Of a stretch of 64,000 bases of DNA, positions 1 through 64,000 are shown in pieces; position 1 is the stretch's first letter, and each line of letters starts with the position of its first letter. A program made the position numbers and the translations under genes. The notes beneath the pieces were generated by a model, which saw nothing but the letters and a program-made list of their open reading frames with translations, was not told the origin of the DNA and did no database searches. The stretch comes from Bacteroidota bacterium (lineage in GTDB: Bacteria > Bacteroidota > Ignavibacteria > Kryptoniales > JAKASW01), in the NCBI GenBank assembly GCA_021789975.1, contig JAJYIT010000025.1, forward strand, positions 1 through 64,000, given 5' to 3'.

Positions 1-100
1 CTTCACCACTCCTATCCGTTCCTCATCAACGGAAAGAGCTTCCGTTTGAAAACCATTAACAAATAGGTATCTTCAACTGTGCAATTTTCCGCGGAATATT

Positions 101-886
101 GTGCAACTTTCGGACGAAATCAACAACCGGATGGCAACAGATAACTTGGCAAAACAACTCAGTTGTTCATGGTTCATCCCGGGAGGGACTGCTGACCCAA
201 CAGCCGAACAGATCTTTCAGGAGATCGACGCTCAAGGTCAATCATTCTTTGATGCATCAGGGGATGATGACGCGTATACCGGGCTTATCTCCTTCCCTGG
301 AGACTCGCCTAATATTACCCAGGTCGGTGGCACGACTCTTCAGACTGGATCGGGTGGATCGTACTCCTCAGAAACCGTCTGGAATTGGGATGTTGAGTAT
401 TATCCCAATGATGACGGCCGGGGCAGCGGTGGGGGATATAGCACCCAGTATGAGCCCCCGAGTTATCAGCAAGGCGTTGACTTGACTGCCTACAGGAGCA
501 CTCCCGATGTTGCACTCACGGCAGATCATTGCTTAGTCTATGCGGATGGCCAAAATCTTACAGACAGAGGTGGGACAAGCTTTGCGGCGCCGCTATGGGC
601 AGGGTTTACAGCTCTGGTGAATCAGCAAATTGTGGAAGACTATGGTGCGGGGTCCGTGGGATTTATCAACCCAGCCGTATACGCCATTGGTGCTAATCCC
701 TCAAGGTACAGCAATGACTTCCACGACGTCGAGACCGGAAACAACGAATGGTCCGGGAGTCCAAATCAGTTCACTGCAACTGCTGGCTACGATCTTTGCA
801 CAGGCTGGGGATCTCCCAATGGACAATCACTGGTAAATGATCTTGCAAATACCCCTGTTTGGACAGGCAATGTCCAAGTCAACTAG
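101..886 (+). pseudogene. S53 (sedolisin) peptidase domain, 5'-incomplete and cut off by an in-frame TAG
   Basis: The C-terminal two thirds of a sedolisin-type serine carboxyl peptidase. The sequence shows the SGD element near residue 53 and the nucleophile motif GTSFAAP near residue 158, followed by a conserved calcium-site region (GYDLCTGWGSPNG). The catalytic Glu/Asp helix, which precedes this part in the family, is absent: the frame is closed by a TGA at 47-49 and the nominal start is a GTG inside the domain. The 3' end is a TAG at 884-886. The same frame continues beyond it as a beta-helix/T9SS protein (next entry), so both pieces were probably one secreted protein. S53 family membership is clear. 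Whether it is a pseudogene or a sequence error cannot be decided here. Confidence 0.8.
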
Positions 887-979
887 AACTTAACAATTCA
901 GAGCGGCGTTACGCTCGCAATCCACCCTGGGACAAACGTTACCTTTTCCAACGGCGCCGCCCTCATCATAAATGGTTCT

Positions 980-2638
980 TTGATAGCCGTTGGCACTTCT
1001 TCACAGCCAATCACCTTCACCAGTTCCAGCGGTACATGGGGAGGAATACAGTTCAACAATTCCTCCAGTGGGAATACCATCCAGTATGCCACCATACAAA
1101 ATGGTACATACGGCGTCTATCAAAATAATTCTGATGTCTACATTGCGAATTGCACAATACAAAACAATGGCACAGGCGTTTACTGCTATGCTTCCGCCGA
1201 CTCCATTTACTACAACACGTTTTCGAACAAGACCTATGGAATCTACGCGAGCAACGTAAACAACGGTGAATCCCCCGCTTCCTCGACTGCCTGGTATTGG
1301 GGTAACACTTTCAACAACGAAGAAACGACAATGTACCTCAACAACGCCGTGCCAAATTATGCTTTCAATCGAGGATATGATCTCTCGGAGGGTATCGTTG
1401 CCACTTCCAGCAACGAGGTAAACATCTGGACCACGCAACCAATGGGATATCAGTTGAGAGGCTATAACGTAATCAATTGCAACGGCTCTCCCAACGTCTG
1501 GGCTGAAAACTATTCGTACATCTACATGGGTTACGACATGGATGGCGGTTACAACACACTCTGCGAAACGAACTACCCATACCTCCAGGCAGACAACTAT
1601 TCCACAATATTGGCTGACAACAACTATTTTCAGGGAGGACCCGCAAACCTTACAGATGCTACATCCACAATACAGACCTATAGTCCCCTGAGCTCAGACC
1701 CGAATAACGCCGGATGCAGCGCTATGGCAGCTCAGGGTTTCCCGAACACTAGGTCAGGGGAGCAGCGCGCCGGCAGCAATGCGGTTATGTCAGATGTTGG
1801 CAACAGAAATCCAATGCTCACCACGGACTCCGCGGCCACAGACTTCTGGCAGGCGCTGCAGTTAGGTGAAAAGGGAAACAGTAGTTCGGCACTACCGATT
1901 CTTCAGGCGATGATAAATGGTCCTTATGACCAGAAATATTCTCCGAGCGCGCTCCTCTTTTACGACACATTCACTAATCATTCCGACAGTTCACAATACC
2001 ATAGCATGATTGCGATGTTACAGAGTGTTGCGAACAGAATAGGTCCAGATCCGTTGAAACCGTTCGCGATACGACTTCTGGCGCGTGAGGCAGCTTTGAG
2101 GAAAGACTTCACTGCGGCGAATAATTACAACATGGAACTGGTAAACAATTATCCGAAGTCGTCAAACCAGGTAAGCGCGCTTTACGATCTCATGGAATAT
2201 AATCTCGTGGTGGCAAATGACATCCCGAAAGTGCAGACGTTTCTGTCAGATATGGTTACCGACTATCCGAACGATAGCCTGACCGCCATGGCGAAGTTCA
2301 TCATGGGTCAGAGAACTTCACTCAGCGGTTCACAGAAACAGACTCAGCCGATTGCGGTCGAGAAAGTTCAGCCGACTGGGTTCAGTCTAGGTCAGGCCTA
2401 TCCTAATCCGTTCAACCCGACCACGACGATTAACTACCAGCTTCCCAAGGATGCTCACGTGACGATCAGGGTTTACGATGTCCTCGGTCGTGTTGTGGCT
2501 ACGCTTGTTGACGGTGAGGAGTCGGCAGGATACCACGAGGTGAGCTTTGATGGATCAAGCTTCGCCAGCGGAGTTTATTTTTACAAAATGAACGCGGGGA
2601 ATTTCAGCTCAGTCAAGAAATTCTTGCTCTTGAAGTAA
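980..2638 (+). CDS. Beta-helix protein with type IX secretion C-terminal domain (distal half of the S53 protein)
   Basis: The frame is open from 887, directly after the amber codon of the S53 fragment; TTG at 980 is only a formal start. The first part (to about residue 150) is Asn/Thr/Gly-rich with repeated IQN-type turns, as in right-handed parallel beta-helices. Residues about 285-450 are helical and repeat-like. The end carries a T9SS sorting domain: YPNPFNP near residue 474, then VYDVLGRVVATL and a terminal KKFLLLK. In known T9SS proteins this tail directs export through the outer membrane and is removed or anchored. Without the upstream signal peptide this piece could not be exported, which supports a broken gene. 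The function of the beta-helix is unknown. Confidence 0.8.
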   Translation: MIAVGTSSQPITFTSSSGTWGGIQFNNSSSGNTIQYATIQNGTYGVYQNNSDVYIANCTIQNNGTGVYCYASADSIYYNTFSNKTYGIYASNVNNGESPASSTAWYWGNTFNNEETTMYLNNAVPNYAFNRGYDLSEGIVATSSNEVNIWTTQPMGYQLRGYNVINCNGSPNVWAENYSYIYMGYDMDGGYNTLCETNYPYLQADNYSTILADNNYFQGGPANLTDATSTIQTYSPLSSDPNNAGCSAMAAQGFPNTRSGEQRAGSNAVMSDVGNRNPMLTTDSAATDFWQALQLGEKGNSSSALPILQAMINGPYDQKYSPSALLFYDTFTNHSDSSQYHSMIAMLQSVANRIGPDPLKPFAIRLLAREAALRKDFTAANNYNMELVNNYPKSSNQVSALYDLMEYNLVVANDIPKVQTFLSDMVTDYPNDSLTAMAKFIMGQRTSLSGSQKQTQPIAVEKVQPTGFSLGQAYPNPFNPTTTINYQLPKDAHVTIRVYDVLGRVVATLVDGEESAGYHEVSFDGSSFASGVYFYKMNAGNFSSVKKFLLLK

Positions 2639-2664
2639 GATCGCAAAGCTCTTGAGAAGAAGAG

Positions 2665-2687
2665 GGCTCCGTTCTTCGAGCGGAGCC
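2665..2687. terminator. Stem-loop between convergent genes
   Basis: Seven-base arms GGCTCCG and CGGAGCC enclose a 9-nt loop between the end of the T9SS gene and the end of the ABC permease on the other strand. Both flanks are pyrimidine/purine-biased rather than having a clean T tract, so a bidirectional terminator is plausible but not certain. Confidence 0.55.
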
Positions 2688-2759
2688 TTCAGCTTCGCAG
2701 CTCACGTAATTACTACTTTCAGCTCTCCATTAAGCGACTGCAAAACGCTCCTGTCTATC

Positions 2760-3509
2760 TCACACCTGTATTCTCTCGAACAGTCTGCTCCCGATTCCGA
2801 GGAGAGCGGCTGCTAATAAAAACAACACCACCATGTCGGTTGTCATTCCAAATACTGCCTCGCTACCGATGAATGAGAACCTGAGTCCATCAACGCCATA
2901 GCTCAGCGGATCGAGCATTGCGATAATGTCCATGACTTTCGGCAGCCCTTCAAGAGGAAAGAGGGCGCCGGAAAGGAAAAAGATCGGCATCACGAGAAAA
3001 TTCATAATCAGCTGGAAGCCCTGCATATCTTCCATCGTCGAGGCGAGAGCGATCCCGAGTGAAGTGAAAAGGATGGCAACAAGAAAAACGACGATCGCAC
3101 CGAGCGGCAGGAGGATTAGATCGTGCGGCCTGAAGCCGACGATCAACGTAAGGACAAAAACTATCACTCCCTGTATCGAGGCGACTGTTGCACCGCCGAG
3201 CGTCTTTCCTAACATGATCTGGAATCTTGATACAGGCGCGACCATGGTCTCCTTGAGGAAGCCGAATTGCCTGTCCCAGATTACGTCGATGCCCGAAAAG
3301 ATTGCCGTAAAGAGTACGCTCATGATAATTATGCCGGGGGCAAGGAATTGCATGTAATTGCCGGCACCGGCTTTCTTGAATACCGCCCCGAATCCGAATC
3401 CGAATGCCAGCAAGAAAAGCAAAGGCTGTCCGAGAGAACCGACGATTCTCGATTTAGATCTGAAATATTTCTTGAGCTGTCTGAGCCACATTATATAGAT
3501 TACGTCCAT
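2760..3509 (-). CDS. ABC-2 type export permease (DrrB-like)
   Basis: A 249-residue integral membrane protein with about six hydrophobic segments and the ABC-2 layout. A short cytoplasmic start is followed by TM1 around 25-45, a conserved stretch near residues 78-92 (DRQFGFLKETMVAP, typical of DrrB/NodJ-type permeases), and a final segment ending in RLFERIQV. GGAG precedes the ATG at a good distance. It is the last gene of a long minus-strand export locus and pairs with the DrrA-like ATPase immediately upstream. Family knowledge suggests export of a hydrophobic compound. The substrate cannot be read from the sequence. Confidence 0.88.
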   Translation of the reverse strand: MDVIYIMWLRQLKKYFRSKSRIVGSLGQPLLFLLAFGFGFGAVFKKAGAGNYMQFLAPGIIIMSVLFTAIFSGIDVIWDRQFGFLKETMVAPVSRFQIMLGKTLGGATVASIQGVIVFVLTLIVGFRPHDLILLPLGAIVVFLVAILFTSLGIALASTMEDMQGFQLIMNFLVMPIFFLSGALFPLEGLPKVMDIIAMLDPLSYGVDGLRFSFIGSEAVFGMTTDMVVLFLLAAALLGIGSRLFERIQV

Positions 3510-3546
3510 CGATCTATCACTCCGTCGTATTTTGTTTCATACAAAA

Positions 3547-3577
3547 GCATGGCGCAAAGGGCAAGGGGCATAGCGTT
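3547..3577. repeat. GCATAGCGC-type intergenic repeat, copy 1
   Basis: About 31 bp made of overlapping words gcatggcgcaaagg / gcaaggggcatagcg, lying between the permease and ATPase genes. Related copies lie at 4569-4592, 5874-5897 and 5958-5986 (inverted), each at a gene junction of the same locus. Confidence 0.6.
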
Positions 3578-3712
3578 CAAAAGGAGACAGGACCACAAAG
3601 CAATCTTTGGCTCAACCTCTTACTTCTCGTATCTGACCTCTGGCTTCTTGCATATTTTTCATTGATTCCAACATTGTACTATTCCATCGCCCCACTATCC
3701 CGTGCTTTCGGC

Positions 3713-4534
3713 TCACCTCCGCCTTCCTCCCCAGACCCGTCCCATCATCCTCATTCTATCGACACCGCTTGCTTCTTCCTCTCTGATCTTGTGTCCTGTC
3801 AGAGTCAGGAATGCGTCCTCAAGTGACTCCGCACCTGTTTTTGCTTTCAGCTCGGAAGAAATCCCGGTCGCTATAATCTTGCCGTGGTCTATGACCGCTA
3901 TTCGCTCAGCGACTCTGTCTGCCTCCTCCATGTAGTGAGTCGTAAAGAAAACCGTCATGCCTTCCTTCTCATTTATGTCCTTCACGTAGCTCCACATATG
4001 GTTTCTAGTTTGCGGATCGAGTCCCAGCGTTGGTTCATCGAGAAAAAGAATTGCCGGATGATGAAGCAACCCTCTGGCAATTTCGAGCCTGCGTTTCATC
4101 CCTCCGGAAAAAGTCTTCACCAACTCGTCCCTCTTGTCCCACAGCTCGACGAACCTCAGCATCTCTTCGATGCGACTCTTTCTGGTATTATGAGGTATCT
4201 TGTAACAGGTAGCATGAAACTCCATGTTCTCCATCGCCGTCAGGTCGTCGTCGAGACTCGGATCCTGAAAAACAATCCCGATAGATTTTCTCACACCATT
4301 CTTGTCGCTGGTTGTATCGTGTCCATTTAAGGTCACCGTGCCTTGGGTGGGATGAAGCAGAGTCGTGAGCATTTTGATCGTTGTAGATTTCCCGGCCCCG
4401 TTGGGACCGAGGAAGGCAAATATCTCGCCCTTCTTTACTTCGAATGAAATGTTATCGACGGCAGTGAAATCTCCGAACTTCTTCACGAGGTTGGAGACGG
4501 TTATCACATTGCCATGATCTATGTTGTAACTCAA
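3713..4534 (-). CDS. ABC transporter ATP-binding protein (DrrA-like)
   Basis: The nucleotide-binding subunit of a daunorubicin-resistance-type exporter. It shows Walker A GPNGAGKST, the Q-loop VFQDPSLDD, signature FSGGMKRRLEIARGL and Walker B LFLDEPTLGLDP, then the switch His in FFTTHYMEEADR. The C-terminal tail of about 50 residues is typical of the DrrA group. The longest frame would begin at 4597, but its first 21 codons run through an intergenic repeat. TTG at 4534-4532 has AGAGGA six bases upstream, so I prefer it (273 aa). It works with the ABC-2 permease downstream; the 203-nt gap between them contains repeat copy 1. Confidence 0.9.
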   Translation of the reverse strand: MSYNIDHGNVITVSNLVKKFGDFTAVDNISFEVKKGEIFAFLGPNGAGKSTTIKMLTTLLHPTQGTVTLNGHDTTSDKNGVRKSIGIVFQDPSLDDDLTAMENMEFHATCYKIPHNTRKSRIEEMLRFVELWDKRDELVKTFSGGMKRRLEIARGLLHHPAILFLDEPTLGLDPQTRNHMWSYVKDINEKEGMTVFFTTHYMEEADRVAERIAVIDHGKIIATGISSELKAKTGAESLEDAFLTLTGHKIREEEASGVDRMRMMGRVWGGRRR

Positions 4535-4568
4535 CTTGAATTCCTCTTTGTAATTTGATATTTGAAAA

Positions 4569-4592
4569 GCGCATAGCGCAAAGGGCAAAGCG
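4569..4592. repeat. GCATAGCGC-type intergenic repeat, copy 2
   Basis: gcgcatagcgcaaaggg followed by caaagcg, just upstream of the preferred start of the DrrA-like gene. If the longer start were used the repeat would be translated, which argues against that start. Confidence 0.6.
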
Positions 4593-4662
4593 TGCAAAGT
4601 GGATGGGAGGCAGAGAACAGGCTCAAATCATCCATCAATCCACTACTCAATTATTTCCACAG

Positions 4663-5835
4663 TTACTCTCCTCTCAACGCGCTGACGATATTGAGTTGTG
4701 CAGCTCTTGCTGAAGGAAGGAATCCTCCGACGAATCCCATAATGATTGCGAATATTATAGACGCCTGGATAGTCGATGGGTTCATGGCAAATGAAAATGT
4801 CAGATCGGAGAAACTCGAGTAGTTCATTGTCGTGATCGAAATGAACTGCAGGAACGAGGCGAGTCCGATGCCGATGACTCCTCCAATGAGCGCTACCAGG
4901 ATAGCTTCGAGCAGGAAAACCGTGAGGACACTTCTTCTAGCGAAACCGAGCGCGCGCATCGTACCTATTTCAACGGTGCGGTTGGCAACTTCCGCGTACA
5001 TCGTAATCATGGCACCAATCGCCGCTCCGATGCTGAAAATTACTGTCACGAAGATTCCGAGCACCTTGATAAAGGTCGTAAGCGATTGCGACTGTTCCGC
5101 GAAGTATTCAGGCTCTTTCGTCGGTACGTATTCGCTCAATCGTTTATCCATCGAAAATGCCTCTTTGAATTTCCGGAAGTCGGAGGGATTGTGTAATTCC
5201 AGAGTAATCGAAGAAACATAATTGCCGCGATGAAAAGCCTGCTGCACCTGTCGGTAGTCACCCCATATCTCTGAGTCGAAGCCGCTGTGGTTTGCATCGA
5301 ACACGCCGACTACATTCCAGTAATCGCCTGCCAACTTGATGGAACCGCCGATTCGCGCCTGCGGATATCTCTTTGCCACAGCCTGTCCCACGATCACTTG
5401 ACGCAGCGATGGGTTGAACATATGTCCCTGAACGACCTTCACGTTCGGGTGCAGCTCGAATATTGTCTGAGCGTTCACTCCGCGCACCGTGACGTTGTTC
5501 AGCGCTCCATCCGGTGTGCTGAGATTGATAACGACGACAGGCTGATCCGAGATGATCGATGATCCGGTGGAATCTTTCGCGATGTAGGGAAGTGCAGCGA
5601 CAATATCCTGGACGTCTCCTCCGATAATGCTCGAGATTTCTCCGTTTGCTCCTTTCCTCGTAACCACGACGTTATTGGGCGATCCGGTTGAAACCAGAGT
5701 CTTCCTGACTCCATTTGCAAGCATAAGCACTGCGGAGAACACGAAGATCACCAGTGTAATTCCTGCTACGGTAATAATGGTAGAAGTTTTTCTGTTCCTG
5801 AAATTCTTCATCATGTACTTCAGCGGAACTTTCAC
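4663..5835 (-). CDS. FtsX/MacB-type ABC permease (second of two)
   Basis: 390 residues with the FtsX-family topology: one TM near residues 18-40 after a basic start (MKNFRNRKTSTIITVAG), a large periplasmic MacB-core-like region (about 45-250), then three TMs in the C-terminal third with the conserved patch VEIGTMRALGFARRSVL. The start is GTG with GAGGAG about eight bases upstream. It follows a paralogous permease and a LolD/MacB-type ATPase and so forms the heterodimeric membrane part of that transporter. In characterised relatives these systems drive macrolide, peptide or lipoprotein transport by mechanotransmission across the inner membrane. The substrate is unknown here. Confidence 0.88.
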   Translation of the reverse strand: MKVPLKYMMKNFRNRKTSTIITVAGITLVIFVFSAVLMLANGVRKTLVSTGSPNNVVVTRKGANGEISSIIGGDVQDIVAALPYIAKDSTGSSIISDQPVVVINLSTPDGALNNVTVRGVNAQTIFELHPNVKVVQGHMFNPSLRQVIVGQAVAKRYPQARIGGSIKLAGDYWNVVGVFDANHSGFDSEIWGDYRQVQQAFHRGNYVSSITLELHNPSDFRKFKEAFSMDKRLSEYVPTKEPEYFAEQSQSLTTFIKVLGIFVTVIFSIGAAIGAMITMYAEVANRTVEIGTMRALGFARRSVLTVFLLEAILVALIGGVIGIGLASFLQFISITTMNYSSFSDLTFSFAMNPSTIQASIIFAIIMGFVGGFLPSARAAQLNIVSALRGE

Positions 5836-5873
5836 GGGATTAACTCCTCACATAATTTCAAATTCAATGTACA

Positions 5874-5986
5874 GCATAGCGCAAAGTGCATAGCGTTACG
5901 AGAGCCTGCTGCAATGAGAACGCAAAGTTGGTTGTCCTCTATCAGGATTCCCTTTTTCGCGCTATGCCCTATGCGCTTTGTGCTTT
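5874..5986. repeat. Inverted pair of GCATAGCGC-type repeats (copies 3 and 4)
   Basis: Copy 3 (5874-5897, gcatagcgcaaagtg then catagcgtt) and copy 4 (5958-5986, complementary orientation, cgctatgccctatgcgc) face each other across about 60 nt in the gap between the two FtsX-type permease genes. The arms are imperfectly complementary and could fold in the transcript. Confidence 0.6.
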
Positions 5987-5991
5987 ACGGC

Positions 5992-7149
5992 TCATCCGAC
6001 AAACCTTATTCCATCTGCAATTCTTGTATTCATGGCACGCTGGATTGGGAAGATAGCCGCGGCGATCCCGACAAAGACAACTGCAGTGAAAGCAGTTATG
6101 AGTGTGATCGATTGCACGGATAATTCCGCGCCTAGAAAGTTTGAGAAACTTGCAAAGGAATTTACGAGCGGATATGTCAGAAATATTCCAAGGATTCCAC
6201 CGAGGAGGGAAACAAGCAGCGATTCACCGAGTATCATCCCGACAAGATGTCGACCCGAGAATCCGATCGCCTTGAGGACTGCGTATTCTCTTGTCCTTTC
6301 TCGCGCCGACATTATCATGGTATTTGCCAGGACAAGCATGATTATTCCGACGATTACGAATGACACATAATTCATTGCGGAAATAATTGCACCGGCTGAG
6401 GCGAGGAATCCCTGCTGGAACTGCCGCTCCGATTCGGTCTTTGTCTCGGCGGGAGAGTTTGCAAAGAGGGCATCGATCTCCTTGCTTACTTCTCCGGGGT
6501 TTGCTCCGTTCGCGATTTGCTCGACGTACCATCCTACCTCGTCAGCCCGGCCGGGGAAGGTCTGCTTGACTTCCTCGTTCAGATAATTCCAGTTCAGGAA
6601 CATCGACATAGCGTCCGTGCTCTTGAACTCCGGTTTGTAAATCCCTGCCACCTGGAATTCCCATGTGCCGGGATATATGTCGCCATTTATCGTGATGACA
6701 TCCCCGGCCTTGAAATTGTATCGCTGCGCCAGTGCGCTGCCGACGATGCACGAATTCGGTTGGGACTGAAATTCTGCAAATGCTTTTTTACCGATCTCAT
6801 ATTCCGGATAGACTGAGAAAAAAGTATTCGGATCGACGGCGTATCGTGCAAAGAAATGGCTCTGGTCGATATATGTGCCGCCAAACCAGTTCATATAAGT
6901 TACCTGTTTAACTCCGGGCACTTGCTTTATCTGGTTGAAATAGGAAAGCGGGAGCGGGTTTATAAATGTAACGGCATCGCGCGTAACCAGTCTGTCCGCA
7001 GATGATGCCCGCACACCTGAACCAAAAGCATTCACAACTGTACGGAGCAGCCCAAATGCCATTACTGCTACCCCGATTCCGAGTATCGTCAGGAATGTTC
7101 TGAGCTTATGCCTGAAGGAATTCTTGAAGATCAATTTCAATACTTTCAT
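5992..7149 (-). CDS. FtsX/MacB-type ABC permease (first of two)
   Basis: 385 residues: TM1 at about 13-35 (FRHKLRTFLTILGIGVAVMA), an extracytoplasmic domain to about residue 255, then three C-terminal TMs and the FtsX-family patch REYAVLKAIGFSGRHLVGM. GGAGAG precedes the ATG. It starts 15 nt after the stop of the ATPase gene, so the two are surely co-transcribed. It resembles the downstream permease in layout but not closely in sequence, as expected for a heterodimeric pair. Family knowledge makes it the membrane partner of a tripartite export system with the HlyD-like adaptor. Confidence 0.9.
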   Translation of the reverse strand: MKVLKLIFKNSFRHKLRTFLTILGIGVAVMAFGLLRTVVNAFGSGVRASSADRLVTRDAVTFINPLPLSYFNQIKQVPGVKQVTYMNWFGGTYIDQSHFFARYAVDPNTFFSVYPEYEIGKKAFAEFQSQPNSCIVGSALAQRYNFKAGDVITINGDIYPGTWEFQVAGIYKPEFKSTDAMSMFLNWNYLNEEVKQTFPGRADEVGWYVEQIANGANPGEVSKEIDALFANSPAETKTESERQFQQGFLASAGAIISAMNYVSFVIVGIIMLVLANTMIMSARERTREYAVLKAIGFSGRHLVGMILGESLLVSLLGGILGIFLTYPLVNSFASFSNFLGAELSVQSITLITAFTAVVFVGIAAAIFPIQRAMNTRIADGIRFVG

Positions 7150-7164
7150 TTTTCCACTCTCCGG

Positions 7165-7857
7165 TTAAGCTGCCTGCCCATCGGCTGGAAGAAGATCGCC
7201 TTTCTCAAGATGGCGCAAAGTCTTTGCTCTCGAAGCGGTGTGAGCATCATGTGTTACCAAAACGATGGTCTTCTTGAATTCCGAATTGAGCCTTTGCATT
7301 AAAGTCATAATTTCTTCAGCGGAATTTTTATCGAGGTCGCCGGTCGGCTCGTCAGCGATGAGGATGAGGGGATCAGTTACGATCGCCCGGGCGATTGCGA
7401 CTCTCTGCTCCTGCCCGCCGGACAGTTGTTTAGGATAGTAGTTCATTCTCTCGGCGAGTCCCACGATGTTCAGCGCCGCTTCGACATGCTGCTTTCTTTC
7501 TTGCTTCGACAACTTCGTCAGGAGCAAAGGGAGCTCGACGTTCTCATAGGCCGTGAGAACGGGAATCAGATTATAAAACTGGAAGATGAAACCGATATTC
7601 GATGATCGCCATTTTGCGAGGGCAGATTCGCTGAGTCTTGCAATATCGGTGCCGCCAACGATAATTTCACCGCCGGTCGGTTTGTCGATGCCGGCTATCA
7701 AGTTGAGCAAAGTTGTCTTGCCGGAACCCGACGGTCCCATCAGCGCAAGGAACTCGCCGTTTCCAACGGAAAGATTTATTCCAGTCAGAACCGGGGTCTC
7801 AATACTGTCCCTGCGATAAATTTTCGATACCTCTTTGATCTCGATAAGATTTGCCAT
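7165..7857 (-). CDS. ABC transporter ATPase, LolD/MacB family
   Basis: 230 residues, the usual size for LolD-type subunits. Walker [14 protein letters not shown]-loop [12 protein letters not shown], signature [15 protein letters not shown] and Walker [14 protein letters not shown] are all intact, followed by the switch His in [15 protein letters not shown] lies five bases before the ATG. Placed between the adaptor gene and the two FtsX-type permeases, it powers that exporter. The usual signature is GGQQQR; here GGQEQR, a conservative change unlikely to matter. Confidence 0.93.
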
Positions 7858-7898
7858 CTATACTCCTCGATAGTTGTTTGTTGAGCATTGAGTATTGC

Positions 7899-9092
7899 TC
7901 ATTCTTTCACGCTCACTTTTGTACCATCTTTGATCTGCCTGGATGGTGAATCGACGACCTGTTCGTCATCCGAAAGTCCGGATTTCACCTGAACGTAGCT
8001 GCTGAACGACTGACCCACGGACACTCTTGTCTCCAGGGCGCGGCCATTTACGATTCGGAAGGCAACCTGATTACCATCCCTGGTAACCACGGCAGATGAA
8101 GGAACTACCAATACTCTCGCGGCGGGTTTGTCTCCGAGGGACTTGTTGGCTGCAAGGAACAACACCTTCGCACTCATCTCCGGCAGCACACGGCTGTCAT
8201 ACTTTGTAAACTTCACTTTCACTGTCACGGTGCCTTTGGCACGGTCCGCAGTCGGAATTATCTTCGAAACGTATCCCCGGTACTGGACATCAGGGTACGC
8301 ATCCAGAGTTATGATGCAAGGTTGTCCGGGACTTACTTGTCCGATGTTCGATTCCGAGACATCCGGTTCGACTTCCAGTGAACTCAGGTCTGCAATTGTC
8401 GCCACCGTTCCTCGTGCCATGATGCTGCCCGCCATCGGCGCTACGATTTCTCCGACGTTGGCATTTTTGGTGAGTACCGTGCCGTTGAATGGTGCCCGGA
8501 TTATTGTGTTCTCGACCGCTACTTGTGTTGCCTGTACGTTGGCTTTTGCGACATCCACCGACGCCTTCGCCTTCATGTACTGAGCCTCAGCAGTCTCGTA
8601 TGCCGACTCCGTGATTGATTCCGTCTTGAGAAGCTTCTTGTCTCTTTCATAATTCCATTTTGCATCCGCAAAGGCGGCATTGTTCAATTCCAGATTGGCT
8701 TTCGCCTCAGCAAGCTGCGCCTTCACGTCGTTGTCTTCGAGCCTGGCTATGATCTCTCCTTTTGTAACCTTGTCTCCCGCGCCGACACCGAGGTAAACGA
8801 GTATTCCCGTCGCTTTGGACGTGACGGCGGCTTCCGTTTCCGCAATCACATAACCGCTTGCGGTCAGGACGGCGTCATACGCCGCGGGCGATTGGAGGGC
8901 AACGGTGGCTGCTTTCACTTTCACTGCTGAGTTACCGGCGGCGATGATGGCAGCTGCCACTCCGGCAATGATCAGCAATGCCGGTATTCCGACGGAAAAA
9001 AGTCTCCTGGAATTTCTGCCTCGATGAGCTGCAGGCGAGCGTTTCGAATTGTCTATTCGCAGGGATGACAAATCAGGGTTTTGTGTACTCAC
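7899..9092 (-). CDS. HlyD-family periplasmic adaptor subunit (membrane fusion protein)
   Basis: 397 residues. The short cytoplasmic N-terminus is basic (residues 18-28), then one TM (about 31-50). A split biotinyl-lipoyl-like domain follows: TASGYVIAETEAAVTSK, then GDKVTKGEIIARL near 105-117. A helical hairpin spans about 120-190. The second lipoyl half (TIIRAPFNGTVLTKNANVGE) and beta-barrel domains complete the MacA/HlyD layout. Start is GTG with AGAGGA upstream. It bridges the inner-membrane ABC complex to an outer-membrane channel. No TolC-type gene is present in the window, so the channel must be encoded elsewhere. Confidence 0.92.
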   Translation of the reverse strand: MSTQNPDLSSLRIDNSKRSPAAHRGRNSRRLFSVGIPALLIIAGVAAAIIAAGNSAVKVKAATVALQSPAAYDAVLTASGYVIAETEAAVTSKATGILVYLGVGAGDKVTKGEIIARLEDNDVKAQLAEAKANLELNNAAFADAKWNYERDKKLLKTESITESAYETAEAQYMKAKASVDVAKANVQATQVAVENTIIRAPFNGTVLTKNANVGEIVAPMAGSIMARGTVATIADLSSLEVEPDVSESNIGQVSPGQPCIITLDAYPDVQYRGYVSKIIPTADRAKGTVTVKVKFTKYDSRVLPEMSAKVLFLAANKSLGDKPAARVLVVPSSAVVTRDGNQVAFRIVNGRALETRVSVGQSFSSYVQVKSGLSDDEQVVDSPSRQIKDGTKVSVKE

Positions 9093-9144
9093 AGAATCCT
9101 CTCATTGTATTTCATATTTGGTTCAAGGGTTCTTATCCGCCTTC

Positions 9145-9396
9145 CTAGTCCGCCAACTCTTCGCAAACGAAGCCATGTCTCGCCACCTCTTCAACAATTC
9201 TGTCAAGCGGAACGTTCTCGCACTCCACGCGCAAGACTCGGTCACAGTCGTCCAGGTCGATCGTGCATAATCGCACGCCGGCGATTTTCTGGAGATCGTA
9301 TTTGATGCTCAGAAATTCAGACTTCTTGTCTATGTTCGTGCGGAAGATCAGCAGGTCATTGACCTGTGTTTCGATTAAGTGATTTCGTATGTCCAT
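9145..9396 (-). CDS. Small HMA-like (ferredoxin-fold) protein without the metal-binding cysteines
   Basis: 83 residues. The pattern FRTNI, then a helix, GVRLCTIDLDDCDRVLRVEC, and a closing helix ending in GFVCEEL follows the beta-alpha-beta-beta-alpha-beta order of small heavy-metal-associated proteins of Bacteroidota. Those carry a CxxC after the first strand; here that position reads DKKSE (about residues 23-27), so classical metal binding is unlikely. Other cysteines (residues 43, 49, 58 and 78) are scattered. AGAGGG precedes the ATG. It sits 52 nt before the adaptor gene of the efflux locus and shares its strand. The fold is inferred from pattern only. Confidence 0.6.
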   Translation of the reverse strand: MDIRNHLIETQVNDLLIFRTNIDKKSEFLSIKYDLQKIAGVRLCTIDLDDCDRVLRVECENVPLDRIVEEVARHGFVCEELAD

Positions 9397-9568
9397 GACA
9401 CCCTCTCAAAAGTTTGTAAGCTCTCCATTACATTAGTCGTTTGATCAGATAGGAACTCGACGCTTGCAACGGGTTGACAATAGTTCAATTCTATAAACGG
9501 GCAGAGAAAAGACGAACGCTTCTAATCACTATTAAGACGAATGAGCTTGTGCAATATTGCCTTGTATA

Positions 9569-9889
9569 CTACTTTCTCTTTTCAGTTTGCGAAGCCAGCC
9601 TGATGAATTCATCAATCTTACGAACATACAATTCGAATGCCTTTCGGCCCTTGGGAGTCAGCTTTGAGCGCGTCACCGGTTTTCTCCCGACGAAGCGTTT
9701 CATTGTTTGTACGTATCCTGCCTCCTCGAGTTTCCTGAGCTGGATGCTGAGATTCCCGTCCGTCGTCTTAATTGAGTCTCGCAGGAAGGTAAACTCGGCA
9801 TCTTCGACCGACAAAAGGGCAGCCATTATTGCCAATCGTATCCTCGAATGAATGACTTCATCGAGCTGCTGATAGTCGAGGTCAGACAT
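9569..9889 (-). CDS. Winged-helix transcriptional regulator (HTH_34/MarR-like)
   Basis: 106 residues of a single winged-helix domain: helix 1 LDEVIHSRIRLAIMAALL, the recognition-helix region TTDGNLSIQLRKLEEAGYV and a wing with KRFVGRKPVTRSKLTPKGRKAF. This matches small regulators of the HTH_34 type that act without an extra ligand domain. Its ATG overlaps the TGA of the upstream membrane-protein gene by one base (TGATG), so translation is coupled. Location directly ahead of the efflux genes and on their strand suggests it controls them. That link is inference. Confidence 0.85.
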   Translation of the reverse strand: MSDLDYQQLDEVIHSRIRLAIMAALLSVEDAEFTFLRDSIKTTDGNLSIQLRKLEEAGYVQTMKRFVGRKPVTRSKLTPKGRKAFELYVRKIDEFIRLASQTEKRK

Positions 9890-10506
9890 CAGGATTCGGT
9901 TTCTGCCTCCAAAGGACTCCTTTCATCGATTTTCCATTTTCTGTAAAGATAGAGTCCGGGGATAATCTGGAACGCAATCATCATCCCGGCAAAGAGCAGG
10001 ATGGTGTAGTCGCCCGGCCAGAACATCGAGATGAGACCTCCGATCCACCAGCCTATTGCGGCGTAACGCAGAAGACGTTCTTGCTGAATAACAGAAGTAA
10101 CCAGGAATCCTGTCGCCAGGAGGAAGGAGAGTAGAGGTATCACAGAAAGCGACGGGATGACTCGCGTTGCGGGGCCGAGAAACCCGGAGATCGTCATAGT
10201 TATCCCCAGTCCTATCCACAGAGATCGCATCACTCTTTCGAGAAACGTGCCTGCGCCTGTCTTCTTGGCTTTGACCCATCCGATCCAGATTGAGAGCAGC
10301 CAGCCAGCCCCGATCAGTAGGATCCACATCCAGGCTTCAGGGAAGTTCAGCCCGAAGTGGACATAGGCATAAGTCAAAATCATCCCGACGACGACAAGAA
10401 TTCCCCACAGGAGGAGATGCATTCCGTTGTCTATCACCACTCGGCGGCTGTCCTCGATCACTCTCCTGAGATAGGCGAGATCTTCTTTTACCTGTGAATC
10501 GTCCAT
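9889..10506 (-). CDS. Multi-pass membrane protein co-encoded with the winged-helix regulator
   Basis: 205 residues with a charged N-terminal helix (residues 1-25) and about six hydrophobic segments from residue 26 to 190, ending in an acidic/basic tail. AGGAG precedes the ATG. I do not recognise a named family. The pairing of a short winged-helix regulator with a membrane protein of this size is common in Bacteroidota and Ignavibacteria, which suggests the membrane protein modulates the regulator or senses membrane state. That function is inferred from arrangement only. Confidence 0.8.
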   Translation of the reverse strand: MDDSQVKEDLAYLRRVIEDSRRVVIDNGMHLLLWGILVVVGMILTYAYVHFGLNFPEAWMWILLIGAGWLLSIWIGWVKAKKTGAGTFLERVMRSLWIGLGITMTISGFLGPATRVIPSLSVIPLLSFLLATGFLVTSVIQQERLLRYAAIGWWIGGLISMFWPGDYTILLFAGMMIAFQIIPGLYLYRKWKIDERSPLEAETES

Positions 10507-10548
10507 GGTCGAACTCCTGTAAAGTACTTTATATTATAAAGCAAGTTA

Positions 10549-11262
10549 CTAAATCTGGATGGCGATGTCAAGACTTTCGCGCATCTCTTTCATGGATTTC
10601 TTGTGTAGACAAGTCGAGAGAGTTACTTCGGCTTCTTCTATCCTGAAGTCTCTAAACGCTGTTTTCGTGATGATGCCTGCCATCTCGGATTTTGAATAAG
10701 CGCCCTTGCGCAAGAAGTATTTGAATGTCAATTTCACGAACAGAGCCTCCATCCGCTTGACGCCCATCTGTTTCATGAGATTGTCAAGGTCGTGGCTCGA
10801 GACGTTTCCTTTCATATCTACTATCAACGCTGTTCGGTCCGGTTTCAATACTCGGCACATCTCATCAAGCGCCTTGAGCGGTTCCTTGAAATTTTTGAAC
10901 GCCGCCGTGCAAATGATGAAGTCGAAGGAATTATCAGGGAAGGGGATGTCGGACACATTCCCCTGGCGGAAATCAATCTTTACGCCTGCTTCTTCCGCAT
11001 TACGCCTCGCTATATCGACAAAATCCCTGCTGATGTCCATACCGAACAAGTTGTAGTATCCCATCTTCGCGAGCTCGATAAACAGATAGCCGGGTCCGGG
11101 GGCAATCTCTAAAATTGAGCTTCCGTCACGGACATGTCGCGTAACTTCCTCGGCAAATCCTCTCATCTCGCGGATCCTGTGCTTGCGAGAATTGCCGCCG
11201 TACCACCGGGCAGCGATCCCATTTATTCCTAAGTCACCGAAACTTCTCATGAATTTCATCAT
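10549..11262 (-). CDS. Class I SAM-dependent methyltransferase
   Basis: 237 residues with the Rossmann methyltransferase order: motif I LEIAPGPGYLFIEL (about residues 50-63), acidic motif II GMDISRDFVDIARR, motif III around DIPFPDNSFDFIICT, and post-motif LKPDRTALIVDM. It resembles UbiE/methyltransf_11 type enzymes. The C-terminal third is basic and helical (KYFLRKGAYSKSEM). The substrate is not deducible. It is followed on the same strand by the membrane protein/regulator pair about 40 nt later and may be co-transcribed with it. Confidence 0.85.
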   Translation of the reverse strand: MMKFMRSFGDLGINGIAARWYGGNSRKHRIREMRGFAEEVTRHVRDGSSILEIAPGPGYLFIELAKMGYYNLFGMDISRDFVDIARRNAEEAGVKIDFRQGNVSDIPFPDNSFDFIICTAAFKNFKEPLKALDEMCRVLKPDRTALIVDMKGNVSSHDLDNLMKQMGVKRMEALFVKLTFKYFLRKGAYSKSEMAGIITKTAFRDFRIEEAEVTLSTCLHKKSMKEMRESLDIAIQI

Positions 11263-11441
11263 AGCTTATTGCTCTCTGTTTTGTCGGGTGATTTGTTGAC
11301 TACTCTTCATTACCTAATAGCAGTCGATTGGCAAAGCCGAAATTGGACATCCGGCTGTCGCTGAATGTCTGCAAAACTTTTGAGTGATTTCATCATCGTA
11401 AATCCTTCCTGATCTCATAGCCATGGCTTTTGAATAGGGCG

Positions 11442-12281
11442 CTACTTGATCGCCACTGCAACACGCTCGTTCCATTGTATGCCGACGTCTCGACGAGTCA
11501 ATTGCAGGTTCGGAGCAAGACTATGCTTCCAGTTTTCGATGCCGGTATCTTCAACTAAAGTCCAGCCCGTTTCATGGACCAGCTCTGAAATCTCCGAATG
11601 ATCAAACCCGGAGCGAACCGGTTCACCAAGCAAGCTAAGGAATATGCTCCGGGGTACCTTCCCATTTCTCTTTCCCATGTATGTGAATGCGATGACGCTT
11701 TCCGGAGTCGAAAGCCCGGCAATCGAAGCGAGCGTAGCTGCGATTTCGCCGGGAGTAAGGTACATGGCCACGGCTTCCCACAGCCAAAAAGTCTTCTCAT
11801 TGCGTTTGACCCCCCTCTCGTCAAGCCTAGTGGGCAAATGATCTGTCGTAAAATCCATTGCAGCGAAACGGATTTGACCCGCATTTGTTTTTCGGTTTTG
11901 TGCTTCCCTTTTCTTCAGAGCCTGGGTTGCAGGATGATCCATTTCAAATACGGTAGTATGTTCAAGGCCCGGTAACCGCCATGCGCGACAGTCGAATCCA
12001 GCTCCGAGGATCACTAACTGGCTGAAGGGCAGTGCCGATTCAATCGCATTGTCCAACACCGCCGTGCGGAACTGATGGCAGACTCCCATTCCACGGGACC
12101 AGAATGGATATGGCGAAGCGGGAAGCCGGTTCCGCGCCTTCTCGATTCTTCTCTTCCATTGTTCCGGCAGAAATTGTTCGGCGATTGGATCGGAGAAACC
12201 CCGGACAACAGGTGACAAATTTCCCAAGGCTCTATTGTATGCGGCGAATTGTGCCGCCTGACTTGCTTGTTGGTTCTTCAT
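11442..12281 (-). CDS. Leucine carboxyl methyltransferase-fold (TIGR00027-like) SAM methyltransferase
   Basis: 279 residues. The hallmarks of this family are visible: an N-terminal AAYNRALG region, the SAM site VILGAGFDCRAWRL (about residues 89-102), the acidic end of the next strand in FEMDHPATQALKK, and AMDFTTDHL. Family members include LCMT-type enzymes and many bacterial proteins annotated only as putative O-methyltransferases. It begins 16 nt after the second bactofilin gene, on the same strand, and so could be the last gene of that operon, although its ribosome site is weak. No substrate can be assigned. Confidence 0.85.
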   Translation of the reverse strand: MKNQQASQAAQFAAYNRALGNLSPVVRGFSDPIAEQFLPEQWKRRIEKARNRLPASPYPFWSRGMGVCHQFRTAVLDNAIESALPFSQLVILGAGFDCRAWRLPGLEHTTVFEMDHPATQALKKREAQNRKTNAGQIRFAAMDFTTDHLPTRLDERGVKRNEKTFWLWEAVAMYLTPGEIAATLASIAGLSTPESVIAFTYMGKRNGKVPRSIFLSLLGEPVRSGFDHSEISELVHETGWTLVEDTGIENWKHSLAPNLQLTRRDVGIQWNERVAVAIK

Positions 12282-12297
12282 TATTATAGATACTGAT

Positions 12298-13038
12298 TCA
12301 TATCTTCCTTTTTTGTTTCACTGTCGCGCCATGATGGACACGAAGGGAATCCTTGTACTCCACGATTTCGATATTGCAGCCTCCATCGATGACGATGTCC
12401 TTTCCGCGTACCACCTTTGCTTTCGTGTACTCGAGTCGGATCTCGTCGCCTTCAATGGAATTCACTTCGAGCATCTCGCTTCGGAAGCCGGCCGCCGCCA
12501 GCGCTGATTTGATTACCCTTCCGATTCCAGGCCCTTTCCTGACGATTATCCTGTCGCCGCCAATTTCGTTTATCCTGGATCGCCCGTAGGCTTTTATGTC
12601 GATGTCGTCTGCGCTGAGAAGGCCGCCGATCGTCAACTGCCCGTTCGACCTGAATGATTCTCCTTCGCAATTGTTCTTTACTTCCACGTGTCCCGTCAGC
12701 CGGACGTCATCGCCCTTGATGCTGCTCTTTGTGATTATCCCGCCCTTTACTCTCAAGTCTCCCACGCGGATGTCGCCGGTAGATCTTAGGTCCCCGGTTA
12801 TCGCAATGCTGTCTGATTCTACGGAACCCTCGACTGAAATAGAGCCGACTGTCTTGAGATGATCGGCTTTGACACTACCGTTGATCTTCGAGTCTCCGAC
12901 CGACTTGAAATTGATGCACTCCACGTCGCCTTCGACAACGCCGTCGCCGATGATGCGAACGTCGCTGTACTGCCCACCCGATGCGCTGTTGTTCCCGATT
13001 ATCTTCAGATTAGGTCGTGTTCTGTCTTTCATGTTCAC
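12298..13038 (-). CDS. Bactofilin-like polymer-forming protein (YhbF/BacF-like)
   Basis: 246 residues built from short valine/isoleucine/glycine repeats (VEGDVECINFKSVGDSKINGSVKAD and similar rungs), the pattern of a right-handed beta-helix bactofilin core, without any membrane segment. Its ATG overlaps the stop of the preceding bactofilin gene by four bases. Gene order with the YhbD-like regulator matches Bacillus subtilis yhbD-yhbE-yhbF, whose two bactofilins are reported to be needed for motility/flagellum assembly. Whether this organism is motile is not shown by the window. A cytoskeletal or scaffold role is family knowledge; the partner is unknown. Confidence 0.82.
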   Translation of the reverse strand: MNMKDRTRPNLKIIGNNSASGGQYSDVRIIGDGVVEGDVECINFKSVGDSKINGSVKADHLKTVGSISVEGSVESDSIAITGDLRSTGDIRVGDLRVKGGIITKSSIKGDDVRLTGHVEVKNNCEGESFRSNGQLTIGGLLSADDIDIKAYGRSRINEIGGDRIIVRKGPGIGRVIKSALAAAGFRSEMLEVNSIEGDEIRLEYTKAKVVRGKDIVIDGGCNIEIVEYKDSLRVHHGATVKQKRKI

Positions 13039-13733
13039 AACTTCCTTGTCTCATTGATTCTGATATCCGAAAACCCGTCTTTCTGAAATGTGTTCTTGTA
13101 CTCGACGAGATCGATCTGACATCCTTTTCCTATTTTTACATTTCCTCCTCGAACGATCTTTGCGGTTGTACACTCCAAATAAATGTCGTCCCCTTCGATC
13201 GTGTCGACAGTTAGAATAGTCTTCAGGGGCCAGCCTTGAAAAAGGGAACCAATAAACTTTCCAATTCCGAATGTACCACCGTCTCTGATCTGAATTTTCT
13301 CCCCGCCGACCTCCTTGGCCTTGCATGGGCCATAGATATTTATTTCTATGCTGCCTGCATTGAGAAGTCCGCCGATTGTAAAACCGCCATGAGAAGTGAA
13401 TGTTTCCGAGCCGCAGTCTTTCGAGACCTTAAGCATGCCGCGGTTCTCAATGTTGTCGCCGGAGAGACCGCCGGTTATTTCGGACATGCCATCTATAATC
13501 ACTTCTTTGCCGGCTAAATTGCCCGCGATGGTGGACTTACCCGATATCCTGGTACGGTTTGACTTTACATTCCCACGCACAAAACCGAGTCCGTTGATCT
13601 CCAGGTCGGTGCATTCCAGGTCGCCGTTTATGTCGCCTTTACCGTTTATCTGAACGGAATCAAAATGTCCACCGGCTGAACTTCCGATGCCATTGATGCG
13701 CAAGTCTTTTTTACTTTTCTGTTCCATGGTCAC
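13035..13733 (-). CDS. Bactofilin-like polymer-forming protein (YhbE/BacE-like)
   Basis: 232 residues, a paralogue of the downstream gene: repeated rungs such as GKGDINGDLECTDLEINGLGFVRGNV and a shared C-terminal signature (IEGDDIYLECTTAKIVRGGNVKIGKGC, against IEGDEIRLEYTKAKVVRGKDIVIDGGC in the neighbour). The start overlaps the YhbD-like gene by four bases (ATGA) and its own stop overlaps the next start in the same way, so the three proteins are translationally coupled, which fits fixed stoichiometry. Two different bactofilins encoded together suggest co-polymerisation; that is inference. Confidence 0.84.
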   Translation of the reverse strand: MTMEQKSKKDLRINGIGSSAGGHFDSVQINGKGDINGDLECTDLEINGLGFVRGNVKSNRTRISGKSTIAGNLAGKEVIIDGMSEITGGLSGDNIENRGMLKVSKDCGSETFTSHGGFTIGGLLNAGSIEINIYGPCKAKEVGGEKIQIRDGGTFGIGKFIGSLFQGWPLKTILTVDTIEGDDIYLECTTAKIVRGGNVKIGKGCQIDLVEYKNTFQKDGFSDIRINETRKL

Positions 13734-14368
13734 TTAATTCCTCCGTCAGCTAGCTTTGCTTTCAGCTCTTCGATGACATTTGAGATGTTGATGCGACTGA
13801 CGAGCTTCGCGCCGGCATCGAGCGATACCTGCCCCGTTCCGGATATGAGCAAACAAAGTGGAACGCCCAATTTTCTTATGAATACAAGCTCGGATGGTTT
13901 GCCTGCGAAGTCGGGATAGTGTTCCTCAAGTGTCTTCAGAAGTATTTTGCCTTCCTCGCCACTGATCTCTCCGGAGGCAAGCATCTTGTCGAGGAGGTAG
14001 GCGTAGAGAGTCTTCTGAAAGTCGAAGACCTCCGGTAGGCCGAGAGCCTGTGCGAAAAGGTCCATTGTGATCTCGGAGACAATCTTCTCATGTAGCAGCT
14101 TGTTCTTCTCGACCTCTACTTCGGCAGGTGAGGGCGAAAGGATGTCCGCAAGCTCGTCGAGCGAGGCATCCTCTTTCAGGTCCTTTATCTTGTCGATTCG
14201 TACCAGGATCTTCTCTTTCGGGAAGAAAGTTTCCTGTCCGGTGAAAGTTGACTTGCGGATAAACCAGTCTTCCGGTATGAGCATTTTCCGCTTCCACCTG
14301 TATAGCTGGCCGTAAGAAATCCCCGTCAGCTCAAGTAAGTCCTTCTTTGAGATTAATTCGTTTTCCAT
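13730..14368 (-). CDS. YhbD-like DUF4004 protein with MerR-type N-terminal helix-turn-helix
   Basis: 212 residues from ATG at 14368. The N-terminus (ISKKDLLELTGISYGQLYRW then IPEDWFIRKSTFTGQETFFP) is a MerR-like winged helix as in B. subtilis YhbD. The rest (about 80-212) is mostly helical and ends in KLADGG. An earlier in-frame TTG at 14389 falls inside the predicted -10 box and cannot be the start; AAGGA precedes the ATG instead. It is the first gene of the bactofilin operon. The palindrome in its promoter suggests autoregulation (see finding). Confidence 0.85.
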   Translation of the reverse strand: MENELISKKDLLELTGISYGQLYRWKRKMLIPEDWFIRKSTFTGQETFFPKEKILVRIDKIKDLKEDASLDELADILSPSPAEVEVEKNKLLHEKIVSEITMDLFAQALGLPEVFDFQKTLYAYLLDKMLASGEISGEEGKILLKTLEEHYPDFAGKPSELVFIRKLGVPLCLLISGTGQVSLDAGAKLVSRINISNVIEELKAKLADGGIK

Positions 14369-14387
14369 GTTTCCTTCTTTCGATTGC

Positions 14388-14416
14388 AATATAACATAAC
14401 ACTGTTACGTTGTCAA
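14388..14416 (-). promoter_or_regulatory. Promoter of the YhbD-bactofilin operon with MerR-style operator
   Basis: On the minus strand TTGACA (14416-14411) and TATATT (14393-14388) are separated by exactly 17 bases, a near-perfect sigma-70-type promoter. A 19-bp palindrome (14393-14411; arms AACATAACA and TGTTACGTT, 8 of 9 pairs) fills the spacer. The predicted transcript starts about 12 nt before the ATG at 14368. Confidence 0.75.
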
Positions 14417-14897
14417 GAGCTACTGCTGGCTTGTTTTAACAATAAACAGCGTTGGTGTTTCCTCTCTCGTAACACTCCGCCTTCCAGTTTTGAGATTGGT
14501 GGGAGAAGTATGCCCCCTTAGAAATTCCAGATTCACTTCGACTCTCTTGAGGAGAGGGTTTTCATACAAACCCCTCCGCGGCACGGGAACTGTGCTGGTC
14601 AAGAGTACCGGGATAATTCAGAGTGCTACAGATTTGACGTAATTGTATTCTGCACACAATGCACATTTTCATTTTTAGATCGAGAGGGAAATTCTCTCGC
14701 ATTATCCAGGCATCCGAGAGTTTGTTTCATCTTATGCCCCTCAGCAATTACTCCATTGGCAATGGAAGTAAACATCTGCGAAGAATTCTTCTTGACGAGA
14801 TATCATTTGTTCACGTGGCTTAGGTGTTGTCTTGAACCTTCAAGGTAAATCGAATAACATTCAACCAGCTAATCGAAAATGAACCAGGAGGCTGTTC
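14417..14897. other. Intergenic region between divergent YhbD-like and DUF362 genes
   Basis: About 480 bp without a convincing gene. A 60-codon minus-strand frame at 14420-14602 would overlap the promoter upstream region and has no ribosome site or protein-like composition. A six-pair hairpin (cgagag/ctctcg) lies near 14681-14699. The last 60 bp before 14898 should hold the DUF362 promoter, but I cannot pick out clear boxes. Confidence 0.5.
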
Positions 14898-15809
14898 GTG
14901 AATAGACGCAGTTTTATCAAAGATGCAACAGTTGCTTCTCTAGCACTCACAGTAGGGATGAAGTCTCGCACTCTCCTCGGTGAAGTTTCAAAGTCAAAGG
15001 TCCCTTACGACCTGGTTGCCATTCGCGGCGGCGAGCCGGATACGATGTTCGATTCCGGGATGAAGGCACTTGGCGGCATGAAGACCTTTGTATGGAAAGG
15101 TGCGAGGGTCTTGGTCAAACCTAATATCGGCTGGGACGTTTCACCGGATCGTGGCGGGAATACCAATCCAAAACTTGTTTCTAGAATTATCCGGCATTGC
15201 CTTGAGGCAGGGGCAAAAGAAGTAACGGTCGTGGATCATCCGTGTGATGAATGGCAGAGCTGCTATAGGGACAGTGGAATCGCCAAGGCAGTGCAGGAAG
15301 CCGGCGGAAAAATGATTCCCGGCGGAAGCAAAAGCTATTACCACACCGTCGATGTGAAGAACGGAAAAGTCCTGACCTCAACGCAGGAGCATGAGGCTAT
15401 TCTCGAAGCAGATGTCTTCATAAATGTTCCGGTGCTTAAGAACCACAGCGGAACCAAAGTTACAATCGGCATGAAGAACCTCATGGGAAATGTTTGGGAC
15501 AGGGAATACTGGCATCGAACAGACGTGGAGCAGTGCATCGTCGACTTTGCGACCCACCGCAAGCCGACACTCAACATTCTAGATGCCTATTATGTGATGA
15601 AAAGAAATGGTCCGCGAGGAATTTCAGTAGATGATTTGGTTACGATGAAAGCTCAGGTTATTTCCACCGACATCTTGGCACTTGACTATGCAGGAGCTAA
15701 ACTCTTCGGCATCGATCCTAATGAGGTACGGTATCTCAAAATTGCGGCAGACATGAAGATCGGACGGTCCGATTTGGAGAATATGAACATAAAGCGAATA
15801 GTAGTTTAG
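14898..15809 (+). CDS. DUF362 domain protein with twin-arginine signal
   Basis: 303 residues starting at GTG with AGGAGG six bases upstream. The N-terminus NRRSFIKDATVASLALTVG is a Tat signal, so export in folded, cofactor-bearing form is expected. The DUF362 body shows VLVKPNIGWD (near residue 72), the strand GAKEVTVVDHP and NVPVLKNHSGTKVTIGMKN. DUF362 proteins often come fused to or beside ferredoxin domains, and the next gene is a membrane polyferredoxin 174 nt downstream on the same strand, so the two likely form one periplasmic redox unit. No enzyme activity is known with confidence for this family. Confidence 0.88.
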   Translation: MNRRSFIKDATVASLALTVGMKSRTLLGEVSKSKVPYDLVAIRGGEPDTMFDSGMKALGGMKTFVWKGARVLVKPNIGWDVSPDRGGNTNPKLVSRIIRHCLEAGAKEVTVVDHPCDEWQSCYRDSGIAKAVQEAGGKMIPGGSKSYYHTVDVKNGKVLTSTQEHEAILEADVFINVPVLKNHSGTKVTIGMKNLMGNVWDREYWHRTDVEQCIVDFATHRKPTLNILDAYYVMKRNGPRGISVDDLVTMKAQVISTDILALDYAGAKLFGIDPNEVRYLKIAADMKIGRSDLENMNIKRIVV

Positions 15810-15983
15810 GACCCCGCTTCTAGATCTATCTGGATCCTTGTATAGCTCAAACATATGAATCGGCTAAGAAATCCTTCTCTGTCTGCATTGGCACTAAGTT
15901 TAGTTTGGGTGCCAGAGGGTCGCTTGTGAGACGGATACCGTTTCTACAACTGTGAAGCACTCGGGCGGCGAGCGGGGAATAGT

Positions 15984-17570
15984 TTGACAAGATCAACCTG
16001 GAGACGCGTTAGAAAGGTCCGCGTATTTGTCTCTCTTACCTTCTTTGTTCTCTTCACAATTCTCTTCATCGACGTCTGGCATCTCATTCCTCGCAGCATA
16101 GCGACTGCTCTCACTTCTCTTCAGATCGTTCCGGCATTATTGAAACTGATCCTCGTCGGAGGAATCGATGCACTGGTCGGTGTCGTCGTCGTTATGGGGG
16201 GCGCTTTGCTTTTCGGTCGCGTTTACTGTTCCACGATATGTCCGCTGGGCGGGCTGCAAGATATCATGGCACGCGTAGCGAAGAAGATCAACCGGCGTAA
16301 ACATTTTAAATATTCGAAACCTCCGCATTGGCTTCAATATGCAATTCTGACGATCTCCGCGGCACTGTTTTTCCTTGGCGGTTCCATGATAGTCACCGAT
16401 CTTCTGGAGCCATTCAGCAGTTTCGGAAGAATCATAAATGGGCTTGTAACTCCGTTAGCGGTTGGATTGAACAATGCGGTTGCAAACGCTCTCGCGGCAC
16501 ACGGCAATTACTCCTTGTACAATGTTCCTCTTCAAATCCAGGGTCCACTCTGGCTTGCCGTCGGTTTCCTTTTCCTATTCATGATATCGTTTCTAAGCAT
16601 AACGGAAGGGCGGCTCTTTTGCAACTCGTTTTGTCCTGCAGGGGCGATCTTAAGTCTCCTTTCACGCCTGTCCGTATACAAACTTGCGATCGATGGTGAT
16701 TCTTGCAATGATTGCGGTGCTTGCGATAAAGTGTGCAAGGCGCAGTGCATCGACAGTGCAAATCGCCGCATAGATTTCAGCGCATGTGTTGGTTGTTTCA
16801 ACTGTCTTCGCTCTTGCCCTAAAGAAGCAATTGGGTATGTGAAAAGTCCGCTCCCGTTCAAAGGGGCTGCGCCCGTCACCTTCTCCGTCGATAGGGTCAG
16901 ATTCGATCTCGGGAGGCGGAAATTTCTGAAGGGGATCGCGGTCCCCGCCACTTCATTTCTTGTGGCACCCGGGATAGTAAAAGCAGCCGGCTCCGTCTTT
17001 GAGCGTCATTCTCCTATCACGCCTCCGGGTTCATTAGGGATAGCTCACTTCACAAACATTTGTACGGCATGTCATCTTTGCGTCACTTCGTGTCCAACAA
17101 GCGTGCTTCAGCCTTCTCAGTTTGAGTTCGGGATCTCCGGAATCTTTCAGCCACATATGGACTATTCTGTCAACTATTGCAAGTATGACTGTATTGTCTG
17201 CAGCGAAGTATGTCCGACTGGCGCCATCTTACCCGTTGATTTGGCAGAGAAGAAGCTCGTTCAGATCGGCAAGTCCAAATTCAGCAAAGACGATTGTGTA
17301 GTGGTCTCAAAGAAGAAAAACTGTGCGGCATGTTCAGAACACTGTCCGACGAAAGCGGTGCACACGGTACCCTACGAGAAAGGTCTCTTGCTCCCGGAGG
17401 TGGACGACGGGCTTTGTATTGGATGCGGTGCATGCGAGTATGCCTGTCCTGTTCAACCGAAGAAGGCGATAGCCGTGACCGGGAATCGGATCCATAAGAT
17501 GGCACGTAAACCCAGGGTGACTTCCGCAGAACAGCCCGCTGCCAGTGCTGGTAGCAATTTCCCCTTCTAA
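15984..17570 (+). CDS. Membrane polyferredoxin: NapH-like core fused to NapG-like ferredoxin domain
   Basis: 528 residues. The first half has about four TMs (residues 10-30, 50-72, 115-135, 190-212) with the two NapH/YccM CxxxCP motifs YCSTICPLG and FCNSFCPAG. Two 4Fe-4S motifs follow (CNDCGACDKVCKAQC, CVGCFNCLRSCP). Near residue 310 an internal twin-arginine stretch LGRRKFLKG introduces a second, periplasmic part with about four further cysteine clusters (CTACHLCVTSCP, CIVCSEVCP, CAACSEHCP, CIGCGACEYACP), as in NapG. It probably passes quinol electrons to a periplasmic acceptor. TTG is the likely start. It is separated by 174 nt from the DUF362 gene. Confidence 0.9.
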   Translation: MTRSTWRRVRKVRVFVSLTFFVLFTILFIDVWHLIPRSIATALTSLQIVPALLKLILVGGIDALVGVVVVMGGALLFGRVYCSTICPLGGLQDIMARVAKKINRRKHFKYSKPPHWLQYAILTISAALFFLGGSMIVTDLLEPFSSFGRIINGLVTPLAVGLNNAVANALAAHGNYSLYNVPLQIQGPLWLAVGFLFLFMISFLSITEGRLFCNSFCPAGAILSLLSRLSVYKLAIDGDSCNDCGACDKVCKAQCIDSANRRIDFSACVGCFNCLRSCPKEAIGYVKSPLPFKGAAPVTFSVDRVRFDLGRRKFLKGIAVPATSFLVAPGIVKAAGSVFERHSPITPPGSLGIAHFTNICTACHLCVTSCPTSVLQPSQFEFGISGIFQPHMDYSVNYCKYDCIVCSEVCPTGAILPVDLAEKKLVQIGKSKFSKDDCVVVSKKKNCAACSEHCPTKAVHTVPYEKGLLLPEVDDGLCIGCGACEYACPVQPKKAIAVTGNRIHKMARKPRVTSAEQPAASAGSNFPF

Positions 17571-17698
17571 TTTTCCAGATTGACAGATTTGGATTTCCCT
17601 GAGATTGCGAAAATCTTAGGCCGACCGGTGCAAAGAACCTCAGCAGCCGGGAAACTAAATCCGCTGGTGAACGGTTAAAGGAAAATGAGGAATTCAAC

Positions 17699-19228
17699 AT
17701 GAGTACCGTCACTAAGGTCTCTAGCCGTTACGAGCGAGACAAAGAGCTTTTCCTGCGCTATGCGGCGATAATAGAATCATCGGACGACGCAATAGTCGGA
17801 AAAACTCTTGAGGGCATTATCACGGACTGGAATCCGGGTGCGCAGAGAGTTTTCGGCTACTCCCCGGATGAGGTAATTGGGAAGTCCGTGCTCATATTGT
17901 TCCCGCCGGAACGGATGGAAGAAGAAATGGACATCCTGGGGCGCGTCGCAAAAGGAGAGCGAGTTGAGAACTACGAAACCGTTAGAGTGAGAAAAGATGG
18001 CAAGCGGATAGACATGTCCGTTACGGTTTCGCCTATCAGGGATTCATCCGGCCGAATCGTAGGTGCTTCTAAAATTGCACGCGACATAACTGAGAGTAAA
18101 CTGCTTCATGCCTCAGTGCTTGAAGCCGAACGGCATTTCAGGGAAACGCTGGATCATATGTTGGAAGGCTGCCAGATTATAGGATTCGACTTTCGTTATC
18201 TGTACATCAACGATGCCGCCGCCACGCATGGCCGTCACTCGAAGAAAGCACTTTTAGGTCGGAAGATGATGGAAGCATATCCTGGAATTGAAGAGACCGA
18301 AATGTTCGCCTTTCTCCGGAAATGCATGGAAAACAGAATAGCCCAACGATTAGAAAACCGGTTTGATTATGGCGACGGGACGTTCTCGTGGTTCAATCTC
18401 AGTATGGAGCCCGTACCCGAGGGTACATTCATATTATCGGTGGATATAACGAACGAGAAGAAACTTCAAGTGGAATTGGAAAAACACCGTGATCATTTGC
18501 AGGAAATCGTGAATGAACGCACAGCACAGCTTCAAGAAGCCAATAGAGAACTCGAGTCTTTCTCTTACTCCGTGTCGCATGATCTGAGGGCGCCGCTCCG
18601 CCACATTAACGGCTTTGTAGAACTCCTCCAAAAGAAACTTCCTTCATCCATAGACAAGGAGTGCCTGAGGTATCTTCACGTAATTTCATCTGCTTCCAGC
18701 GAGATGGGACATCTTATCGACAAGCTTCTTGATTTTTCGCGAGTGAATCGCGCAAGCATAAATAAATCGGACGTTGATGTGGGATCGCTTGTCCGACAGG
18801 TGATTGCCTCCTTGGCCGAAGAGGCGCCCGGCAGATCGGTTGATTGGCAGGTCGAAAAGCTGCCGGATGTATATGGCGACCAGGCGATGCTTCGTCAAGT
18901 GTTCATTAATCTTCTTTCGAACGCGCTGAAGTATACCGGCACTCGAACGACGGCAAAAATAAAAGTGAGATCAATCAGCGGTAAAGGTGAAGACATATTC
19001 GTCGTCGAGGACAACGGTGTCGGCTTCGACATGAGATACGTGAGCAAACTGTTCGGAGTCTTCCAGCGGCTTCACAGCAACGATGAATTTGAAGGGACCG
19101 GGATAGGTCTTGCAAATGTGCGACGTATTATAGAAAGACATGGAGGGAGGACCTGGGCGGAAGGGAAGGTAAACGAAGGCGCAAGCTTCTACTTCTCCAT
19201 TCCTCGCTTCATTGAACAAAGAGGTTGA
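17699..19228 (+). CDS. PAS-domain sensor histidine kinase (soluble)
   Basis: 509 residues, no TM segment. PAS domain 1 (about 20-140) carries DAIVGKTLEGIITDWNPGAQ and a closing GASKIARDITE. A second PAS-like domain spans about 145-255. A coiled coil leads into HisKA with the phospho-acceptor His in FSYSVSHDLRAPLRHINGF (about residue 298), then HATPase_c with N box FINLLSNALKYT and G boxes DNGVGFD and GTGIGLANV. The bacteriophytochrome-like HisKA and the overlap with a Rcp1-like single-domain regulator indicate a soluble cytoplasmic two-component pair. The signal is unknown. GAGGA precedes the ATG. Confidence 0.92.
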   Translation: MSTVTKVSSRYERDKELFLRYAAIIESSDDAIVGKTLEGIITDWNPGAQRVFGYSPDEVIGKSVLILFPPERMEEEMDILGRVAKGERVENYETVRVRKDGKRIDMSVTVSPIRDSSGRIVGASKIARDITESKLLHASVLEAERHFRETLDHMLEGCQIIGFDFRYLYINDAAATHGRHSKKALLGRKMMEAYPGIEETEMFAFLRKCMENRIAQRLENRFDYGDGTFSWFNLSMEPVPEGTFILSVDITNEKKLQVELEKHRDHLQEIVNERTAQLQEANRELESFSYSVSHDLRAPLRHINGFVELLQKKLPSSIDKECLRYLHVISSASSEMGHLIDKLLDFSRVNRASINKSDVDVGSLVRQVIASLAEEAPGRSVDWQVEKLPDVYGDQAMLRQVFINLLSNALKYTGTRTTAKIKVRSISGKGEDIFVVEDNGVGFDMRYVSKLFGVFQRLHSNDEFEGTGIGLANVRRIIERHGGRTWAEGKVNEGASFYFSIPRFIEQRG

Positions 19229-19695
19229 TTACGAGGCTCGGACGTATACTACTGGCTGATGATAGTCGAAACGATGTCGAGTTGATGCTGCTCGCGCTGG
19301 GTCACTTCAATCTTGCAAATGAAGTTGACGTTGTGCGGGACGGTGCCGAAGCTGTGGACTATCTCTATCGCGGGGGAAAATACGCGGAGAGAGGGGGCCA
19401 AAATCCCGCGCTGATGCTTCTTGATTTGAAAATGCCGAAAGTGAACGGCATAGAAGTTCTCAGAACGGTTAAGAACGATCCCCTTCTGCAGACAATTCCG
19501 GTGGTAGTCCTCACTTCGTCGCGCGAAGAGAGCGACATGGTTTCGAGTTACGAGCTTGGTGCAAATGCCTTTGTTGTCAAACCGGTGGACTTTCATGAGT
19601 TCATCGAGTCGGTTAAGAACCTCGGTTTCTTCTGGGCCATTGTGAATGAGCCGCCACCCGTATCAAGAAATGGAGGTGAGCAGCTTGAAGGTTGA
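19225..19695 (+). CDS. Single-domain response regulator (Rcp1/CheY-like)
   Basis: 156 residues with a complete receiver: acidic pair ADDSRND, phospho-acceptor Asp in ALMLLDLKMPKVNG (near residue 67), Thr/Ser in VVLTSSREESD and Lys in FVVKPVDF. The insert YLYRGGKYAERGGQNPAL before the acceptor strand is typical of the Rcp1 subgroup that serves phytochrome-like kinases. There is no output domain. The TTG start overlaps the kinase stop codon, so translation is coupled. It probably relays phosphate from the upstream kinase to another protein, possibly the hybrid kinase encoded next. Confidence 0.92.
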   Translation: MITRLGRILLADDSRNDVELMLLALGHFNLANEVDVVRDGAEAVDYLYRGGKYAERGGQNPALMLLDLKMPKVNGIEVLRTVKNDPLLQTIPVVVLTSSREESDMVSSYELGANAFVVKPVDFHEFIESVKNLGFFWAIVNEPPPVSRNGGEQLEG

Positions 19696-22600
19696 TGATG
19701 CCCATGATGTTTCTGATGAACTGAATATCCTCCATCTCGAAGACAATGCATTGGATGCAGAACTTATTCAGTCTCTGTTGAAGAGTGAGGGGGTTAAATG
19801 CAATTCCACGGTTGTCAGTTCACGTAAGGATTTTGAAAGTGCCATCACGAACAGAAAGTTCGACCTAATTCTGTCGGATTTTACACTTCCTTCTTTTGAT
19901 GGCAACTCGGCACTTCAGATCGCGCTCAGACGATGTCCCGATACTCCCTTCATATTTGTGTCAGGTACCATCGGCGAAGAATTGGCTGTTGAAAGTATGC
20001 GCAACGGTGCGACCGACTATGTTTTGAAAACCAGATTGCAAAGGTTGGTCCCTGTGATAAATCGCGCTTTAGGTGAAGCCGAGGAAAGGAGAAAACTTCG
20101 ACAGGCTGAGGCAGAGCGTGAGAAGGCTATTGAAGAACTTAAAGCAAGCGAGGCCAGATTTCGTGGATTACTGGAATTTGCACCCGACCCGACAATCATT
20201 ATAGATGCGAAAGAGAAGATTATTTTTTCAAACCAGCGGACAGAGGAAGTCTTTGGGTATTCGCACGCCGAACTCATAGGAGGCCCGATGAGCCTGCTTA
20301 TACCTGAGCGTTACCGGAAAATGCATGAAGGCCAGGTGGCCGACTATCATGGTTCACCGCACTCCCGACCGATGGGCACTGGGCTGGAGTTATTCGGCCG
20401 TCGGAAAGATGGAACCGAATTTTCTGCCGACATAATGCTTGCCCCACTTAAAGTTGAGAACGAGTTTTCAGTTTTGGCAATCATAAGGGATGTGACGTCG
20501 TCCAAGCTCGCTGCCCGGGCATTGAGAGAGAGCGAAGAGCGCTATCACCAGATGTTCGACTCGAGTCCACTTCCTATGTGGGTATTCGACCCCGATACAC
20601 TAAGATTCCTGGCCGTTAACGATGCTGCGATCAGCCATTACGGTTATGCGCGTAAGGAGTTTATGCAAATGACTGTGCGTGACATAAGACCTGAGGATGA
20701 CGTACCGGCTTTCCTTGACTTCCTTTCGAAGAACCGGAGATTTGACGAAAGGGTAAAGGTCTGGAGACATCGCAAGAAGGATGGGTCCATCATAAATGTG
20801 GAAATCAAATCAAGTACGATCGCCGTGGGAAGTGAAACCGGCGTCCTGATACTGGCTAACGATGTGACCGAACGACAAAAGGCAGCTACCGCGCTTCGCG
20901 AAAGTGAGGAACGACTCAGAACCATATATGAATTATCACCACTCGGTATTCTCAGGCTCGACTCTTCGGGATATTTTCTTCAATGCAACCCGGCAGCCAC
21001 AGTTATTTTCGGATACAGCAGCGATGAATTGACAAAGATGACAGTTGGGCAGCTTACCCATCCTCAGGACGATGCTATCAGCTACAACTTCCTGGCGGAT
21101 CTCGAGGCGAGTATATCCGACCTCGTGGAGTTTGAAAAGCGTTACATAAAAAAAGATGGGAGTGAAATCTGGGCACATTTGACTGCTGCAGCAGTACGGG
21201 ACAGCCAGGGAGCGTTTCTTTACACAGTTACTGTGCTGGAGGACGTAACCGACCGCAAGAACGCCGAGGCTGCTCTCCGCCGGTCTGAGGAACAATATAG
21301 AAGCCTTGTTGAGAGCGCGCGTGATGCCATATTTAGCCTCGCACCGGATGGGGAAATCAAAAGCTTGAACTCTGCATTCAATCTCATAACGGAGTGGGAT
21401 CGGAGCCAATGGATAGGGAAACAATTCCTGAGTCTCCTGCACCCCGCAGACAGAGAAAAAGCCGCTTCGAATTTTCGCCGCGTCATGAGCGATGAACCTG
21501 TCGGTGTGAGTCAGTATAGAATACTTACCAAGTCGGGTAAATACCTGACGGGGGAGTTCAGCACCACAGCTGAAGTAATAGACGGGCGGGCAATCGGAAT
21601 TCTCGGCATTGCGCGCGACGTGTCTGCTCAGAAGAAAATGGAAGAGTACTTCAGGCAGGTCCAGAAAATGGAGAGCCTTGGAACGCTAGCAGGCGGCATA
21701 GCGCACGACTTCAACAATATATTGGGAATCATTCTCGGCTTCGTCGGCTTGATCGAAAGAACCGGTTTGAAAGACGACAGGATGGAGCGGTACACTGACT
21801 CCATCAACGCTGCCACCAACCGTGGAATTGCACTCGTCCGTCAATTACTCACTTTTGCCAGAAAAGAAGATAAATCGTTCGACCACATAAAAATCAATGA
21901 AGTGGTACAGGAGACATTCAAACTGGCTAAGGAGACCTTTCCGAAAAATATCGAAATCAATCTGACGCTTGGCGAAGGCATTCCGATTATTGTTGCTGAC
22001 CAATCCCAGATTCATCAGGCGATATTGAATCTGTGCGTAAACGCCCGCGACGCGATGCTCGATAGAAGTGACGGCAAACCGTCGGGGGGCATACTCGGTA
22101 TAAACACAAGGGTTGTCACGGGAGATGCCGTGAAGACACGCTTCCCGAGGGCAGACTTCATAGAGTATGTTCTGATATCCGTTTCGGACACGGGCGTCGG
22201 AATAGACGAGCCAACGCGAAGCAGGATATTCGAGCCTTTTTTTACAACCAAAGAGCGCGGAAAAGGAACGGGACTGGGACTGGCTACAGTCTACGGAGTA
22301 GTGGAAAGCCACGATGGGTTTATCGACGTATCGAGCCAAGTGGGGATCGGTTCAACGTTTTCAATCTATCTCCCTTCTCGCCCGGTCGTTGAATCGGAAA
22401 CGAAATCTAGTGATCCAACCAATCAAAAGGTACGGGGAGGATCTGAGACGATTATGGTCGTCGAAGACGAAGAGCTGTTGAGGGAACTGCTTGAGAGTGT
22501 GCTTACCGACAATGGATACCGTGTCATCACAGCTGAAGATGGCGAAAAAGCTATCGCAGCTTTTGAGAAGAATAAGGGAAATGTTCAACTCGTTCTCTCT

Positions 22601-22810
22601 GATCTCGGACTTCCGAAACTTGGCGGCTCCGATATGCTGAATGCGCTGAGAAAAATTAACTCCGAGATCAGGGTCCTTTTCGCAAGCGGCTTTGTGGAGT
22701 CACGTGACAAGGAGTGGATGACACAAAACGAAGTGGATGGCTTTATCGCAAAACCCTATCGGATCGCCGAAGTGCTTAAGAAAGTTCGCGAAGTACTCGA
22801 CAGGAAGTAG
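19685..22810 (+). CDS. Hybrid sensor kinase: receiver-PAS(x4)-HisKA-HATPase-receiver
   Basis: About 1041 residues. Order: receiver (NILHLEDNALDAE; acceptor in LILSDFTLPS), four PAS domains each closing with a DVT/DVS signature (IIRDVTSSK, LANDVTERQ, VLEDVTDRK, IARDVSAQK), HisKA with His in LAGGIAHDFNNILG, HATPase_c (DTGVGI, GTGLGLATVYG), and a C-terminal receiver (MVVEDEEL; acceptor in LVLSDLGLPKLGG). No TM, so it is cytoplasmic. I chose TTG at 19685 because GGAGGT lies seven bases upstream; the longer ATG at 19646 lacks a site and overlaps the preceding gene by 50 bases. The three signalling genes form one overlapping operon. The signal is unknown. Confidence 0.9.
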   Translation: MKVDDAHDVSDELNILHLEDNALDAELIQSLLKSEGVKCNSTVVSSRKDFESAITNRKFDLILSDFTLPSFDGNSALQIALRRCPDTPFIFVSGTIGEELAVESMRNGATDYVLKTRLQRLVPVINRALGEAEERRKLRQAEAEREKAIEELKASEARFRGLLEFAPDPTIIIDAKEKIIFSNQRTEEVFGYSHAELIGGPMSLLIPERYRKMHEGQVADYHGSPHSRPMGTGLELFGRRKDGTEFSADIMLAPLKVENEFSVLAIIRDVTSSKLAARALRESEERYHQMFDSSPLPMWVFDPDTLRFLAVNDAAISHYGYARKEFMQMTVRDIRPEDDVPAFLDFLSKNRRFDERVKVWRHRKKDGSIINVEIKSSTIAVGSETGVLILANDVTERQKAATALRESEERLRTIYELSPLGILRLDSSGYFLQCNPAATVIFGYSSDELTKMTVGQLTHPQDDAISYNFLADLEASISDLVEFEKRYIKKDGSEIWAHLTAAAVRDSQGAFLYTVTVLEDVTDRKNAEAALRRSEEQYRSLVESARDAIFSLAPDGEIKSLNSAFNLITEWDRSQWIGKQFLSLLHPADREKAASNFRRVMSDEPVGVSQYRILTKSGKYLTGEFSTTAEVIDGRAIGILGIARDVSAQKKMEEYFRQVQKMESLGTLAGGIAHDFNNILGIILGFVGLIERTGLKDDRMERYTDSINAATNRGIALVRQLLTFARKEDKSFDHIKINEVVQETFKLAKETFPKNIEINLTLGEGIPIIVADQSQIHQAILNLCVNARDAMLDRSDGKPSGGILGINTRVVTGDAVKTRFPRADFIEYVLISVSDTGVGIDEPTRSRIFEPFFTTKERGKGTGLGLATVYGVVESHDGFIDVSSQVGIGSTFSIYLPSRPVVESETKSSDPTNQKVRGGSETIMVVEDEELLRELLESVLTDNGYRVITAEDGEKAIAAFEKNKGNVQLVLSDLGLPKLGGSDMLNALRKINSEIRVLFASGFVESRDKEWMTQNEVDGFIAKPYRIAEVLKKVREVLDRK

Positions 22811-22820
22811 ACTCCAGTCT

Positions 22821-23057
22821 TTACTCGGCGGGTTGCGTAGCCGGGTATTCCGGGTAGTCTCCGGCGTTTTCGACCGAGCAACGTTGTACTATGAACGAGC
22901 CGGGTTGATATCGCTTCTTCGTTTCGTAATAGGCATCTAGTTCCGACTCAAATACCCCGACTACTTCCTGTCCTGCAATTACCACGACTTTGTTTGAGTA
23001 TTTCTTACACAATTCAAATTTATGCTGCTCAAAAAAATCCCATTCGGGTCGAATCAA
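22821..23057 (-). CDS. DUF5678 domain protein
   Basis: 78 residues, almost all of it the DUF5678 pattern: WDFFEQHKFELCKKYSNKVV, then VVGVFESELDAYYETKKRY and PGSFIVQRC. The domain is small, soluble and of unknown function; it is frequent next to retropepsin-like or regulatory genes in several phyla, but no such partner is visible here. TTG start with AGGAG ten bases upstream. It converges with the hybrid kinase gene, leaving 10 nt between the two stop codons. Confidence 0.78.
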   Translation of the reverse strand: MIRPEWDFFEQHKFELCKKYSNKVVVIAGQEVVGVFESELDAYYETKKRYQPGSFIVQRCSVENAGDYPEYPATQPAE

Positions 23058-23441
23058 GTTAATTACACTCCTTTCAATCCTAATATCGGATCGACTAGGG
23101 TTGAAGTAAAGTGATTATGCCTTTCTATTACCCTTTTAGTGAGCCTTCTCACAAGATCATGGTTATGCTGGTAGTTTGATCTTACGGCATTCAGCAATAA
23201 GATCAGATCATTAATGGCTTAGTACTTTTATTTTTGCAATCCGACTCTCAAACGAGAATGTCCTCTTTGTCGGAATCCGCAAGTGATTTGATACCGGAAA
23301 CCCTCTTGCTTTTCGTACTTGCCATGAGCCTTCCTAACTTAAACCCGTTTGCAGGAAAGTCCGGAGGTGCGTGTGCAAATCAAAATCCTTCTGGAGTGAG
23401 ATCTTCTTCCCGCATGACTATTAACCAGGCGCTGCGCAGAA

Positions 23442-23699
23442 GTGCAGGTTCATGCTCGAAAGGTTCGACAAAAGGGGAACAGGATTTCCGTGCTTCTCGA
23501 GTTAAATGTCAAGGGAGGTGGTTATCGGAACGAGCCAAGTCTGTTGGAGGAACTTCTTTCGATTTTGCAGAACGATTCTGAAATAGACAAGTTGATTGCT
23601 GCGGCTCAGCGTTCGATTAAAGAACGAGATGCCTGTGATTTTTGTGATACTGATCCGATGAGATTGAAATCAAAGTTGAATGCTTGTGCCCTGGAGTGA
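23442..23699 (+). CDS. Possible small protein, unrecognised
   Basis: An 85-codon frame. The second half (EPSLLEELLSILQNDSEIDK, then AAAQRSIKERDACDFC) has the look of a helical protein, but the N-terminus is basic and irregular and there is no good ribosome site. It could be a decayed gene or chance. The DNA from 23058 to 23441 before it shows no gene I can support. Confidence 0.25.
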   Translation: MQVHARKVRQKGNRISVLLELNVKGGGYRNEPSLLEELLSILQNDSEIDKLIAAAQRSIKERDACDFCDTDPMRLKSKLNACALE

Positions 23700-23880
23700 G
23701 AATCGACTGACAACCGATTTCTTGGCAGATTGCTCAAGAACCCGTTTTGGCTCTAATACCCGGACAGATTTATAGAGGGAGGTTGCGTAAGTCCTGTGTC
23801 AGGTTGGGGCCGGCCGGGACTGCTCGCGCGTTACCAGGGGTGTGAAGAATATCCCCGCCCGTGTCTTGAAAGAAATGGGT

Positions 23881-23970
23881 TGGTGCCGAGAGCGGGAATC
23901 GAACCCGCACGAGGTGTTAAGCCTCGCTGGATTTTGAGTCCAGTGCGTCTACCAGTTCCGCCATCTCGGC
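23881..23970 (-). tRNA. tRNA-Leu(CAA)
   Basis: The minus strand folds as a class II tRNA: acceptor arms GCCGAGA/TCTCGGC, anticodon stem CTGGA/TCCAG with the 7-nt loop CTCAAAA giving anticodon CAA (codon UUG), a long variable arm (CGAGG...CCTCG) and the T arm GCGGGTTCGATTCCCGC. The terminal CCA is encoded (plus strand TGG at 23881-23883). Confidence 0.95.
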
Positions 23971-24183
23971 GTGCGCATAATATAGCATCTAGCAGCTATT
24001 TCTTAAAGAGCTTTACCGCTTTTCTCACGCACAAATTCATTCAGGCTTCTAATTTTGCACCGTGACACAGCCTGAAGAATCCAGTTCAATGTGGGATCCA
24101 AATCCGGTAGGTCATCCAGCACTAAGGAGGCCCTTAAAATCCGCTAACCTTGTCACCTCGGATGCTTCCAATCAACGAATAAA

Positions 24184-24213
24184 ATCCCACCAATCATTTT
24201 TGTCTGGTGGGAT
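24184..24213 (-). terminator. Rho-independent terminator of the HU gene
   Basis: On the minus strand ATCCCACCA and TGGTGGGAT form a perfect nine-pair stem around a 12-nt loop, followed by TTTATT. It lies 24 nt after the HU stop codon. Confidence 0.85.
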
Positions 24214-24237
24214 ATTGCCGCTATTAAGATCCTGCCT

Positions 24238-24525
24238 TCACTTCTTGCCCAGCACTGCGTCCTTACACGCTTTTGCCACTCTAAATTTCACGACGGTCTT
24301 GGCCGGAATCTGAATTTGCTCACCCGTTGCAGGATTTCTGCCGATGCGTGCTTTTCTGTCTACGAGGACCAGCTTTCCAATCCCCGGGATAGTAAACGAA
24401 TTCTTGGCCTCACGGTATGCTAGGTTTGCCAACTCATCGAGCAACGAAGCCGCAACTTTCTTTTTTAACTCGAATTTCTTGGCCATATAATCCGCTACCT
24501 GGGATTTTGACATCACTTTTCCCAT
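24238..24525 (-). CDS. HU-family DNA-binding protein
   Basis: 95 residues from ATG at 24525 (AAAGGAG five bases upstream; longer in-frame extension upstream lacks a ribosome site and resembles noncoding DNA). The HU fold is clear: helical N-terminus KSQVADYMAKKFELKKK, dimer region, the arm motif GRNPATGEQIQIPAKTVVKF and the tail KACKDAVLGKK. GIGKL and RKARIGRNP are the classical DNA-arm residues. It acts as a homodimeric nucleoid protein. The gene is monocistronic with its own terminator, and the product is probably abundant. Confidence 0.94.
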   Translation of the reverse strand: MGKVMSKSQVADYMAKKFELKKKVAASLLDELANLAYREAKNSFTIPGIGKLVLVDRKARIGRNPATGEQIQIPAKTVVKFRVAKACKDAVLGKK

Positions 24526-25857
24526 GTTTACTCCTTTCGGTTTATGAGTTTTGACAATAATATTAGGAAAATGGAACAATGAATCAACCTCTATCGCATT
24601 TTTTTGTGGACGCCGACCAATTTCCAGGTCCTTGTCCTGTCCCCGCTGTTTCAACGATTATAAGTGCCGGGACTTTTGAATATAGAGCTTCAGGGATGCA
24701 TTTCACGGGGCGGTCGAAAAACTTCTATCAAGACTTGCCTTTCCTGATGTAGTTTTTTGTCCTTCTCCAAGTCGCCACGTGAATCGATGCGCGTTGAATC
24801 GTTCGCTGCTCGCCGCCAAAAATGTCCCTCTCGACTTAAAGTGATACCGTTCACTCTACTGCTGGTCTTGGCTGATTAAGTGACCAAACTCATATTCCCT
24901 GAACGGTCGTAAGCCTTAAATTGCGACCGAAGAACACAGTACACCAGAGCGTCCAGAGTCACGAACAAGAAAGAGAGGAAGGTTTCGACCATGTCGTTTA
25001 ACGCAAACACAGCAAGCGAATCGATCACCGGACAAGTTACAAGCAATAGCATTTTGCGCAATACTCTGGTTGCCTACGCGTTCGGGTTGTCTCTGATAGG
25101 GGTAATCGTTTACTCTCTGGTCATATACGGTCATTGAAATCGGAAACTCAGAAAATCCGCAAACCGGCAGGCGCATTTGGGCAACGAGCTTGCTGAACGT
25201 GGTGTCATGGAAGCACACCGATGAAGATTGGCAGTATGGACGAATTCATTCCGCGAAGGCGCGCTCTCTGAACTGTGATTTGCCAACCGGACGCGATCCG
25301 GTAGCTTTTTGAAATTGGGATTGTTAACGGAACCGGTGCGGGTGCAGCCTTTCACCTTCTAATAGAGCGGCAGGCATCAGGCGGTTTCCTCCTCTTGCAT
25401 AATTGAACCGTAATTGTCCGCAGCGAAGTGGAGCTTTCCCCAATGGGCTCTATCTCCTTGTAAAGTTTCTTAAGTTATGAAATAACCGGTCAGGGGGTTG
25501 TGTCTCAGTTTCAGTCTTGGGAAAGATTCACAAGTACATGTCTGACCGCGAAGCTCGCGGAGAACCCGGAGTATTCTCATTTATTGATTGTGTTTTTGCT
25601 GCCTTCGCGTTCTTGGCGGTTAGTTTTCTATTTTTCGAAAAGATCATCCAAACTGATACACTACCGGCCAGCCTATTCGCAATCAGCAGCATTCATAACT
25701 CTACCCCCCTTCGACCTCAATCCAAATATATTCCGTCAAAGTCGTTCTCACCTATTTCCGGTTGAATAACCCTCTTTGCCGATTTAAATTCTGAATGTAT
25801 TCTTGACGATCTTCAAATTGAAACAGTAACAGATTCGTTCAAAATTCAGGAGCAAAG
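24526..25857. other. Gene-poor region between HU and the glycosidase-like gene
   Basis: About 1.3 kb. Apart from the 48-codon frame at 24991-25137 I see no supported gene. Several 60-100 codon frames overlap each other on both strands and lack ribosome sites. A plus-strand frame at 25517-25765 has one hydrophobic stretch (FSFIDCVFAAFAFLAVSFLFF) but no good start, and its middle contains a cttcgcgttcttggcggtt word similar to common noncoding repeats of related genomes. Confidence 0.45.
24991..25137 (+). CDS. Possible 48-residue single-pass membrane protein
   Basis: ATG preceded by GAGGAAGG eight bases upstream. A polar N-terminus (MSFNANTASESITGQ) is followed by one clear TM (about residues 24-46: TLVAYAFGLSLIGVIVYSL) ending VIYGH. 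The hydrophilic-then-TM layout and ribosome site are what one expects of small inner-membrane proteins. I recognise no family. Overlapping minus-strand frames have no such features. Confidence 0.45.
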   Translation: MSFNANTASESITGQVTSNSILRNTLVAYAFGLSLIGVIVYSLVIYGH

Positions 25858-28107
25858 ATGATCGGCGACGACAACTCCCACAGCAAAATGGATTTTTCCA
25901 GGCGGAAGTTTTTGACTGGTGCTGCCACTGCAGCCGCGTATGCGGCTCTACCTCGCTGGCTAATAGGCAGATCCGGACTGCGGGAAAAGATGTTGGCACT
26001 ACCTTCGACCTCCAGAACATCTGTCCCACAGGGTTCGATCATAGTAAATGCCGCAGCGGGGCACTTGACGAATTCCTTCAGGCCTGATCAAGCTCTTGGG
26101 ACTTCCATAGATATTCAGAGATTTGGTGCGGTCGACGAGCTCTATACTCTTTCTGTTATTGAAGAATGTTTGTCAGCCGGTTGGGGGCCTGTCACTTACA
26201 GGCAAAACACGGAGCTGAAGATCGCAGCATGGCACTGGAATCCAACTGGAAAGTGGAGCGATGAAGCGAATAAATCCGGATATTTTACCGGAAGCTCGGA
26301 ACTGACCGGGTTTATCCGTCACTCTTATGGTTATCCTCTCCCTCACCGTGGCCACACCAGAAACCTGGGAACGCTTTCAGGATATTCCCGCATTACCGAC
26401 GGCAACCCTGATACATTCTGGAAGAGCAATCCATATCTTACCAGACATTTTACTGGAGAGGATGATTCACATCATCCGCAGTGGGTTGTGGTTGATTTCG
26501 GTGCAGAGCAAGCTTTGCAGGTGATCGAGATAGATTGGACAGATCCTTACGCAATCGAGTTTGAAATCCAATACTGGACGGGAAAGGGTGACGCGATGGG
26601 CGCTCCTACCTCAGGAGTCTGGACCGCTTTCCCAAACGGAATTGTTTACCACGGGAAAGGGGGGAACGAAACCATAAACCTATGCGACTCGCCGATCATG
26701 GTACGATTTGTTCGGATTCTCATGACCGGATCCTCGAACACCTACGGCACGCACGGCACAGGGGACATCCGCAGTAGTCTGGGTTATGCGATCAAGGAAA
26801 TCCATGCCGGAACACTCAGCGGGGATGGTAAACTGGTAGACATCATCCAGCATTCACCAGACCAAAATCAGACAACCACATATTGCTCTTCCATCGATCC
26901 CTGGCATTCGGCCGCGGATCTTGACGAGCACGCCGGGGACCAGACGGGCTTCGACTTATTCTTCACCAGCGGTGTAACCAACAAACTGCCTGCAATAATA
27001 CCTATCGCGATGATATATGGTTCACATGAGGACGCTGCAGCGGAAATCGCGTATCTGAGGCAGCGCGGCTATCCGGTTTCGCACGTTGAGATGGGTGAAG
27101 AACCGGACGGACAATACTTTATGCCGGAAGATTATGCTGAGTTGTACCTTCAATTTGCTACAGCAATTCATAAGCTGGTACCTGATGCCAAGCTTGGCGG
27201 ACCTGTATTCACGGGTGTCAACGAAGACATAAAAGTGTGGCCCGATGAGAAGGGAAGAACATCGTGGCTGGGCCGCTTTCTCGATTACCTCAAGTCTCGT
27301 GATCGAATTTCAGAGCTTGCGTTTATGTCGTTCGAGCATTATCCGTTCGCACCTTGCGATGTGACGTGGAGCAGTTTGTACCAAGAGCCGCAGTTGGTTA
27401 GCCATATTATGCAAGTTTGGAAAGATGACGGCCTGCCCGACAATGTTCCTATGCTCATAACCGAAAGCAACCTTTCGTGGTCTCTTGACCAGTCTTTCGT
27501 CAATATATTCGGTGGGCTCTGGTTGGCTGAATATGCAGGGTCCTTCCTTACTGCCGGTGGAAGCGCCATTTACTATTTCCAATTTTTCCCGATGCCTCTT
27601 TCACCGGGCTGTCACGGATGGGGGACGTTCAGCCCGTTCAACGCCGATAAGAAACATATCATTAAGCAGTATACTTCACAGTACCATGCGTCTCGAGTCA
27701 TCAATCTCGAATGGGTGATGCCTGGACATGAAGTTCACGAAACGTATCATGCCCGGAGCAACGTTAAAGATGCGGCGGGGCAGGAACTACTTGCAGTCTA
27801 TGTTGTGAAAAGACCAGACGATCAGTGGTCCCTGATGATTGTCAACCGCGATCAGGAGAATTCGTATGCCGTTGATGTGACATTCGATGTTGGCGAAGGA
27901 AAGAAAGAGGTGCATTTTTCCGGGCCCGTTACGATGGTCACCTTCGGGAGTGAGCAGTATGTTTGGCATTCGGGAGGTCCGAACAGCGAAGCTAATCCGG
28001 ACAGTCCGCCGGTTACATCCACCGTGGAAGACGGTGAGGAAGCCTCGTTCACTCTACCGAAAGCGTCGATAACGATTCTGAGAGGTAAAGTGGAAGGGGT
28101 AGCATAG
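25858..28107 (+). CDS. Tat-exported glycoside-hydrolase-like protein with discoidin (F5/8 C) domain
   Basis: 749 residues. The start carries a Tat signal (SRRKFLTGAATAAAYAALP). Residues about 150-310 form a discoidin-like carbohydrate-binding domain (DGNPDTFWKSNP, WVVVDFGAEQALQVIEIDW). The central part resembles clan GH-A barrels: HVEMGEEPDG near residue 405 supplies a candidate acid/base Glu and LITESNLSW near 538 a candidate nucleophile Glu. A beta-sandwich tail follows. It probably hydrolyses a polysaccharide in the periplasm or at the surface. The exact GH family and substrate cannot be fixed by eye. AGGAG precedes the ATG. Confidence 0.75.
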   Translation: MIGDDNSHSKMDFSRRKFLTGAATAAAYAALPRWLIGRSGLREKMLALPSTSRTSVPQGSIIVNAAAGHLTNSFRPDQALGTSIDIQRFGAVDELYTLSVIEECLSAGWGPVTYRQNTELKIAAWHWNPTGKWSDEANKSGYFTGSSELTGFIRHSYGYPLPHRGHTRNLGTLSGYSRITDGNPDTFWKSNPYLTRHFTGEDDSHHPQWVVVDFGAEQALQVIEIDWTDPYAIEFEIQYWTGKGDAMGAPTSGVWTAFPNGIVYHGKGGNETINLCDSPIMVRFVRILMTGSSNTYGTHGTGDIRSSLGYAIKEIHAGTLSGDGKLVDIIQHSPDQNQTTTYCSSIDPWHSAADLDEHAGDQTGFDLFFTSGVTNKLPAIIPIAMIYGSHEDAAAEIAYLRQRGYPVSHVEMGEEPDGQYFMPEDYAELYLQFATAIHKLVPDAKLGGPVFTGVNEDIKVWPDEKGRTSWLGRFLDYLKSRDRISELAFMSFEHYPFAPCDVTWSSLYQEPQLVSHIMQVWKDDGLPDNVPMLITESNLSWSLDQSFVNIFGGLWLAEYAGSFLTAGGSAIYYFQFFPMPLSPGCHGWGTFSPFNADKKHIIKQYTSQYHASRVINLEWVMPGHEVHETYHARSNVKDAAGQELLAVYVVKRPDDQWSLMIVNRDQENSYAVDVTFDVGEGKKEVHFSGPVTMVTFGSEQYVWHSGGPNSEANPDSPPVTSTVEDGEEASFTLPKASITILRGKVEGVA

Positions 28108-28461
28108 AAGAACTACCGGATCGTGCGTTGTAGGCCGGCGTGCCTCGTTGTCTTCGCGACTCTTCGGCTTGTAGACATATCCGAGTCTTTTCTTGCCGTA
28201 TTTCGGTACAGACACACCCGCGTGCCGGACATTTTTCCCACCTTACCTCTGTAACTGAACAGCTCCGGGGACCTGCTTCCAAGCGACTCTCTGCTCTCCA
28301 CGGTATAAGTTACCGGCGAGCGCAGGCGTATGACCGGGCTGACGGTGTGAACCCCCAGAAGTGCCGGTGAAATTGCGTATCGTACGCGCCTGGGCCACCA
28401 CTCCTTTCTGGTATCAAGTGCAATACAATTCCCCGTTGCGTGATTACAGCGAGCTTTGCTA
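28108..28461. other. Intergenic region between convergent genes
   Basis: 354 bp between two convergent stop codons. Frames on both strands are arginine/serine-rich and unlike protein. I see no gene, tRNA or clear terminator. Confidence 0.5.
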
Positions 28462-29382
28462 TCACGACCCGAAGAGCACATATACTTGCAACGCCGCCGA
28501 TTCATGAATTCTGGCATGAATCGCCGTGCGCCATGGCAGTCTGGAATATGCAGGTATACCCTCCGCTTCTACTCCTTGCCAGTGACACATTAGTAGCGCT
28601 CTCGGCATGTGCCATATGCTTGTGACCACGGCTATCCTTTTAATACCCAATGAATCGATCAGGACCTTCCTGATGAAATTTGCCTGTTCGGATGTACAAT
28701 ATGTCGGTGATCGCTCCATGATAACAGCAGAGTCCGGCACTCCATTGTGTGCTAAGTACCATGCCTCGGTTTTTGCCTGGACGGCGCCGGTGACTACAAT
28801 TTTTTGGACCAGTCCCTTCTTGAACATTTTCAATGCTGCATTGAGTCTGTCTTTCAATACTGACCCCGGGGTGTGTGGCCCCGCAGCCCTCGCTCCGAGA
28901 ACCACGGCGGCTTCCACTGCCGCTTCCGGTTCGTTCGTTGTGAAGTTGAAACTGTTGATGTAACCTGCTATTGTGCTGAGCGCAACTAATGAGATCACCA
29001 TCGCAAGAGATCTCACGATGCGAGGGGATTTCCAGAGAAGAGCGGCGATAGTGATACCCAACTGGTAAGTGAGAGATCCATACGAAAGTATAGGGTAGTA
29101 ATCACTGGAAGGACCGATGGGTGGGAGAGCAAAGGAGCAAACCAGGAATGTAACCCCGGAAAACAAAGCAAGTAGCAAAAGGGCACTTTCCATCTTCTCG
29201 TGTTTAATTTCGAGTGCAAGTAGGACGAAAAGGACAACAAGTGCTAGAGGAATATTCTGAGTTGCGAGGATGGGTATCCCAGAACCCTCCACTGTCGGTC
29301 TCTGGAAGGAGACTATCAAGGCGGCGACAAGATCGGTTATAATTGTAATATGGGTGAGAATCCTCTTGTTCGATTTAGTCAT
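28462..29382 (-). CDS. YdcF/SanA-family (DUF218) membrane protein
   Basis: 306 residues. The N-terminal part has about five short hydrophobic segments (residues 8-160). The DUF218 domain begins at AAVVLGARAAG and continues through KDRLNAALKMFKKGLVQKIVVTGA, ERSPTYCTSEQANFIRK and VTSIWHMPRALLMC, the usual order of acidic and His residues. Family members (SanA, ElyC, YdcF) act in envelope integrity and peptidoglycan or surface-lipid carrier metabolism. The domain faces the periplasm. It is a single gene without co-directional neighbours. Confidence 0.85.
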   Translation of the reverse strand: MTKSNKRILTHITIITDLVAALIVSFQRPTVEGSGIPILATQNIPLALVVLFVLLALEIKHEKMESALLLLALFSGVTFLVCSFALPPIGPSSDYYPILSYGSLTYQLGITIAALLWKSPRIVRSLAMVISLVALSTIAGYINSFNFTTNEPEAAVEAAVVLGARAAGPHTPGSVLKDRLNAALKMFKKGLVQKIVVTGAVQAKTEAWYLAHNGVPDSAVIMERSPTYCTSEQANFIRKVLIDSLGIKRIAVVTSIWHMPRALLMCHWQGVEAEGIPAYSRLPWRTAIHARIHESAALQVYVLFGS

Positions 29383-29566
29383 CCTAATCTTTCCAATTGT
29401 AGAGAAATGTAAAGGGTCAATGCAGGAGAAGAAAGGAAGATCGGATTTTTTTTTGGAGTGCCGGACACATTCACAATGTCATCTCGGGCACGTGAAAAGG
29501 GACTTCTGCTGTGTAGTGTTCTGAATTCGTCCGGTGCAACTCTAGTTACAGTCAGGAGGCCTTGTC

Positions 29567-29647
29567 GTGAAAATGACTTTTCTGTGGAGTCTTGCGGCTG
29601 CAGTATCTTCATGTCTCTTAACACTGTCATCTGCTGCGGAACAGTAA
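29567..29647 (+). CDS. 26-residue orphan signal peptide
   Basis: GTG start with AGGAGG seven bases upstream. The peptide is a textbook secretory signal: MKMTF, hydrophobic LWSLAAAVSSCLLTL, then SSAAEQ with an AxA-like cleavage site, and at once a TAA. Nothing readable continues in the same frame. It is either the relic of a secreted protein whose body is gone, or a tiny secreted/membrane peptide. Confidence 0.4.
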   Translation: MKMTFLWSLAAAVSSCLLTLSSAAEQ

Positions 29648-30486
29648 AAGTTAAGCTTCTTTCAGTCGCCGATTGCGGGTCTCCGGCTAGTTATAAAGAA
29701 ATTTGAATATACGATTGCGCGGTAACAGGCGACTGAAACCTATATCGCTCCCCTTGGTCAATGCGTTCGTAAGATCAGAACTAACGCTCATGATTTTCTT
29801 CAAACCCGATATTCCACCTTGACGACGCAGCCGACGATCATGTGCGTTACTTATCGTGTAATCCTTTCGTCCCGTCACCTGTTTGCATGCTTCGTATTCT
29901 TCAAAGTCGATGCTGTCTTCAAATTAACTTGCTCCGTCTATCAGCATTTCTTCCAGCGTCCTCCCTTGTCTCAAAAACTCGGCGAATCATCTCCTCATAT
30001 TCTCCGTCAATTCCTATTACCATATGACTCACGAAAGGGGCCATGGCACTCTTGACACTGTTATGAAAAAGTGTTAAAGTATCGCGCATCCGGGATCAAT
30101 CGGATATAAAATGTCCCCGGGTGGAATAATAAATTCCGCAGTGCTGTGTATGGAGGGCCTGGGACTCATGATTTCTCAAAAGTGGAAATCGATTCCCGCC
30201 ATGTAGAGTATTCTGTATTTGCCTCAAACCAGCCTTACAGCGAGTTGGTATAAGTCTTGATCTATTAATAGGTGTGAGGTTGCCAGCTTGCCCGCATTTT
30301 GGCGAAATTGCGGGATCGGCGGTGTAGAGATAGTTCAGGGATGAAGCCGCACATAATAGTCAGGGACAGCAAACCGCGTTAGCGTAGACCCATCTCATAG
30401 TATATCTAATTAATGCTGAACATCACTGCAGAGCGTTCGCCGTGGGGTCAGCATTCAGAAAATAGATTAGGAGGAAGGAGGAAGGA

Positions 30487-30534
30487 ATGGAGCCACTCCT
30501 CTTTTTCTTGCTGATCATCGCGAATGTCGGCTAA
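30487..30534 (+). CDS. 15-codon hydrophobic mini-ORF behind a repeated Shine-Dalgarno
   Basis: AGGAGGAAGGAGGAAGGA precedes ATG directly; the peptide is MEPLLFFLLIIANVG. It may be a leader peptide or the start of a lost signal peptide. The hairpin ggag/ctcc covers its first codons. Support is weak beyond the unusual ribosome site. Confidence 0.25.
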   Translation: MEPLLFFLLIIANVG

Positions 30535-30750
30535 ACCGCCGATGGCGAGAAAGCGAAAGAGAATGGACGATGGTGCAAGGCCGAAGATAACTTCCGGTTA
30601 TGCCAGGAGGAGTCGATGTGTAGGCGGCAACCCGGCCGGCAAGTACCTGTGTGGTGAGCTACAACTGTAGAAGTTGATGAGTGCGGTAGGATTCACATCA
30701 GTGAATGCGGAGTAAATCCAATCATCAACAGAGTTACAGTCTGCATTATT

Positions 30751-31969
30751 TTGATAACTGGGTATGCTGGCTTCGTGCGCGGTCAATCAACAAGCCCGTT
30801 GCACCAGTACATGAATGTCCGCTCATTGATCAGTGAGCCTTATGCCTTCCAAGGGCTGCAGGACAGTATCGAAGCCACTTTTGGCAGCGTGAAACCAGGT
30901 GTGCGTGTGGAGATCTTCGAGAAGAAGCTCTCGGAGTTCAAAAACTATCTGTACCAGTTTCTTAGTCCTCCGAGTTTTGATACGAGCAGCATAACGATCG
31001 GAGAGCTTCGAGTTCTCTATCGGAGTGACACCATGATGATAGTTAACCTCGCCTCAGATCTTTCACTATCTGACGCTGTTGATGAGGCTAGTTACAAAAT
31101 GGTTGACGCGTTTGCAGTCGGTATCTCGAATGCCATTGAGGATTCGCCGTTGAAAGATGATTCTGATGCCATACTGTATTCAACGGTATCGGCCTTGCAG
31201 GACGCGGGCATTGCTTCAAATATTTCCTTCGTTCGCGATGAAAGCAATATTCGCAAGCTCGCTAAGGTATTGTTCACCTTCATGCTCTCCGACTTTAAGA
31301 GACATTTGGCGTCCCTCTTTCCCCGGAATCGATTTGGACGCAGCAGTGGGCAGCGTTGCGCTCAAAGGATACATAATCTCATTGAACTCGGCATTTTCTT
31401 CTGCCTTTGAAAACTTGAAAGAAAATTTGGACCGAGCAATCAACCAGGCAGAATACAAAGTCGAGACCGTGCTTAACAATTACGTTGAGAGTATGTTGGG
31501 GGCAACAGCGGGTTTCGCAATGACCAGCGGTGCCGGGGCATTCGGTGGCGGCTTTTTCTATAGCTTCAGAGCGAGCAGTGACCTGTCGATGGGGGCCTAT
31601 TTCAACGGGGCTCTTGACCAGACAGATAACACTCTACCGCCGGAGACATTGCTTGGAGTACAGGTCCAATTTGTGCCATGGTCCTCCGTTCAAGCTGACT
31701 TTATGCTCTGTCATCTTTTCGTGAAAGGCGAATTCTTTTCCTGGGGCACTGCTGAGGCGGGGATCGGTGTGTTCCGAAATTTCGGACCGGCAATAATTGG
31801 AGCGGAGGTCTATTATTTCCGTGACGTTGCCAACCGACCGGTAACTATTCTTGGGTTGTCAGGAAAGAGTCCCAGCGACAGGTCGATATCCTTTCTCTTG
31901 GGACTTTCCAATGTCGACAGGCGCTGGACTCCCATTATCCAGGCAGCAGTACCAATTTTGGGAAAGTGA
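30751..31969 (+). pseudogene. Frameshifted envelope protein with beta-rich C-terminus, unrecognised
   Basis: Two overlapping frames make one protein of about 406 residues. The first runs from a TTG at 30751 (upstream codons encode the remains of a signal peptide, VCIILITGYAGFVRGQ) to about 31325. The second continues in the +1 frame through GIDLDAAVGSVALKGYIISL to 31969. The N-terminal half is mixed helix/strand. The C-terminal half (AFGGGFFYSFRASSDLSMGA, then EAGIGVFRNFGPAIIGAEVY) alternates like an outer-membrane barrel. The switch lies near the ctctttcccc run at 31314-31325. No family recognised. No conventional start codon is available, so it may be decayed. Confidence 0.55.
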
Positions 31970-31974
31970 ACTGA

Positions 31975-32712
31975 CTCTATAAAAACTATTCTCTCTTCTT
32001 AGTAGTTCCATTATTTTTTGCCACAGGCCCGGCTTATTCCCAGGATAAGAACGCAAACGTTATTAGTTACTATGCTGTCACAAACTCCCTTGATGGTCAG
32101 CCCATGGTCGACATGATGAACGTTCTCAGATTCTATCCGATCTTTGCAATGCGTGCGCAGATAGACACTGTGGAAGTGACTGTGTACGTAGGGCCGCGGG
32201 TATATACGAGGAATGCCGACAAGTTTGATGGAGGACGTTATTGGGAAGCACTTTTGCCGATGTTCAGGTTGGGAGAGGCTATACAAAGGTTGGAGGTCGA
32301 AGCGATATTCAAAATTCCACAGAGTCTTCGGCCGCGGCTGCAATTGATTGCCTTGATGAAAAATTCGCTTAGCGTGGAGCTGGATTCGATAAACAGAGAG
32401 TTGCAGATGAAGGAGGCAAACTTTAACAGCCGGAAGAAACAAGCCCGATACGACTTCATTGAAAACAATAAGGAGTTCAGTGATATGGGCATAACACCGA
32501 GGCTGGCTGACCTGCTGAGAAAGGCTGTAGAGAGAGGAGACTCTTCATTCTACGATTGCGTGGACAGTATCTCGTCTGCTGGTGCATTGAGGCAACTGCC
32601 GGATGACAGCCTCCTGGCGGCGTACCGGCTTGCAAAAAGGCGGTCGACTTTATTCAGAGGACTTACAACCGACTTTAGATCTTTACAGGCAAATGCCGAG
32701 GCGGACAAGTAG
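31975..32712 (+). CDS. Secreted/periplasmic protein of unknown family, start codon unclear
   Basis: The frame is open from 31975. Its first codons read LYKNYSLFLVVPLFFATG then PAYSQ, an excellent signal peptide with cleavage after YSQ or nearby, but the first codon is CTC and no ATG, GTG or TTG precedes it; the first ATG (32104) would discard the signal. The mature part has a long charged helical region (SLSVELDSINRELQMKEANFN, residues about 125-165) and an Asp/Arg-rich end. It follows the frameshifted gene by five bases and precedes the next gene by nine, so the three form one operon. Function unknown. Confidence 0.6.
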   Translation, partial: LYKNYSLFLVVPLFFATGPAYSQDKNANVISYYAVTNSLDGQPMVDMMNVLRFYPIFAMRAQIDTVEVTVYVGPRVYTRNADKFDGGRYWEALLPMFRLGEAIQRLEVEAIFKIPQSLRPRLQLIALMKNSLSVELDSINRELQMKEANFNSRKKQARYDFIENNKEFSDMGITPRLADLLRKAVERGDSSFYDCVDSISSAGALRQLPDDSLLAAYRLAKRRSTLFRGLTTDFRSLQANAEADK

Positions 32713-32721
32713 AGGATATAC

Positions 32722-33327
32722 ATGATAAAGTCTGAAATGGAATTAAGCGTTGACTCTGTGAAGAGAAACCTTGCCGCAGATCTGGAGGTTGGCCTTACAG
32801 ATACCTCATACATCGGACCTAGCGTGACGTCCTCCGATCTTGTCATCGGTGATGATTTGAAGTCTGCAAGGATCCTTTATCGCAACTACAAGGGCTCATT
32901 GAGAAGAATGCCGGCGCTTGATCCCGCGGAGCGTATGGGAATTTTCAGAATTCGGTATGTTCCTTTTCCGATAGTGGGGAGCGATACAAATCCGAGAATG
33001 AATTTGAAACGTCCGTTTGCGGCAGGATCACCCGCCGTCTTCGAAGTGGGTCTTGCGTTTGGCGATGCGCTTGTCCCGGGCGATGACTTCGTAGTGCCTG
33101 CGTTTTCCTGGCAAAGACTCGGTGTCGCTTTCGCAATTACCCAGCAACTGTTCTCGGACTCGGCACAGGTGCTCGCGTTGGCAGTCACCTATGATTTCAA
33201 CTCCTACGGCAGCATCGGCGTCGGTGCTAACTTTGCGGGGAAGGCTGCCCACGGGTACTTGAGTTTCGGCATCAACAAGCAGGCTTTCGATGCCCTGATG
33301 AAGGGAATAGCCGGCGTGCTTCGATGA
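32722..33327 (+). CDS. Hypothetical protein with barrel-like C-terminus
   Basis: 201 residues with a good start (AGAGGA before ATG at 32722). There is no signal peptide on the ATG-initiated product. The C-terminal half alternates polar and hydrophobic residues and has strand-like stretches (VFEVGLAFGDALVPGDDFVV, LALAVTYDFNSYGSIGVGAN, YLSFGINKQAF) like outer-membrane barrel proteins. The missing signal is odd for such a protein, so the gene may be the second half of a protein begun by the upstream frame. No family recognised. Confidence 0.6.
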   Translation: MIKSEMELSVDSVKRNLAADLEVGLTDTSYIGPSVTSSDLVIGDDLKSARILYRNYKGSLRRMPALDPAERMGIFRIRYVPFPIVGSDTNPRMNLKRPFAAGSPAVFEVGLAFGDALVPGDDFVVPAFSWQRLGVAFAITQQLFSDSAQVLALAVTYDFNSYGSIGVGANFAGKAAHGYLSFGINKQAFDALMKGIAGVLR

Positions 33328-33493
33328 ACTGTATCGAGTCGGGGAAATACTCGGTTGACAACCTAAATGAAGGGATCGCATCAGCTCCAGAATCTATCCA
33401 GGGCACCCCTGCCATAACAACCGATATCACGTACTGCGGGGAAAACATTTCCCGACAAGATGATCCCACAATAATGACAAAGGAGAATTAATC

Positions 33494-34331
33494 ATGGCTG
33501 CTGAAAAAGTGAAAGAGAAATCGGACGTCGGTGATGGAGTCGCCGAACTGCAAAGCGAGAGGACAAGCAGCAAGAGATCATACCGCCTGGTTGTGATCAT
33601 GCTTTCTTTGCTGACCGGACTCGTGGTTCTAATTGCTTTCATGCCGTTGTTTATTGTCAAATACGTAGATCCAACGGGCGCTTCGAGTACCGAGGTGGCC
33701 GGGCACCTCGAGAACATAGCTAGTGCTCTGGTGGACTATTCCAAATGGACGATAGCGGTTCTTCTTGGTGCTTTTGGTGCATGGATCGGCGGCCGGCGCG
33801 GCTTATTTTTTCGGCAAGGAAAATCTGGCAGAGAGCAGCCAGTCCACTGAAGCAGCTCTCAAGTTGCAGCAGAAGCTCTTTCAGCGTGCCCCAACGTTTG
33901 AGCTGATCAAAGATATGACCCTTACGGCGATGAACCCTAATTTTGTTTTTGAAACCGACGCGGATGTCAAGGGAATTGTTGAAAAAATGGAGAGCACTTT
34001 CAGAGGATACTGGTTCGTGCCCATGGTGAAGAAGGATACAGGAGTGCTGATGGACATCATCCACGCGCAGGCTCTTTGGGGGGAGAAGAGGGACAACCTG
34101 AAATTGGAGGACAAACTTGCCGAGATCGATAAAGGCACCGATGTCAGCCTGAAGAAACTTCACGGGTCTTCGTTCTTCGCAAGTATCGCCTTGAATGACA
34201 AGATAAGCGACGTCTATGCGAGGATGGATCATGATGATGCTGAGGTGGCTATCGTGGTTGACGAAAAAGGGAAGCCTTCTCATTGCCTGACAAAGACAGA
34301 GTTAAGGACATTCCTGAAAATTAAAGATTAG
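33494..34331 (+). pseudogene. Frameshifted two-TM protein with CBS-like C-terminal part
   Basis: Frame one (33494-33850) encodes a cytoplasmic start rich in Lys/Glu, TM1 (YRLVVIMLSLLTGLVVLIAF) and TM2 (WTIAVLLGAFGAWIGG). From about 33790 the protein sense moves to the +1 frame: AGAAYFFGKENLAESS and on to 34331. The C-terminal 120 residues have two units of CBS-like order (DADVKGIVEKMESTFRGYWF; NDKISDVYARMDHDDAEVAI, then VDEKGKPSHCLTKTELRTFL). A single-base change in the ggcggccggcgcggc run would restore one protein of about 279 residues. AAGGAG precedes the ATG. The CBS assignment is tentative. Confidence 0.55.
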
Positions 34332-34565
34332 CGCCTCCCGTCGAACGATATCCGGCAGATTCTATTTGTCGTGCAACAGAATCACAAGCATTGAAAGAAG
34401 CGGTCGGTCGAGTGTTGGTGAGTATCGGAACAAAAGATAGAAGCAGGACTGCCGATTCAGTATCGGGAAAATTCGCGTCGATTAATATGCTTCGAGCAAT
34501 ATCGCTCGAACAAAAAAAAGGAACCGGTCTCAATCAATCATAAATCAATAGGAGTTGACTGGAGA

Positions 34566-35498
34566 ATGCCTCAAAACAATCATTACCGTATCCTCTCTTT
34601 CGATGGAGGCGGATTGCGCGGACTGATCAGCCTCGGTTTACTGAAGAGGCTCTCATCTCAGGACGGGTGCAAAGATTGGTTCATGAACGCCGACATGTAT
34701 GCGGGCACGTCTACGGGCGGACTAATCGCGCTTTCGTTGGCGAGCGGAAAGAACATCGATGAAATAATAAGCTTCTATAAAGAACTTGGACCGAGTCTCT
34801 TCAACAAGTCAACTTTCTATTACATCTCGTCGGTCTTCAAGTTTTTCCATGCAGGCTATAGAAATGTCGTGCTCGACCACCAGCTGAAGAGCATGTTTGG
34901 CGAGATGAGGCTCAACGAGCTTAAGAAGAATGTCGTGGTTGCTTCGTTCGACCTGAGTTCTAAGGTGGGCAAGAGGAACAGCTGGGCACCGAAGATCTTC
35001 CACAATTTTAACGGTGGTGATCAGGACAAGGACCTGGTTCGGAAAGTCGGGCTTTATACCAGCGCTGCACCGACTTACCTGCCTTCTGTGGAAGGCTACG
35101 TCGATGGCGGCGTATGCGCGAACAATCCTAGTATGTGTGCGCTGGCTGAAGTGCTTGACTCCCGAAACACCCCCAGGAGAAACCTTTCCGACGTTACCCC
35201 GGTATCTGTCGGTACCGGCGAAAATCCCGTCTCAGTCCGGAGAAAGAGGGTCAAATGGGGAATCATCGGCTGGAATAAGAAACTCCTCACTATGATCATG
35301 GACGGCCCGGTCGGGATAGCGCATTTTCAGTGCAAGAATATTCTGTCCGAAGACAAGTACCGGCGTATGCAGGTGGAGATGAGCGAAGACATCGGGATGG
35401 ACGATGCATCTAAGATTCCCGAAATGATCTCACTTCCTTACCGGATGGCCGAAGACAAAATCGCTGAGTGGGCAGGATGGATAAGAAAGAACTGGTAG
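34566..35498 (+). CDS. Patatin-like phospholipase
   Basis: 310 residues. The patatin hallmarks are all intact: the oxyanion loop DGGGLRG (residues 13-19), the nucleophile elbow GTSTGG (near residue 48) and the dyad Asp in YVDGGVCANNPS (near residue 180). The family hydrolyses acyl esters of phospho- or galactolipids. There is no signal peptide or TM, so it is cytoplasmic or injected. GGAG precedes the ATG. Its neighbours are unfamiliar envelope and TM proteins on the same strand, not a nucleotide cyclase, so a CBASS effector role is not supported by context. Confidence 0.92.
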   Translation: MPQNNHYRILSFDGGGLRGLISLGLLKRLSSQDGCKDWFMNADMYAGTSTGGLIALSLASGKNIDEIISFYKELGPSLFNKSTFYYISSVFKFFHAGYRNVVLDHQLKSMFGEMRLNELKKNVVVASFDLSSKVGKRNSWAPKIFHNFNGGDQDKDLVRKVGLYTSAAPTYLPSVEGYVDGGVCANNPSMCALAEVLDSRNTPRRNLSDVTPVSVGTGENPVSVRRKRVKWGIIGWNKKLLTMIMDGPVGIAHFQCKNILSEDKYRRMQVEMSEDIGMDDASKIPEMISLPYRMAEDKIAEWAGWIRKNW

Positions 35499-35625
35499 GG
35501 GAACTCTCAAAGTATACCCGCCACCAGCATGGCCTATTCAGGAGCGGTAATGGTTTTGAGGTCCGTGAGGAGTGGGAAGAGTGCGTTGTAATTAGACAAA
35601 AAGAATTGTTAAAAAGGAGGTCACA

Positions 35626-36134
35626 ATGACAACAACCGATTACATCGTTCTAATCGGTATGGTTTGTGGTCCCTTCACGGTGCTTGGCGGGCTGGTCCTG
35701 CCATATAAAGGTGTAGTCAGACTCTCAGAAGCATCATGCGAGGAAGCGCTAAGTATCGAGCACAAAAAGATCGTGAAAATAAAAGTACACTATCCGGCGC
35801 TGGCATTGTTCGCAATCGGAGTGGCATTCATTGTTGTAGCCGCGTGATTCTCAATAAAAGAAAGAGAAAGTCCGCAGCAGTCACGATCAGAGGAAAGGTA
35901 AAAGAGGCTGGCATCAGTACGGACGATATAATCGTTTCTGTTAAGCCGGAATGGAGCATGTCAGTAAGGCCCTTTCCCGACGGGCAAATCGAGATGCCTT
36001 TGAATCCACCGCCGTTCCATGAATTGTTTCTCCGTCTCAAGATGTTGCCCCCTGGCCATCACAAATCAGAATATTCAGTCGACCCCGGCAAGATTTCAAA
36101 AGGAATTGTTTCGCTGGGCAGGCTAGGAAAATAA
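35626..36134 (+). pseudogene. Frameshifted two-TM protein with beta-rich C-terminus, unrecognised
   Basis: The frame from ATG 35626 (strong AAGGAGG site) gives 73 residues with TM1 (DYIVLIGMVCGPFTVLGGLV) and TM2 (YPALALFAIGVAFIVVAA), then stops. The other frame takes over at the same point as VILNKRKRKSAAVTIRGKV and runs to 36134, with a positive cluster exactly where a stop-transfer would lie and a beta-like PEWSMSVRPFPDGQIEM region. Read together this is a natural two-TM protein of about 170 residues. The first 73 residues alone could also be a complete small protein. Confidence 0.5.
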
Positions 36135-36217
36135 AGAATCTTAAACAGCGTGCTTTCATCCCGCTGGTCGGCCTTCCGACTTTCTGAAACTCTGCAAATT
36201 GTCAGGCCCCGGTTGAC

Positions 36218-36470
36218 ATGGTAACACGAGCAGTCATCGACTTGAAAAATTGTTCCCGTACCCGAGGTCACTGTCTATCTCGTTTACCCTGTTGTCGGAA
36301 GAAGTCACCCATGTATCACGGACAATGATGGACGATTCATCTTCTACGAGGTTCCGGCTAGACCCGACACGTACTACATCGAAACATATTGGCGAAAAGA
36401 AGCCTATTATAGGGGGCGCATAATCATAAGAACTTCTTCCGCGGTCCATCATCCGCCGATTAAGCTTTGA
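36218..36470 (+). pseudogene. Remnant with carboxypeptidase-regulatory-like beta domain
   Basis: ATG 36218 begins MVTRAVIDLK. After about 36245 the sense continues in the next frame as VPVPEVTVYLVYPVVGRS, then TDNDGRFIFYEVPA and RGRIIIRTSSAVHHPPIKL up to a TGA at 36468-36470. The TDxxGRFxFYxVP pattern is that of CarboxypepD_reg-like domains found at the ends of cell-surface proteins. The reading frame has a TGA at 36243-36245 and needs one shift. It is probably the tail of a lost gene. Confidence 0.5.
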
Positions 36471-36620
36471 GCGTTCCTTTTCGTTTCGACCGCTATTCTC
36501 ATAGTGTCTGACAATTGAGCCAATCTTTCGGGCCGCGCGCAAAAGGGAATGTAAAGGAAGTGAGATAATCATTCTTGATTTAGAATAGACATTTGGAGAG
36601 AATGAAGTCTATTTAAATGT

Positions 36621-36809
36621 TCACACTTTCACAGTCTTCTGAAATTGCATGGTAATGCCTCCGATAAGCTCAAGCGCGGCCATCACGTAAATCAGCAAAA
36701 CGGGATGTGCAATGCCCCCGAGTGAGGTGACTTGGTGCCAGGTCAAATCAATGACGCCGTAAGCCATGGCGGCAAAACCAAACACGTGACTACCTAATCG
36801 AAGCTGCAT
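36621..36809 (-). CDS. Small two-TM membrane protein
   Basis: 62 residues with AAGGAG nine bases before the ATG. TM1 is about residues 7-24 (SHVFGFAAMAYGVIDL) and TM2 about 35-55 (PVLLIYVMAALELIGGITM). The sequence recalls the first half of DoxX-like membrane proteins, so it may be a truncated member; as it stands it is a complete short frame. It is alone on its strand. Function unknown. Confidence 0.55.
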   Translation of the reverse strand: MQLRLGSHVFGFAAMAYGVIDLTWHQVTSLGGIAHPVLLIYVMAALELIGGITMQFQKTVKV

Positions 36810-37045
36810 GGTATTACTCCTTCTGCGCCGGCATGATGTTAACCTAACAACCGCGACATCTCTGTGAGTTCCTCAGGCGACCATGTTTGTCTCACAAGTA
36901 CTCGACCGCTTGCGGAGGTTTCTGGTCGGAGGCGATGACGGAGGTTTCCTTCCTCATTGCTTGCGGAAGGAAATCTTCACCAATCTCTTGTAACCCCACC
37001 GCAGCTTCGCCGTAGGGATAAACATCGTTAAGAAAGGAAAGCGCC

Positions 37046-37456
37046 ATGAAAAAGATTTGTTCTCTATGTTTGGCAAGTACGCTGTTTCTGATGTCGTATG
37101 GAATGGCACAGACACAACCTTTACCCTATGTGAAGACCGGAGCCTACCCGAGCATCTCGGCCGCTGAGTATTCAGGATCAACTCGCTTAAGCGGGATGGC
37201 TTTTGCCGATGATAAGACGCGCACGAATTCGGATAAGGCTGAGGCAGCCAAGGGGCAAAACCTGTCGGTACGAACCGATGCGCAGCTCGATTCACTTACG
37301 CAACAGATGGTTGAGGAGAGCGTCTCGGAAATGATCCGACAAGCCAAGATCTCTGCAGAGAGCTCAATACATGAATTCGTCGAGAAGAATCTGGCCCAGC
37401 TCCAATTGAGTGCGGACTCCCTGCACGCCTTGAAGGCCGCCAAAACCGCCTTTTGA
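37046..37456 (+). CDS. Small secreted protein, unrecognised
   Basis: 136 residues with an AAAGGA site seven bases before the ATG. A signal peptide (MKKICSLCLASTLFLMSYG then MAQTQ) is cleaved probably after MAQ. The mature part is polar; residues about 75-132 are predicted helical with heptad character (LDSLTQQMVEESVSEMIRQA, SIHEFVEKNLAQLQLSADSL). It probably resides in the periplasm. No family is recognised and no operon partner is evident. Confidence 0.65.
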   Translation: MKKICSLCLASTLFLMSYGMAQTQPLPYVKTGAYPSISAAEYSGSTRLSGMAFADDKTRTNSDKAEAAKGQNLSVRTDAQLDSLTQQMVEESVSEMIRQAKISAESSIHEFVEKNLAQLQLSADSLHALKAAKTAF

Positions 37457-38161
37457 TGGTCGATGAGTGAACTCTGAGTTACGGGAATGTCGTTTTCCGG
37501 CATCTCGATAATTGAGCAGTCTTGACGAATTATTGAGATTCTATCACGGCACAGGCCGATGTGTATGGGGAGATATTTTTTCGGTTGGATTTCCTGTGGA
37601 GAGAGTGGGGAGTCGTGATGTAATTCTTCTTTTGGTATCTTTCGATCATGAGAGGATAGAATTCAGAATTGACTCTTCTAACGTAATGATGTCACGGCAC
37701 TTCTATGCGGTACATAAGGGAGCCTCTCGTCAAACCACTATCGAAAGATCTGGAGGTAGTCGAGACGCGCGTGAGTCAATGAAGGCCATATCTCACTTTA
37801 GCGGTTCTGCCCTCACCCAAGATTTCGGGAACTTGAGACTGATGAGTATGCAGTTATAAGTCTAATACTTGTATGTCTGACGACCCTGATTCATCAGAAT
37901 GATCCCTAATGTTGGGTGATGTTCTCACCGATATCGAAAGCATGAAGGACAAGGATACACTAGGCATCGTCGAGTGGGGCAGAAATGTGTTTTGATTCCA
38001 TTTACACCAAGAAAAAAGTATGATTCAGCAGCCATCCTGCGGCTCTAGCCATTAGCGGATTGCAAATCATAGTCCTCTTGATTAAATAAGTAGCAGTGCC
38101 TTGCACCTGTGGATGCCCCAAGGGAGAACTGTTTGCGTGAACTAAAAAGGTGTGCTGTGCG
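37457..38161. other. Gene-poor region before the phosphoesterase gene
   Basis: About 700 bp. A TTG-initiated frame of 115 codons (37512-37859; SSLDELLRFYHGTGRCVWGD...) has some protein character in its first half but no ribosome site; a 28-codon frame at 37908 (MLGDVLTDIESMKDK...) is also possible. Neither is strong enough to call. No hairpins or repeats stood out. Confidence 0.35.
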
Positions 38162-40021
38162 ATGGAAAAGAAACTGCAGATTCAATTAAACGCGTTATTG
38201 TTTTTGCTTTTTGTAACGAGTCTGTCATACTCGCAGACTCAATCCTTCCGATTCGCATGGTTGAGCGACACACATGTCGGGAGTCCAACCGGCGCCGTCG
38301 ACCTCAGCGCTTCGGTTCATGACATAAACACCCTTAAGCGGATTGCATTCGTAATCGTCTCGGGTGACATCGGCGAGATGGGTTCCGACTCACAGCTTAC
38401 CCTCGCAAAGTCGATGCTGGACAGTCTAAAGTTTCCATATTACATCATCCCCGGAAACCATGACATGAAATGGTCGGAGTCAGGCTGCACGGAGTTCATA
38501 AGGCTGTGGAAGTCGGATCGATTCGTGTTCCAGTACGATGGGTATCGCTTCATCGGACTTGCCGAGGGACCCATCATGAAAATGGGAGACGGACACTTTG
38601 CCCCGGAAGATATGAGATGGATCGATTCCGTACTCACGAGTCTTCCCGACAAGAACCAGCCATTGTTCTTAGTGACTCACTATCCTCTCGATAACGGGAT
38701 CGACAACTGGTACCTGATGACGACCTTATTGAAGCATTACAATACACAGGCAGTCCTTGTCGGGCACGGCCATGCCGACGAGTCTTTGAATTTCGAGGGA
38801 ATCCCGGGTGTGATGGGGCGGTCTACCCTGCGTGGGCGGGATGCAGTCGGAGGTTACAATATCGTCGACGTGGAACAGGACACCATGTATGTTTCCGAGC
38901 GCCGGCCGGGAATTGGAACCGGAGTGCCATGGCGCAAGATCGCACTCGGAAAGAGAGCTTATCTTCAGGACACAACGAAATATCCAAGACCTGACTTTGC
39001 AATCAACCGAAAATATCCGGGTGTTAAAGAGGCATGGAGCATAAACACAGGATTCACGATTGCCTCAACACCGGCGGTCTGGGGCGATCACGTGATTGTC
39101 GGGAACAGCAGCGGTTATGTCTCAAGCTACTCTTTGAGTGAGGGCTCAAAGCGGTGGACTTTCAGAACGGGCGCAACTGTTTACTCGACTCCTTATGCAT
39201 CGGAGGGAAAGGTTGTCTTCGGATCTTCTGACGGCTATGTTTACTGCCTCGATGCAAACTCCGGTAAACTTGCCTGGAAATACAAGACGCGTGAGCCAGT
39301 TGTTGCGGCCCCGACGGTAGAAGACAATACTGTTTATATAGGTGGAAGCGACAGCACGTTCCGGGCTATCGATTTGAAGAATGGAGCACTGAAATGGAAG
39401 TTCGACGGATTGAATGGGTTTGTGGAAACGAGGCCTCTTGTTTATCATGGGAAAGTTGTCTTCGGGGCGTGGGACACATACTTGTATGCTCTCAATGCAG
39501 CTGACGGCTCACTTTTGTGGAAATGGACCAACGGGAGCAGTGAGATCCTGTATTCTCCGGCAGCATGCAGGCCCGTGGGTTCGGAAAACAAAATTTTCGT
39601 CGTTGCACCCGACCGCTATCTGACTGCGATAGATGCCGGTTCCGGGAAAATTTTGTGGCGGACCAACCGTTACCATGTCCGCGAATGTGTCGGCATCGCG
39701 CAGGATGGAAAGCGGGTCTATGCGCGCACAATGGAAGACACCGCTTTCGCATTCTCACCGGTGAAATCATCGCTGTCAACCGACTGGGTGACGGACTGCA
39801 TGTACGGATATGATATCGATCCGTCAATGCCGGTCGAGAAAGACGGGGTCGTTTTCTTCAGCACTCAGAATGGATTCGTATATGCCTTGCAGGCAAATGG
39901 CGGGAAAATCTTGTGGGTGCATCGAATAGGAGTTACCGTCGTGAATACTCCTGTTCCGTTGGACGGTCGCAGAGTCATCGTAACTGACACTGATGGGCGA
40001 ATCGTGCTAATTTCAAGTTGA
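38162..40021 (+). CDS. Secreted calcineurin-like phosphoesterase with PQQ-type beta-propeller
   Basis: 619 residues from ATG 38162; a GTG four codons earlier is also possible. A signal peptide (LNALLFLLFVTSLSYSQ) leads into a metallophosphoesterase domain with all metal motifs: LSDTHVG, VSGDIGE, PGNHDM, VTHYP and VGHGHAD (residues about 30-215). From about 285 on, six or so blades carry the PQQ/Trp-docking pattern (DGYVYCLDANSGKLAWKYKT, LYALNAADGSLLWKW, VYALQANGGKILWVHR). A phosphatase/propeller combination suggests a periplasmic or surface enzyme acting on a phosphorylated envelope or extracellular substrate. Substrate unknown. Confidence 0.9.
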   Translation: MEKKLQIQLNALLFLLFVTSLSYSQTQSFRFAWLSDTHVGSPTGAVDLSASVHDINTLKRIAFVIVSGDIGEMGSDSQLTLAKSMLDSLKFPYYIIPGNHDMKWSESGCTEFIRLWKSDRFVFQYDGYRFIGLAEGPIMKMGDGHFAPEDMRWIDSVLTSLPDKNQPLFLVTHYPLDNGIDNWYLMTTLLKHYNTQAVLVGHGHADESLNFEGIPGVMGRSTLRGRDAVGGYNIVDVEQDTMYVSERRPGIGTGVPWRKIALGKRAYLQDTTKYPRPDFAINRKYPGVKEAWSINTGFTIASTPAVWGDHVIVGNSSGYVSSYSLSEGSKRWTFRTGATVYSTPYASEGKVVFGSSDGYVYCLDANSGKLAWKYKTREPVVAAPTVEDNTVYIGGSDSTFRAIDLKNGALKWKFDGLNGFVETRPLVYHGKVVFGAWDTYLYALNAADGSLLWKWTNGSSEILYSPAACRPVGSENKIFVVAPDRYLTAIDAGSGKILWRTNRYHVRECVGIAQDGKRVYARTMEDTAFAFSPVKSSLSTDWVTDCMYGYDIDPSMPVEKDGVVFFSTQNGFVYALQANGGKILWVHRIGVTVVNTPVPLDGRRVIVTDTDGRIVLISS

Positions 40022-40193
40022 CCACTTCTCTTCGAAGCGCAACTCCGAGAATTCTTTATGGCAATTCGAGGACTGACTCTGAAAAGCAATGCTGGTCAAT
40101 ATTGTGAGCTCCGTCAGTTCTCTCCGGTGATGATGTTTGATCGGCTGAAGAGAAATATTTGATTTCTCTTCGAGAAAGTCGGTAGCTACTGCA

Positions 40194-41177
40194 CTAGACT
40201 TTCTGAAGCACCAGGATTGTCAGATCGTCGCTTCTTTTTGAATTCCCGATGAACCTTCCCAGGTCTTTCAGCGATGCTGCAAGAAGGTCGGAAGCTGCCG
40301 AGCTTTCAGTTGTCTTCAAGAGCGATTTTAACCTTTCTTCGCTGTACAGCTCACCCGATTCATCAGCGGCTTCGGAAAGGCCGTCGGTATAAACCACTAT
40401 CCTGTCGCCGTGAACCAGCTCCAACATGGATGATTTGTACTTCACATCACAGGAGATTCCCAGCGGAAGGCCTGATGACGGGATAGTGTCGATGGCGTCG
40501 CTTTTGACCACAACCGGGAGGCAATGGCCAGCATTGGAGATCTCCACATTACCATTCTTATCCGCGAGACCGCAAACCAGAGTCGCGAAATGTGTGACGA
40601 GGCTTGCCTCGCAAAATATCCTGTTTGCTCTCTGCATTATTTCGCCCAGAGGAATCCCAGTCTGCGCGAGCGTCCTGAACGTGGCGTGAAGCTGGGACAT
40701 CAGAATGGACGCGGCGATACCTTTGCCTGTCACGTCACCAACGATGAAGAAGAATGAATTGGGTCGGGTTTCGTTTAGGATGATGTCACAGTAATCACCG
40801 CTCACGGGTCCAAGCGGCTCGTAATGGTATGCGCTTTGCCAACCGGGAAGAGTAATGCTTTTCCTGGGAAGAAGACCTACCTGTATGTCGCGAGCCGTAC
40901 TGATGTCGTGCTCCAACGCCCTTTGTTCGGATGAGGACAGATGGTCGATGCAATACCTGACCAGAGGATCCATGTTCAAACGATCCGTCTCTATGGGCTC
41001 TTTGCATGTTTCACAAAGGCCGTAGGTTCCTTTGCCGATCTTATCCAGGGCCCTGTCTACTTCCTGTAAGAGTTGCCTCACGTCTTCAGGGCTGTTCGAC
41101 CGATAGACGGCTTCCTCAAGCCGCCGCTTCCGATCTGAAAGCCTTTCCGCAAACATCACTTCTATTTGTGTAGCCAT
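40194..41177 (-). CDS. SpoIIE-type PP2C phosphatase with N-terminal DksA/TraR zinc finger
   Basis: 327 residues from ATG 41177 (AAGGAG nine bases upstream; the longer frame to 41258 lacks a site). An N-terminal coiled coil (FAERLSDRKRRLEEAVYRS) is followed by a DksA-like finger: GTYGLCETCKEPIETDRL and YCIDHL, in which the last Cys is His. The SpoIIE domain then has RDIQVGLLP, SGDYCDI, the metal motif GDVTGKGIAAS, NAGHCLP and SDDLTILVL. Such phosphatases dephosphorylate anti-sigma antagonists of the STAS type. A STAS protein is encoded at 63.5 kb. The finger-phosphatase fusion is unusual. Confidence 0.88.
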   Translation of the reverse strand: MATQIEVMFAERLSDRKRRLEEAVYRSNSPEDVRQLLQEVDRALDKIGKGTYGLCETCKEPIETDRLNMDPLVRYCIDHLSSSEQRALEHDISTARDIQVGLLPRKSITLPGWQSAYHYEPLGPVSGDYCDIILNETRPNSFFFIVGDVTGKGIAASILMSQLHATFRTLAQTGIPLGEIMQRANRIFCEASLVTHFATLVCGLADKNGNVEISNAGHCLPVVVKSDAIDTIPSSGLPLGISCDVKYKSSMLELVHGDRIVVYTDGLSEAADESGELYSEERLKSLLKTTESSAASDLLAASLKDLGRFIGNSKRSDDLTILVLQKV

Positions 41178-41223
41178 TTCCCGTATCTCCTTAACAGCCG
41201 GAGCTGTCACCTCAAGAACATTA

Positions 41224-41280
41224 GAACACGGATCGTCACCGATGCAACGGATTGCCACGGATTGATAATCACCGTGAATG
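41224..41280. repeat. Short tandem-like ACGGAT word repeat
   Basis: Four degenerate units (acacggatcgt, caccgatg, caacggattgc, cacggattg) in a row upstream of the SpoIIE-type gene, ending with ataatcaccgtga. It looks like a drifting noncoding repeat and has no coding potential. Confidence 0.5.
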
Positions 41281-41347
41281 CGAATAAGAAAATGTATTCC
41301 GTAAATACATTGAACTCCTGTCCTCTACGCACTTCTCACCCACTAGG

Positions 41348-42739
41348 TTACAGGAGATCTTTTAGCTGCCTGACCAAATCGTTTCGCGGAATCTCTTTCT
41401 GGACTTCACGACTCTTCTTCAGCCAGTCCTCACGCTGAGCGGCATCTTTACTGGCCGACTCGCCGGCCTTCAGGTCTTTGATAGTAACAGTTCCTTTTTC
41501 AAATTCGTTCGACCCAATGATGACTGCGAATTTTGCATTCATCTTGTCGGCATACTGCATCTGTTTTCTCAACCCCTTTTCGGAGCCTAAATACAAGTCA
41601 GTCTTTATTCCGACATTACGGAGTTCGTTTGCGAGCTTGAGATAGTCCGAAAGTCTGTCCTGTTCCATGATAGTGATGACAACGTCAACTCCTGCCTCCT
41701 GCCTCCCGACTTGCGTGTCCAGCGCAGCGAGCAGCCGGTCTACGCCGATCGAGAATCCGACTGCAGGCAGCTCAGCGTCGGTGAACCTCTTGACAAGATT
41801 GTCATACCGCCCGCCGCCCGCGACACTCCCGAACTGCGGCTTGTCTTTCAGGTTTACTTCGAACACCGGTCCGGTATAATAATCGAGTCCGCGTGCGATT
41901 GTCGGATTGAAGGCAACGATATCACTTCCGAGTCCGATTGCATCCAGCAACTCGTCGAGATTGATCAGGTCGATGCAGCTCTGTTCACCCAACAACTCGC
42001 GGATCTCTGTAAGCACTTTCTTTCTCTCACCTTTAGGCAGTGCAAGATACTCTTTGATTTTCCTGACGTTTGTATCATCCAACCCGAGACCGGGTATGAA
42101 ATCGCCTGACGTGTCGTATCTCCCCTTAGTTAGTTCGAGTTCGACATTCTCCATACCAATTTTGTTAAGCTTGTCCAGGATCCTGAAAACATCTTTGGCT
42201 CTTTCCGGCGAGATACCGCTATAATCAACTACGGCGTTAAGTATTTTGCGGCTGTTCACATTCACGACAAACTCGCCGACCCTAATTTCACGGAGTGACT
42301 TCACGACTGCGGAAATAACTTCTGCTTCCGCAAGCTGGCTTGATGCGCCGACGACATCGACATCAAACTGTGTGAACTCCCTGAATCGTCCTGGATCGGG
42401 CTTGTCGGCACGCCATACGGAGCCGACCTGGTATCGCTTGAATGGCTTGGGCAGATCGTTGTACTGTGCCACGACTCGCGCGAGAGGAACCGTCAGGTCG
42501 AACCTGAGAGCGATCTGTTGCTCCTCGGGACTCTTGAACCTGAATATTTGCTTGGTGTTTTCCTCGCCATATTCGCCAAGCAGAATGTCTAAATACTCAA
42601 GTCCCGGAGTCTCCAGCGGGAGAAATCCGTAGCTTTCATAGACTTTTCTGATTGTAGAAATAATTTCGTTCTTCCGGTAAGCTTCCCGCGGCCGCAGGTC
42701 ACGGAAACCTTTGACATTCTGAGGCTCCATTCGTTCCAT
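41348..42739 (-). CDS. hisS: Histidyl-tRNA synthetase
   Basis: 463 residues, class II synthetase. Motif 1 region near FLPLETPGLEYLDILLGEYG, motif 2 FRFKSPEEQQIALRFDLTVP with KRYQVGSVWRADKP, the histidine-binding signature ARGLDYYTGPVFEV (about residue 283), motif 3 AVGFSIGVDRLLAAL and the C-terminal anticodon-binding domain (YLKLANELRNVGIKTDLYLG). It charges tRNA-His in the cytoplasm. A short C-terminal extension with charged residues follows the anticodon domain. It is divergently placed from the ketoacyl-synthase gene. Confidence 0.97.
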   Translation of the reverse strand: MERMEPQNVKGFRDLRPREAYRKNEIISTIRKVYESYGFLPLETPGLEYLDILLGEYGEENTKQIFRFKSPEEQQIALRFDLTVPLARVVAQYNDLPKPFKRYQVGSVWRADKPDPGRFREFTQFDVDVVGASSQLAEAEVISAVVKSLREIRVGEFVVNVNSRKILNAVVDYSGISPERAKDVFRILDKLNKIGMENVELELTKGRYDTSGDFIPGLGLDDTNVRKIKEYLALPKGERKKVLTEIRELLGEQSCIDLINLDELLDAIGLGSDIVAFNPTIARGLDYYTGPVFEVNLKDKPQFGSVAGGGRYDNLVKRFTDAELPAVGFSIGVDRLLAALDTQVGRQEAGVDVVITIMEQDRLSDYLKLANELRNVGIKTDLYLGSEKGLRKQMQYADKMNAKFAVIIGSNEFEKGTVTIKDLKAGESASKDAAQREDWLKKSREVQKEIPRNDLVRQLKDLL

Positions 42740-42899
42740 ACTATACTTGTTTGATTGAGTTTGTCGGTTTTCCAGTCAATTTACAAAGAATCGGAAACAT
42801 TTCTGAGAGGACAATCTTCTTTTACAATCCTCAGACGATTCCATGACATGTCACAGCCTCGCTTTCCATAAGATGTTCTGTCATATGAAAGGGAACACC

Positions 42900-44150
42900 A
42901 TGGAACATAGGGTTGTGGTTACCGGAATCGGCGCAATAGTGCCCGGAGCATTTGGTGCCGAACAACTATGGAAACGTGTCGCTGCAGGCTCGTCCGCACT
43001 CGGTAAATTAACGACGGTAGATACCACCGGTTTACCGACACAGACAGGCGGTGAGATTCCGGCATTTGATCCGCTCGACTACATGGAAGCGCGCCTGGCA
43101 AGAAAGATGGATAGATACTCGCAGCTTTCCGTCTCGAGTTCCATCCTTGCCTGTCGTGACGCGGAGTTTGATCCTTCATCCCTTTCAGATGCGAGCGAAG
43201 GAGTCTTCGAAGGCTCTTCGTTCGGACCACTTGTCGGAACCCTGAATTGTTATCGCTCCTACCTCGCCAATGTATGCGATGGAATTCGACCTCACCTTCT
43301 TATGACAAGCATGGCCGGTTCAGGGTCGGGATTCATTTCCCTCATCCTGCACTCGCACGGCCCAGCAATGACAATCTCTGATGGAAGTGCTTCCTCGACA
43401 TCCGCCATCGGTCAGGCATTCCGAAAAATCAAATGTGGTCTCCTTGATGTTGCCCTCGCCGGAGGGTCTGAAGCGCCGCTGTCACGCGAGATAATCGCAA
43501 CCTTCTGCAGTGCACGGCTGCTTTCGACACAAAGCAGAGGATCAAATGGAGTTATGAGACCTTTCGACAAAGATCGAGACGGGTTCGTACTGAGTGAAGG
43601 TGCGGTCTTTCTGTTTATGGAGTCGCTGGAGCATGCTCTCAGGAGAGACGCTCAGCCTTACGCCGAAATCGTCGGCTTTGCTGAGACAGGGGATGCTTAT
43701 CATCCGACGTCTCCCCATCCTGACGGTACATGGATCGCTCGTGCGATGAAGCTGGCGATGGAGGAAGCATGCATGCAGGCACCCGATATACAGTACATCA
43801 ACGCCCATGGTACCGCCACTAAGATCAACGACGTTGTCGAAGCCAAAGCTATCCGGGCCGTATTCGGGAGATCCAATGAAAACCCTGCAGTCAGCTCGAC
43901 TAAACCGGTAACAGGTCATCTTCTTGGTGCGAGCGGGGCGACAGAGTGTGCCATTACAGCAATGGCGATGAAACATCAGTTTGTCCCCGGTACCGCAACT
44001 CTGCGAAATGTAGATCCCGATTGCGAATTGAAAAATTTGCCCGTCGATGGTGCTCCATTACCTATCTACGGCGCTATAAACAACAACTACAGTTTCGGCG
44101 GGCGGAATGCAACTATAGTATTTCGTTCGATGAATCAAGTCAACATCTAA
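42900..44150 (+). CDS. Beta-ketoacyl synthase-like protein with Ser in place of catalytic Cys
   Basis: 416 residues from ATG 42900 (AAGGGA seven bases upstream). The fold is that of FabF/KAS II: VVVTGIGAIVPGA at the start, INAHGTAT (first catalytic His) and TGHLLGASGATE (second His) intact. At the nucleophile position, where FabF has TACAT, this protein has DGSAS: codon AGT at 43386-43388, residue 163, the same number as the E. coli FabF cysteine. Ser would not support ordinary transacylation well, so it may decarboxylate, act as a partner subunit or have a new role. It is followed 20 nt later by a lipoprotein gene. Confidence 0.85.
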   Translation: MEHRVVVTGIGAIVPGAFGAEQLWKRVAAGSSALGKLTTVDTTGLPTQTGGEIPAFDPLDYMEARLARKMDRYSQLSVSSSILACRDAEFDPSSLSDASEGVFEGSSFGPLVGTLNCYRSYLANVCDGIRPHLLMTSMAGSGSGFISLILHSHGPAMTISDGSASSTSAIGQAFRKIKCGLLDVALAGGSEAPLSREIIATFCSARLLSTQSRGSNGVMRPFDKDRDGFVLSEGAVFLFMESLEHALRRDAQPYAEIVGFAETGDAYHPTSPHPDGTWIARAMKLAMEEACMQAPDIQYINAHGTATKINDVVEAKAIRAVFGRSNENPAVSSTKPVTGHLLGASGATECAITAMAMKHQFVPGTATLRNVDPDCELKNLPVDGAPLPIYGAINNNYSFGGRNATIVFRSMNQVNI

Positions 44151-44170
44151 TTAGAAGAAGGGCAAACGTT

Positions 44171-45712
44171 ATGGTTAAGAATTTGATCTACATCGTAGTC
44201 CCGTCGGTCGTATTCATGCTGACAGGATGCTCAAACACCGTAAGGTTGATGCGCGATCAGGTTGGGCGTGCGATGAAATCAGAAGAGTTCACCATGTTGA
44301 TGGATAGTGCGGGGACTACCTGTGAGTACCGTGTCCTGCGAAATTCCTGCAGGGTCGTCCATGATACGCTTGTGGGAACGGGCATCAGGGTGCGTGGACC
44401 TTCTCATGAGAATCCGTCTGAATTTGCCGTCCCGCTGTCTGCTGTGCAGTGTTTCGAGGTGTCTGAGTTTAGTGCCGTTAAGACTGTGGTTTTTGCGGCC
44501 GGCGTTGCAGCAGGCGTGGCATTGATTGTCGCACTATCCAACCAGCCAAAGTCTGAACCGCCACCTACGAAGCAGACATCTACAGGAACTCAGTTTTCAT
44601 GCCCACTGATTTATGCCTACGACGGTGCAAATTATCATCTTGAGTCCGAGACATTTGCCGGCGCTGTGTTCAAAGGCCTGGAACGGACTTCCTATGATAT
44701 GATGTACCACTTGAAAGCTGTTGATGGGTGGTACCAACTCGAAGTTGTCAATGGGCGGCAGGAGACGGAATACATAAACGAGCTGAAACTTCAAGTTGTG
44801 GATCATGATGCCGATGTTGACGCAATGCCTGATGTCTTTGGAAAGATTCATGCAGTATCGAGTCCAAATCCTCCGATTGATGCCAGTGATCGATCGGGTA
44901 ATGATATCACCGAACTTGTATCTACTGGAGATCAGCGGTTCTTCGAGAGCGATTTGAACAAAGTGAATGTTGAAGACAATAACCAGCTTGTCGACTTTGT
45001 TACCGCAGAGTTTCCAAAACCGGTCCAAGCCCGGACCGCAAAGGTGATAGTCAGCGGTTTGAATACTCAGCTCGCTTACTATGCGCTGGAAAGGATTTTT
45101 TCTCTTCAGGTAGAAAGTCGTTCCGGCTGGTATCACCAACTCAATTCCGATCCCTCTGAGAGGGCGAAATTTGTGAAGTGGATGCTTCGTGAGGGAATGC
45201 TCCATCTCTTCGTATTGAAAAACAGCCAGTGGACTGAGAGAGGTCTCATTCCTGACTTTGGCCCGGGCGTTGAGAAAACCCAGGTTGCTCAAATTTATGT
45301 GGGAGACATTCCAGGAGATACTCTTAAGCTAAAGGCTGCTTTCCGCACCGGACTCTGGCGGATCGATGGGATGGCGGTGGACTATTCGGCGGACCGGGCC
45401 GTCTCGATTCGGGAAATCGCCGCCGCATCGGCGGTCGACGAAAGTGGCCGCGATGTCTCCGAGCTGATTTCGAAAGCGGACTCATCCTATTATGTGACGG
45501 TCAACGGTGACCGGGCAAGTTTAAGATTCGCTGTGCCGCCGGAAAAGCCCGGGCGGTCGAGGACCATAATTGCGAAGACACGGGGATTCTACTATCAATG
45601 GGCGCTTACAAATGAGAAGTCTCAATCTCTTGTCGTTGATCGTGTTCTGACCGAGCCGTTCTATGGAAGCAAGCTCCTTATCCCGACTTGGTTGAAAGAA
45701 TATGTAAAGTAA
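44171..45712 (+). CDS. Lipoprotein of unknown family
   Basis: 513 residues from ATG 44171; the longer frame back to 43946 merely overlaps the ketoacyl synthase. The start MVKNLIYIVVPSVVFMLTGC has a lipobox (LTGC), so it is lipid-anchored. A second hydrophobic stretch (VVFAAGVAAGVALIVAL, about residues 97-113) may insert in a membrane. The main domain begins at SCPLIYAYDGANYHLESETF and continues with beta-rich segments (WYQLEVVNGRQETEYINELK). I have seen no family name for it. Its place 20 nt after the ketoacyl synthase suggests one transcript. Confidence 0.8.
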   Translation: MVKNLIYIVVPSVVFMLTGCSNTVRLMRDQVGRAMKSEEFTMLMDSAGTTCEYRVLRNSCRVVHDTLVGTGIRVRGPSHENPSEFAVPLSAVQCFEVSEFSAVKTVVFAAGVAAGVALIVALSNQPKSEPPPTKQTSTGTQFSCPLIYAYDGANYHLESETFAGAVFKGLERTSYDMMYHLKAVDGWYQLEVVNGRQETEYINELKLQVVDHDADVDAMPDVFGKIHAVSSPNPPIDASDRSGNDITELVSTGDQRFFESDLNKVNVEDNNQLVDFVTAEFPKPVQARTAKVIVSGLNTQLAYYALERIFSLQVESRSGWYHQLNSDPSERAKFVKWMLREGMLHLFVLKNSQWTERGLIPDFGPGVEKTQVAQIYVGDIPGDTLKLKAAFRTGLWRIDGMAVDYSADRAVSIREIAAASAVDESGRDVSELISKADSSYYVTVNGDRASLRFAVPPEKPGRSRTIIAKTRGFYYQWALTNEKSQSLVVDRVLTEPFYGSKLLIPTWLKEYVK

Positions 45713-45755
45713 CAACCAATTCGTATGGCTCGGTCGCAATCGTATTTTCTGGTCA

Positions 45756-45792
45756 CAGCGGAGAGAGGGAGCTACTGTGTCTCTCTCCGCTG
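45756..45792 (+). terminator. Stem-loop after the lipoprotein gene
   Basis: Perfect twelve-pair stem (cagcggagagag / ctctctccgctg) around a 13-nt loop, 43 nt after the lipoprotein stop. The following gtttctgat is only moderately T-rich. Confidence 0.7.
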
Positions 45793-46004
45793 GTTTCTGA
45801 TACTGGATGGAGATCGCCTACAACCTTTCTGAGTTGACTTTATGCACCTACTCGTACTAACATTGTAATACTCGGTCGTGCTGAGTGCGTCTCGGTGGCA
45901 ATCCTGTTGCAGCCCGACCAATGGCGATCTACAAATGGTAATTTGAATCTAAAAACCTACGGAGTCTTGCCATTAGGTCTGCGCGAAGTATATCGAACCT
46001 GATT

Positions 46005-48437
46005 GTGTTCGATTTCCTTTTCTACTCTATCTGCCTTCTCGGCATACGGCAAATATCGGAGAAGGCAGATTTCCCGTTCTCGGTTTCAAGAGGGAGAGAA
46101 GGCATGATAGTAGTCACCAGCCTCTCAAAGACAATTTCCTGCCAGGTTAAGATCGGCGACGTGTTGATCTCTGTAGATAGTAAGCGCCCTCATTCGGTGG
46201 AAGAGGTCGAATTTATTCTCGATGGGATGAGGATCGGGAGCACACCGATTTTGAAGGTCGAAAGGGCAGGGGTTCCGCTTACAATTTCTTTGACTCTGGT
46301 GAATTACTATGGCACAGTCTATGTCTTCATCGCATTCCTTGTAGGGACACTGTTTTGGCTTTCCGGCATATTCGTTCTCCTTAGGAAGCGGGGAGACGTT
46401 GCATCTGTAGTATATCACTTCGGCGCGGTTGCAGTTGCGGGTGTCATTATGATGACCTGGGGATCCTTTGCTGTGGAGCCGCGCATCTTAGGACAGATAG
46501 TGCGTTTGGGATTCTCTGCTTCCTATGCACTTCTCCCCGTGCTCTTCCTTCACTTCAGTATGGTTTTTCCTGCGAAGAGAAAGAATATCTTCAGCAGGCT
46601 TCTTGTCCCCATCTACTCCCTGGCAGGTCTTCTTTCTCTTCTCATGGGATTCTCACTTTTCAGAGCCACGTCGCTGGATTCACTCCCCTGGTTCCGTTCC
46701 TTTCTCTGGTGCTTCGACATAACCAGGTGGTTGTTTGTGGCATACTCTATCGCCGCATTTGCGAACTTCATTTATTCCTATCGGACTGCACGTGAAGAAC
46801 TGGAAAGAAGACAACTCCGCTGGGTAATCCTGGGTCTGGCTCTTAGCTCACTGGGCTTCGTTATGCTGTGGGAAGTGCCGCAGCTTCTGACTTCAAAGGG
46901 CTTGATCAGGGAAGAATTCATAGTCCTTCTGTCTGGCGCGACACCGGTGACATTTGCAGTCGCGATCATCAAATACCATTTGTTGGACATAGATTACATA
47001 CTCAACAGAAGTACGGTCTACCTGATCGTCCTGACGGTCCTCTTTTCCGTGTATGCTTTGATTGTCGGCATTGCCGCAGGGATTGTTAGCGAGTTTACAA
47101 TTCGAATATCGATTTTCATTTCAACAGTTGCTGCGATTATCGTGGCACTTCTGTTCGAACCTCTGCGCGCGCGTGTTCAGATGTGGGTGGACAGGAATTT
47201 TTTCCGGCTGAAGTATGATATGCATTTGGTGGAGACGCAATTCCTGGAAGATCTGAAGAAATGCATCGGTACTGAAGGGGTATCGGACCTGCTGGTTAAA
47301 ACTTGTGGAGATACGATACCGGTCGAACGGATCGGGTTCTTCGTCCTCGAGACACCGGGCAACAGACTCAGGATGATGGCACACAGAAACTACGACTTGC
47401 TATCGGTGCGAACTCTGAGGTTCGAATCTGAGAAACTGAGAACTGCACTTCCGGTACCCGTCGCCCTGGAAGGCAAGATTGAGCCGGGTGTGGAATACGA
47501 AGTTGCCGACAGGGAAGTGTTTACGCGCTGGGGGATGGCGGTGGTGTTCACAGTAAAATCGGAGGGCGGAGACATTCTGGGTTTCCTGGTTGTCGGTTCA
47601 AAGAAATCCGGGACCAGGTTTAGCGTCGAAGATGTCGGGATACTTAGATTCCTTGCAGAGCAATCGGGATATGCGTACGAGCGGATCCTCCTTCAGAGAA
47701 GGCTGATATTTGAGCAGGAGGAGCGAGAGAGACTCGAAGAGATCAGCAGGATGAAAACACTGTTTGTGTCAAGTGTCTCGCACGACTTAAAAACCCCTCT
47801 GACATCCATAACAATGCTCGCGGAGATCATGAAGTCCACTCCGGGTATTTCTTCGAAGCGTCTCCACGGCTACATCGATACGATTGAGGGTGAGTCCAAC
47901 AGACTCAGAAGGCTGATCGATAACGTTCTTGCTGTCGCAAGAGACGAGCACGGAAAAGTCGTGTGGAATTTTTCCAACGTCTCGCTTAATGCTATTGTGA
48001 AGAAGACTATCAGGAGTGTACAATATGAAATCCATAAAGAAGAACGCAAACTGCGGCTGAAGATTTCGCTCAAAGATGATACCATCCTGGCGGATCCTGA
48101 CGGAGTCGAGGAGTCTCTTTGGAATCTGATTTCAAATGCAATTCAATATTCCCCCAAGAGAAAATCGATTGCAGTCACCACTTTTGCGAGAGACGGTTTT
48201 CTCTGTGTTTCGGTGAAAGACACTGGGATCGGTATTCCAGTTGAAGACCTGCCGCATCTTTTCGATCCTTTCTATCGCGGTGAAGCCTCTTCACGGCTGA
48301 GACCGGGTGGAACGGGAATAGGGCTGTCCGTCGTGAAGAGTGTGTTGGATGCCCACAAGGGGAAAATTGAAATCAAAAGTGCTAAAGATGCGGGAACTGA
48401 AATAACACTTCTCTTCCCGATGATGGAGACAACATGA
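46005..48437 (+). CDS. Membrane histidine kinase: PDZ-like, seven-TM, GAF, HisKA, HATPase
   Basis: 810 residues from GTG 46005 (weak ribosome site). A first hydrophobic segment is followed by a PDZ-like domain (residues about 30-95: GREGMIVVTSLSKT, VKIGDVLISVDSKRP). About seven TMs lie between residues 105 and 385. A GAF-like region spans about 420-565. HisKA has its His in FVSSVSHDLKTPLTSITML, and HATPase shows SLWNLISNAIQYSP, DTGIGIP and GTGIGLSVV. The kinase may sense peptides or lipid-linked ligands at the outer face. It overlaps the response-regulator gene by four bases (ATGA). Confidence 0.88.
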   Translation: MFDFLFYSICLLGIRQISEKADFPFSVSRGREGMIVVTSLSKTISCQVKIGDVLISVDSKRPHSVEEVEFILDGMRIGSTPILKVERAGVPLTISLTLVNYYGTVYVFIAFLVGTLFWLSGIFVLLRKRGDVASVVYHFGAVAVAGVIMMTWGSFAVEPRILGQIVRLGFSASYALLPVLFLHFSMVFPAKRKNIFSRLLVPIYSLAGLLSLLMGFSLFRATSLDSLPWFRSFLWCFDITRWLFVAYSIAAFANFIYSYRTAREELERRQLRWVILGLALSSLGFVMLWEVPQLLTSKGLIREEFIVLLSGATPVTFAVAIIKYHLLDIDYILNRSTVYLIVLTVLFSVYALIVGIAAGIVSEFTIRISIFISTVAAIIVALLFEPLRARVQMWVDRNFFRLKYDMHLVETQFLEDLKKCIGTEGVSDLLVKTCGDTIPVERIGFFVLETPGNRLRMMAHRNYDLLSVRTLRFESEKLRTALPVPVALEGKIEPGVEYEVADREVFTRWGMAVVFTVKSEGGDILGFLVVGSKKSGTRFSVEDVGILRFLAEQSGYAYERILLQRRLIFEQEERERLEEISRMKTLFVSSVSHDLKTPLTSITMLAEIMKSTPGISSKRLHGYIDTIEGESNRLRRLIDNVLAVARDEHGKVVWNFSNVSLNAIVKKTIRSVQYEIHKEERKLRLKISLKDDTILADPDGVEESLWNLISNAIQYSPKRKSIAVTTFARDGFLCVSVKDTGIGIPVEDLPHLFDPFYRGEASSRLRPGGTGIGLSVVKSVLDAHKGKIEIKSAKDAGTEITLLFPMMETT

Positions 48438-49114
48438 AGAAGATACTTGTCATTGAAGACGATGCTGCAATACGCGAAGGCCTGGTCGAAAGTCTCAGGC
48501 AGGAACACTATGAGTTGGAGACTGGACAAGACGGAGAAGAGGGTCTGAAGAAGGGAAGGAAGAAAGACGTCGATCTCATAATCCTGGATCTCCTCCTGCC
48601 CCGTATTAACGGTGAAGAAGTGTGCCGCAGCCTGAGGGAAGAAGGCGTGGTTACACCAATACTTATTCTGACAAGTAAGAAAGAAGAGACGAGCAAGGTA
48701 CTGGGGCTTGAGCTTGGAGCGGATGATTATGTGACCAAGCCGTTCAGCTTACTGGAGCTGAAAGCGAGGATCAAAGCGATCATGAGGCGCGGAAACCGCA
48801 AGGTCGACAATGTCGATGAGTACTCGTTCGGTAATGTCAAATTGGATTTCAAGAAACACGAAGCGGTGAAGAAGGGGAAGTCTTTGAGATTCACGGAAAG
48901 GGAATTCAAGTTGTTGAGGTATATGATCGAACACAGAGGAGAGGTGTTGACGCGCGACATGTTGCTCGACAAGGTATGGGGGTACGAGAGTTTCCCGACG
49001 ACACGGACGGTGGACAACTACATCCTTTCCCTCCGTCACAAGATCGAGGATAAGCCATCGCATCCCAGATTCATCTTGACGGTGCACACATCAGGGTACA
49101 AGTTCAATTATTGA
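48434..49114 (+). CDS. OmpR/PhoB-family response regulator
   Basis: 226 residues. The receiver has EDDAAI, acceptor Asp in LIILDLLLPRING (near residue 52), the Thr/Ser in ILTSKKEE and Lys in YVTKPFSL. The C-terminal winged helix is of the OmpR type: FTEREFKLLRYMIEHRGEVL then TRDMLLDKVWGYESFPTTRT and VDNYILSLRHKIE. It binds DNA as a dimer after phosphorylation by the upstream kinase. Target genes are not known; the two outer-membrane proteins that follow on the same strand are possible targets. Confidence 0.95.
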   Translation: MKKILVIEDDAAIREGLVESLRQEHYELETGQDGEEGLKKGRKKDVDLIILDLLLPRINGEEVCRSLREEGVVTPILILTSKKEETSKVLGLELGADDYVTKPFSLLELKARIKAIMRRGNRKVDNVDEYSFGNVKLDFKKHEAVKKGKSLRFTEREFKLLRYMIEHRGEVLTRDMLLDKVWGYESFPTTRTVDNYILSLRHKIEDKPSHPRFILTVHTSGYKFNY

Positions 49115-49489
49115 CAATGGGATCGAATGAAATGATCCGCTCCGGATGGAATGGACTATGGCTCGTTCCTCACCTGGCTACAAACATGTAGCTTCTGCTC
49201 AGATTAATCGAACACGTTCATGTTTAAGGAGCAGGGACAAGGTGAACCGGTTCTCCTTGAGTCCTTCGGAGACGATCCGACCACGGAAAACCCGGTGGTG
49301 GAGCGGCTTGAGATAATGTGACAGGGTCGGATGGTGAAACGAAAATGTTGCACGGTTATGACAGGATTTTGACATCCGCTGTCCAAGAAACCGATAACTT
49401 GCGGCGTTCGAAGTTATGTGGTACTCATGCAGAAATACTTCAATGCTGCTCAAAGTCCTCACGTCTTATCTGGGAACTTGAGGGGAAAG
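49115..49489. other. Intergenic region after the response-regulator gene
   Basis: 375 bp. A short plus-strand frame (MFKEQGQGEPVLLESFGDDP...) runs about 33 codons and minus-strand frames overlap it, all without support. I see no clear terminator or promoter. The GC-balanced text may be decayed coding DNA. Confidence 0.4.
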
Positions 49490-50056
49490 ATGAAACTCCG
49501 GCTCTCGGGTTCGTTGGCACTGATCGTTTCTTTCTCGATACCGCTTGCTTGGTGTGAGGATGTCCAGGGTTGGACGCGCGATTTGAGCGGGGACTCGACA
49601 ATTGCGCCTGTCTATTCCGAAAGTGCTCCCGACATGTCGGCTCCAGATGAGGGGAAAAGTTATATGGATAAGAATGCGATGTACTTTGAACTTTTTGGGC
49701 AGGGAATACTGTATTCAATTAATTATGAGCGGGCAGTCACTTCAGATATCCGTCTAAGAATCGGTTTCAGCGCGTGGTCATGGGGGTCCGGATTTGCTAA
49801 GAGTGAATTAACTGCCTTTCCCGTGATTCTCAACTACCTGCCGGGTGAAAGTGACAGTCGGCTCGAACTCGGACTTGGGTTGATACCGGCTCTTGGTGAG
49901 GGCTGGGGCGGGAGCAACATAGTGGGCACCGCGACCATAGGCTACAGGTACCAACCTCGAGATAATGAGTGGCTGTTCAGAATCGGAATTACTCCGCTCT
50001 TTACGTTCAAACGAGCTATCCCGTGGATCGGTCTTTCAACAGGAGGTACGTTTTGA
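49490..50056 (+). CDS. Outer-membrane beta-barrel-like protein
   Basis: 188 residues from ATG 49490, which has GAGGGG four bases upstream; the upstream extension to 49418 has no site. The signal peptide is MKLRLSGSLALIVSFSIPLA then WCED. The mature part starts with a polar 40-residue linker and continues with amphipathic strands (MYFELFGQGILYSINYERAV, IRLRIGFSAWSWGSG, RLELGLGLIPAL, TATIGYRYQPRDNEWLFRIG) of an eight-stranded barrel type. It ends GLSTGGTF with an aromatic C-terminus, as usual for outer-membrane insertion. Specific function unknown. Confidence 0.8.
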   Translation: MKLRLSGSLALIVSFSIPLAWCEDVQGWTRDLSGDSTIAPVYSESAPDMSAPDEGKSYMDKNAMYFELFGQGILYSINYERAVTSDIRLRIGFSAWSWGSGFAKSELTAFPVILNYLPGESDSRLELGLGLIPALGEGWGGSNIVGTATIGYRYQPRDNEWLFRIGITPLFTFKRAIPWIGLSTGGTF

Positions 50057-50083
50057 GTTCCTTCAAGATGAGAATGATAATTC

Positions 50084-50785
50084 CATGAAACGTTGTTCAC
50101 AAATATGTGCGATATTGTTCGAGCTTTGTCTTGTTGCGTCAATTCTCTTCGCGAGTCAGCAAGCCTTCGCAGGCGGGAAGAGGAGTCGGTGTCTTATTCG
50201 GATGGATCCTTATGGCGCAGATACCCGGTCCTACAGTCGCGCCGGGTGGGGTGGCGGCATGAATTTCGTTTTTCCGATCGAGAAACACAACAATGTCCTC
50301 GCGGCAACCGGCGGACTGGAATTGGTCAATTTGCTTTTCGATTCGTTCTATTTTTGGGATAGGCAAATGGAGAAACATTCACGCAGGAGACGGATCAGAA
50401 TTATTGCAGACTCTATTTCGGGATGGAACTCGGTGAACATGGGCGCGGTTTCTTCAGGCCGCACGCGGGTGCCGACCTTGCCCTGGTGTACTATTACATC
50501 AGCACAGATCTTGTCATTCCAAACGATGACATTTTCAGCTCTGGGGAAAATACACGTGAGAATCTAAGTCACAAGGGAAGATTTGTCCTTGGCTATGATT
50601 TATCTATGGGAGTCGATCTCAATTTTTCCAACACCGTTTCGGTTGACGGTGGACTAAAATATCTCAAAAGTTTCTGGCTTCCGCAGCAGCTCGGTGAGGG
50701 GACGGTGACGATCCATCCCCAATACTTTCAAGTCTATTTTGAGGCAGGAGTCTCATTTGATTTCCTGGAAAGCCACGGATGGTGA
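50084..50785 (+). pseudogene. Frameshifted outer-membrane beta-barrel protein
   Basis: ATG 50084 begins with a signal peptide (CAILFELCLVASILFASQQAF) and barrel-type text (YGADTRSYSRAGWGGGMNFV, LAATGGLELVNLLFDSFYFW). Around 50370-50400 the sense switches to another frame: QNYCRLYFGMELGEHGRGFF, then RPHAGADLALVYYYIS, YDLSMGVDLNFSNTVSVDGG and a final FQVYFEAGVSFDF. Joined, it gives about 233 residues of a typical 8-10-stranded barrel, 27 nt after the preceding barrel gene. A one-base indel in or near the cacgcaggagacgg stretch would explain it. Confidence 0.65.
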
Positions 50786-51050
50786 TAAATAAAAAAATGC
50801 AGAACTCACACGCTTCTGGTTATCTGACTAAGGATAGGCTCTTAGACGCAGGTAAAGATAACCCGAAGATTGTTATAAACGATGTTTGCATTGAATTCCA
50901 CGTCGCGAATCTCAGTTGAGAGTGCATTTTGAATCTTTCACACGCGTTTGTTTCCGTGGTATCCTTTTCTTCTGCTCGATCACCGACCTTCAACAGTCAG
51001 GACCGTTAAAGACTCTCTAACCAAACGAAACCATATTCAGCATTCTTTAA

Positions 51051-51338
51051 CTCCTCTTACGAACGATTTATTTATATGTTCGTAGTGCATTTCTGTTTCT
51101 GCCGGTCAAGGCAAACTCTGAGGTTTGTTTAAACCTAATTCCGAAATCGAATGCAGGTATTGTCGGGGCAGAGATTTCAGCATTCGCTGGCTTTGGAACA
51201 GCCCTTTTTGCGTCGAGAGATGTTGGATGGTTTAGGATTTCTCCAAAAGTCGGAGTCCTGTTCGGAAGATTCCCTTGCCGTGGCAATCCCGACAAAAGAT
51301 TGTTTTTCAGAAGCCAGGTGATTAAACTTTCGATGTGA
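51051..51338 (+). pseudogene. Possible relic of a secreted/outer-membrane protein
   Basis: One frame is open from 51051 to a TGA at 51336-51338 and reads like the start of a surface protein (SAFLFLPVKANSEV, then GIVGAEISAFAGFGTALF and SRDVGWFRISPKVGVLFGRF), but has no start codon and no ribosome site. The remaining parts of the 614-bp gap (50786-51050 and 51339-51399) hold nothing I can support. Confidence 0.3.
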
Positions 51339-51399
51339 AGATTTGAAAACATTGGCTGAAAGCGGCTGCAATTTCAGGTATCAAGAAGGAGAGACGGCA

Positions 51400-51846
51400 A
51401 TGCAAATCGATTTCAGTGAGGTAATCATCAGTATTGAAGAACGTGAGCGAGAACGACTTCTCGCCATGAAAGAGGACGATGTCAGCAGGAAGCCTTCCAA
51501 GGACAAGTGGAGTAAGAAAGAAATCCTCGGGCATTTGATCGATTCGGCAAGCAACAATCATCAGAAATTCCTGAGAGCACAGTTCGCAGACAAACTTGTC
51601 TTCCCTGATTATTCACAGAAAGAGTGGGTGGAGACTCAGGATTACGCCGACGAGAATTGGAGACTCCTCGTGGAGCTGTGGAGCGCGCTCAACCTTCATC
51701 TCGCGCATGTAATCGATCGTATCCCGCCGGAGAAGCTCACCGTGCAATGCAAGATAGGCGACGACGACGTTATTACCCTCGAAGGAGTTGTAGCGGGATA
51801 TGTCCGGCACATGGAGCACCACCTCAAGCAGATCTACGAGGATTGA
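51400..51846 (+). CDS. DinB/YfiT-family protein
   Basis: 148 residues from ATG 51400 (AAGGAG nine bases upstream; the longer frame to 51343 lacks a site). The four-helix bundle pattern is clear: KWSKKEILGHLIDSASNNH in helix 2 and GYVRHMEHHLKQI at the end supply the three metal-binding histidines. DinB proteins are small cytoplasmic metal proteins; some act as thiol-dependent S-transferases, many have no known role. It stands alone between outer-membrane genes and the flavoprotein. Confidence 0.88.
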   Translation: MQIDFSEVIISIEERERERLLAMKEDDVSRKPSKDKWSKKEILGHLIDSASNNHQKFLRAQFADKLVFPDYSQKEWVETQDYADENWRLLVELWSALNLHLAHVIDRIPPEKLTVQCKIGDDDVITLEGVVAGYVRHMEHHLKQIYED

Positions 51847-52005
51847 TAGTTACGCACGCCACGGGTTGAGCGGCAGGCCTGTCTAAGTGATACTCTGTGC
51901 TTGAAGAGCCGCACTCCGATGTACAGGCTCAAGATATTGGGTTGAGAACGGCGAAAAGTTTTACTTAGTAATCCTCGATTACATCGATGAAGGGAGGCTG
52001 GACAG

Positions 52006-53622
52006 ATGTCGGCGGCATATCAGTCTGATGTCATAATAGTCGGGGGCGGGCTGGCGGGGCTGGCAGCCGCGTATGATCTTCTTGAGCAAAACAGGAAGGT
52101 GCTCCTGTTTGACCGTGATACCCCGGAAAACTTCGGCGGACTCGCCAGGCGCGCTTTTGGCGGAATCCTGTTTGTTGATACTCCCGATCAGCGGAAGCGT
52201 GGAATAAAAGATTCGCCGGAGCTTGCGTGGAGCGACTGGCAGAGCTACGCGGAATTCGATGAAGACGACATCTTGCCCAGGACATGGGCTAAGTACTACG
52301 TCGAGAATTCGGTACCACAAATCTTCGAGTGGCTGAAAAGCAAGGGCGTTTCCTTCCTTCCTCTTATGAACTGGCCGGAACGCGGCATGTTCAGACCGGG
52401 CAACTCTGTACCACGATGGCACAGTACATGGGGTACAGGATATGCGCTGACGGAAGCGGTCCTCCGTAGCTTGCGGGAACATCCCAAGCGCGAGAATCTT
52501 CTGATTCACTTCTCTCACAGAGTCGACGGTTTAATTTCAAATGGAGGAAAGGTCGTTGGGGTAAAAGGCAGACGAGAAGACAACGGAGAGGAGTTTGATG
52601 CTAACGGTGGAGCCGTGATCCTCGCATCCGGCGGAATGTGCGGCGGGGATCTGAGCGAAGTCAGAAAGCACTGGCCGGCAGAATTCGGAACCGCCCCGAA
52701 AGTCCTGCTGAACGGATCGCACCGTTACGCCGATGGACTCTTGCTTAAAGTAGCCGCGGAGAACGGGGCGCACGTCACAAACCTGGGGAAACACTGGCAC
52801 TACGCAGCGGGCGTTTTTCATCCTTTCCCGAAACAGGAGAACGACGGACTGAGCCTCGTGCCGCCGCGGTCGGCGCTGTGGCTCGATGCTTACGGCAGAA
52901 GATTCGGGCCGCTGCCGCTGGTGGGATACACAGATACAGGTTACCTGGTCGAGCAGGTGTGCAAGTCGCCCGGACAATATTCATGGCAGGTGCTTAACTG
53001 GAAAATTGCCATTAAAGAACTTGCCGTGTCGGGTTCCGAGTACATGACTTCCATTCGCAACAAGAAGAAGTTGAAGTTCCTAAAAGAAATTCTTTTCGGC
53101 AACAAAGAGCTGGTGAGCAGGCTTTTGAAAGAGTCGAAAGACTTTGTGGTCGCCAATTCACTTTCCGAATTGGCCGACAAGATGGACGCGCTGAGCCTTC
53201 CTGGCCATAAGATTGACAGGGAAGTGATGTTTCGTGACATTGAAGGTTACGATGCCATGATAGGGAGAGGCGAAGCGTATTTCAATGACGACCAACTGCG
53301 GAGGATCGCTAATTTTCGGAAGTATCGTGGAGACAAATTGCGTGTGTGCAAGTTTCAGCGAATTGACGATCCGAAGGCATACCCGCTTATCGCAATACGC
53401 GAGTTCATTCTTTCGCGCAAGAGTCTGGGAGGAATTGTGACAGATCTCGGCTCCCGAGTGATTGATGTGGAAGGCAAAGTCATCCCCGGTTTGTATGCTG
53501 TGGGCGAAGCATCCGGATTCGGCGGCGGCGGAATACACGGGAAGCGTTCGCTGGAAGGGACCTTCCTTGGTTCATGTGTTCTCACCGGGCGCGCTGCAGC
53601 GAGAGCGATCGGGAATGGGTAA
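52006..53622 (+). CDS. FAD-dependent dehydrogenase, KstD/fumarate-reductase fold
   Basis: 538 residues. N-terminal dinucleotide site VIIVGGGLAGLAAAYDL with FDRDTPENFGGLARRAFGG after it; FAD contact GGAVILASGG near residue 205; C-terminal LGGIVTDLGSRVID and GLYAVGEASGFGGGG with IHGKRSLEGTFLGSC. This layout matches the FAD-binding dehydrogenases related to 3-ketosteroid delta-1-dehydrogenase. It is soluble. GGGAGG precedes the ATG. The ThDP-enzyme gene on the same strand begins 0.9 kb further, with transposase sequence between them. The substrate is not certain; steroid use is only one possibility. Confidence 0.9.
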   Translation: MSAAYQSDVIIVGGGLAGLAAAYDLLEQNRKVLLFDRDTPENFGGLARRAFGGILFVDTPDQRKRGIKDSPELAWSDWQSYAEFDEDDILPRTWAKYYVENSVPQIFEWLKSKGVSFLPLMNWPERGMFRPGNSVPRWHSTWGTGYALTEAVLRSLREHPKRENLLIHFSHRVDGLISNGGKVVGVKGRREDNGEEFDANGGAVILASGGMCGGDLSEVRKHWPAEFGTAPKVLLNGSHRYADGLLLKVAAENGAHVTNLGKHWHYAAGVFHPFPKQENDGLSLVPPRSALWLDAYGRRFGPLPLVGYTDTGYLVEQVCKSPGQYSWQVLNWKIAIKELAVSGSEYMTSIRNKKKLKFLKEILFGNKELVSRLLKESKDFVVANSLSELADKMDALSLPGHKIDREVMFRDIEGYDAMIGRGEAYFNDDQLRRIANFRKYRGDKLRVCKFQRIDDPKAYPLIAIREFILSRKSLGGIVTDLGSRVIDVEGKVIPGLYAVGEASGFGGGGIHGKRSLEGTFLGSCVLTGRAAARAIGNG

Positions 53623-53791
53623 AATGGTAAATGAGATATTGCGTTATCGAGATGAGAGGCCGTATGATTTGTTTGCGTATTGTGTCATGTCGAAACGCGT
53701 GCACTTGATATCTGATGCCGTCGGTCGATTCTCAGAATCGACCATGTTAGAAGGTCAACGAGAAAACGTCTCCTCGGATGTTATTATATGA
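53615..53791 (+). pseudogene. Remnant of a REP-associated tyrosine transposase (copy B)
   Basis: The frame overlapping and following the flavoprotein stop reads MVNEILRYRDERPYDLFAYC then VMSKRVHLI, which lines up with ALHFYDQSRYDLLAYSIMSNHVHVV of the transposase 0.45 kb downstream. The HUH motif is damaged (KRVH instead of NHVH). Right after it comes a 21-bp palindrome (53723-53743). Only the central part of the gene is left. Confidence 0.6.
53723..53743. repeat. REP-like palindrome in transposase copy B
   Basis: Ten-base arms GGTCGATTCT and AGAATCGACC around a single C. It sits at the same place relative to the HUH motif as the REP pair in copy A. Confidence 0.7.
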
Positions 53792-53797
53792 GTAATT

Positions 53798-54535
53798 ATG
53801 GCTGAGCAGAAGGATTTCTATCGTCGCCACCTGCCACATTGGCAGCCCTCGGATGCAACGTTCCATGTCGGATTTAGACTTGACGGCTCGCTGCCGGCGG
53901 AAGTAGTTGAGCGACTTCGCGCTGAGCGAGAGGAAGCTGCAAGGGAACTTGCCAAGGTTCAATCTTCTAATGAAGAAGACAAGAAGGAAATTCTGCAAGG
54001 GTTTCACTGGACACAATTCGAGAAGTTTGATGAATTGCTCGATGGAGTCTCATTGGGCCCAAGATGGCTGGCTCAACCGGAAGCTGCAGCAATCGTGCAA
54101 AAGGCGTTACATTTTTACGATCAAAGCAGATATGATTTGCTTGCCTATTCGATCATGTCAAATCATGTCCACGTCGTTGCCGTATGCTGGCGTCGCAACT
54201 CGTCTGTCGGGTCTCCAGACCCGACGCCTGCGGCAGAACCGTCCGAGAGGGGGAGGAATTTGATTCTCGACGGGACTGGAGTCCCGTCGTAAGTGGTAAC
54301 AGACATATTCGGATCTATAAAGAAGTACACCGCAAGGAGGATCAATAAGATTCTCCATCGTTCGGGTCCCTTCTGGATGGACGAAAGCTATGACCATGTG
54401 ATACGCACGGCAGATGAATTAGAACGCACTATCCAGTATGTGCTCAACAATCCGGTTAAGGCAGGATTAGTAGCATCCTGGGAAGAGTGGCCATGGTCTT
54501 ACATAAAACCCGGCTTGTTAAACCATGGAGGTTAA
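53798..54535 (+). pseudogene. REP-associated tyrosine transposase (RayT, Y1_Tnp family), interrupted by an in-frame TAA
   Basis: Residues 1-130 have the family start (YRRHLPHWQPSDATFHVGFR) and the HUH motif SNHVHVV near residue 128. A Ser/Pro-rich stretch encoded by two palindromes follows, ending at TAA 54290-54292. The same frame resumes with TDIFGSIKKYTARRINKIL (catalytic Tyr expected here), FWMDESYDHVIRTADELERT and NNPVKAGLVASWEEWPWSY to 54535. Joined, it is a complete RayT of about 245 residues carrying an inserted REP pair. These single-copy transposases cut and join REP hairpins. It lies between the flavoprotein and ThDP-enzyme genes. Confidence 0.85.
54206..54289. repeat. Pair of REP-like palindromes inside the transposase gene
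   Basis: Palindrome 1 (54206-54225): arms GTCGGGTCT / AGACCCGAC, 2-nt loop. Palindrome 2 (54268-54289): arms CGACGGGACT / AGTCCCGTCG, 2-nt loop. They are about 42 nt apart, the arrangement of a BIME-like unit, and lie just 3' of the HUH motif codons. Confidence 0.85.
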
Positions 54536-54544
54536 GGAGGCATT

Positions 54545-56275
54545 ATGAAAAAGACAGGAGCATCCCTGGCGGTTTACGCCCTGGAACAGCTTCCGATTCG
54601 ATACACCTTCGGGATTCCAGGTGTCCACAACACCGAGTTGTACGACGAGCTTGGGAGGTCCAGGAAGATCAGGCCGCTTCTCGTCACACATGAGTGCGGC
54701 GGCGCTTTCATGGCAGACGCGATCAGCCGGACTTCCGACGATATCGGAACTCTCGCAATTGTCCCGGGTGCCGGGATGACGAATGCACTCAGCGGAATCG
54801 GAGAGGCATTCCTCGACGGGATACCGATGCTCATCATATCGGGTGGAATCCGGCGTGACACCGGCAGGAGTTTTCAGATTCATGACGTGGATCAGCATAG
54901 AATCCTAAGTGGAATTACAAAGAGGACTTTCTTAATAAAAGATCACGAAGAGATTGTGCCGACCATCTTCGAGGCGTACCACGTTGCTATTTCGGGTGAG
55001 CCCGGTCCGGTGTTTGTCGAGATTTCCGCGAACATCCAGCTTTTCGAAGGAGAAGCAGGCGATTATGAATCGTGCAAGCTACTCCCAATTGATAGCGCAC
55101 CGGTTGATAACAGTCTCATCGCCATGGCCTCCGATCTGCTCGCTCGAAGCACTCATCCGGGAATCTTCGCGGGGTGGGGTGCGAGATACGCGACAGATCA
55201 GCTTATTGAGATTGCGGAATTGCTGGAGGCACCTGTGTCCACGACTTTGCAGGGCCTGAGCGTGTTCCCCGGTTCGCACCCGCTTTTTGCCGGCATGGGA
55301 TTCGGCCCGGCAGCAGTACCGGCGGCGGAGAACGCATTCAAGAAATGCGACTGCCTCCTTGCAGTAGGCACCCGGTTCGGAGAGATACCGACTGGAAGTT
55401 TTGGAGTCCATGTTCCAACAAACCTGGTCCACATCGATATTAATCCTGCCGTCTTCGATAAGAACTATCCGGCTATGGTCGCGATTGAAGGAGATGCGCG
55501 TGAAGGACTTGCAAGAATTCTTGAAGCGTTGAAAGAAATCAACCCAGCACCGAGAAGGGAGTCAATCAGGAAACAAATTGCAGCTGATAGAGAATCGTAC
55601 CTCAACGAGTGGAGGAAATTGAAAACCGACCGGGTGAATCCTGCGATGTTCTTCGACGTACTGCGTGCGCGGCTTTCCGAGGACGCCATTGTTGCGGTGG
55701 ACGATGGTAACCACACTTACCTCGCAGCGGAGCTTTTCACTTCATTGATGTCACGGCGTTTCATCAGTCCGACTGATTTCAATTGCATGGGTTATTGCAT
55801 ACCGGCAGCGATCGGTGCAAAGCTGGCCAACCCGGATAAGCAAGTCATCGGCATCGTGGGCGACGGATCTTTCATGATGACATGCATGGAGATTATGACC
55901 GCTGCCCGTGAGAAAGTTGGAGTAGTATACTTTCTCTTCAGTGACGGTGAATTATCCCAGATATCGCAAGGGCAAGAGAGAACATATCGAAGAAAGACTT
56001 GCACTGTCTTCGGAGAACTTAAACTTGAAGGCTTGGCTTTTACCCTCGGAGCAGGGTACAAGGAAATAAACAAGGACGAAGAAGCAGGATCGGTTATTGA
56101 AAATTCTCTGGAGCTTGCTGCGAGCGGAATCCCGGTAATTGTCAACGTAAGAATTGAATATGAAAAGGCGACGAGATTCACATCGGGAGTCGTCAAGAAC
56201 GTTTTCAAAAAGTTCCCGACAAAGGACAAGGTTAGATTTGCAACAAGGTCGGCAAAGCGGAAAATCACCGGTTAG
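54545..56275 (+). CDS. Thiamine-diphosphate-dependent enzyme (acetolactate synthase-like)
   Basis: 576 residues in three domains. The Pyr domain has the catalytic Glu in THECGGAFMAD (near residue 50); the central domain GIFAGWGARYATDQLIEIAE; the PP domain has GDGSFMMTCMEI (near 439). In the ThDP motif the residue after about 25 positions is normally Asn (FND); here it is Ser (FSDGELSQIS, residue 466, codon AGT 55940-55942). Relatives include acetolactate synthase, oxalyl-CoA decarboxylase and benzoylformate decarboxylase, so a 2-keto acid is the likely substrate. AAGGAGG precedes the ATG. Confidence 0.88.
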   Translation: MKKTGASLAVYALEQLPIRYTFGIPGVHNTELYDELGRSRKIRPLLVTHECGGAFMADAISRTSDDIGTLAIVPGAGMTNALSGIGEAFLDGIPMLIISGGIRRDTGRSFQIHDVDQHRILSGITKRTFLIKDHEEIVPTIFEAYHVAISGEPGPVFVEISANIQLFEGEAGDYESCKLLPIDSAPVDNSLIAMASDLLARSTHPGIFAGWGARYATDQLIEIAELLEAPVSTTLQGLSVFPGSHPLFAGMGFGPAAVPAAENAFKKCDCLLAVGTRFGEIPTGSFGVHVPTNLVHIDINPAVFDKNYPAMVAIEGDAREGLARILEALKEINPAPRRESIRKQIAADRESYLNEWRKLKTDRVNPAMFFDVLRARLSEDAIVAVDDGNHTYLAAELFTSLMSRRFISPTDFNCMGYCIPAAIGAKLANPDKQVIGIVGDGSFMMTCMEIMTAAREKVGVVYFLFSDGELSQISQGQERTYRRKTCTVFGELKLEGLAFTLGAGYKEINKDEEAGSVIENSLELAASGIPVIVNVRIEYEKATRFTSGVVKNVFKKFPTKDKVRFATRSAKRKITG

Positions 56276-56429
56276 CTTGACAATCTAACTGATGGGTACT
56301 AAATAATATCGACGATATAAGCCAGGGTAAACTTTAGAATGGGCTGGGTTGGGAATCTCGGTGAAACAGGACCCCTGAATAATGTGCCATTGCCGCTTCA
56401 AAACACAAATTGAAGAAGGAGATGCACGA

Positions 56430-56738
56430 ATGCGGAAAGAAAGACTCATCCACGGTGGCGGATGCGTTGGGTTAATTTCAACGGGGAAGAACCACTGGCG
56501 TTTCTTCATCCCCCTGTTTGTCATCTACTGGATAGTTGGTTTCATCACCAATTATTTGAGGGCTCACCAGGGGACTTCGACGATCCTTTACTGCAGCGTG
56601 GAATTCTTCGGTATCTTCATCGACGCTGTGTGGATGGGGTATTTCGCTTTTGCTTTTATCATACAGACGCAAGTGGAGGAGCTGTGTCGTTCATGCAGTT
56701 CCTCAAGTCCGATACGAACCGGATTAAGACTTCGCTGA
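56430..56738 (+). CDS. Small two-TM membrane protein
   Basis: 102 residues from ATG 56430 with AAGGAG eight bases upstream. TM1 about 22-42 (FFIPLFVIYWIVGFITNYL), TM2 about 57-78 (EFFGIFIDAVWMGYFAFAF). The last residues are Ser/Arg-rich; in a neighbouring frame the same DNA reads SFMQFLKSDTNRIKTSLM, more natural as a tail, so a late frameshift near 56690 is possible. No family is recognised. It precedes the stomatin gene on the same strand by 38 nt. Confidence 0.55.
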   Translation: MRKERLIHGGGCVGLISTGKNHWRFFIPLFVIYWIVGFITNYLRAHQGTSTILYCSVEFFGIFIDAVWMGYFAFAFIIQTQVEELCRSCSSSSPIRTGLRLR

Positions 56739-56776
56739 TGTGAATCGAAAACTGAAACTAGAAAGGAGATATTATC

Positions 56777-57676
56777 ATGGATACTCAAGGCGGTATGTCG
56801 GCACTCTGGATCATTCTGGTGATCATCACTATTCTCGTATTCTTCTGGGGCATACGAATCGTGCGGCCGACGCATCGTGCTCTTATCGAACGGCTCGGTA
56901 AGTATAAGAAATTTGCCCAGCCGGGCTTTCACTGGGTCATCCCGGTGATAGACAGGATGATAAAGATTAACATTACCGAGAAACTCGTGGCGGCGGAGCC
57001 ACAAGAGATCATTACCAACGACAATTTGAACGCTACCGTCGACGCTCAGATCTATTACAAGATCAAAGAAGGCGAAGACGATGTTAAGAAAAGCCAGTAC
57101 AATGTGAACAATGTGGAGTACCAGATAGTCAATCTGACAAGGACAACGCTGCGCAACATCCTCGGCACTTTGACGTTGAAGTCTGCCAACAGTGAACGAG
57201 GTCGGATCAACAAAGAACTAATCGAGATACTTGTCCGTGAAACCGGAAGCTGGGGAATCGAAATAGTTAGAGCAGAGTTGAAGGAAATCGATCCTCCAGA
57301 GGATGTTCAGGAGACGATGAACAAAATAGTAAAAGCGGAAAATGAAAAGATTGCCGCCATAGATTTTGCGACCGCGGCAGAGACTTCAGCCGACGGTGAG
57401 AAGCGTGCAGCGATCAAGAAGGCAGAAGGTGTGAAGCAATCGCAGATTCTTGAGGCTGAAGGGGAAGCCGAAGCAATCAGACTCGTCAACGAGGCGGCTA
57501 ACCAGTACTTTGTCGGGAATGCGCAGCTGCTTAAGCGGCTTGAGACTGTCCAGGCTTCGCTGCAGCAAAACACGAAGATCGTCGTCCCCGCCAATCAAGA
57601 ACTGGTCAATGTCATCGGCGACATGGCGGGCATCGTGCCAGTAAGGAGAGATGGCGGAAGCACGGGAGGGAAATAG
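56777..57676 (+). CDS. SPFH/stomatin-family membrane protein (paraslipin-like)
   Basis: 299 residues. One N-terminal TM (ALWIILVIITILVFFWGI), then the SPFH domain (RALIERLGKYKKFAQPGFHW, IPVIDRMIKINITEK, AEPQEIITNDNLNATVDAQI) and a long coiled coil (KIVKAENEKIAAIDFATAA, EAEGEAEAIRLVNEA). Stomatin-like proteins form membrane microdomain scaffolds and often modulate proteases of the NfeD/FtsH type. The C-terminus NVIGDMAGIVPVRRDGG resembles QmcA. AAGGAG precedes the ATG. Confidence 0.93.
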   Translation: MDTQGGMSALWIILVIITILVFFWGIRIVRPTHRALIERLGKYKKFAQPGFHWVIPVIDRMIKINITEKLVAAEPQEIITNDNLNATVDAQIYYKIKEGEDDVKKSQYNVNNVEYQIVNLTRTTLRNILGTLTLKSANSERGRINKELIEILVRETGSWGIEIVRAELKEIDPPEDVQETMNKIVKAENEKIAAIDFATAAETSADGEKRAAIKKAEGVKQSQILEAEGEAEAIRLVNEAANQYFVGNAQLLKRLETVQASLQQNTKIVVPANQELVNVIGDMAGIVPVRRDGGSTGGK

Positions 57677-57707
57677 GACCGGCAGATAAAGGCACATCGG
57701 ATCAACT

Positions 57708-58196
57708 TTGGAAAACGACGAAGCGGGAGGCGTCACCTGTTCAAATTGCGGCAATCCCGTCAACGACGATGATGATTTTTGTCCGCGTTGCGGCTCGATC
57801 TTTTCAGACAGTGTGTTTTGTGACAAACACGAGCGCGTCGAGGCGGAAGGAGTTTGCATAGTCTGCGGGGTGCCATGTTGTGACGATTGCGGCACAGACG
57901 TCGATGGCATTTTCCTCTGCAACCGACACAGCGACTACGAGATTTACGAAGGAATGGTCAAAGTCTTCGGCAACGAGGATGAAGCGAAGGTAGAAATTGC
58001 AAAATCGCGACTCGAGAAGGCCGGCTTACATCCGGAATTGTTTCACCTCCGGAGGTCGAAAGACGGAGGGCACGTAGAATACGAACTCTTCGAAAGCGGA
58101 GAAGATTTTAATTCAAGCGAGATAAAGTTGATGGTGCCTTGCGAGGAAGCGGAGAAGGCTGAGGAAGTGCTCAGGAACAGCCAGGGTTTTCCTTAG
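57708..58196 (+). CDS. Zinc-ribbon and B-box-like finger protein
   Basis: 162 residues, TTG start. A first C4 ribbon (CSNCGNPVNDDDDFCPRCG, residues about 11-29) is followed by a B-box-type finger (FCDKHERVEAEGVCIVCG, then PCCDDCGTDV and LCNRHSD, residues 38-75). The C-terminal half (MVKVFGNEDEAKVEIAKSRL, EKAGLHPELFHLR, MVPCEEAEKAEEVL) is of the DUF2007/putative signal-transducing type. It is a soluble, probably regulatory protein; it follows the stomatin gene by 31 nt. No partner is known. Confidence 0.8.
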   Translation: MENDEAGGVTCSNCGNPVNDDDDFCPRCGSIFSDSVFCDKHERVEAEGVCIVCGVPCCDDCGTDVDGIFLCNRHSDYEIYEGMVKVFGNEDEAKVEIAKSRLEKAGLHPELFHLRRSKDGGHVEYELFESGEDFNSSEIKLMVPCEEAEKAEEVLRNSQGFP

Positions 58197-58576
58197 GCTG
58201 GATACCGCATACATCCTGAGGACAGATTAGCTTCAGCGACGTCTCACTCGCACATGCGCAAGGCATCGGAGAAGGATCAGTCGAGAGTGTCACATTGCGG
58301 TTGTTATCGGTTATTTCCAAAGTTTTTGAGCCATTGTTTGGAGTCGCCGGTAAATTGATTTTCAGGGCCAGTCGGGTTATATTTTTGGTCAAAGCGGCAT
58401 TGCCCATCGACGTTGGGAATTGCGAGATGTACTCCGAAACTCTGATTCGAGAGGGCGCAGTCGGTTTTCGAGTCTCTCCTGATTGGAGCAATTATCCAGG
58501 AAAGGCCGTTCTGTTTACCTAATTTATTGATCCGCCAAACGCGGAAAGACTATGTTCGAGAGGAAGTTTTTCTAAG
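58197..58576. other. Intergenic region before the PpiD-like gene
   Basis: 380 bp. Frames up to 106 codons exist on the minus strand but are rich in Thr/Asn/Pro, overlap the zinc-ribbon gene and have no site. The end of this stretch holds the GAGGAAG site of the PpiD-like gene. No repeat or hairpin stood out. Confidence 0.45.
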
Positions 58577-60697
58577 ATGGCAGTAATGAGCAAAATGCGG
58601 GATAACATGCCCGCAATTCTAGTCGGTCTTTTAATTCTTTTCGTTGCTATGATTGTCTTCGAGTGGGGCATGGATATCACCGGCCGCAACAACATGCAGT
58701 ACACCGGAAACGTGATCGGTAAGGTTAATGGCGAGGAGATAACATATCCTGATTTTGAGAAGGCGTTGAACAACGCAGTCGAGCAGTACAGGACCAGCAC
58801 CAAGAAGGATCCTGATAGCCAGACGATGTCCGAGCTCCGGGACGAAATCTGGAACCAGATGGTCAACCAGATTCTGATCAAGCAAGCTGCACGGCGGCTT
58901 GGCATAGTTGTGACAGATCAGGAAATTGTGAATTGGGTTACGAACAACCCTGAGACGCTGCCGGACCCGATTAAGAAATACTTTGAAGATTCTACGGGCC
59001 ACATTAATCGCCAGATCTTGCAGGGGGCACTTTCATCGACCAGACCGGACGTCGAGCAATTTTGGACGAGTGTTCAGGAGTACTTGCAGCAGCAGCGATT
59101 GCAGGACAAACTTGCGAGCCGCTTGTACAGCGCAGTCAGGATTCCTGAAAGCACACTAAGAATGCAGTTCGAGCAACAGAACGAGAAGCTAAATGCCGCC
59201 TATGTTCTCTTTCCTGCCGCAACCCTTTTCCCTGATTCGACGATAAAGGTTAGCGAATCGGAAATGCGTGATTATTACTACTCTCACCAGGACGAATATA
59301 AAACTCAACCAACACGTGCGCTTAAGTACGTTGTGCTGCCGGTTGTTCCGTCAGCGCAGGACTCTGCCGACATCAAGAGTGAGATTGATCGCGTCGCAGC
59401 GCTTGCTCAGACCGGGACAGACTTCATTGAACTTGTAAAAGAATATTCCGACACGCCATACAACGATAAATTTGTCAGCCACGGTCAACTCGATCCTGCC
59501 ATTGAGGAAGAAGCACTTGCTGCCAAGAAAGGCCAGATTGTCGGTCCGTTTCTAGCATCCGACGGGTACCACCTAATAAAGATCATGGACGAGCAGACGG
59601 GCAAGAACGAGTACGTGCACGCTGCTCACATTCTGATCCACGTAATTCCCGGCCCTGATTCAATGTCCTCATACAAGGTTGCGGACAGGATCATTAAGGA
59701 AGCAAGGTCCGGAGCGAATTTTGCGGCTCTTGCCGAGAAATATTCTCAGGACCCCGGAAGTGCATCTCGCGGCGGCGATCTCGGTTGGTTCGGTAAGGGA
59801 ATGATGGTCGCTCCTTTTGAGAAGGCGGCATTTGCAGCGCGAGTAGGTCAGGTCGTCGGTCCCGTCAGAACACAGTTCGGTCTGCATATAATTAAAGTCC
59901 TTGGGAAGGATTCCCGCGAGCTGAAAATTGCTGATATCAAGATGGGGATAAAGACGTCGGGTCAGACTAAAGAAGACATAAAGCAGCGCGCCGAGGATTT
60001 TATATATGTTGCAAAACAAGATGGATTTGACAAAGCGGCAAACACTATTCGTGTTGGCGTTCAGCAAACTCCACCTTTTGCCAAAGGCGGATTTATCCCG
60101 ACAGTTGGGAATTACCCCGAAACTGCGACATGGGCATTCAAAGGATCACTTGGTGCTATCAGCAGCGTTACCACGATCAGCCAGGGCGACGCCGTATTTA
60201 TGATCAGCGGAATCAAGAATGCCGGAGTAACGCCGTTCCGCGATCTGAAGATGCAGATCAATAATATACTTGTGAGTAAGAAGCAGATAGATAAGGCCCT
60301 CGTGTATGCCACCGGGCTCGAGAAGAAGCTCTCCCCAACGGACAGTTTGAATAAGATGGTACAGTTAGACCCCAGGTTGCGCTACGCGGTTACTGGCCAA
60401 TTTCCCCCGGCCTCTTATGTGCCGGGTGTCGGGCGGGACTACGCTTTTGTGGCAGAAGCGAATCGTCTAAATCCCGGCCAGATATCTAAACCAGTAGCGG
60501 GTTCATCGGGAGTCTACATCATCCAGCTCTTGAGCAAGACGCCTTTTGATTCGACTTCCTTCAAGATACAGCGGATGACCATGATGCAACAGCAGATGCA
60601 ACAGGAGAAGCAAAGGATCGTTAGCGACTGGTTGCAGAATTTGAAGAATTCTGCGTCGATTGTTGACAACAGGTCGCGATTCTTCACCAGTCAATGA
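58577..60697 (+). CDS. PpiD/SurA-like periplasmic peptidyl-prolyl isomerase (membrane-anchored)
   Basis: 706 residues. A short cytoplasmic start and one TM (PAILVGLLILFVAMIVFEWG, residues 11-30) anchor it in the inner membrane. A SurA_N-like chaperone region follows (ITYPDFEKALNNAVEQY, ELRDEIWNQMVNQILIKQA). Parvulin-type units at about 230-350 and 350-450 carry HAAHILIHVIPG and SRGGDLGWFGKGMMVAPFE, then VGPVRTQFGLHIIKV. It helps fold outer-membrane proteins leaving the Sec translocon. The stop overlaps the next barrel-protein gene by four bases. Confidence 0.92.
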   Translation: MAVMSKMRDNMPAILVGLLILFVAMIVFEWGMDITGRNNMQYTGNVIGKVNGEEITYPDFEKALNNAVEQYRTSTKKDPDSQTMSELRDEIWNQMVNQILIKQAARRLGIVVTDQEIVNWVTNNPETLPDPIKKYFEDSTGHINRQILQGALSSTRPDVEQFWTSVQEYLQQQRLQDKLASRLYSAVRIPESTLRMQFEQQNEKLNAAYVLFPAATLFPDSTIKVSESEMRDYYYSHQDEYKTQPTRALKYVVLPVVPSAQDSADIKSEIDRVAALAQTGTDFIELVKEYSDTPYNDKFVSHGQLDPAIEEEALAAKKGQIVGPFLASDGYHLIKIMDEQTGKNEYVHAAHILIHVIPGPDSMSSYKVADRIIKEARSGANFAALAEKYSQDPGSASRGGDLGWFGKGMMVAPFEKAAFAARVGQVVGPVRTQFGLHIIKVLGKDSRELKIADIKMGIKTSGQTKEDIKQRAEDFIYVAKQDGFDKAANTIRVGVQQTPPFAKGGFIPTVGNYPETATWAFKGSLGAISSVTTISQGDAVFMISGIKNAGVTPFRDLKMQINNILVSKKQIDKALVYATGLEKKLSPTDSLNKMVQLDPRLRYAVTGQFPPASYVPGVGRDYAFVAEANRLNPGQISKPVAGSSGVYIIQLLSKTPFDSTSFKIQRMTMMQQQMQQEKQRIVSDWLQNLKNSASIVDNRSRFFTSQ

Positions 60698-61440
60698 AAT
60701 CTATCGCAGCACTTCTAACTGCTTGCGCTATTACATTTTTATCACGACCTGCCCGGCTTTGTGGGCAGTCGATCTCGGATGTTGTCACATCTTCGGCTCC
60801 GAAGATTCAAGTCGGCGGCTTCATGGATTATGTCACCTCTGCGAGAGTTTATCCCGCCTCGCGCGATCAAGATCCTTCAATCAAGATCACATATAACGAC
60901 TTCGGAGCATTCTTCTCGTATGGAGGAGATGTAAGACTCGATCTGTCGCCAACCAGTGCTGTAGGTATCATCGTCCAACCTGTAAGTACAAGCGAATCGA
61001 TAGGCACCATTTACGGATACAACTCGTCAGGTACCTACGTGGGTATTCCGGTGAGAGACGGCTTTTCCCTCTGGCTGCTGGAAGCCAACGGGTATTTCAG
61101 CATACCGGTGGTTCAGAATCAGTGGAACATATACCTGGGGGGCGGCCCTGACATTTGCCTTGGAAAACGTGACCTTTCAATCGGTGCCGCAGTTGCGAAT
61201 TCGCCGCTTAGTGTCACTGCAGGAATACAGGTGGCAATGGGTGTTTCTTACATGTTCGAAAAAGATCTGGGTCTCCGCTGGGAATTCAAATTCAGGTCAC
61301 CTGAATTCAATACGACTTCTACCTTTCAATCGGCCTATACGGACTACAACGGGCTAAGAGTGGCTTTGCCGCAGACACAGTACGGGAAGGTGAACGTAGA
61401 CGGGACAAACTTCACTTTGGAAGCGTTCTACGAGTTTTAG
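60694..61440 (+). CDS. Outer-membrane protein, unrecognised
   Basis: 248 residues. A signal peptide (MKSIAALLTACAITFLSRPA then RLCGQ) precedes amphipathic strands (APKIQVGGFMDYVTSARVYP, GGDVRLDLSPTSAVGIIVQP, FSLWLLEANGYFSIPVVQNQ, GLRWEFKFRSPEFN) and a terminal FTLEAFYEF, the aromatic end of outer-membrane barrels. Its ATG overlaps the stop of the PpiD-like gene (ATGA), so this barrel is translated together with a folding factor for such proteins. Function unknown. Confidence 0.82.
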   Translation: MKSIAALLTACAITFLSRPARLCGQSISDVVTSSAPKIQVGGFMDYVTSARVYPASRDQDPSIKITYNDFGAFFSYGGDVRLDLSPTSAVGIIVQPVSTSESIGTIYGYNSSGTYVGIPVRDGFSLWLLEANGYFSIPVVQNQWNIYLGGGPDICLGKRDLSIGAAVANSPLSVTAGIQVAMGVSYMFEKDLGLRWEFKFRSPEFNTTSTFQSAYTDYNGLRVALPQTQYGKVNVDGTNFTLEAFYEF

Positions 61441-61520
61441 ATCTTACCTCGCCTGAATCACAGTCTCTCTACTTAGCGTAAAAGGATTGACAGATTATGT
61501 GGAGTTAATCCGCATAAGGT

Positions 61521-62033
61521 ATGGACCAAATCGTTTTAACAGGCGGTCCAAAAGGCGAAGGGAAAACGACCATAGCGACGAGGCCGCTGTCAGATTGTCG
61601 AGCAGTGAACGAGTTTGTGGAACCTGACGCTATTGCACAGGGTCTTTCCGCTTTCAACACAGCCTCGGTTTCAATAAGCGCAGGTAATTGATGCTTTGCA
61701 GGATAGAAGGAGCTTGTATCTCACGGGCTAAGCTTCGCATTTGAGACTGCCATGGCATCGAAGGTGTTCGCTAAAATACTAACAGATGCTTAGCCAAAGG
61801 GTTACCGCTTGAACATGATTTTTGTCTGGTTGCGATCAGTTGCCCTGGCGATTGGGAAGGTGAAAGCGAGATCTCAGAGTGGTTGTCATTCTGTCGCAGA
61901 AGAGATAGATAAGAGGCGGAGACCGGGGTATCCCATCGCCATTTGGAAGGATGGCAAAGCAGTCGTCGGAAAAGTGGAAGAGGTTATTCCGGACTATCGG
62001 TCCAAGTACAAGAAGCTTGAATCAGACAAGTAA
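61521..62033 (+). pseudogene. Zeta-toxin-like kinase relic with three in-frame stops
   Basis: The frame from ATG 61521 reads MDQIVLTGGPKGEGKTTIAT (P-loop GGPKGEGKTT; normally GPNGAGKTT) and EFVEPDAIAQGLSAFNTASV, the zeta-toxin/UDP-GlcNAc-kinase-type start. It then hits TGA (61689), TAG (61704) and TAG (61791) but continues without any frameshift as KELVSHGLSFAFETAMASKV, then GYRLNMIFVWLRSVALAIGK and VAEEIDKRRRPGYP to 62033. These are recognisable parts of the same fold. The tail (YPIAIWKDGKAVVGKVEEVI) instead resembles small antitoxin-like proteins usually found before such toxins, so a deletion has probably fused two genes. Not functional. Confidence 0.75.
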
Positions 62034-62095
62034 AAATGACGTCGCCGCATGTCTTAAGAGAGCGTGATCGGAATGATGTCTGAATAAAGAGGCTG

Positions 62096-63367
<1,272 letters not shown>

Positions 63368-63467
63368 TTAACTCCCGATTCAACAAAAAGGCCGTGCCTG
63401 ATCGCCCTGCACTCCAAGTCGAAGTTCGCAGGACTCTCCCGGATCGGACTTGATAGACTAGTAAAGA

Positions 63468-63809
63468 TTAGGCGAGGGCTTTAACTGCATCTTCTACAGA
63501 TTCATGCAGCTCAAAGATCTGGTTCAACTTCGTGATCTTAAGGAGATCAAAAACTCGCGGGCTGACATTTGCAACTTTCAAGTTCCCGTTCACCTGATGG
63601 ACCGCGTTCAGGCTTGCGATAAGAATTCCGAGTCCGCTGCTGTTAATGTGCTCTACGGATTTCATATCGAGCACGAATTTGTTTTTCCCTTTTCCGATCA
63701 ACTTCTGTAATTCATCGTTGAAGCCCATGGCATCCGGCCCTCCGATGATATTGCCTTCAATTTCAAATACTACGATCCCGCCGTCAAGCTCTTTTTGCCG
63801 CAACTTCAT
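63468..63809 (-). CDS. STAS-domain anti-anti-sigma-like protein
   Basis: 113 residues from ATG 63809. The STAS pattern is plain: IVVFEIEGNIIGGPDAMGFN, then FVLDMKSVEHINSSGLGILI with the phosphorylatable Ser at SSGLG (near residue 59), and LKVANVSPRVFDLLKITKLN with the tail VEDAVKALA. Such proteins are switched by anti-sigma kinases and SpoIIE-type phosphatases; a phosphatase of that kind lies at 40.2 kb, though no kinase of the RsbW type is present. The start overlaps the end of secF by 26 bases, so it is read with it. Confidence 0.9.
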   Translation of the reverse strand: MKLRQKELDGGIVVFEIEGNIIGGPDAMGFNDELQKLIGKGKNKFVLDMKSVEHINSSGLGILIASLNAVHQVNGNLKVANVSPRVFDLLKITKLNQIFELHESVEDAVKALA

Positions 63810-64000
63810 AGGGTCTCTCGATTTCCAGTACAGGTGACTGTGTGGCCGGCACTCGCAAGTCAACCTTCTTTATATAGACGTTATAATCGACAACAATTGC
63901 TGATGCCACGTAAATCGAAGAGTAAGTTCCGGTTGTCACGCCGACTAGCATCGCAAACGCAAACCCCCGCGTAACTTCGCCGCCGAATATCAGAAGCACA
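63784..64000 (-). CDS. secF: Protein-export membrane protein SecF (C-terminal part, cut by window end)
   Basis: The last 72 or so residues of SecF or a SecDF fusion. The first residues in view (LLIFGGEVTRGFAFAMLVGV, then TGTYSSIYVASAIVVDYN) are the conserved final TMs of SecF. A hydrophilic tail of about 30 residues (KKVDLRVPATQSPVLEIERP) follows. SecDF uses the proton gradient to pull exported proteins through SecYEG. The gene continues beyond the window on the minus strand. Confidence 0.9.
   Translation of the reverse strand, partial: VLLIFGGEVTRGFAFAMLVGVTTGTYSSIYVASAIVVDYNVYIKKVDLRVPATQSPVLEIERPYEVAAKRA

Follow-up and report, generated by a model that had tools for sequence, protein, structure and literature searches.

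The window analysed here is a 64,000-nucleotide stretch of a Bacteroidota genome (assembly GCA_021789975.1, contig JAJYIT010000025.1, positions 1 to 64,000), and the locus under study is an operon on its minus strand that begins with yhbD and continues with two bactofilin genes. Bactofilins are widespread cytoskeletal proteins. The promoter elements, the operon genes, and the genes that lie downstream are as follows.

14416-14411, minus strand: -35 box, TTGACA, read from the sequence
14410-14394, minus strand: 17-bp spacer, ACGTAACAGTGTTATGT, read from the sequence
14393-14388, minus strand: -10 box, TATATT, read from the sequence
14411-14393, minus strand: 19-bp palindrome, AACGTAACAGTGTTATGTT, composed of AACGTAACA-G-TGTTATGTT; candidate operator
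13730..14368, minus strand: yhbD (DUF4004), first gene of the operon, predicted MerR-type repressor; PF13171, E 5e-81
13035..13733, minus strand: bactofilin gene 1, overlapping the yhbD stop; PF04519, E 3e-6, just under the cut-off
12298..13038, minus strand: bactofilin gene 2, clustering with bactofilins of other loci; PF04519, E 2.7e-4, below the cut-off
11442..12281, minus strand: SAM-dependent methyltransferase; TIGR00027, E 1.7e-46
10549..11262, minus strand: UbiE-like methyltransferase
2760..9092, minus strand (that of the operon): efflux genes further downstream, at most possible members of the operon
7899-9092, minus strand: RND-type adaptor, within the efflux stretch

The assignment of the first gene to DUF4004, made in the first-pass annotation, was borne out by a full-length profile match (positions 1-197 of 197 of PF13171). 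The SAM-dependent methyltransferase gene starts 16 bp past bactofilin gene 2 and is possibly on the same transcript; a gene of this type follows the bactofilins at five survey loci. The UbiE-like enzyme is SAM-dependent too, the pair coming directly after the bactofilins in the window; methyltransferase genes after the bactofilins were also seen in several members of the genus and at loci L046 and L069. The rest of the efflux stretch encodes a MacB-like ATPase, two FtsX/MacB permeases, a DrrA-like ATPase, and an ABC-2 permease, and genes for the adaptor and for MacB-like and Drr-like ABC proteins lie downstream in several genus neighbours too.

The promoter of the operon is close to consensus, and its -10 box lies 19 bp from the yhbD start codon (14368). 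As the first-pass annotation had described, the minus-strand sequence 14416-14388 holds a palindrome between TTGACA and TATATT, which are separated by a 17-bp spacer. The palindrome consists of the whole spacer plus one base from the -35 box and one from the -10 box, and its arms are paired around the central base at eight of nine positions, the sole exception being a G/T pair. The right arm supplies the TG of an extended -10 element upstream of TATATT (TG-T-TATATT), and the unpaired position would be explained if the extended -10 (TGnTAyAnT) holds the right-arm T. A degenerate pattern fitted to the site matched the window once even at three mismatches (0.05 matches were expected from shuffles), and at up to two mismatches the 4.7-Mb genome had a single matching place. 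The real proof that the palindrome is not due to chance is its conservation across genomes.

Within the genus of the window, DUF4004 is encoded in 11 of 13 genomes. The site was present in all 11, at one place each and just before the DUF4004 gene, and was absent from both genus genomes without DUF4004. When the genus promoters were aligned, TTGAC-AACGTAACAGTGTTATGTT-ATATT was almost constant, the -35 box was kept in all 11, and the flanks varied. The cross-phylum sample comprised the best 80 of 199 DUF4004 relatives in named genomes, from Bacteroidota and Bacillota; the genomes searched were mostly Bacillota, and the Bacteroidota sample was small. The comparison of orthologous operons proposed in the first-pass annotation was thereby carried across phyla, and a related palindrome was found at the operon promoter of all 80 relatives, near-invariant in most and ranging across Bacteroidota, Bacillus, and Clostridia. 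Upstream of yhbD, usually by 20-50 bp, it was found in 78 of the 80, in a few of them in degraded form. The two remaining relatives, Clostridium tepidiprofundi and Anaerosolibacter, have an operon that opens with a bactofilin gene, and there the site stands before this gene; its position thus tracks the operon promoter rather than the yhbD start codon. At L106 and L107 the gene order is bactofilin-yhbD-bactofilin, and the operator precedes the first of the two bactofilin genes.

An information profile built from 94 aligned promoters showed GTAACAnTGTTATGTTA to be nearly invariant at positions that are normally unconstrained in a promoter spacer, and the flanks were near zero except for the ribosome-binding region. 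The arms were degraded at a few loci (L027, L038, L046, L069, and L091). The boxes in this alignment were TTKACA (-35) and TACAnT/TATATT (-10), and the spacer measured 17 bp in the window and its genus and 17-18 bp in the other promoters. Most of the genomes from which loci were taken had a single palindromic site. At L112 a palindromic two-mismatch site (2645-2663) lies within yhbD, about 330 bp past the promoter site. Additional two-mismatch sites that fall within genes (L108-L111) appear to be chance matches and were left out of the targets. Two distant DUF4004 genes, L125 (G377:C52:7803-7851) and L123 (G424:C26:122143-122191), each have a pair of oppositely oriented operators spaced 30 bp apart. 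The literature covered on YhbD, DUF4004, and bactofilins, mainly outside subscription journals, contained no account of this operator.

The distribution of the site was then compared with that of DUF4004, the chance level of scattered matches being set by a backward control pattern. Among 25 genomes of one Paenibacillus-type genus, the site was found in 14 of 14 with DUF4004 and in none of 11 without it (Fisher p 2e-7). Across 348 Bacillota genomes, it was found at up to two mismatches in 15 of 16 with DUF4004 versus 16 of 332 without, and at up to one mismatch in 13 of 16 versus 1 of 332; an exact match occurred in eight genomes, all eight with DUF4004. One DUF4004 genome of this draw encodes, at L122 (1477-2049), a DUF4004 protein without the start of the HTH and has no operator, and no bactofilin gene follows within the locus stretch examined. 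This locus was rejected as evidence from a natural knockout, since one deletion may have removed both the HTH start and the operator. With one operon per genome, the locus might have been passed on intact, as a single block, and part of the co-occurrence might come from that, but this is less likely because separate copies of the site stand at MFS genes.

These further copies precede drug exporter genes. In Paenibacillus cymbidii a second perfect site stands before an EmrB/DHA2 exporter gene (TIGR00711, above cut-off), which lies away from the yhbD-bactofilin genes and has a perfect operator of its own. The corresponding Anoxybacillus exporter protein, used as query, matched downstream of the bactofilins at 39 of the 77 loci that do not belong to the genus of the window, always on the operon strand and mostly about 2.1 kb past the yhbD start, a few matches being weaker and more distant; the same query did not find an EmrB/DHA2 exporter in ten genus neighbours of the window. 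A second MFS exporter family (MFS_1, MFS_3) has a perfect second site ahead of it in nine genomes of one Paenibacillus-type genus. Together these sequence matches suggest that the YhbD regulon is wider than the bactofilins in some lineages and takes in MFS exporters. At L104 (Paenibacillus tyrfis), an MFS exporter gene (3559-4833) is accompanied by one perfect and one weaker operator (5149-5167 and 4921-4939), about 230 bp apart, an arrangement that recurs in two other genomes and would suit DNA looping.

The HTH (ISYGQLYRWKR) and the wing (TGQETFFP) of YhbD were invariant in 32 diverse members of the family, while the C-terminal half diverges and whole-protein identity among distant YhbDs drops to 32-40%. 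An invariant recognition helix and wing thus match an invariant operator. Profiles of the MerR family gave no match with the YhbD of the window; nine of the 32 relatives matched MerR_1 (best E 0.0007), and 16 matched the MerR profile (best E 0.039). An AlphaFold model (pLDDT 87; residues 1-60 mostly above 80) agreed with the MerR-type HTH that had been proposed for the first gene: residues 1-79 are predicted to form a MerR wHTH with the helix-helix-wing-helix-helix topology of the family, and they aligned in VIA over about 70 residues with GlnR, SoxR, BmrR, TipAL, and MtaN (Z 9-9.7). When residues 81-212 were predicted separately (pLDDT 94), residues 83-210 matched only CvkR in VIA, over its entire structure (Z 10.8, rmsd 3.1, 124 of 148 residues aligned; Z 4.7 in the next row). 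The MerR and CvkR likenesses were seen by VIA only, plain Foldseek giving no significant match for either the complete model or its C-terminal portion, and a sequence search of solved structures with YhbD gave nothing meaningful. In the predicted monomer no long helix directly follows the wHTH, unlike the alpha-5 coiled coil of classical MerR proteins. In its predicted structure YhbD thus appears to combine a MerR wHTH with a CvkR-like module, the latter in place of the classical coiled coil.

CvkR (Alr3614; PDB 7xn2) is a MerR-type repressor of type V-K CAST systems that dimerizes through a beta-sheet (PMC9938897). Its operator resembles the site described here in being palindromic with a single central base (AnnACATnATGTnnT) and in overlapping promoter elements, and binding there represses (PMC9938897). 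The likeness in predicted structure extends over the whole CvkR fold, namely the wHTH-like part, the three-stranded sheet, and the C-terminal helix. YhbD differs in having the additional, conserved MerR wHTH in front, in its tie to bactofilin and efflux genes, and in its motif; the N-terminal segment of the match serves as the DNA-binding domain of CvkR, whereas the YhbD copy of it is poorly conserved. With the drug-responsive MerR proteins BmrR, MtaN, and TipAL, YhbD shares the wHTH (Z about 9), an operator between -35 and -10, and the theme of drug-exporter control, but their spacers are 19-20 bp, their C-terminal domains are unlike that of YhbD, and their long coiled-coil helix is missing from the YhbD model. 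The atypical MerR-type regulators GlnR and TnrA of Bacillota also share the wHTH (matches to 7tea, 4r4e, and 4r22), with a different motif and a different C-terminal part. GlnR acts as a repressor. Motifs of the GlnR/TnrA type were considered and do not fit the site.

Our reading, to which we assign a probability of about 0.83, is that YhbD represses the bactofilin operon, its own gene included, and that its regulon takes in multidrug efflux in some lineages; binding, repression, the dimer mode, and the signal are what we infer. The palindrome would be the operator of the YhbD encoded by the first gene, and a YhbD dimer would occupy the half-sites between -35 and -10, one MerR-type winged helix on each. 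With a spacer of 17 bp, the promoter should work unaided, and a bound protein should block it. Bound YhbD would thus exclude RNA polymerase from a promoter that by itself is near-ideal, and yhbD and the bactofilin genes would be negatively autoregulated. Release would come from a signal, perhaps a drug or some disturbance of the envelope, for which the CvkR-like C-terminal module is the probable sensor. The same operator may also control the MFS drug exporters of some lineages.

Were YhbD instead to activate from the same operator in the manner of MerR, twisting the spacer upon binding an inducer, the position of the site would be well explained: it is exactly the one bound by MerR activators, and the distance from the -35 box to the palindrome centre is 8 bases, the same as in classical 22-bp MerR sites (PMC5045206), classical MerR promoters having 7-8 bases. 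Activation is nevertheless unlikely and repression is favoured, because spacers of 17-18 bp rather than 19-20 bp make realignment needless, the boxes are near consensus, and the -10 is extended. Very unlikely is an operator that belongs to another regulator, with yhbD a mere neighbour. The motif does resemble other AT-rich operators and the binding of YhbD is only deduced, but both in one genus and among Bacillota at large the site is present almost exactly where DUF4004 is, there are one or two sites per genome, and it is kept across phyla that have few regulators in common. A strongly conserved promoter whose palindrome has no regulatory role is barely credible, for although conservation extends to the -35 and -10 boxes, the spacer bases are conserved as much or more, are symmetric, and are reused with the same asymmetry before unrelated MFS genes.

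That the operator recurs ahead of drug-exporter genes is a clue to the signal that acts on YhbD, and it links a cytoskeletal operon with efflux. We suggest tentatively, and with considerable doubt, that YhbD might be a sensor-repressor coupling the bactofilin cytoskeleton to multidrug efflux, in which one signal would derepress both and the bactofilins might organise the membrane or scaffold a pump.

The near-invariant operator and the genetic model offered by yhbDEF of B. subtilis make control of bactofilin levels directly testable. DUF4004 is present in B. subtilis, which served as the control of the DUF4004 search, and the gene order yhbD-bactofilin-bactofilin, with BacE and BacF as the bactofilins, is that of the window (PMC4627819, PMC12837462). 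In the passages of these two reports that were covered, no operator, motif, or regulon for yhbDEF was found; the authors of the second suggest, from gene position, that YhbD may regulate the operon (PMC12837462). In that report a yhbD nonsense mutation was present in a selected strain, and deletion of yhbD made the inhibition zone of an antibiotic producer slightly smaller, a small gain in resistance, with no effect seen for duramycin or for culture supernatants (PMC12837462). This phenotype is compatible with a repressor but is weak evidence and not proof. BacE and BacF are required for motility in B. subtilis, according to the other report (PMC4627819).
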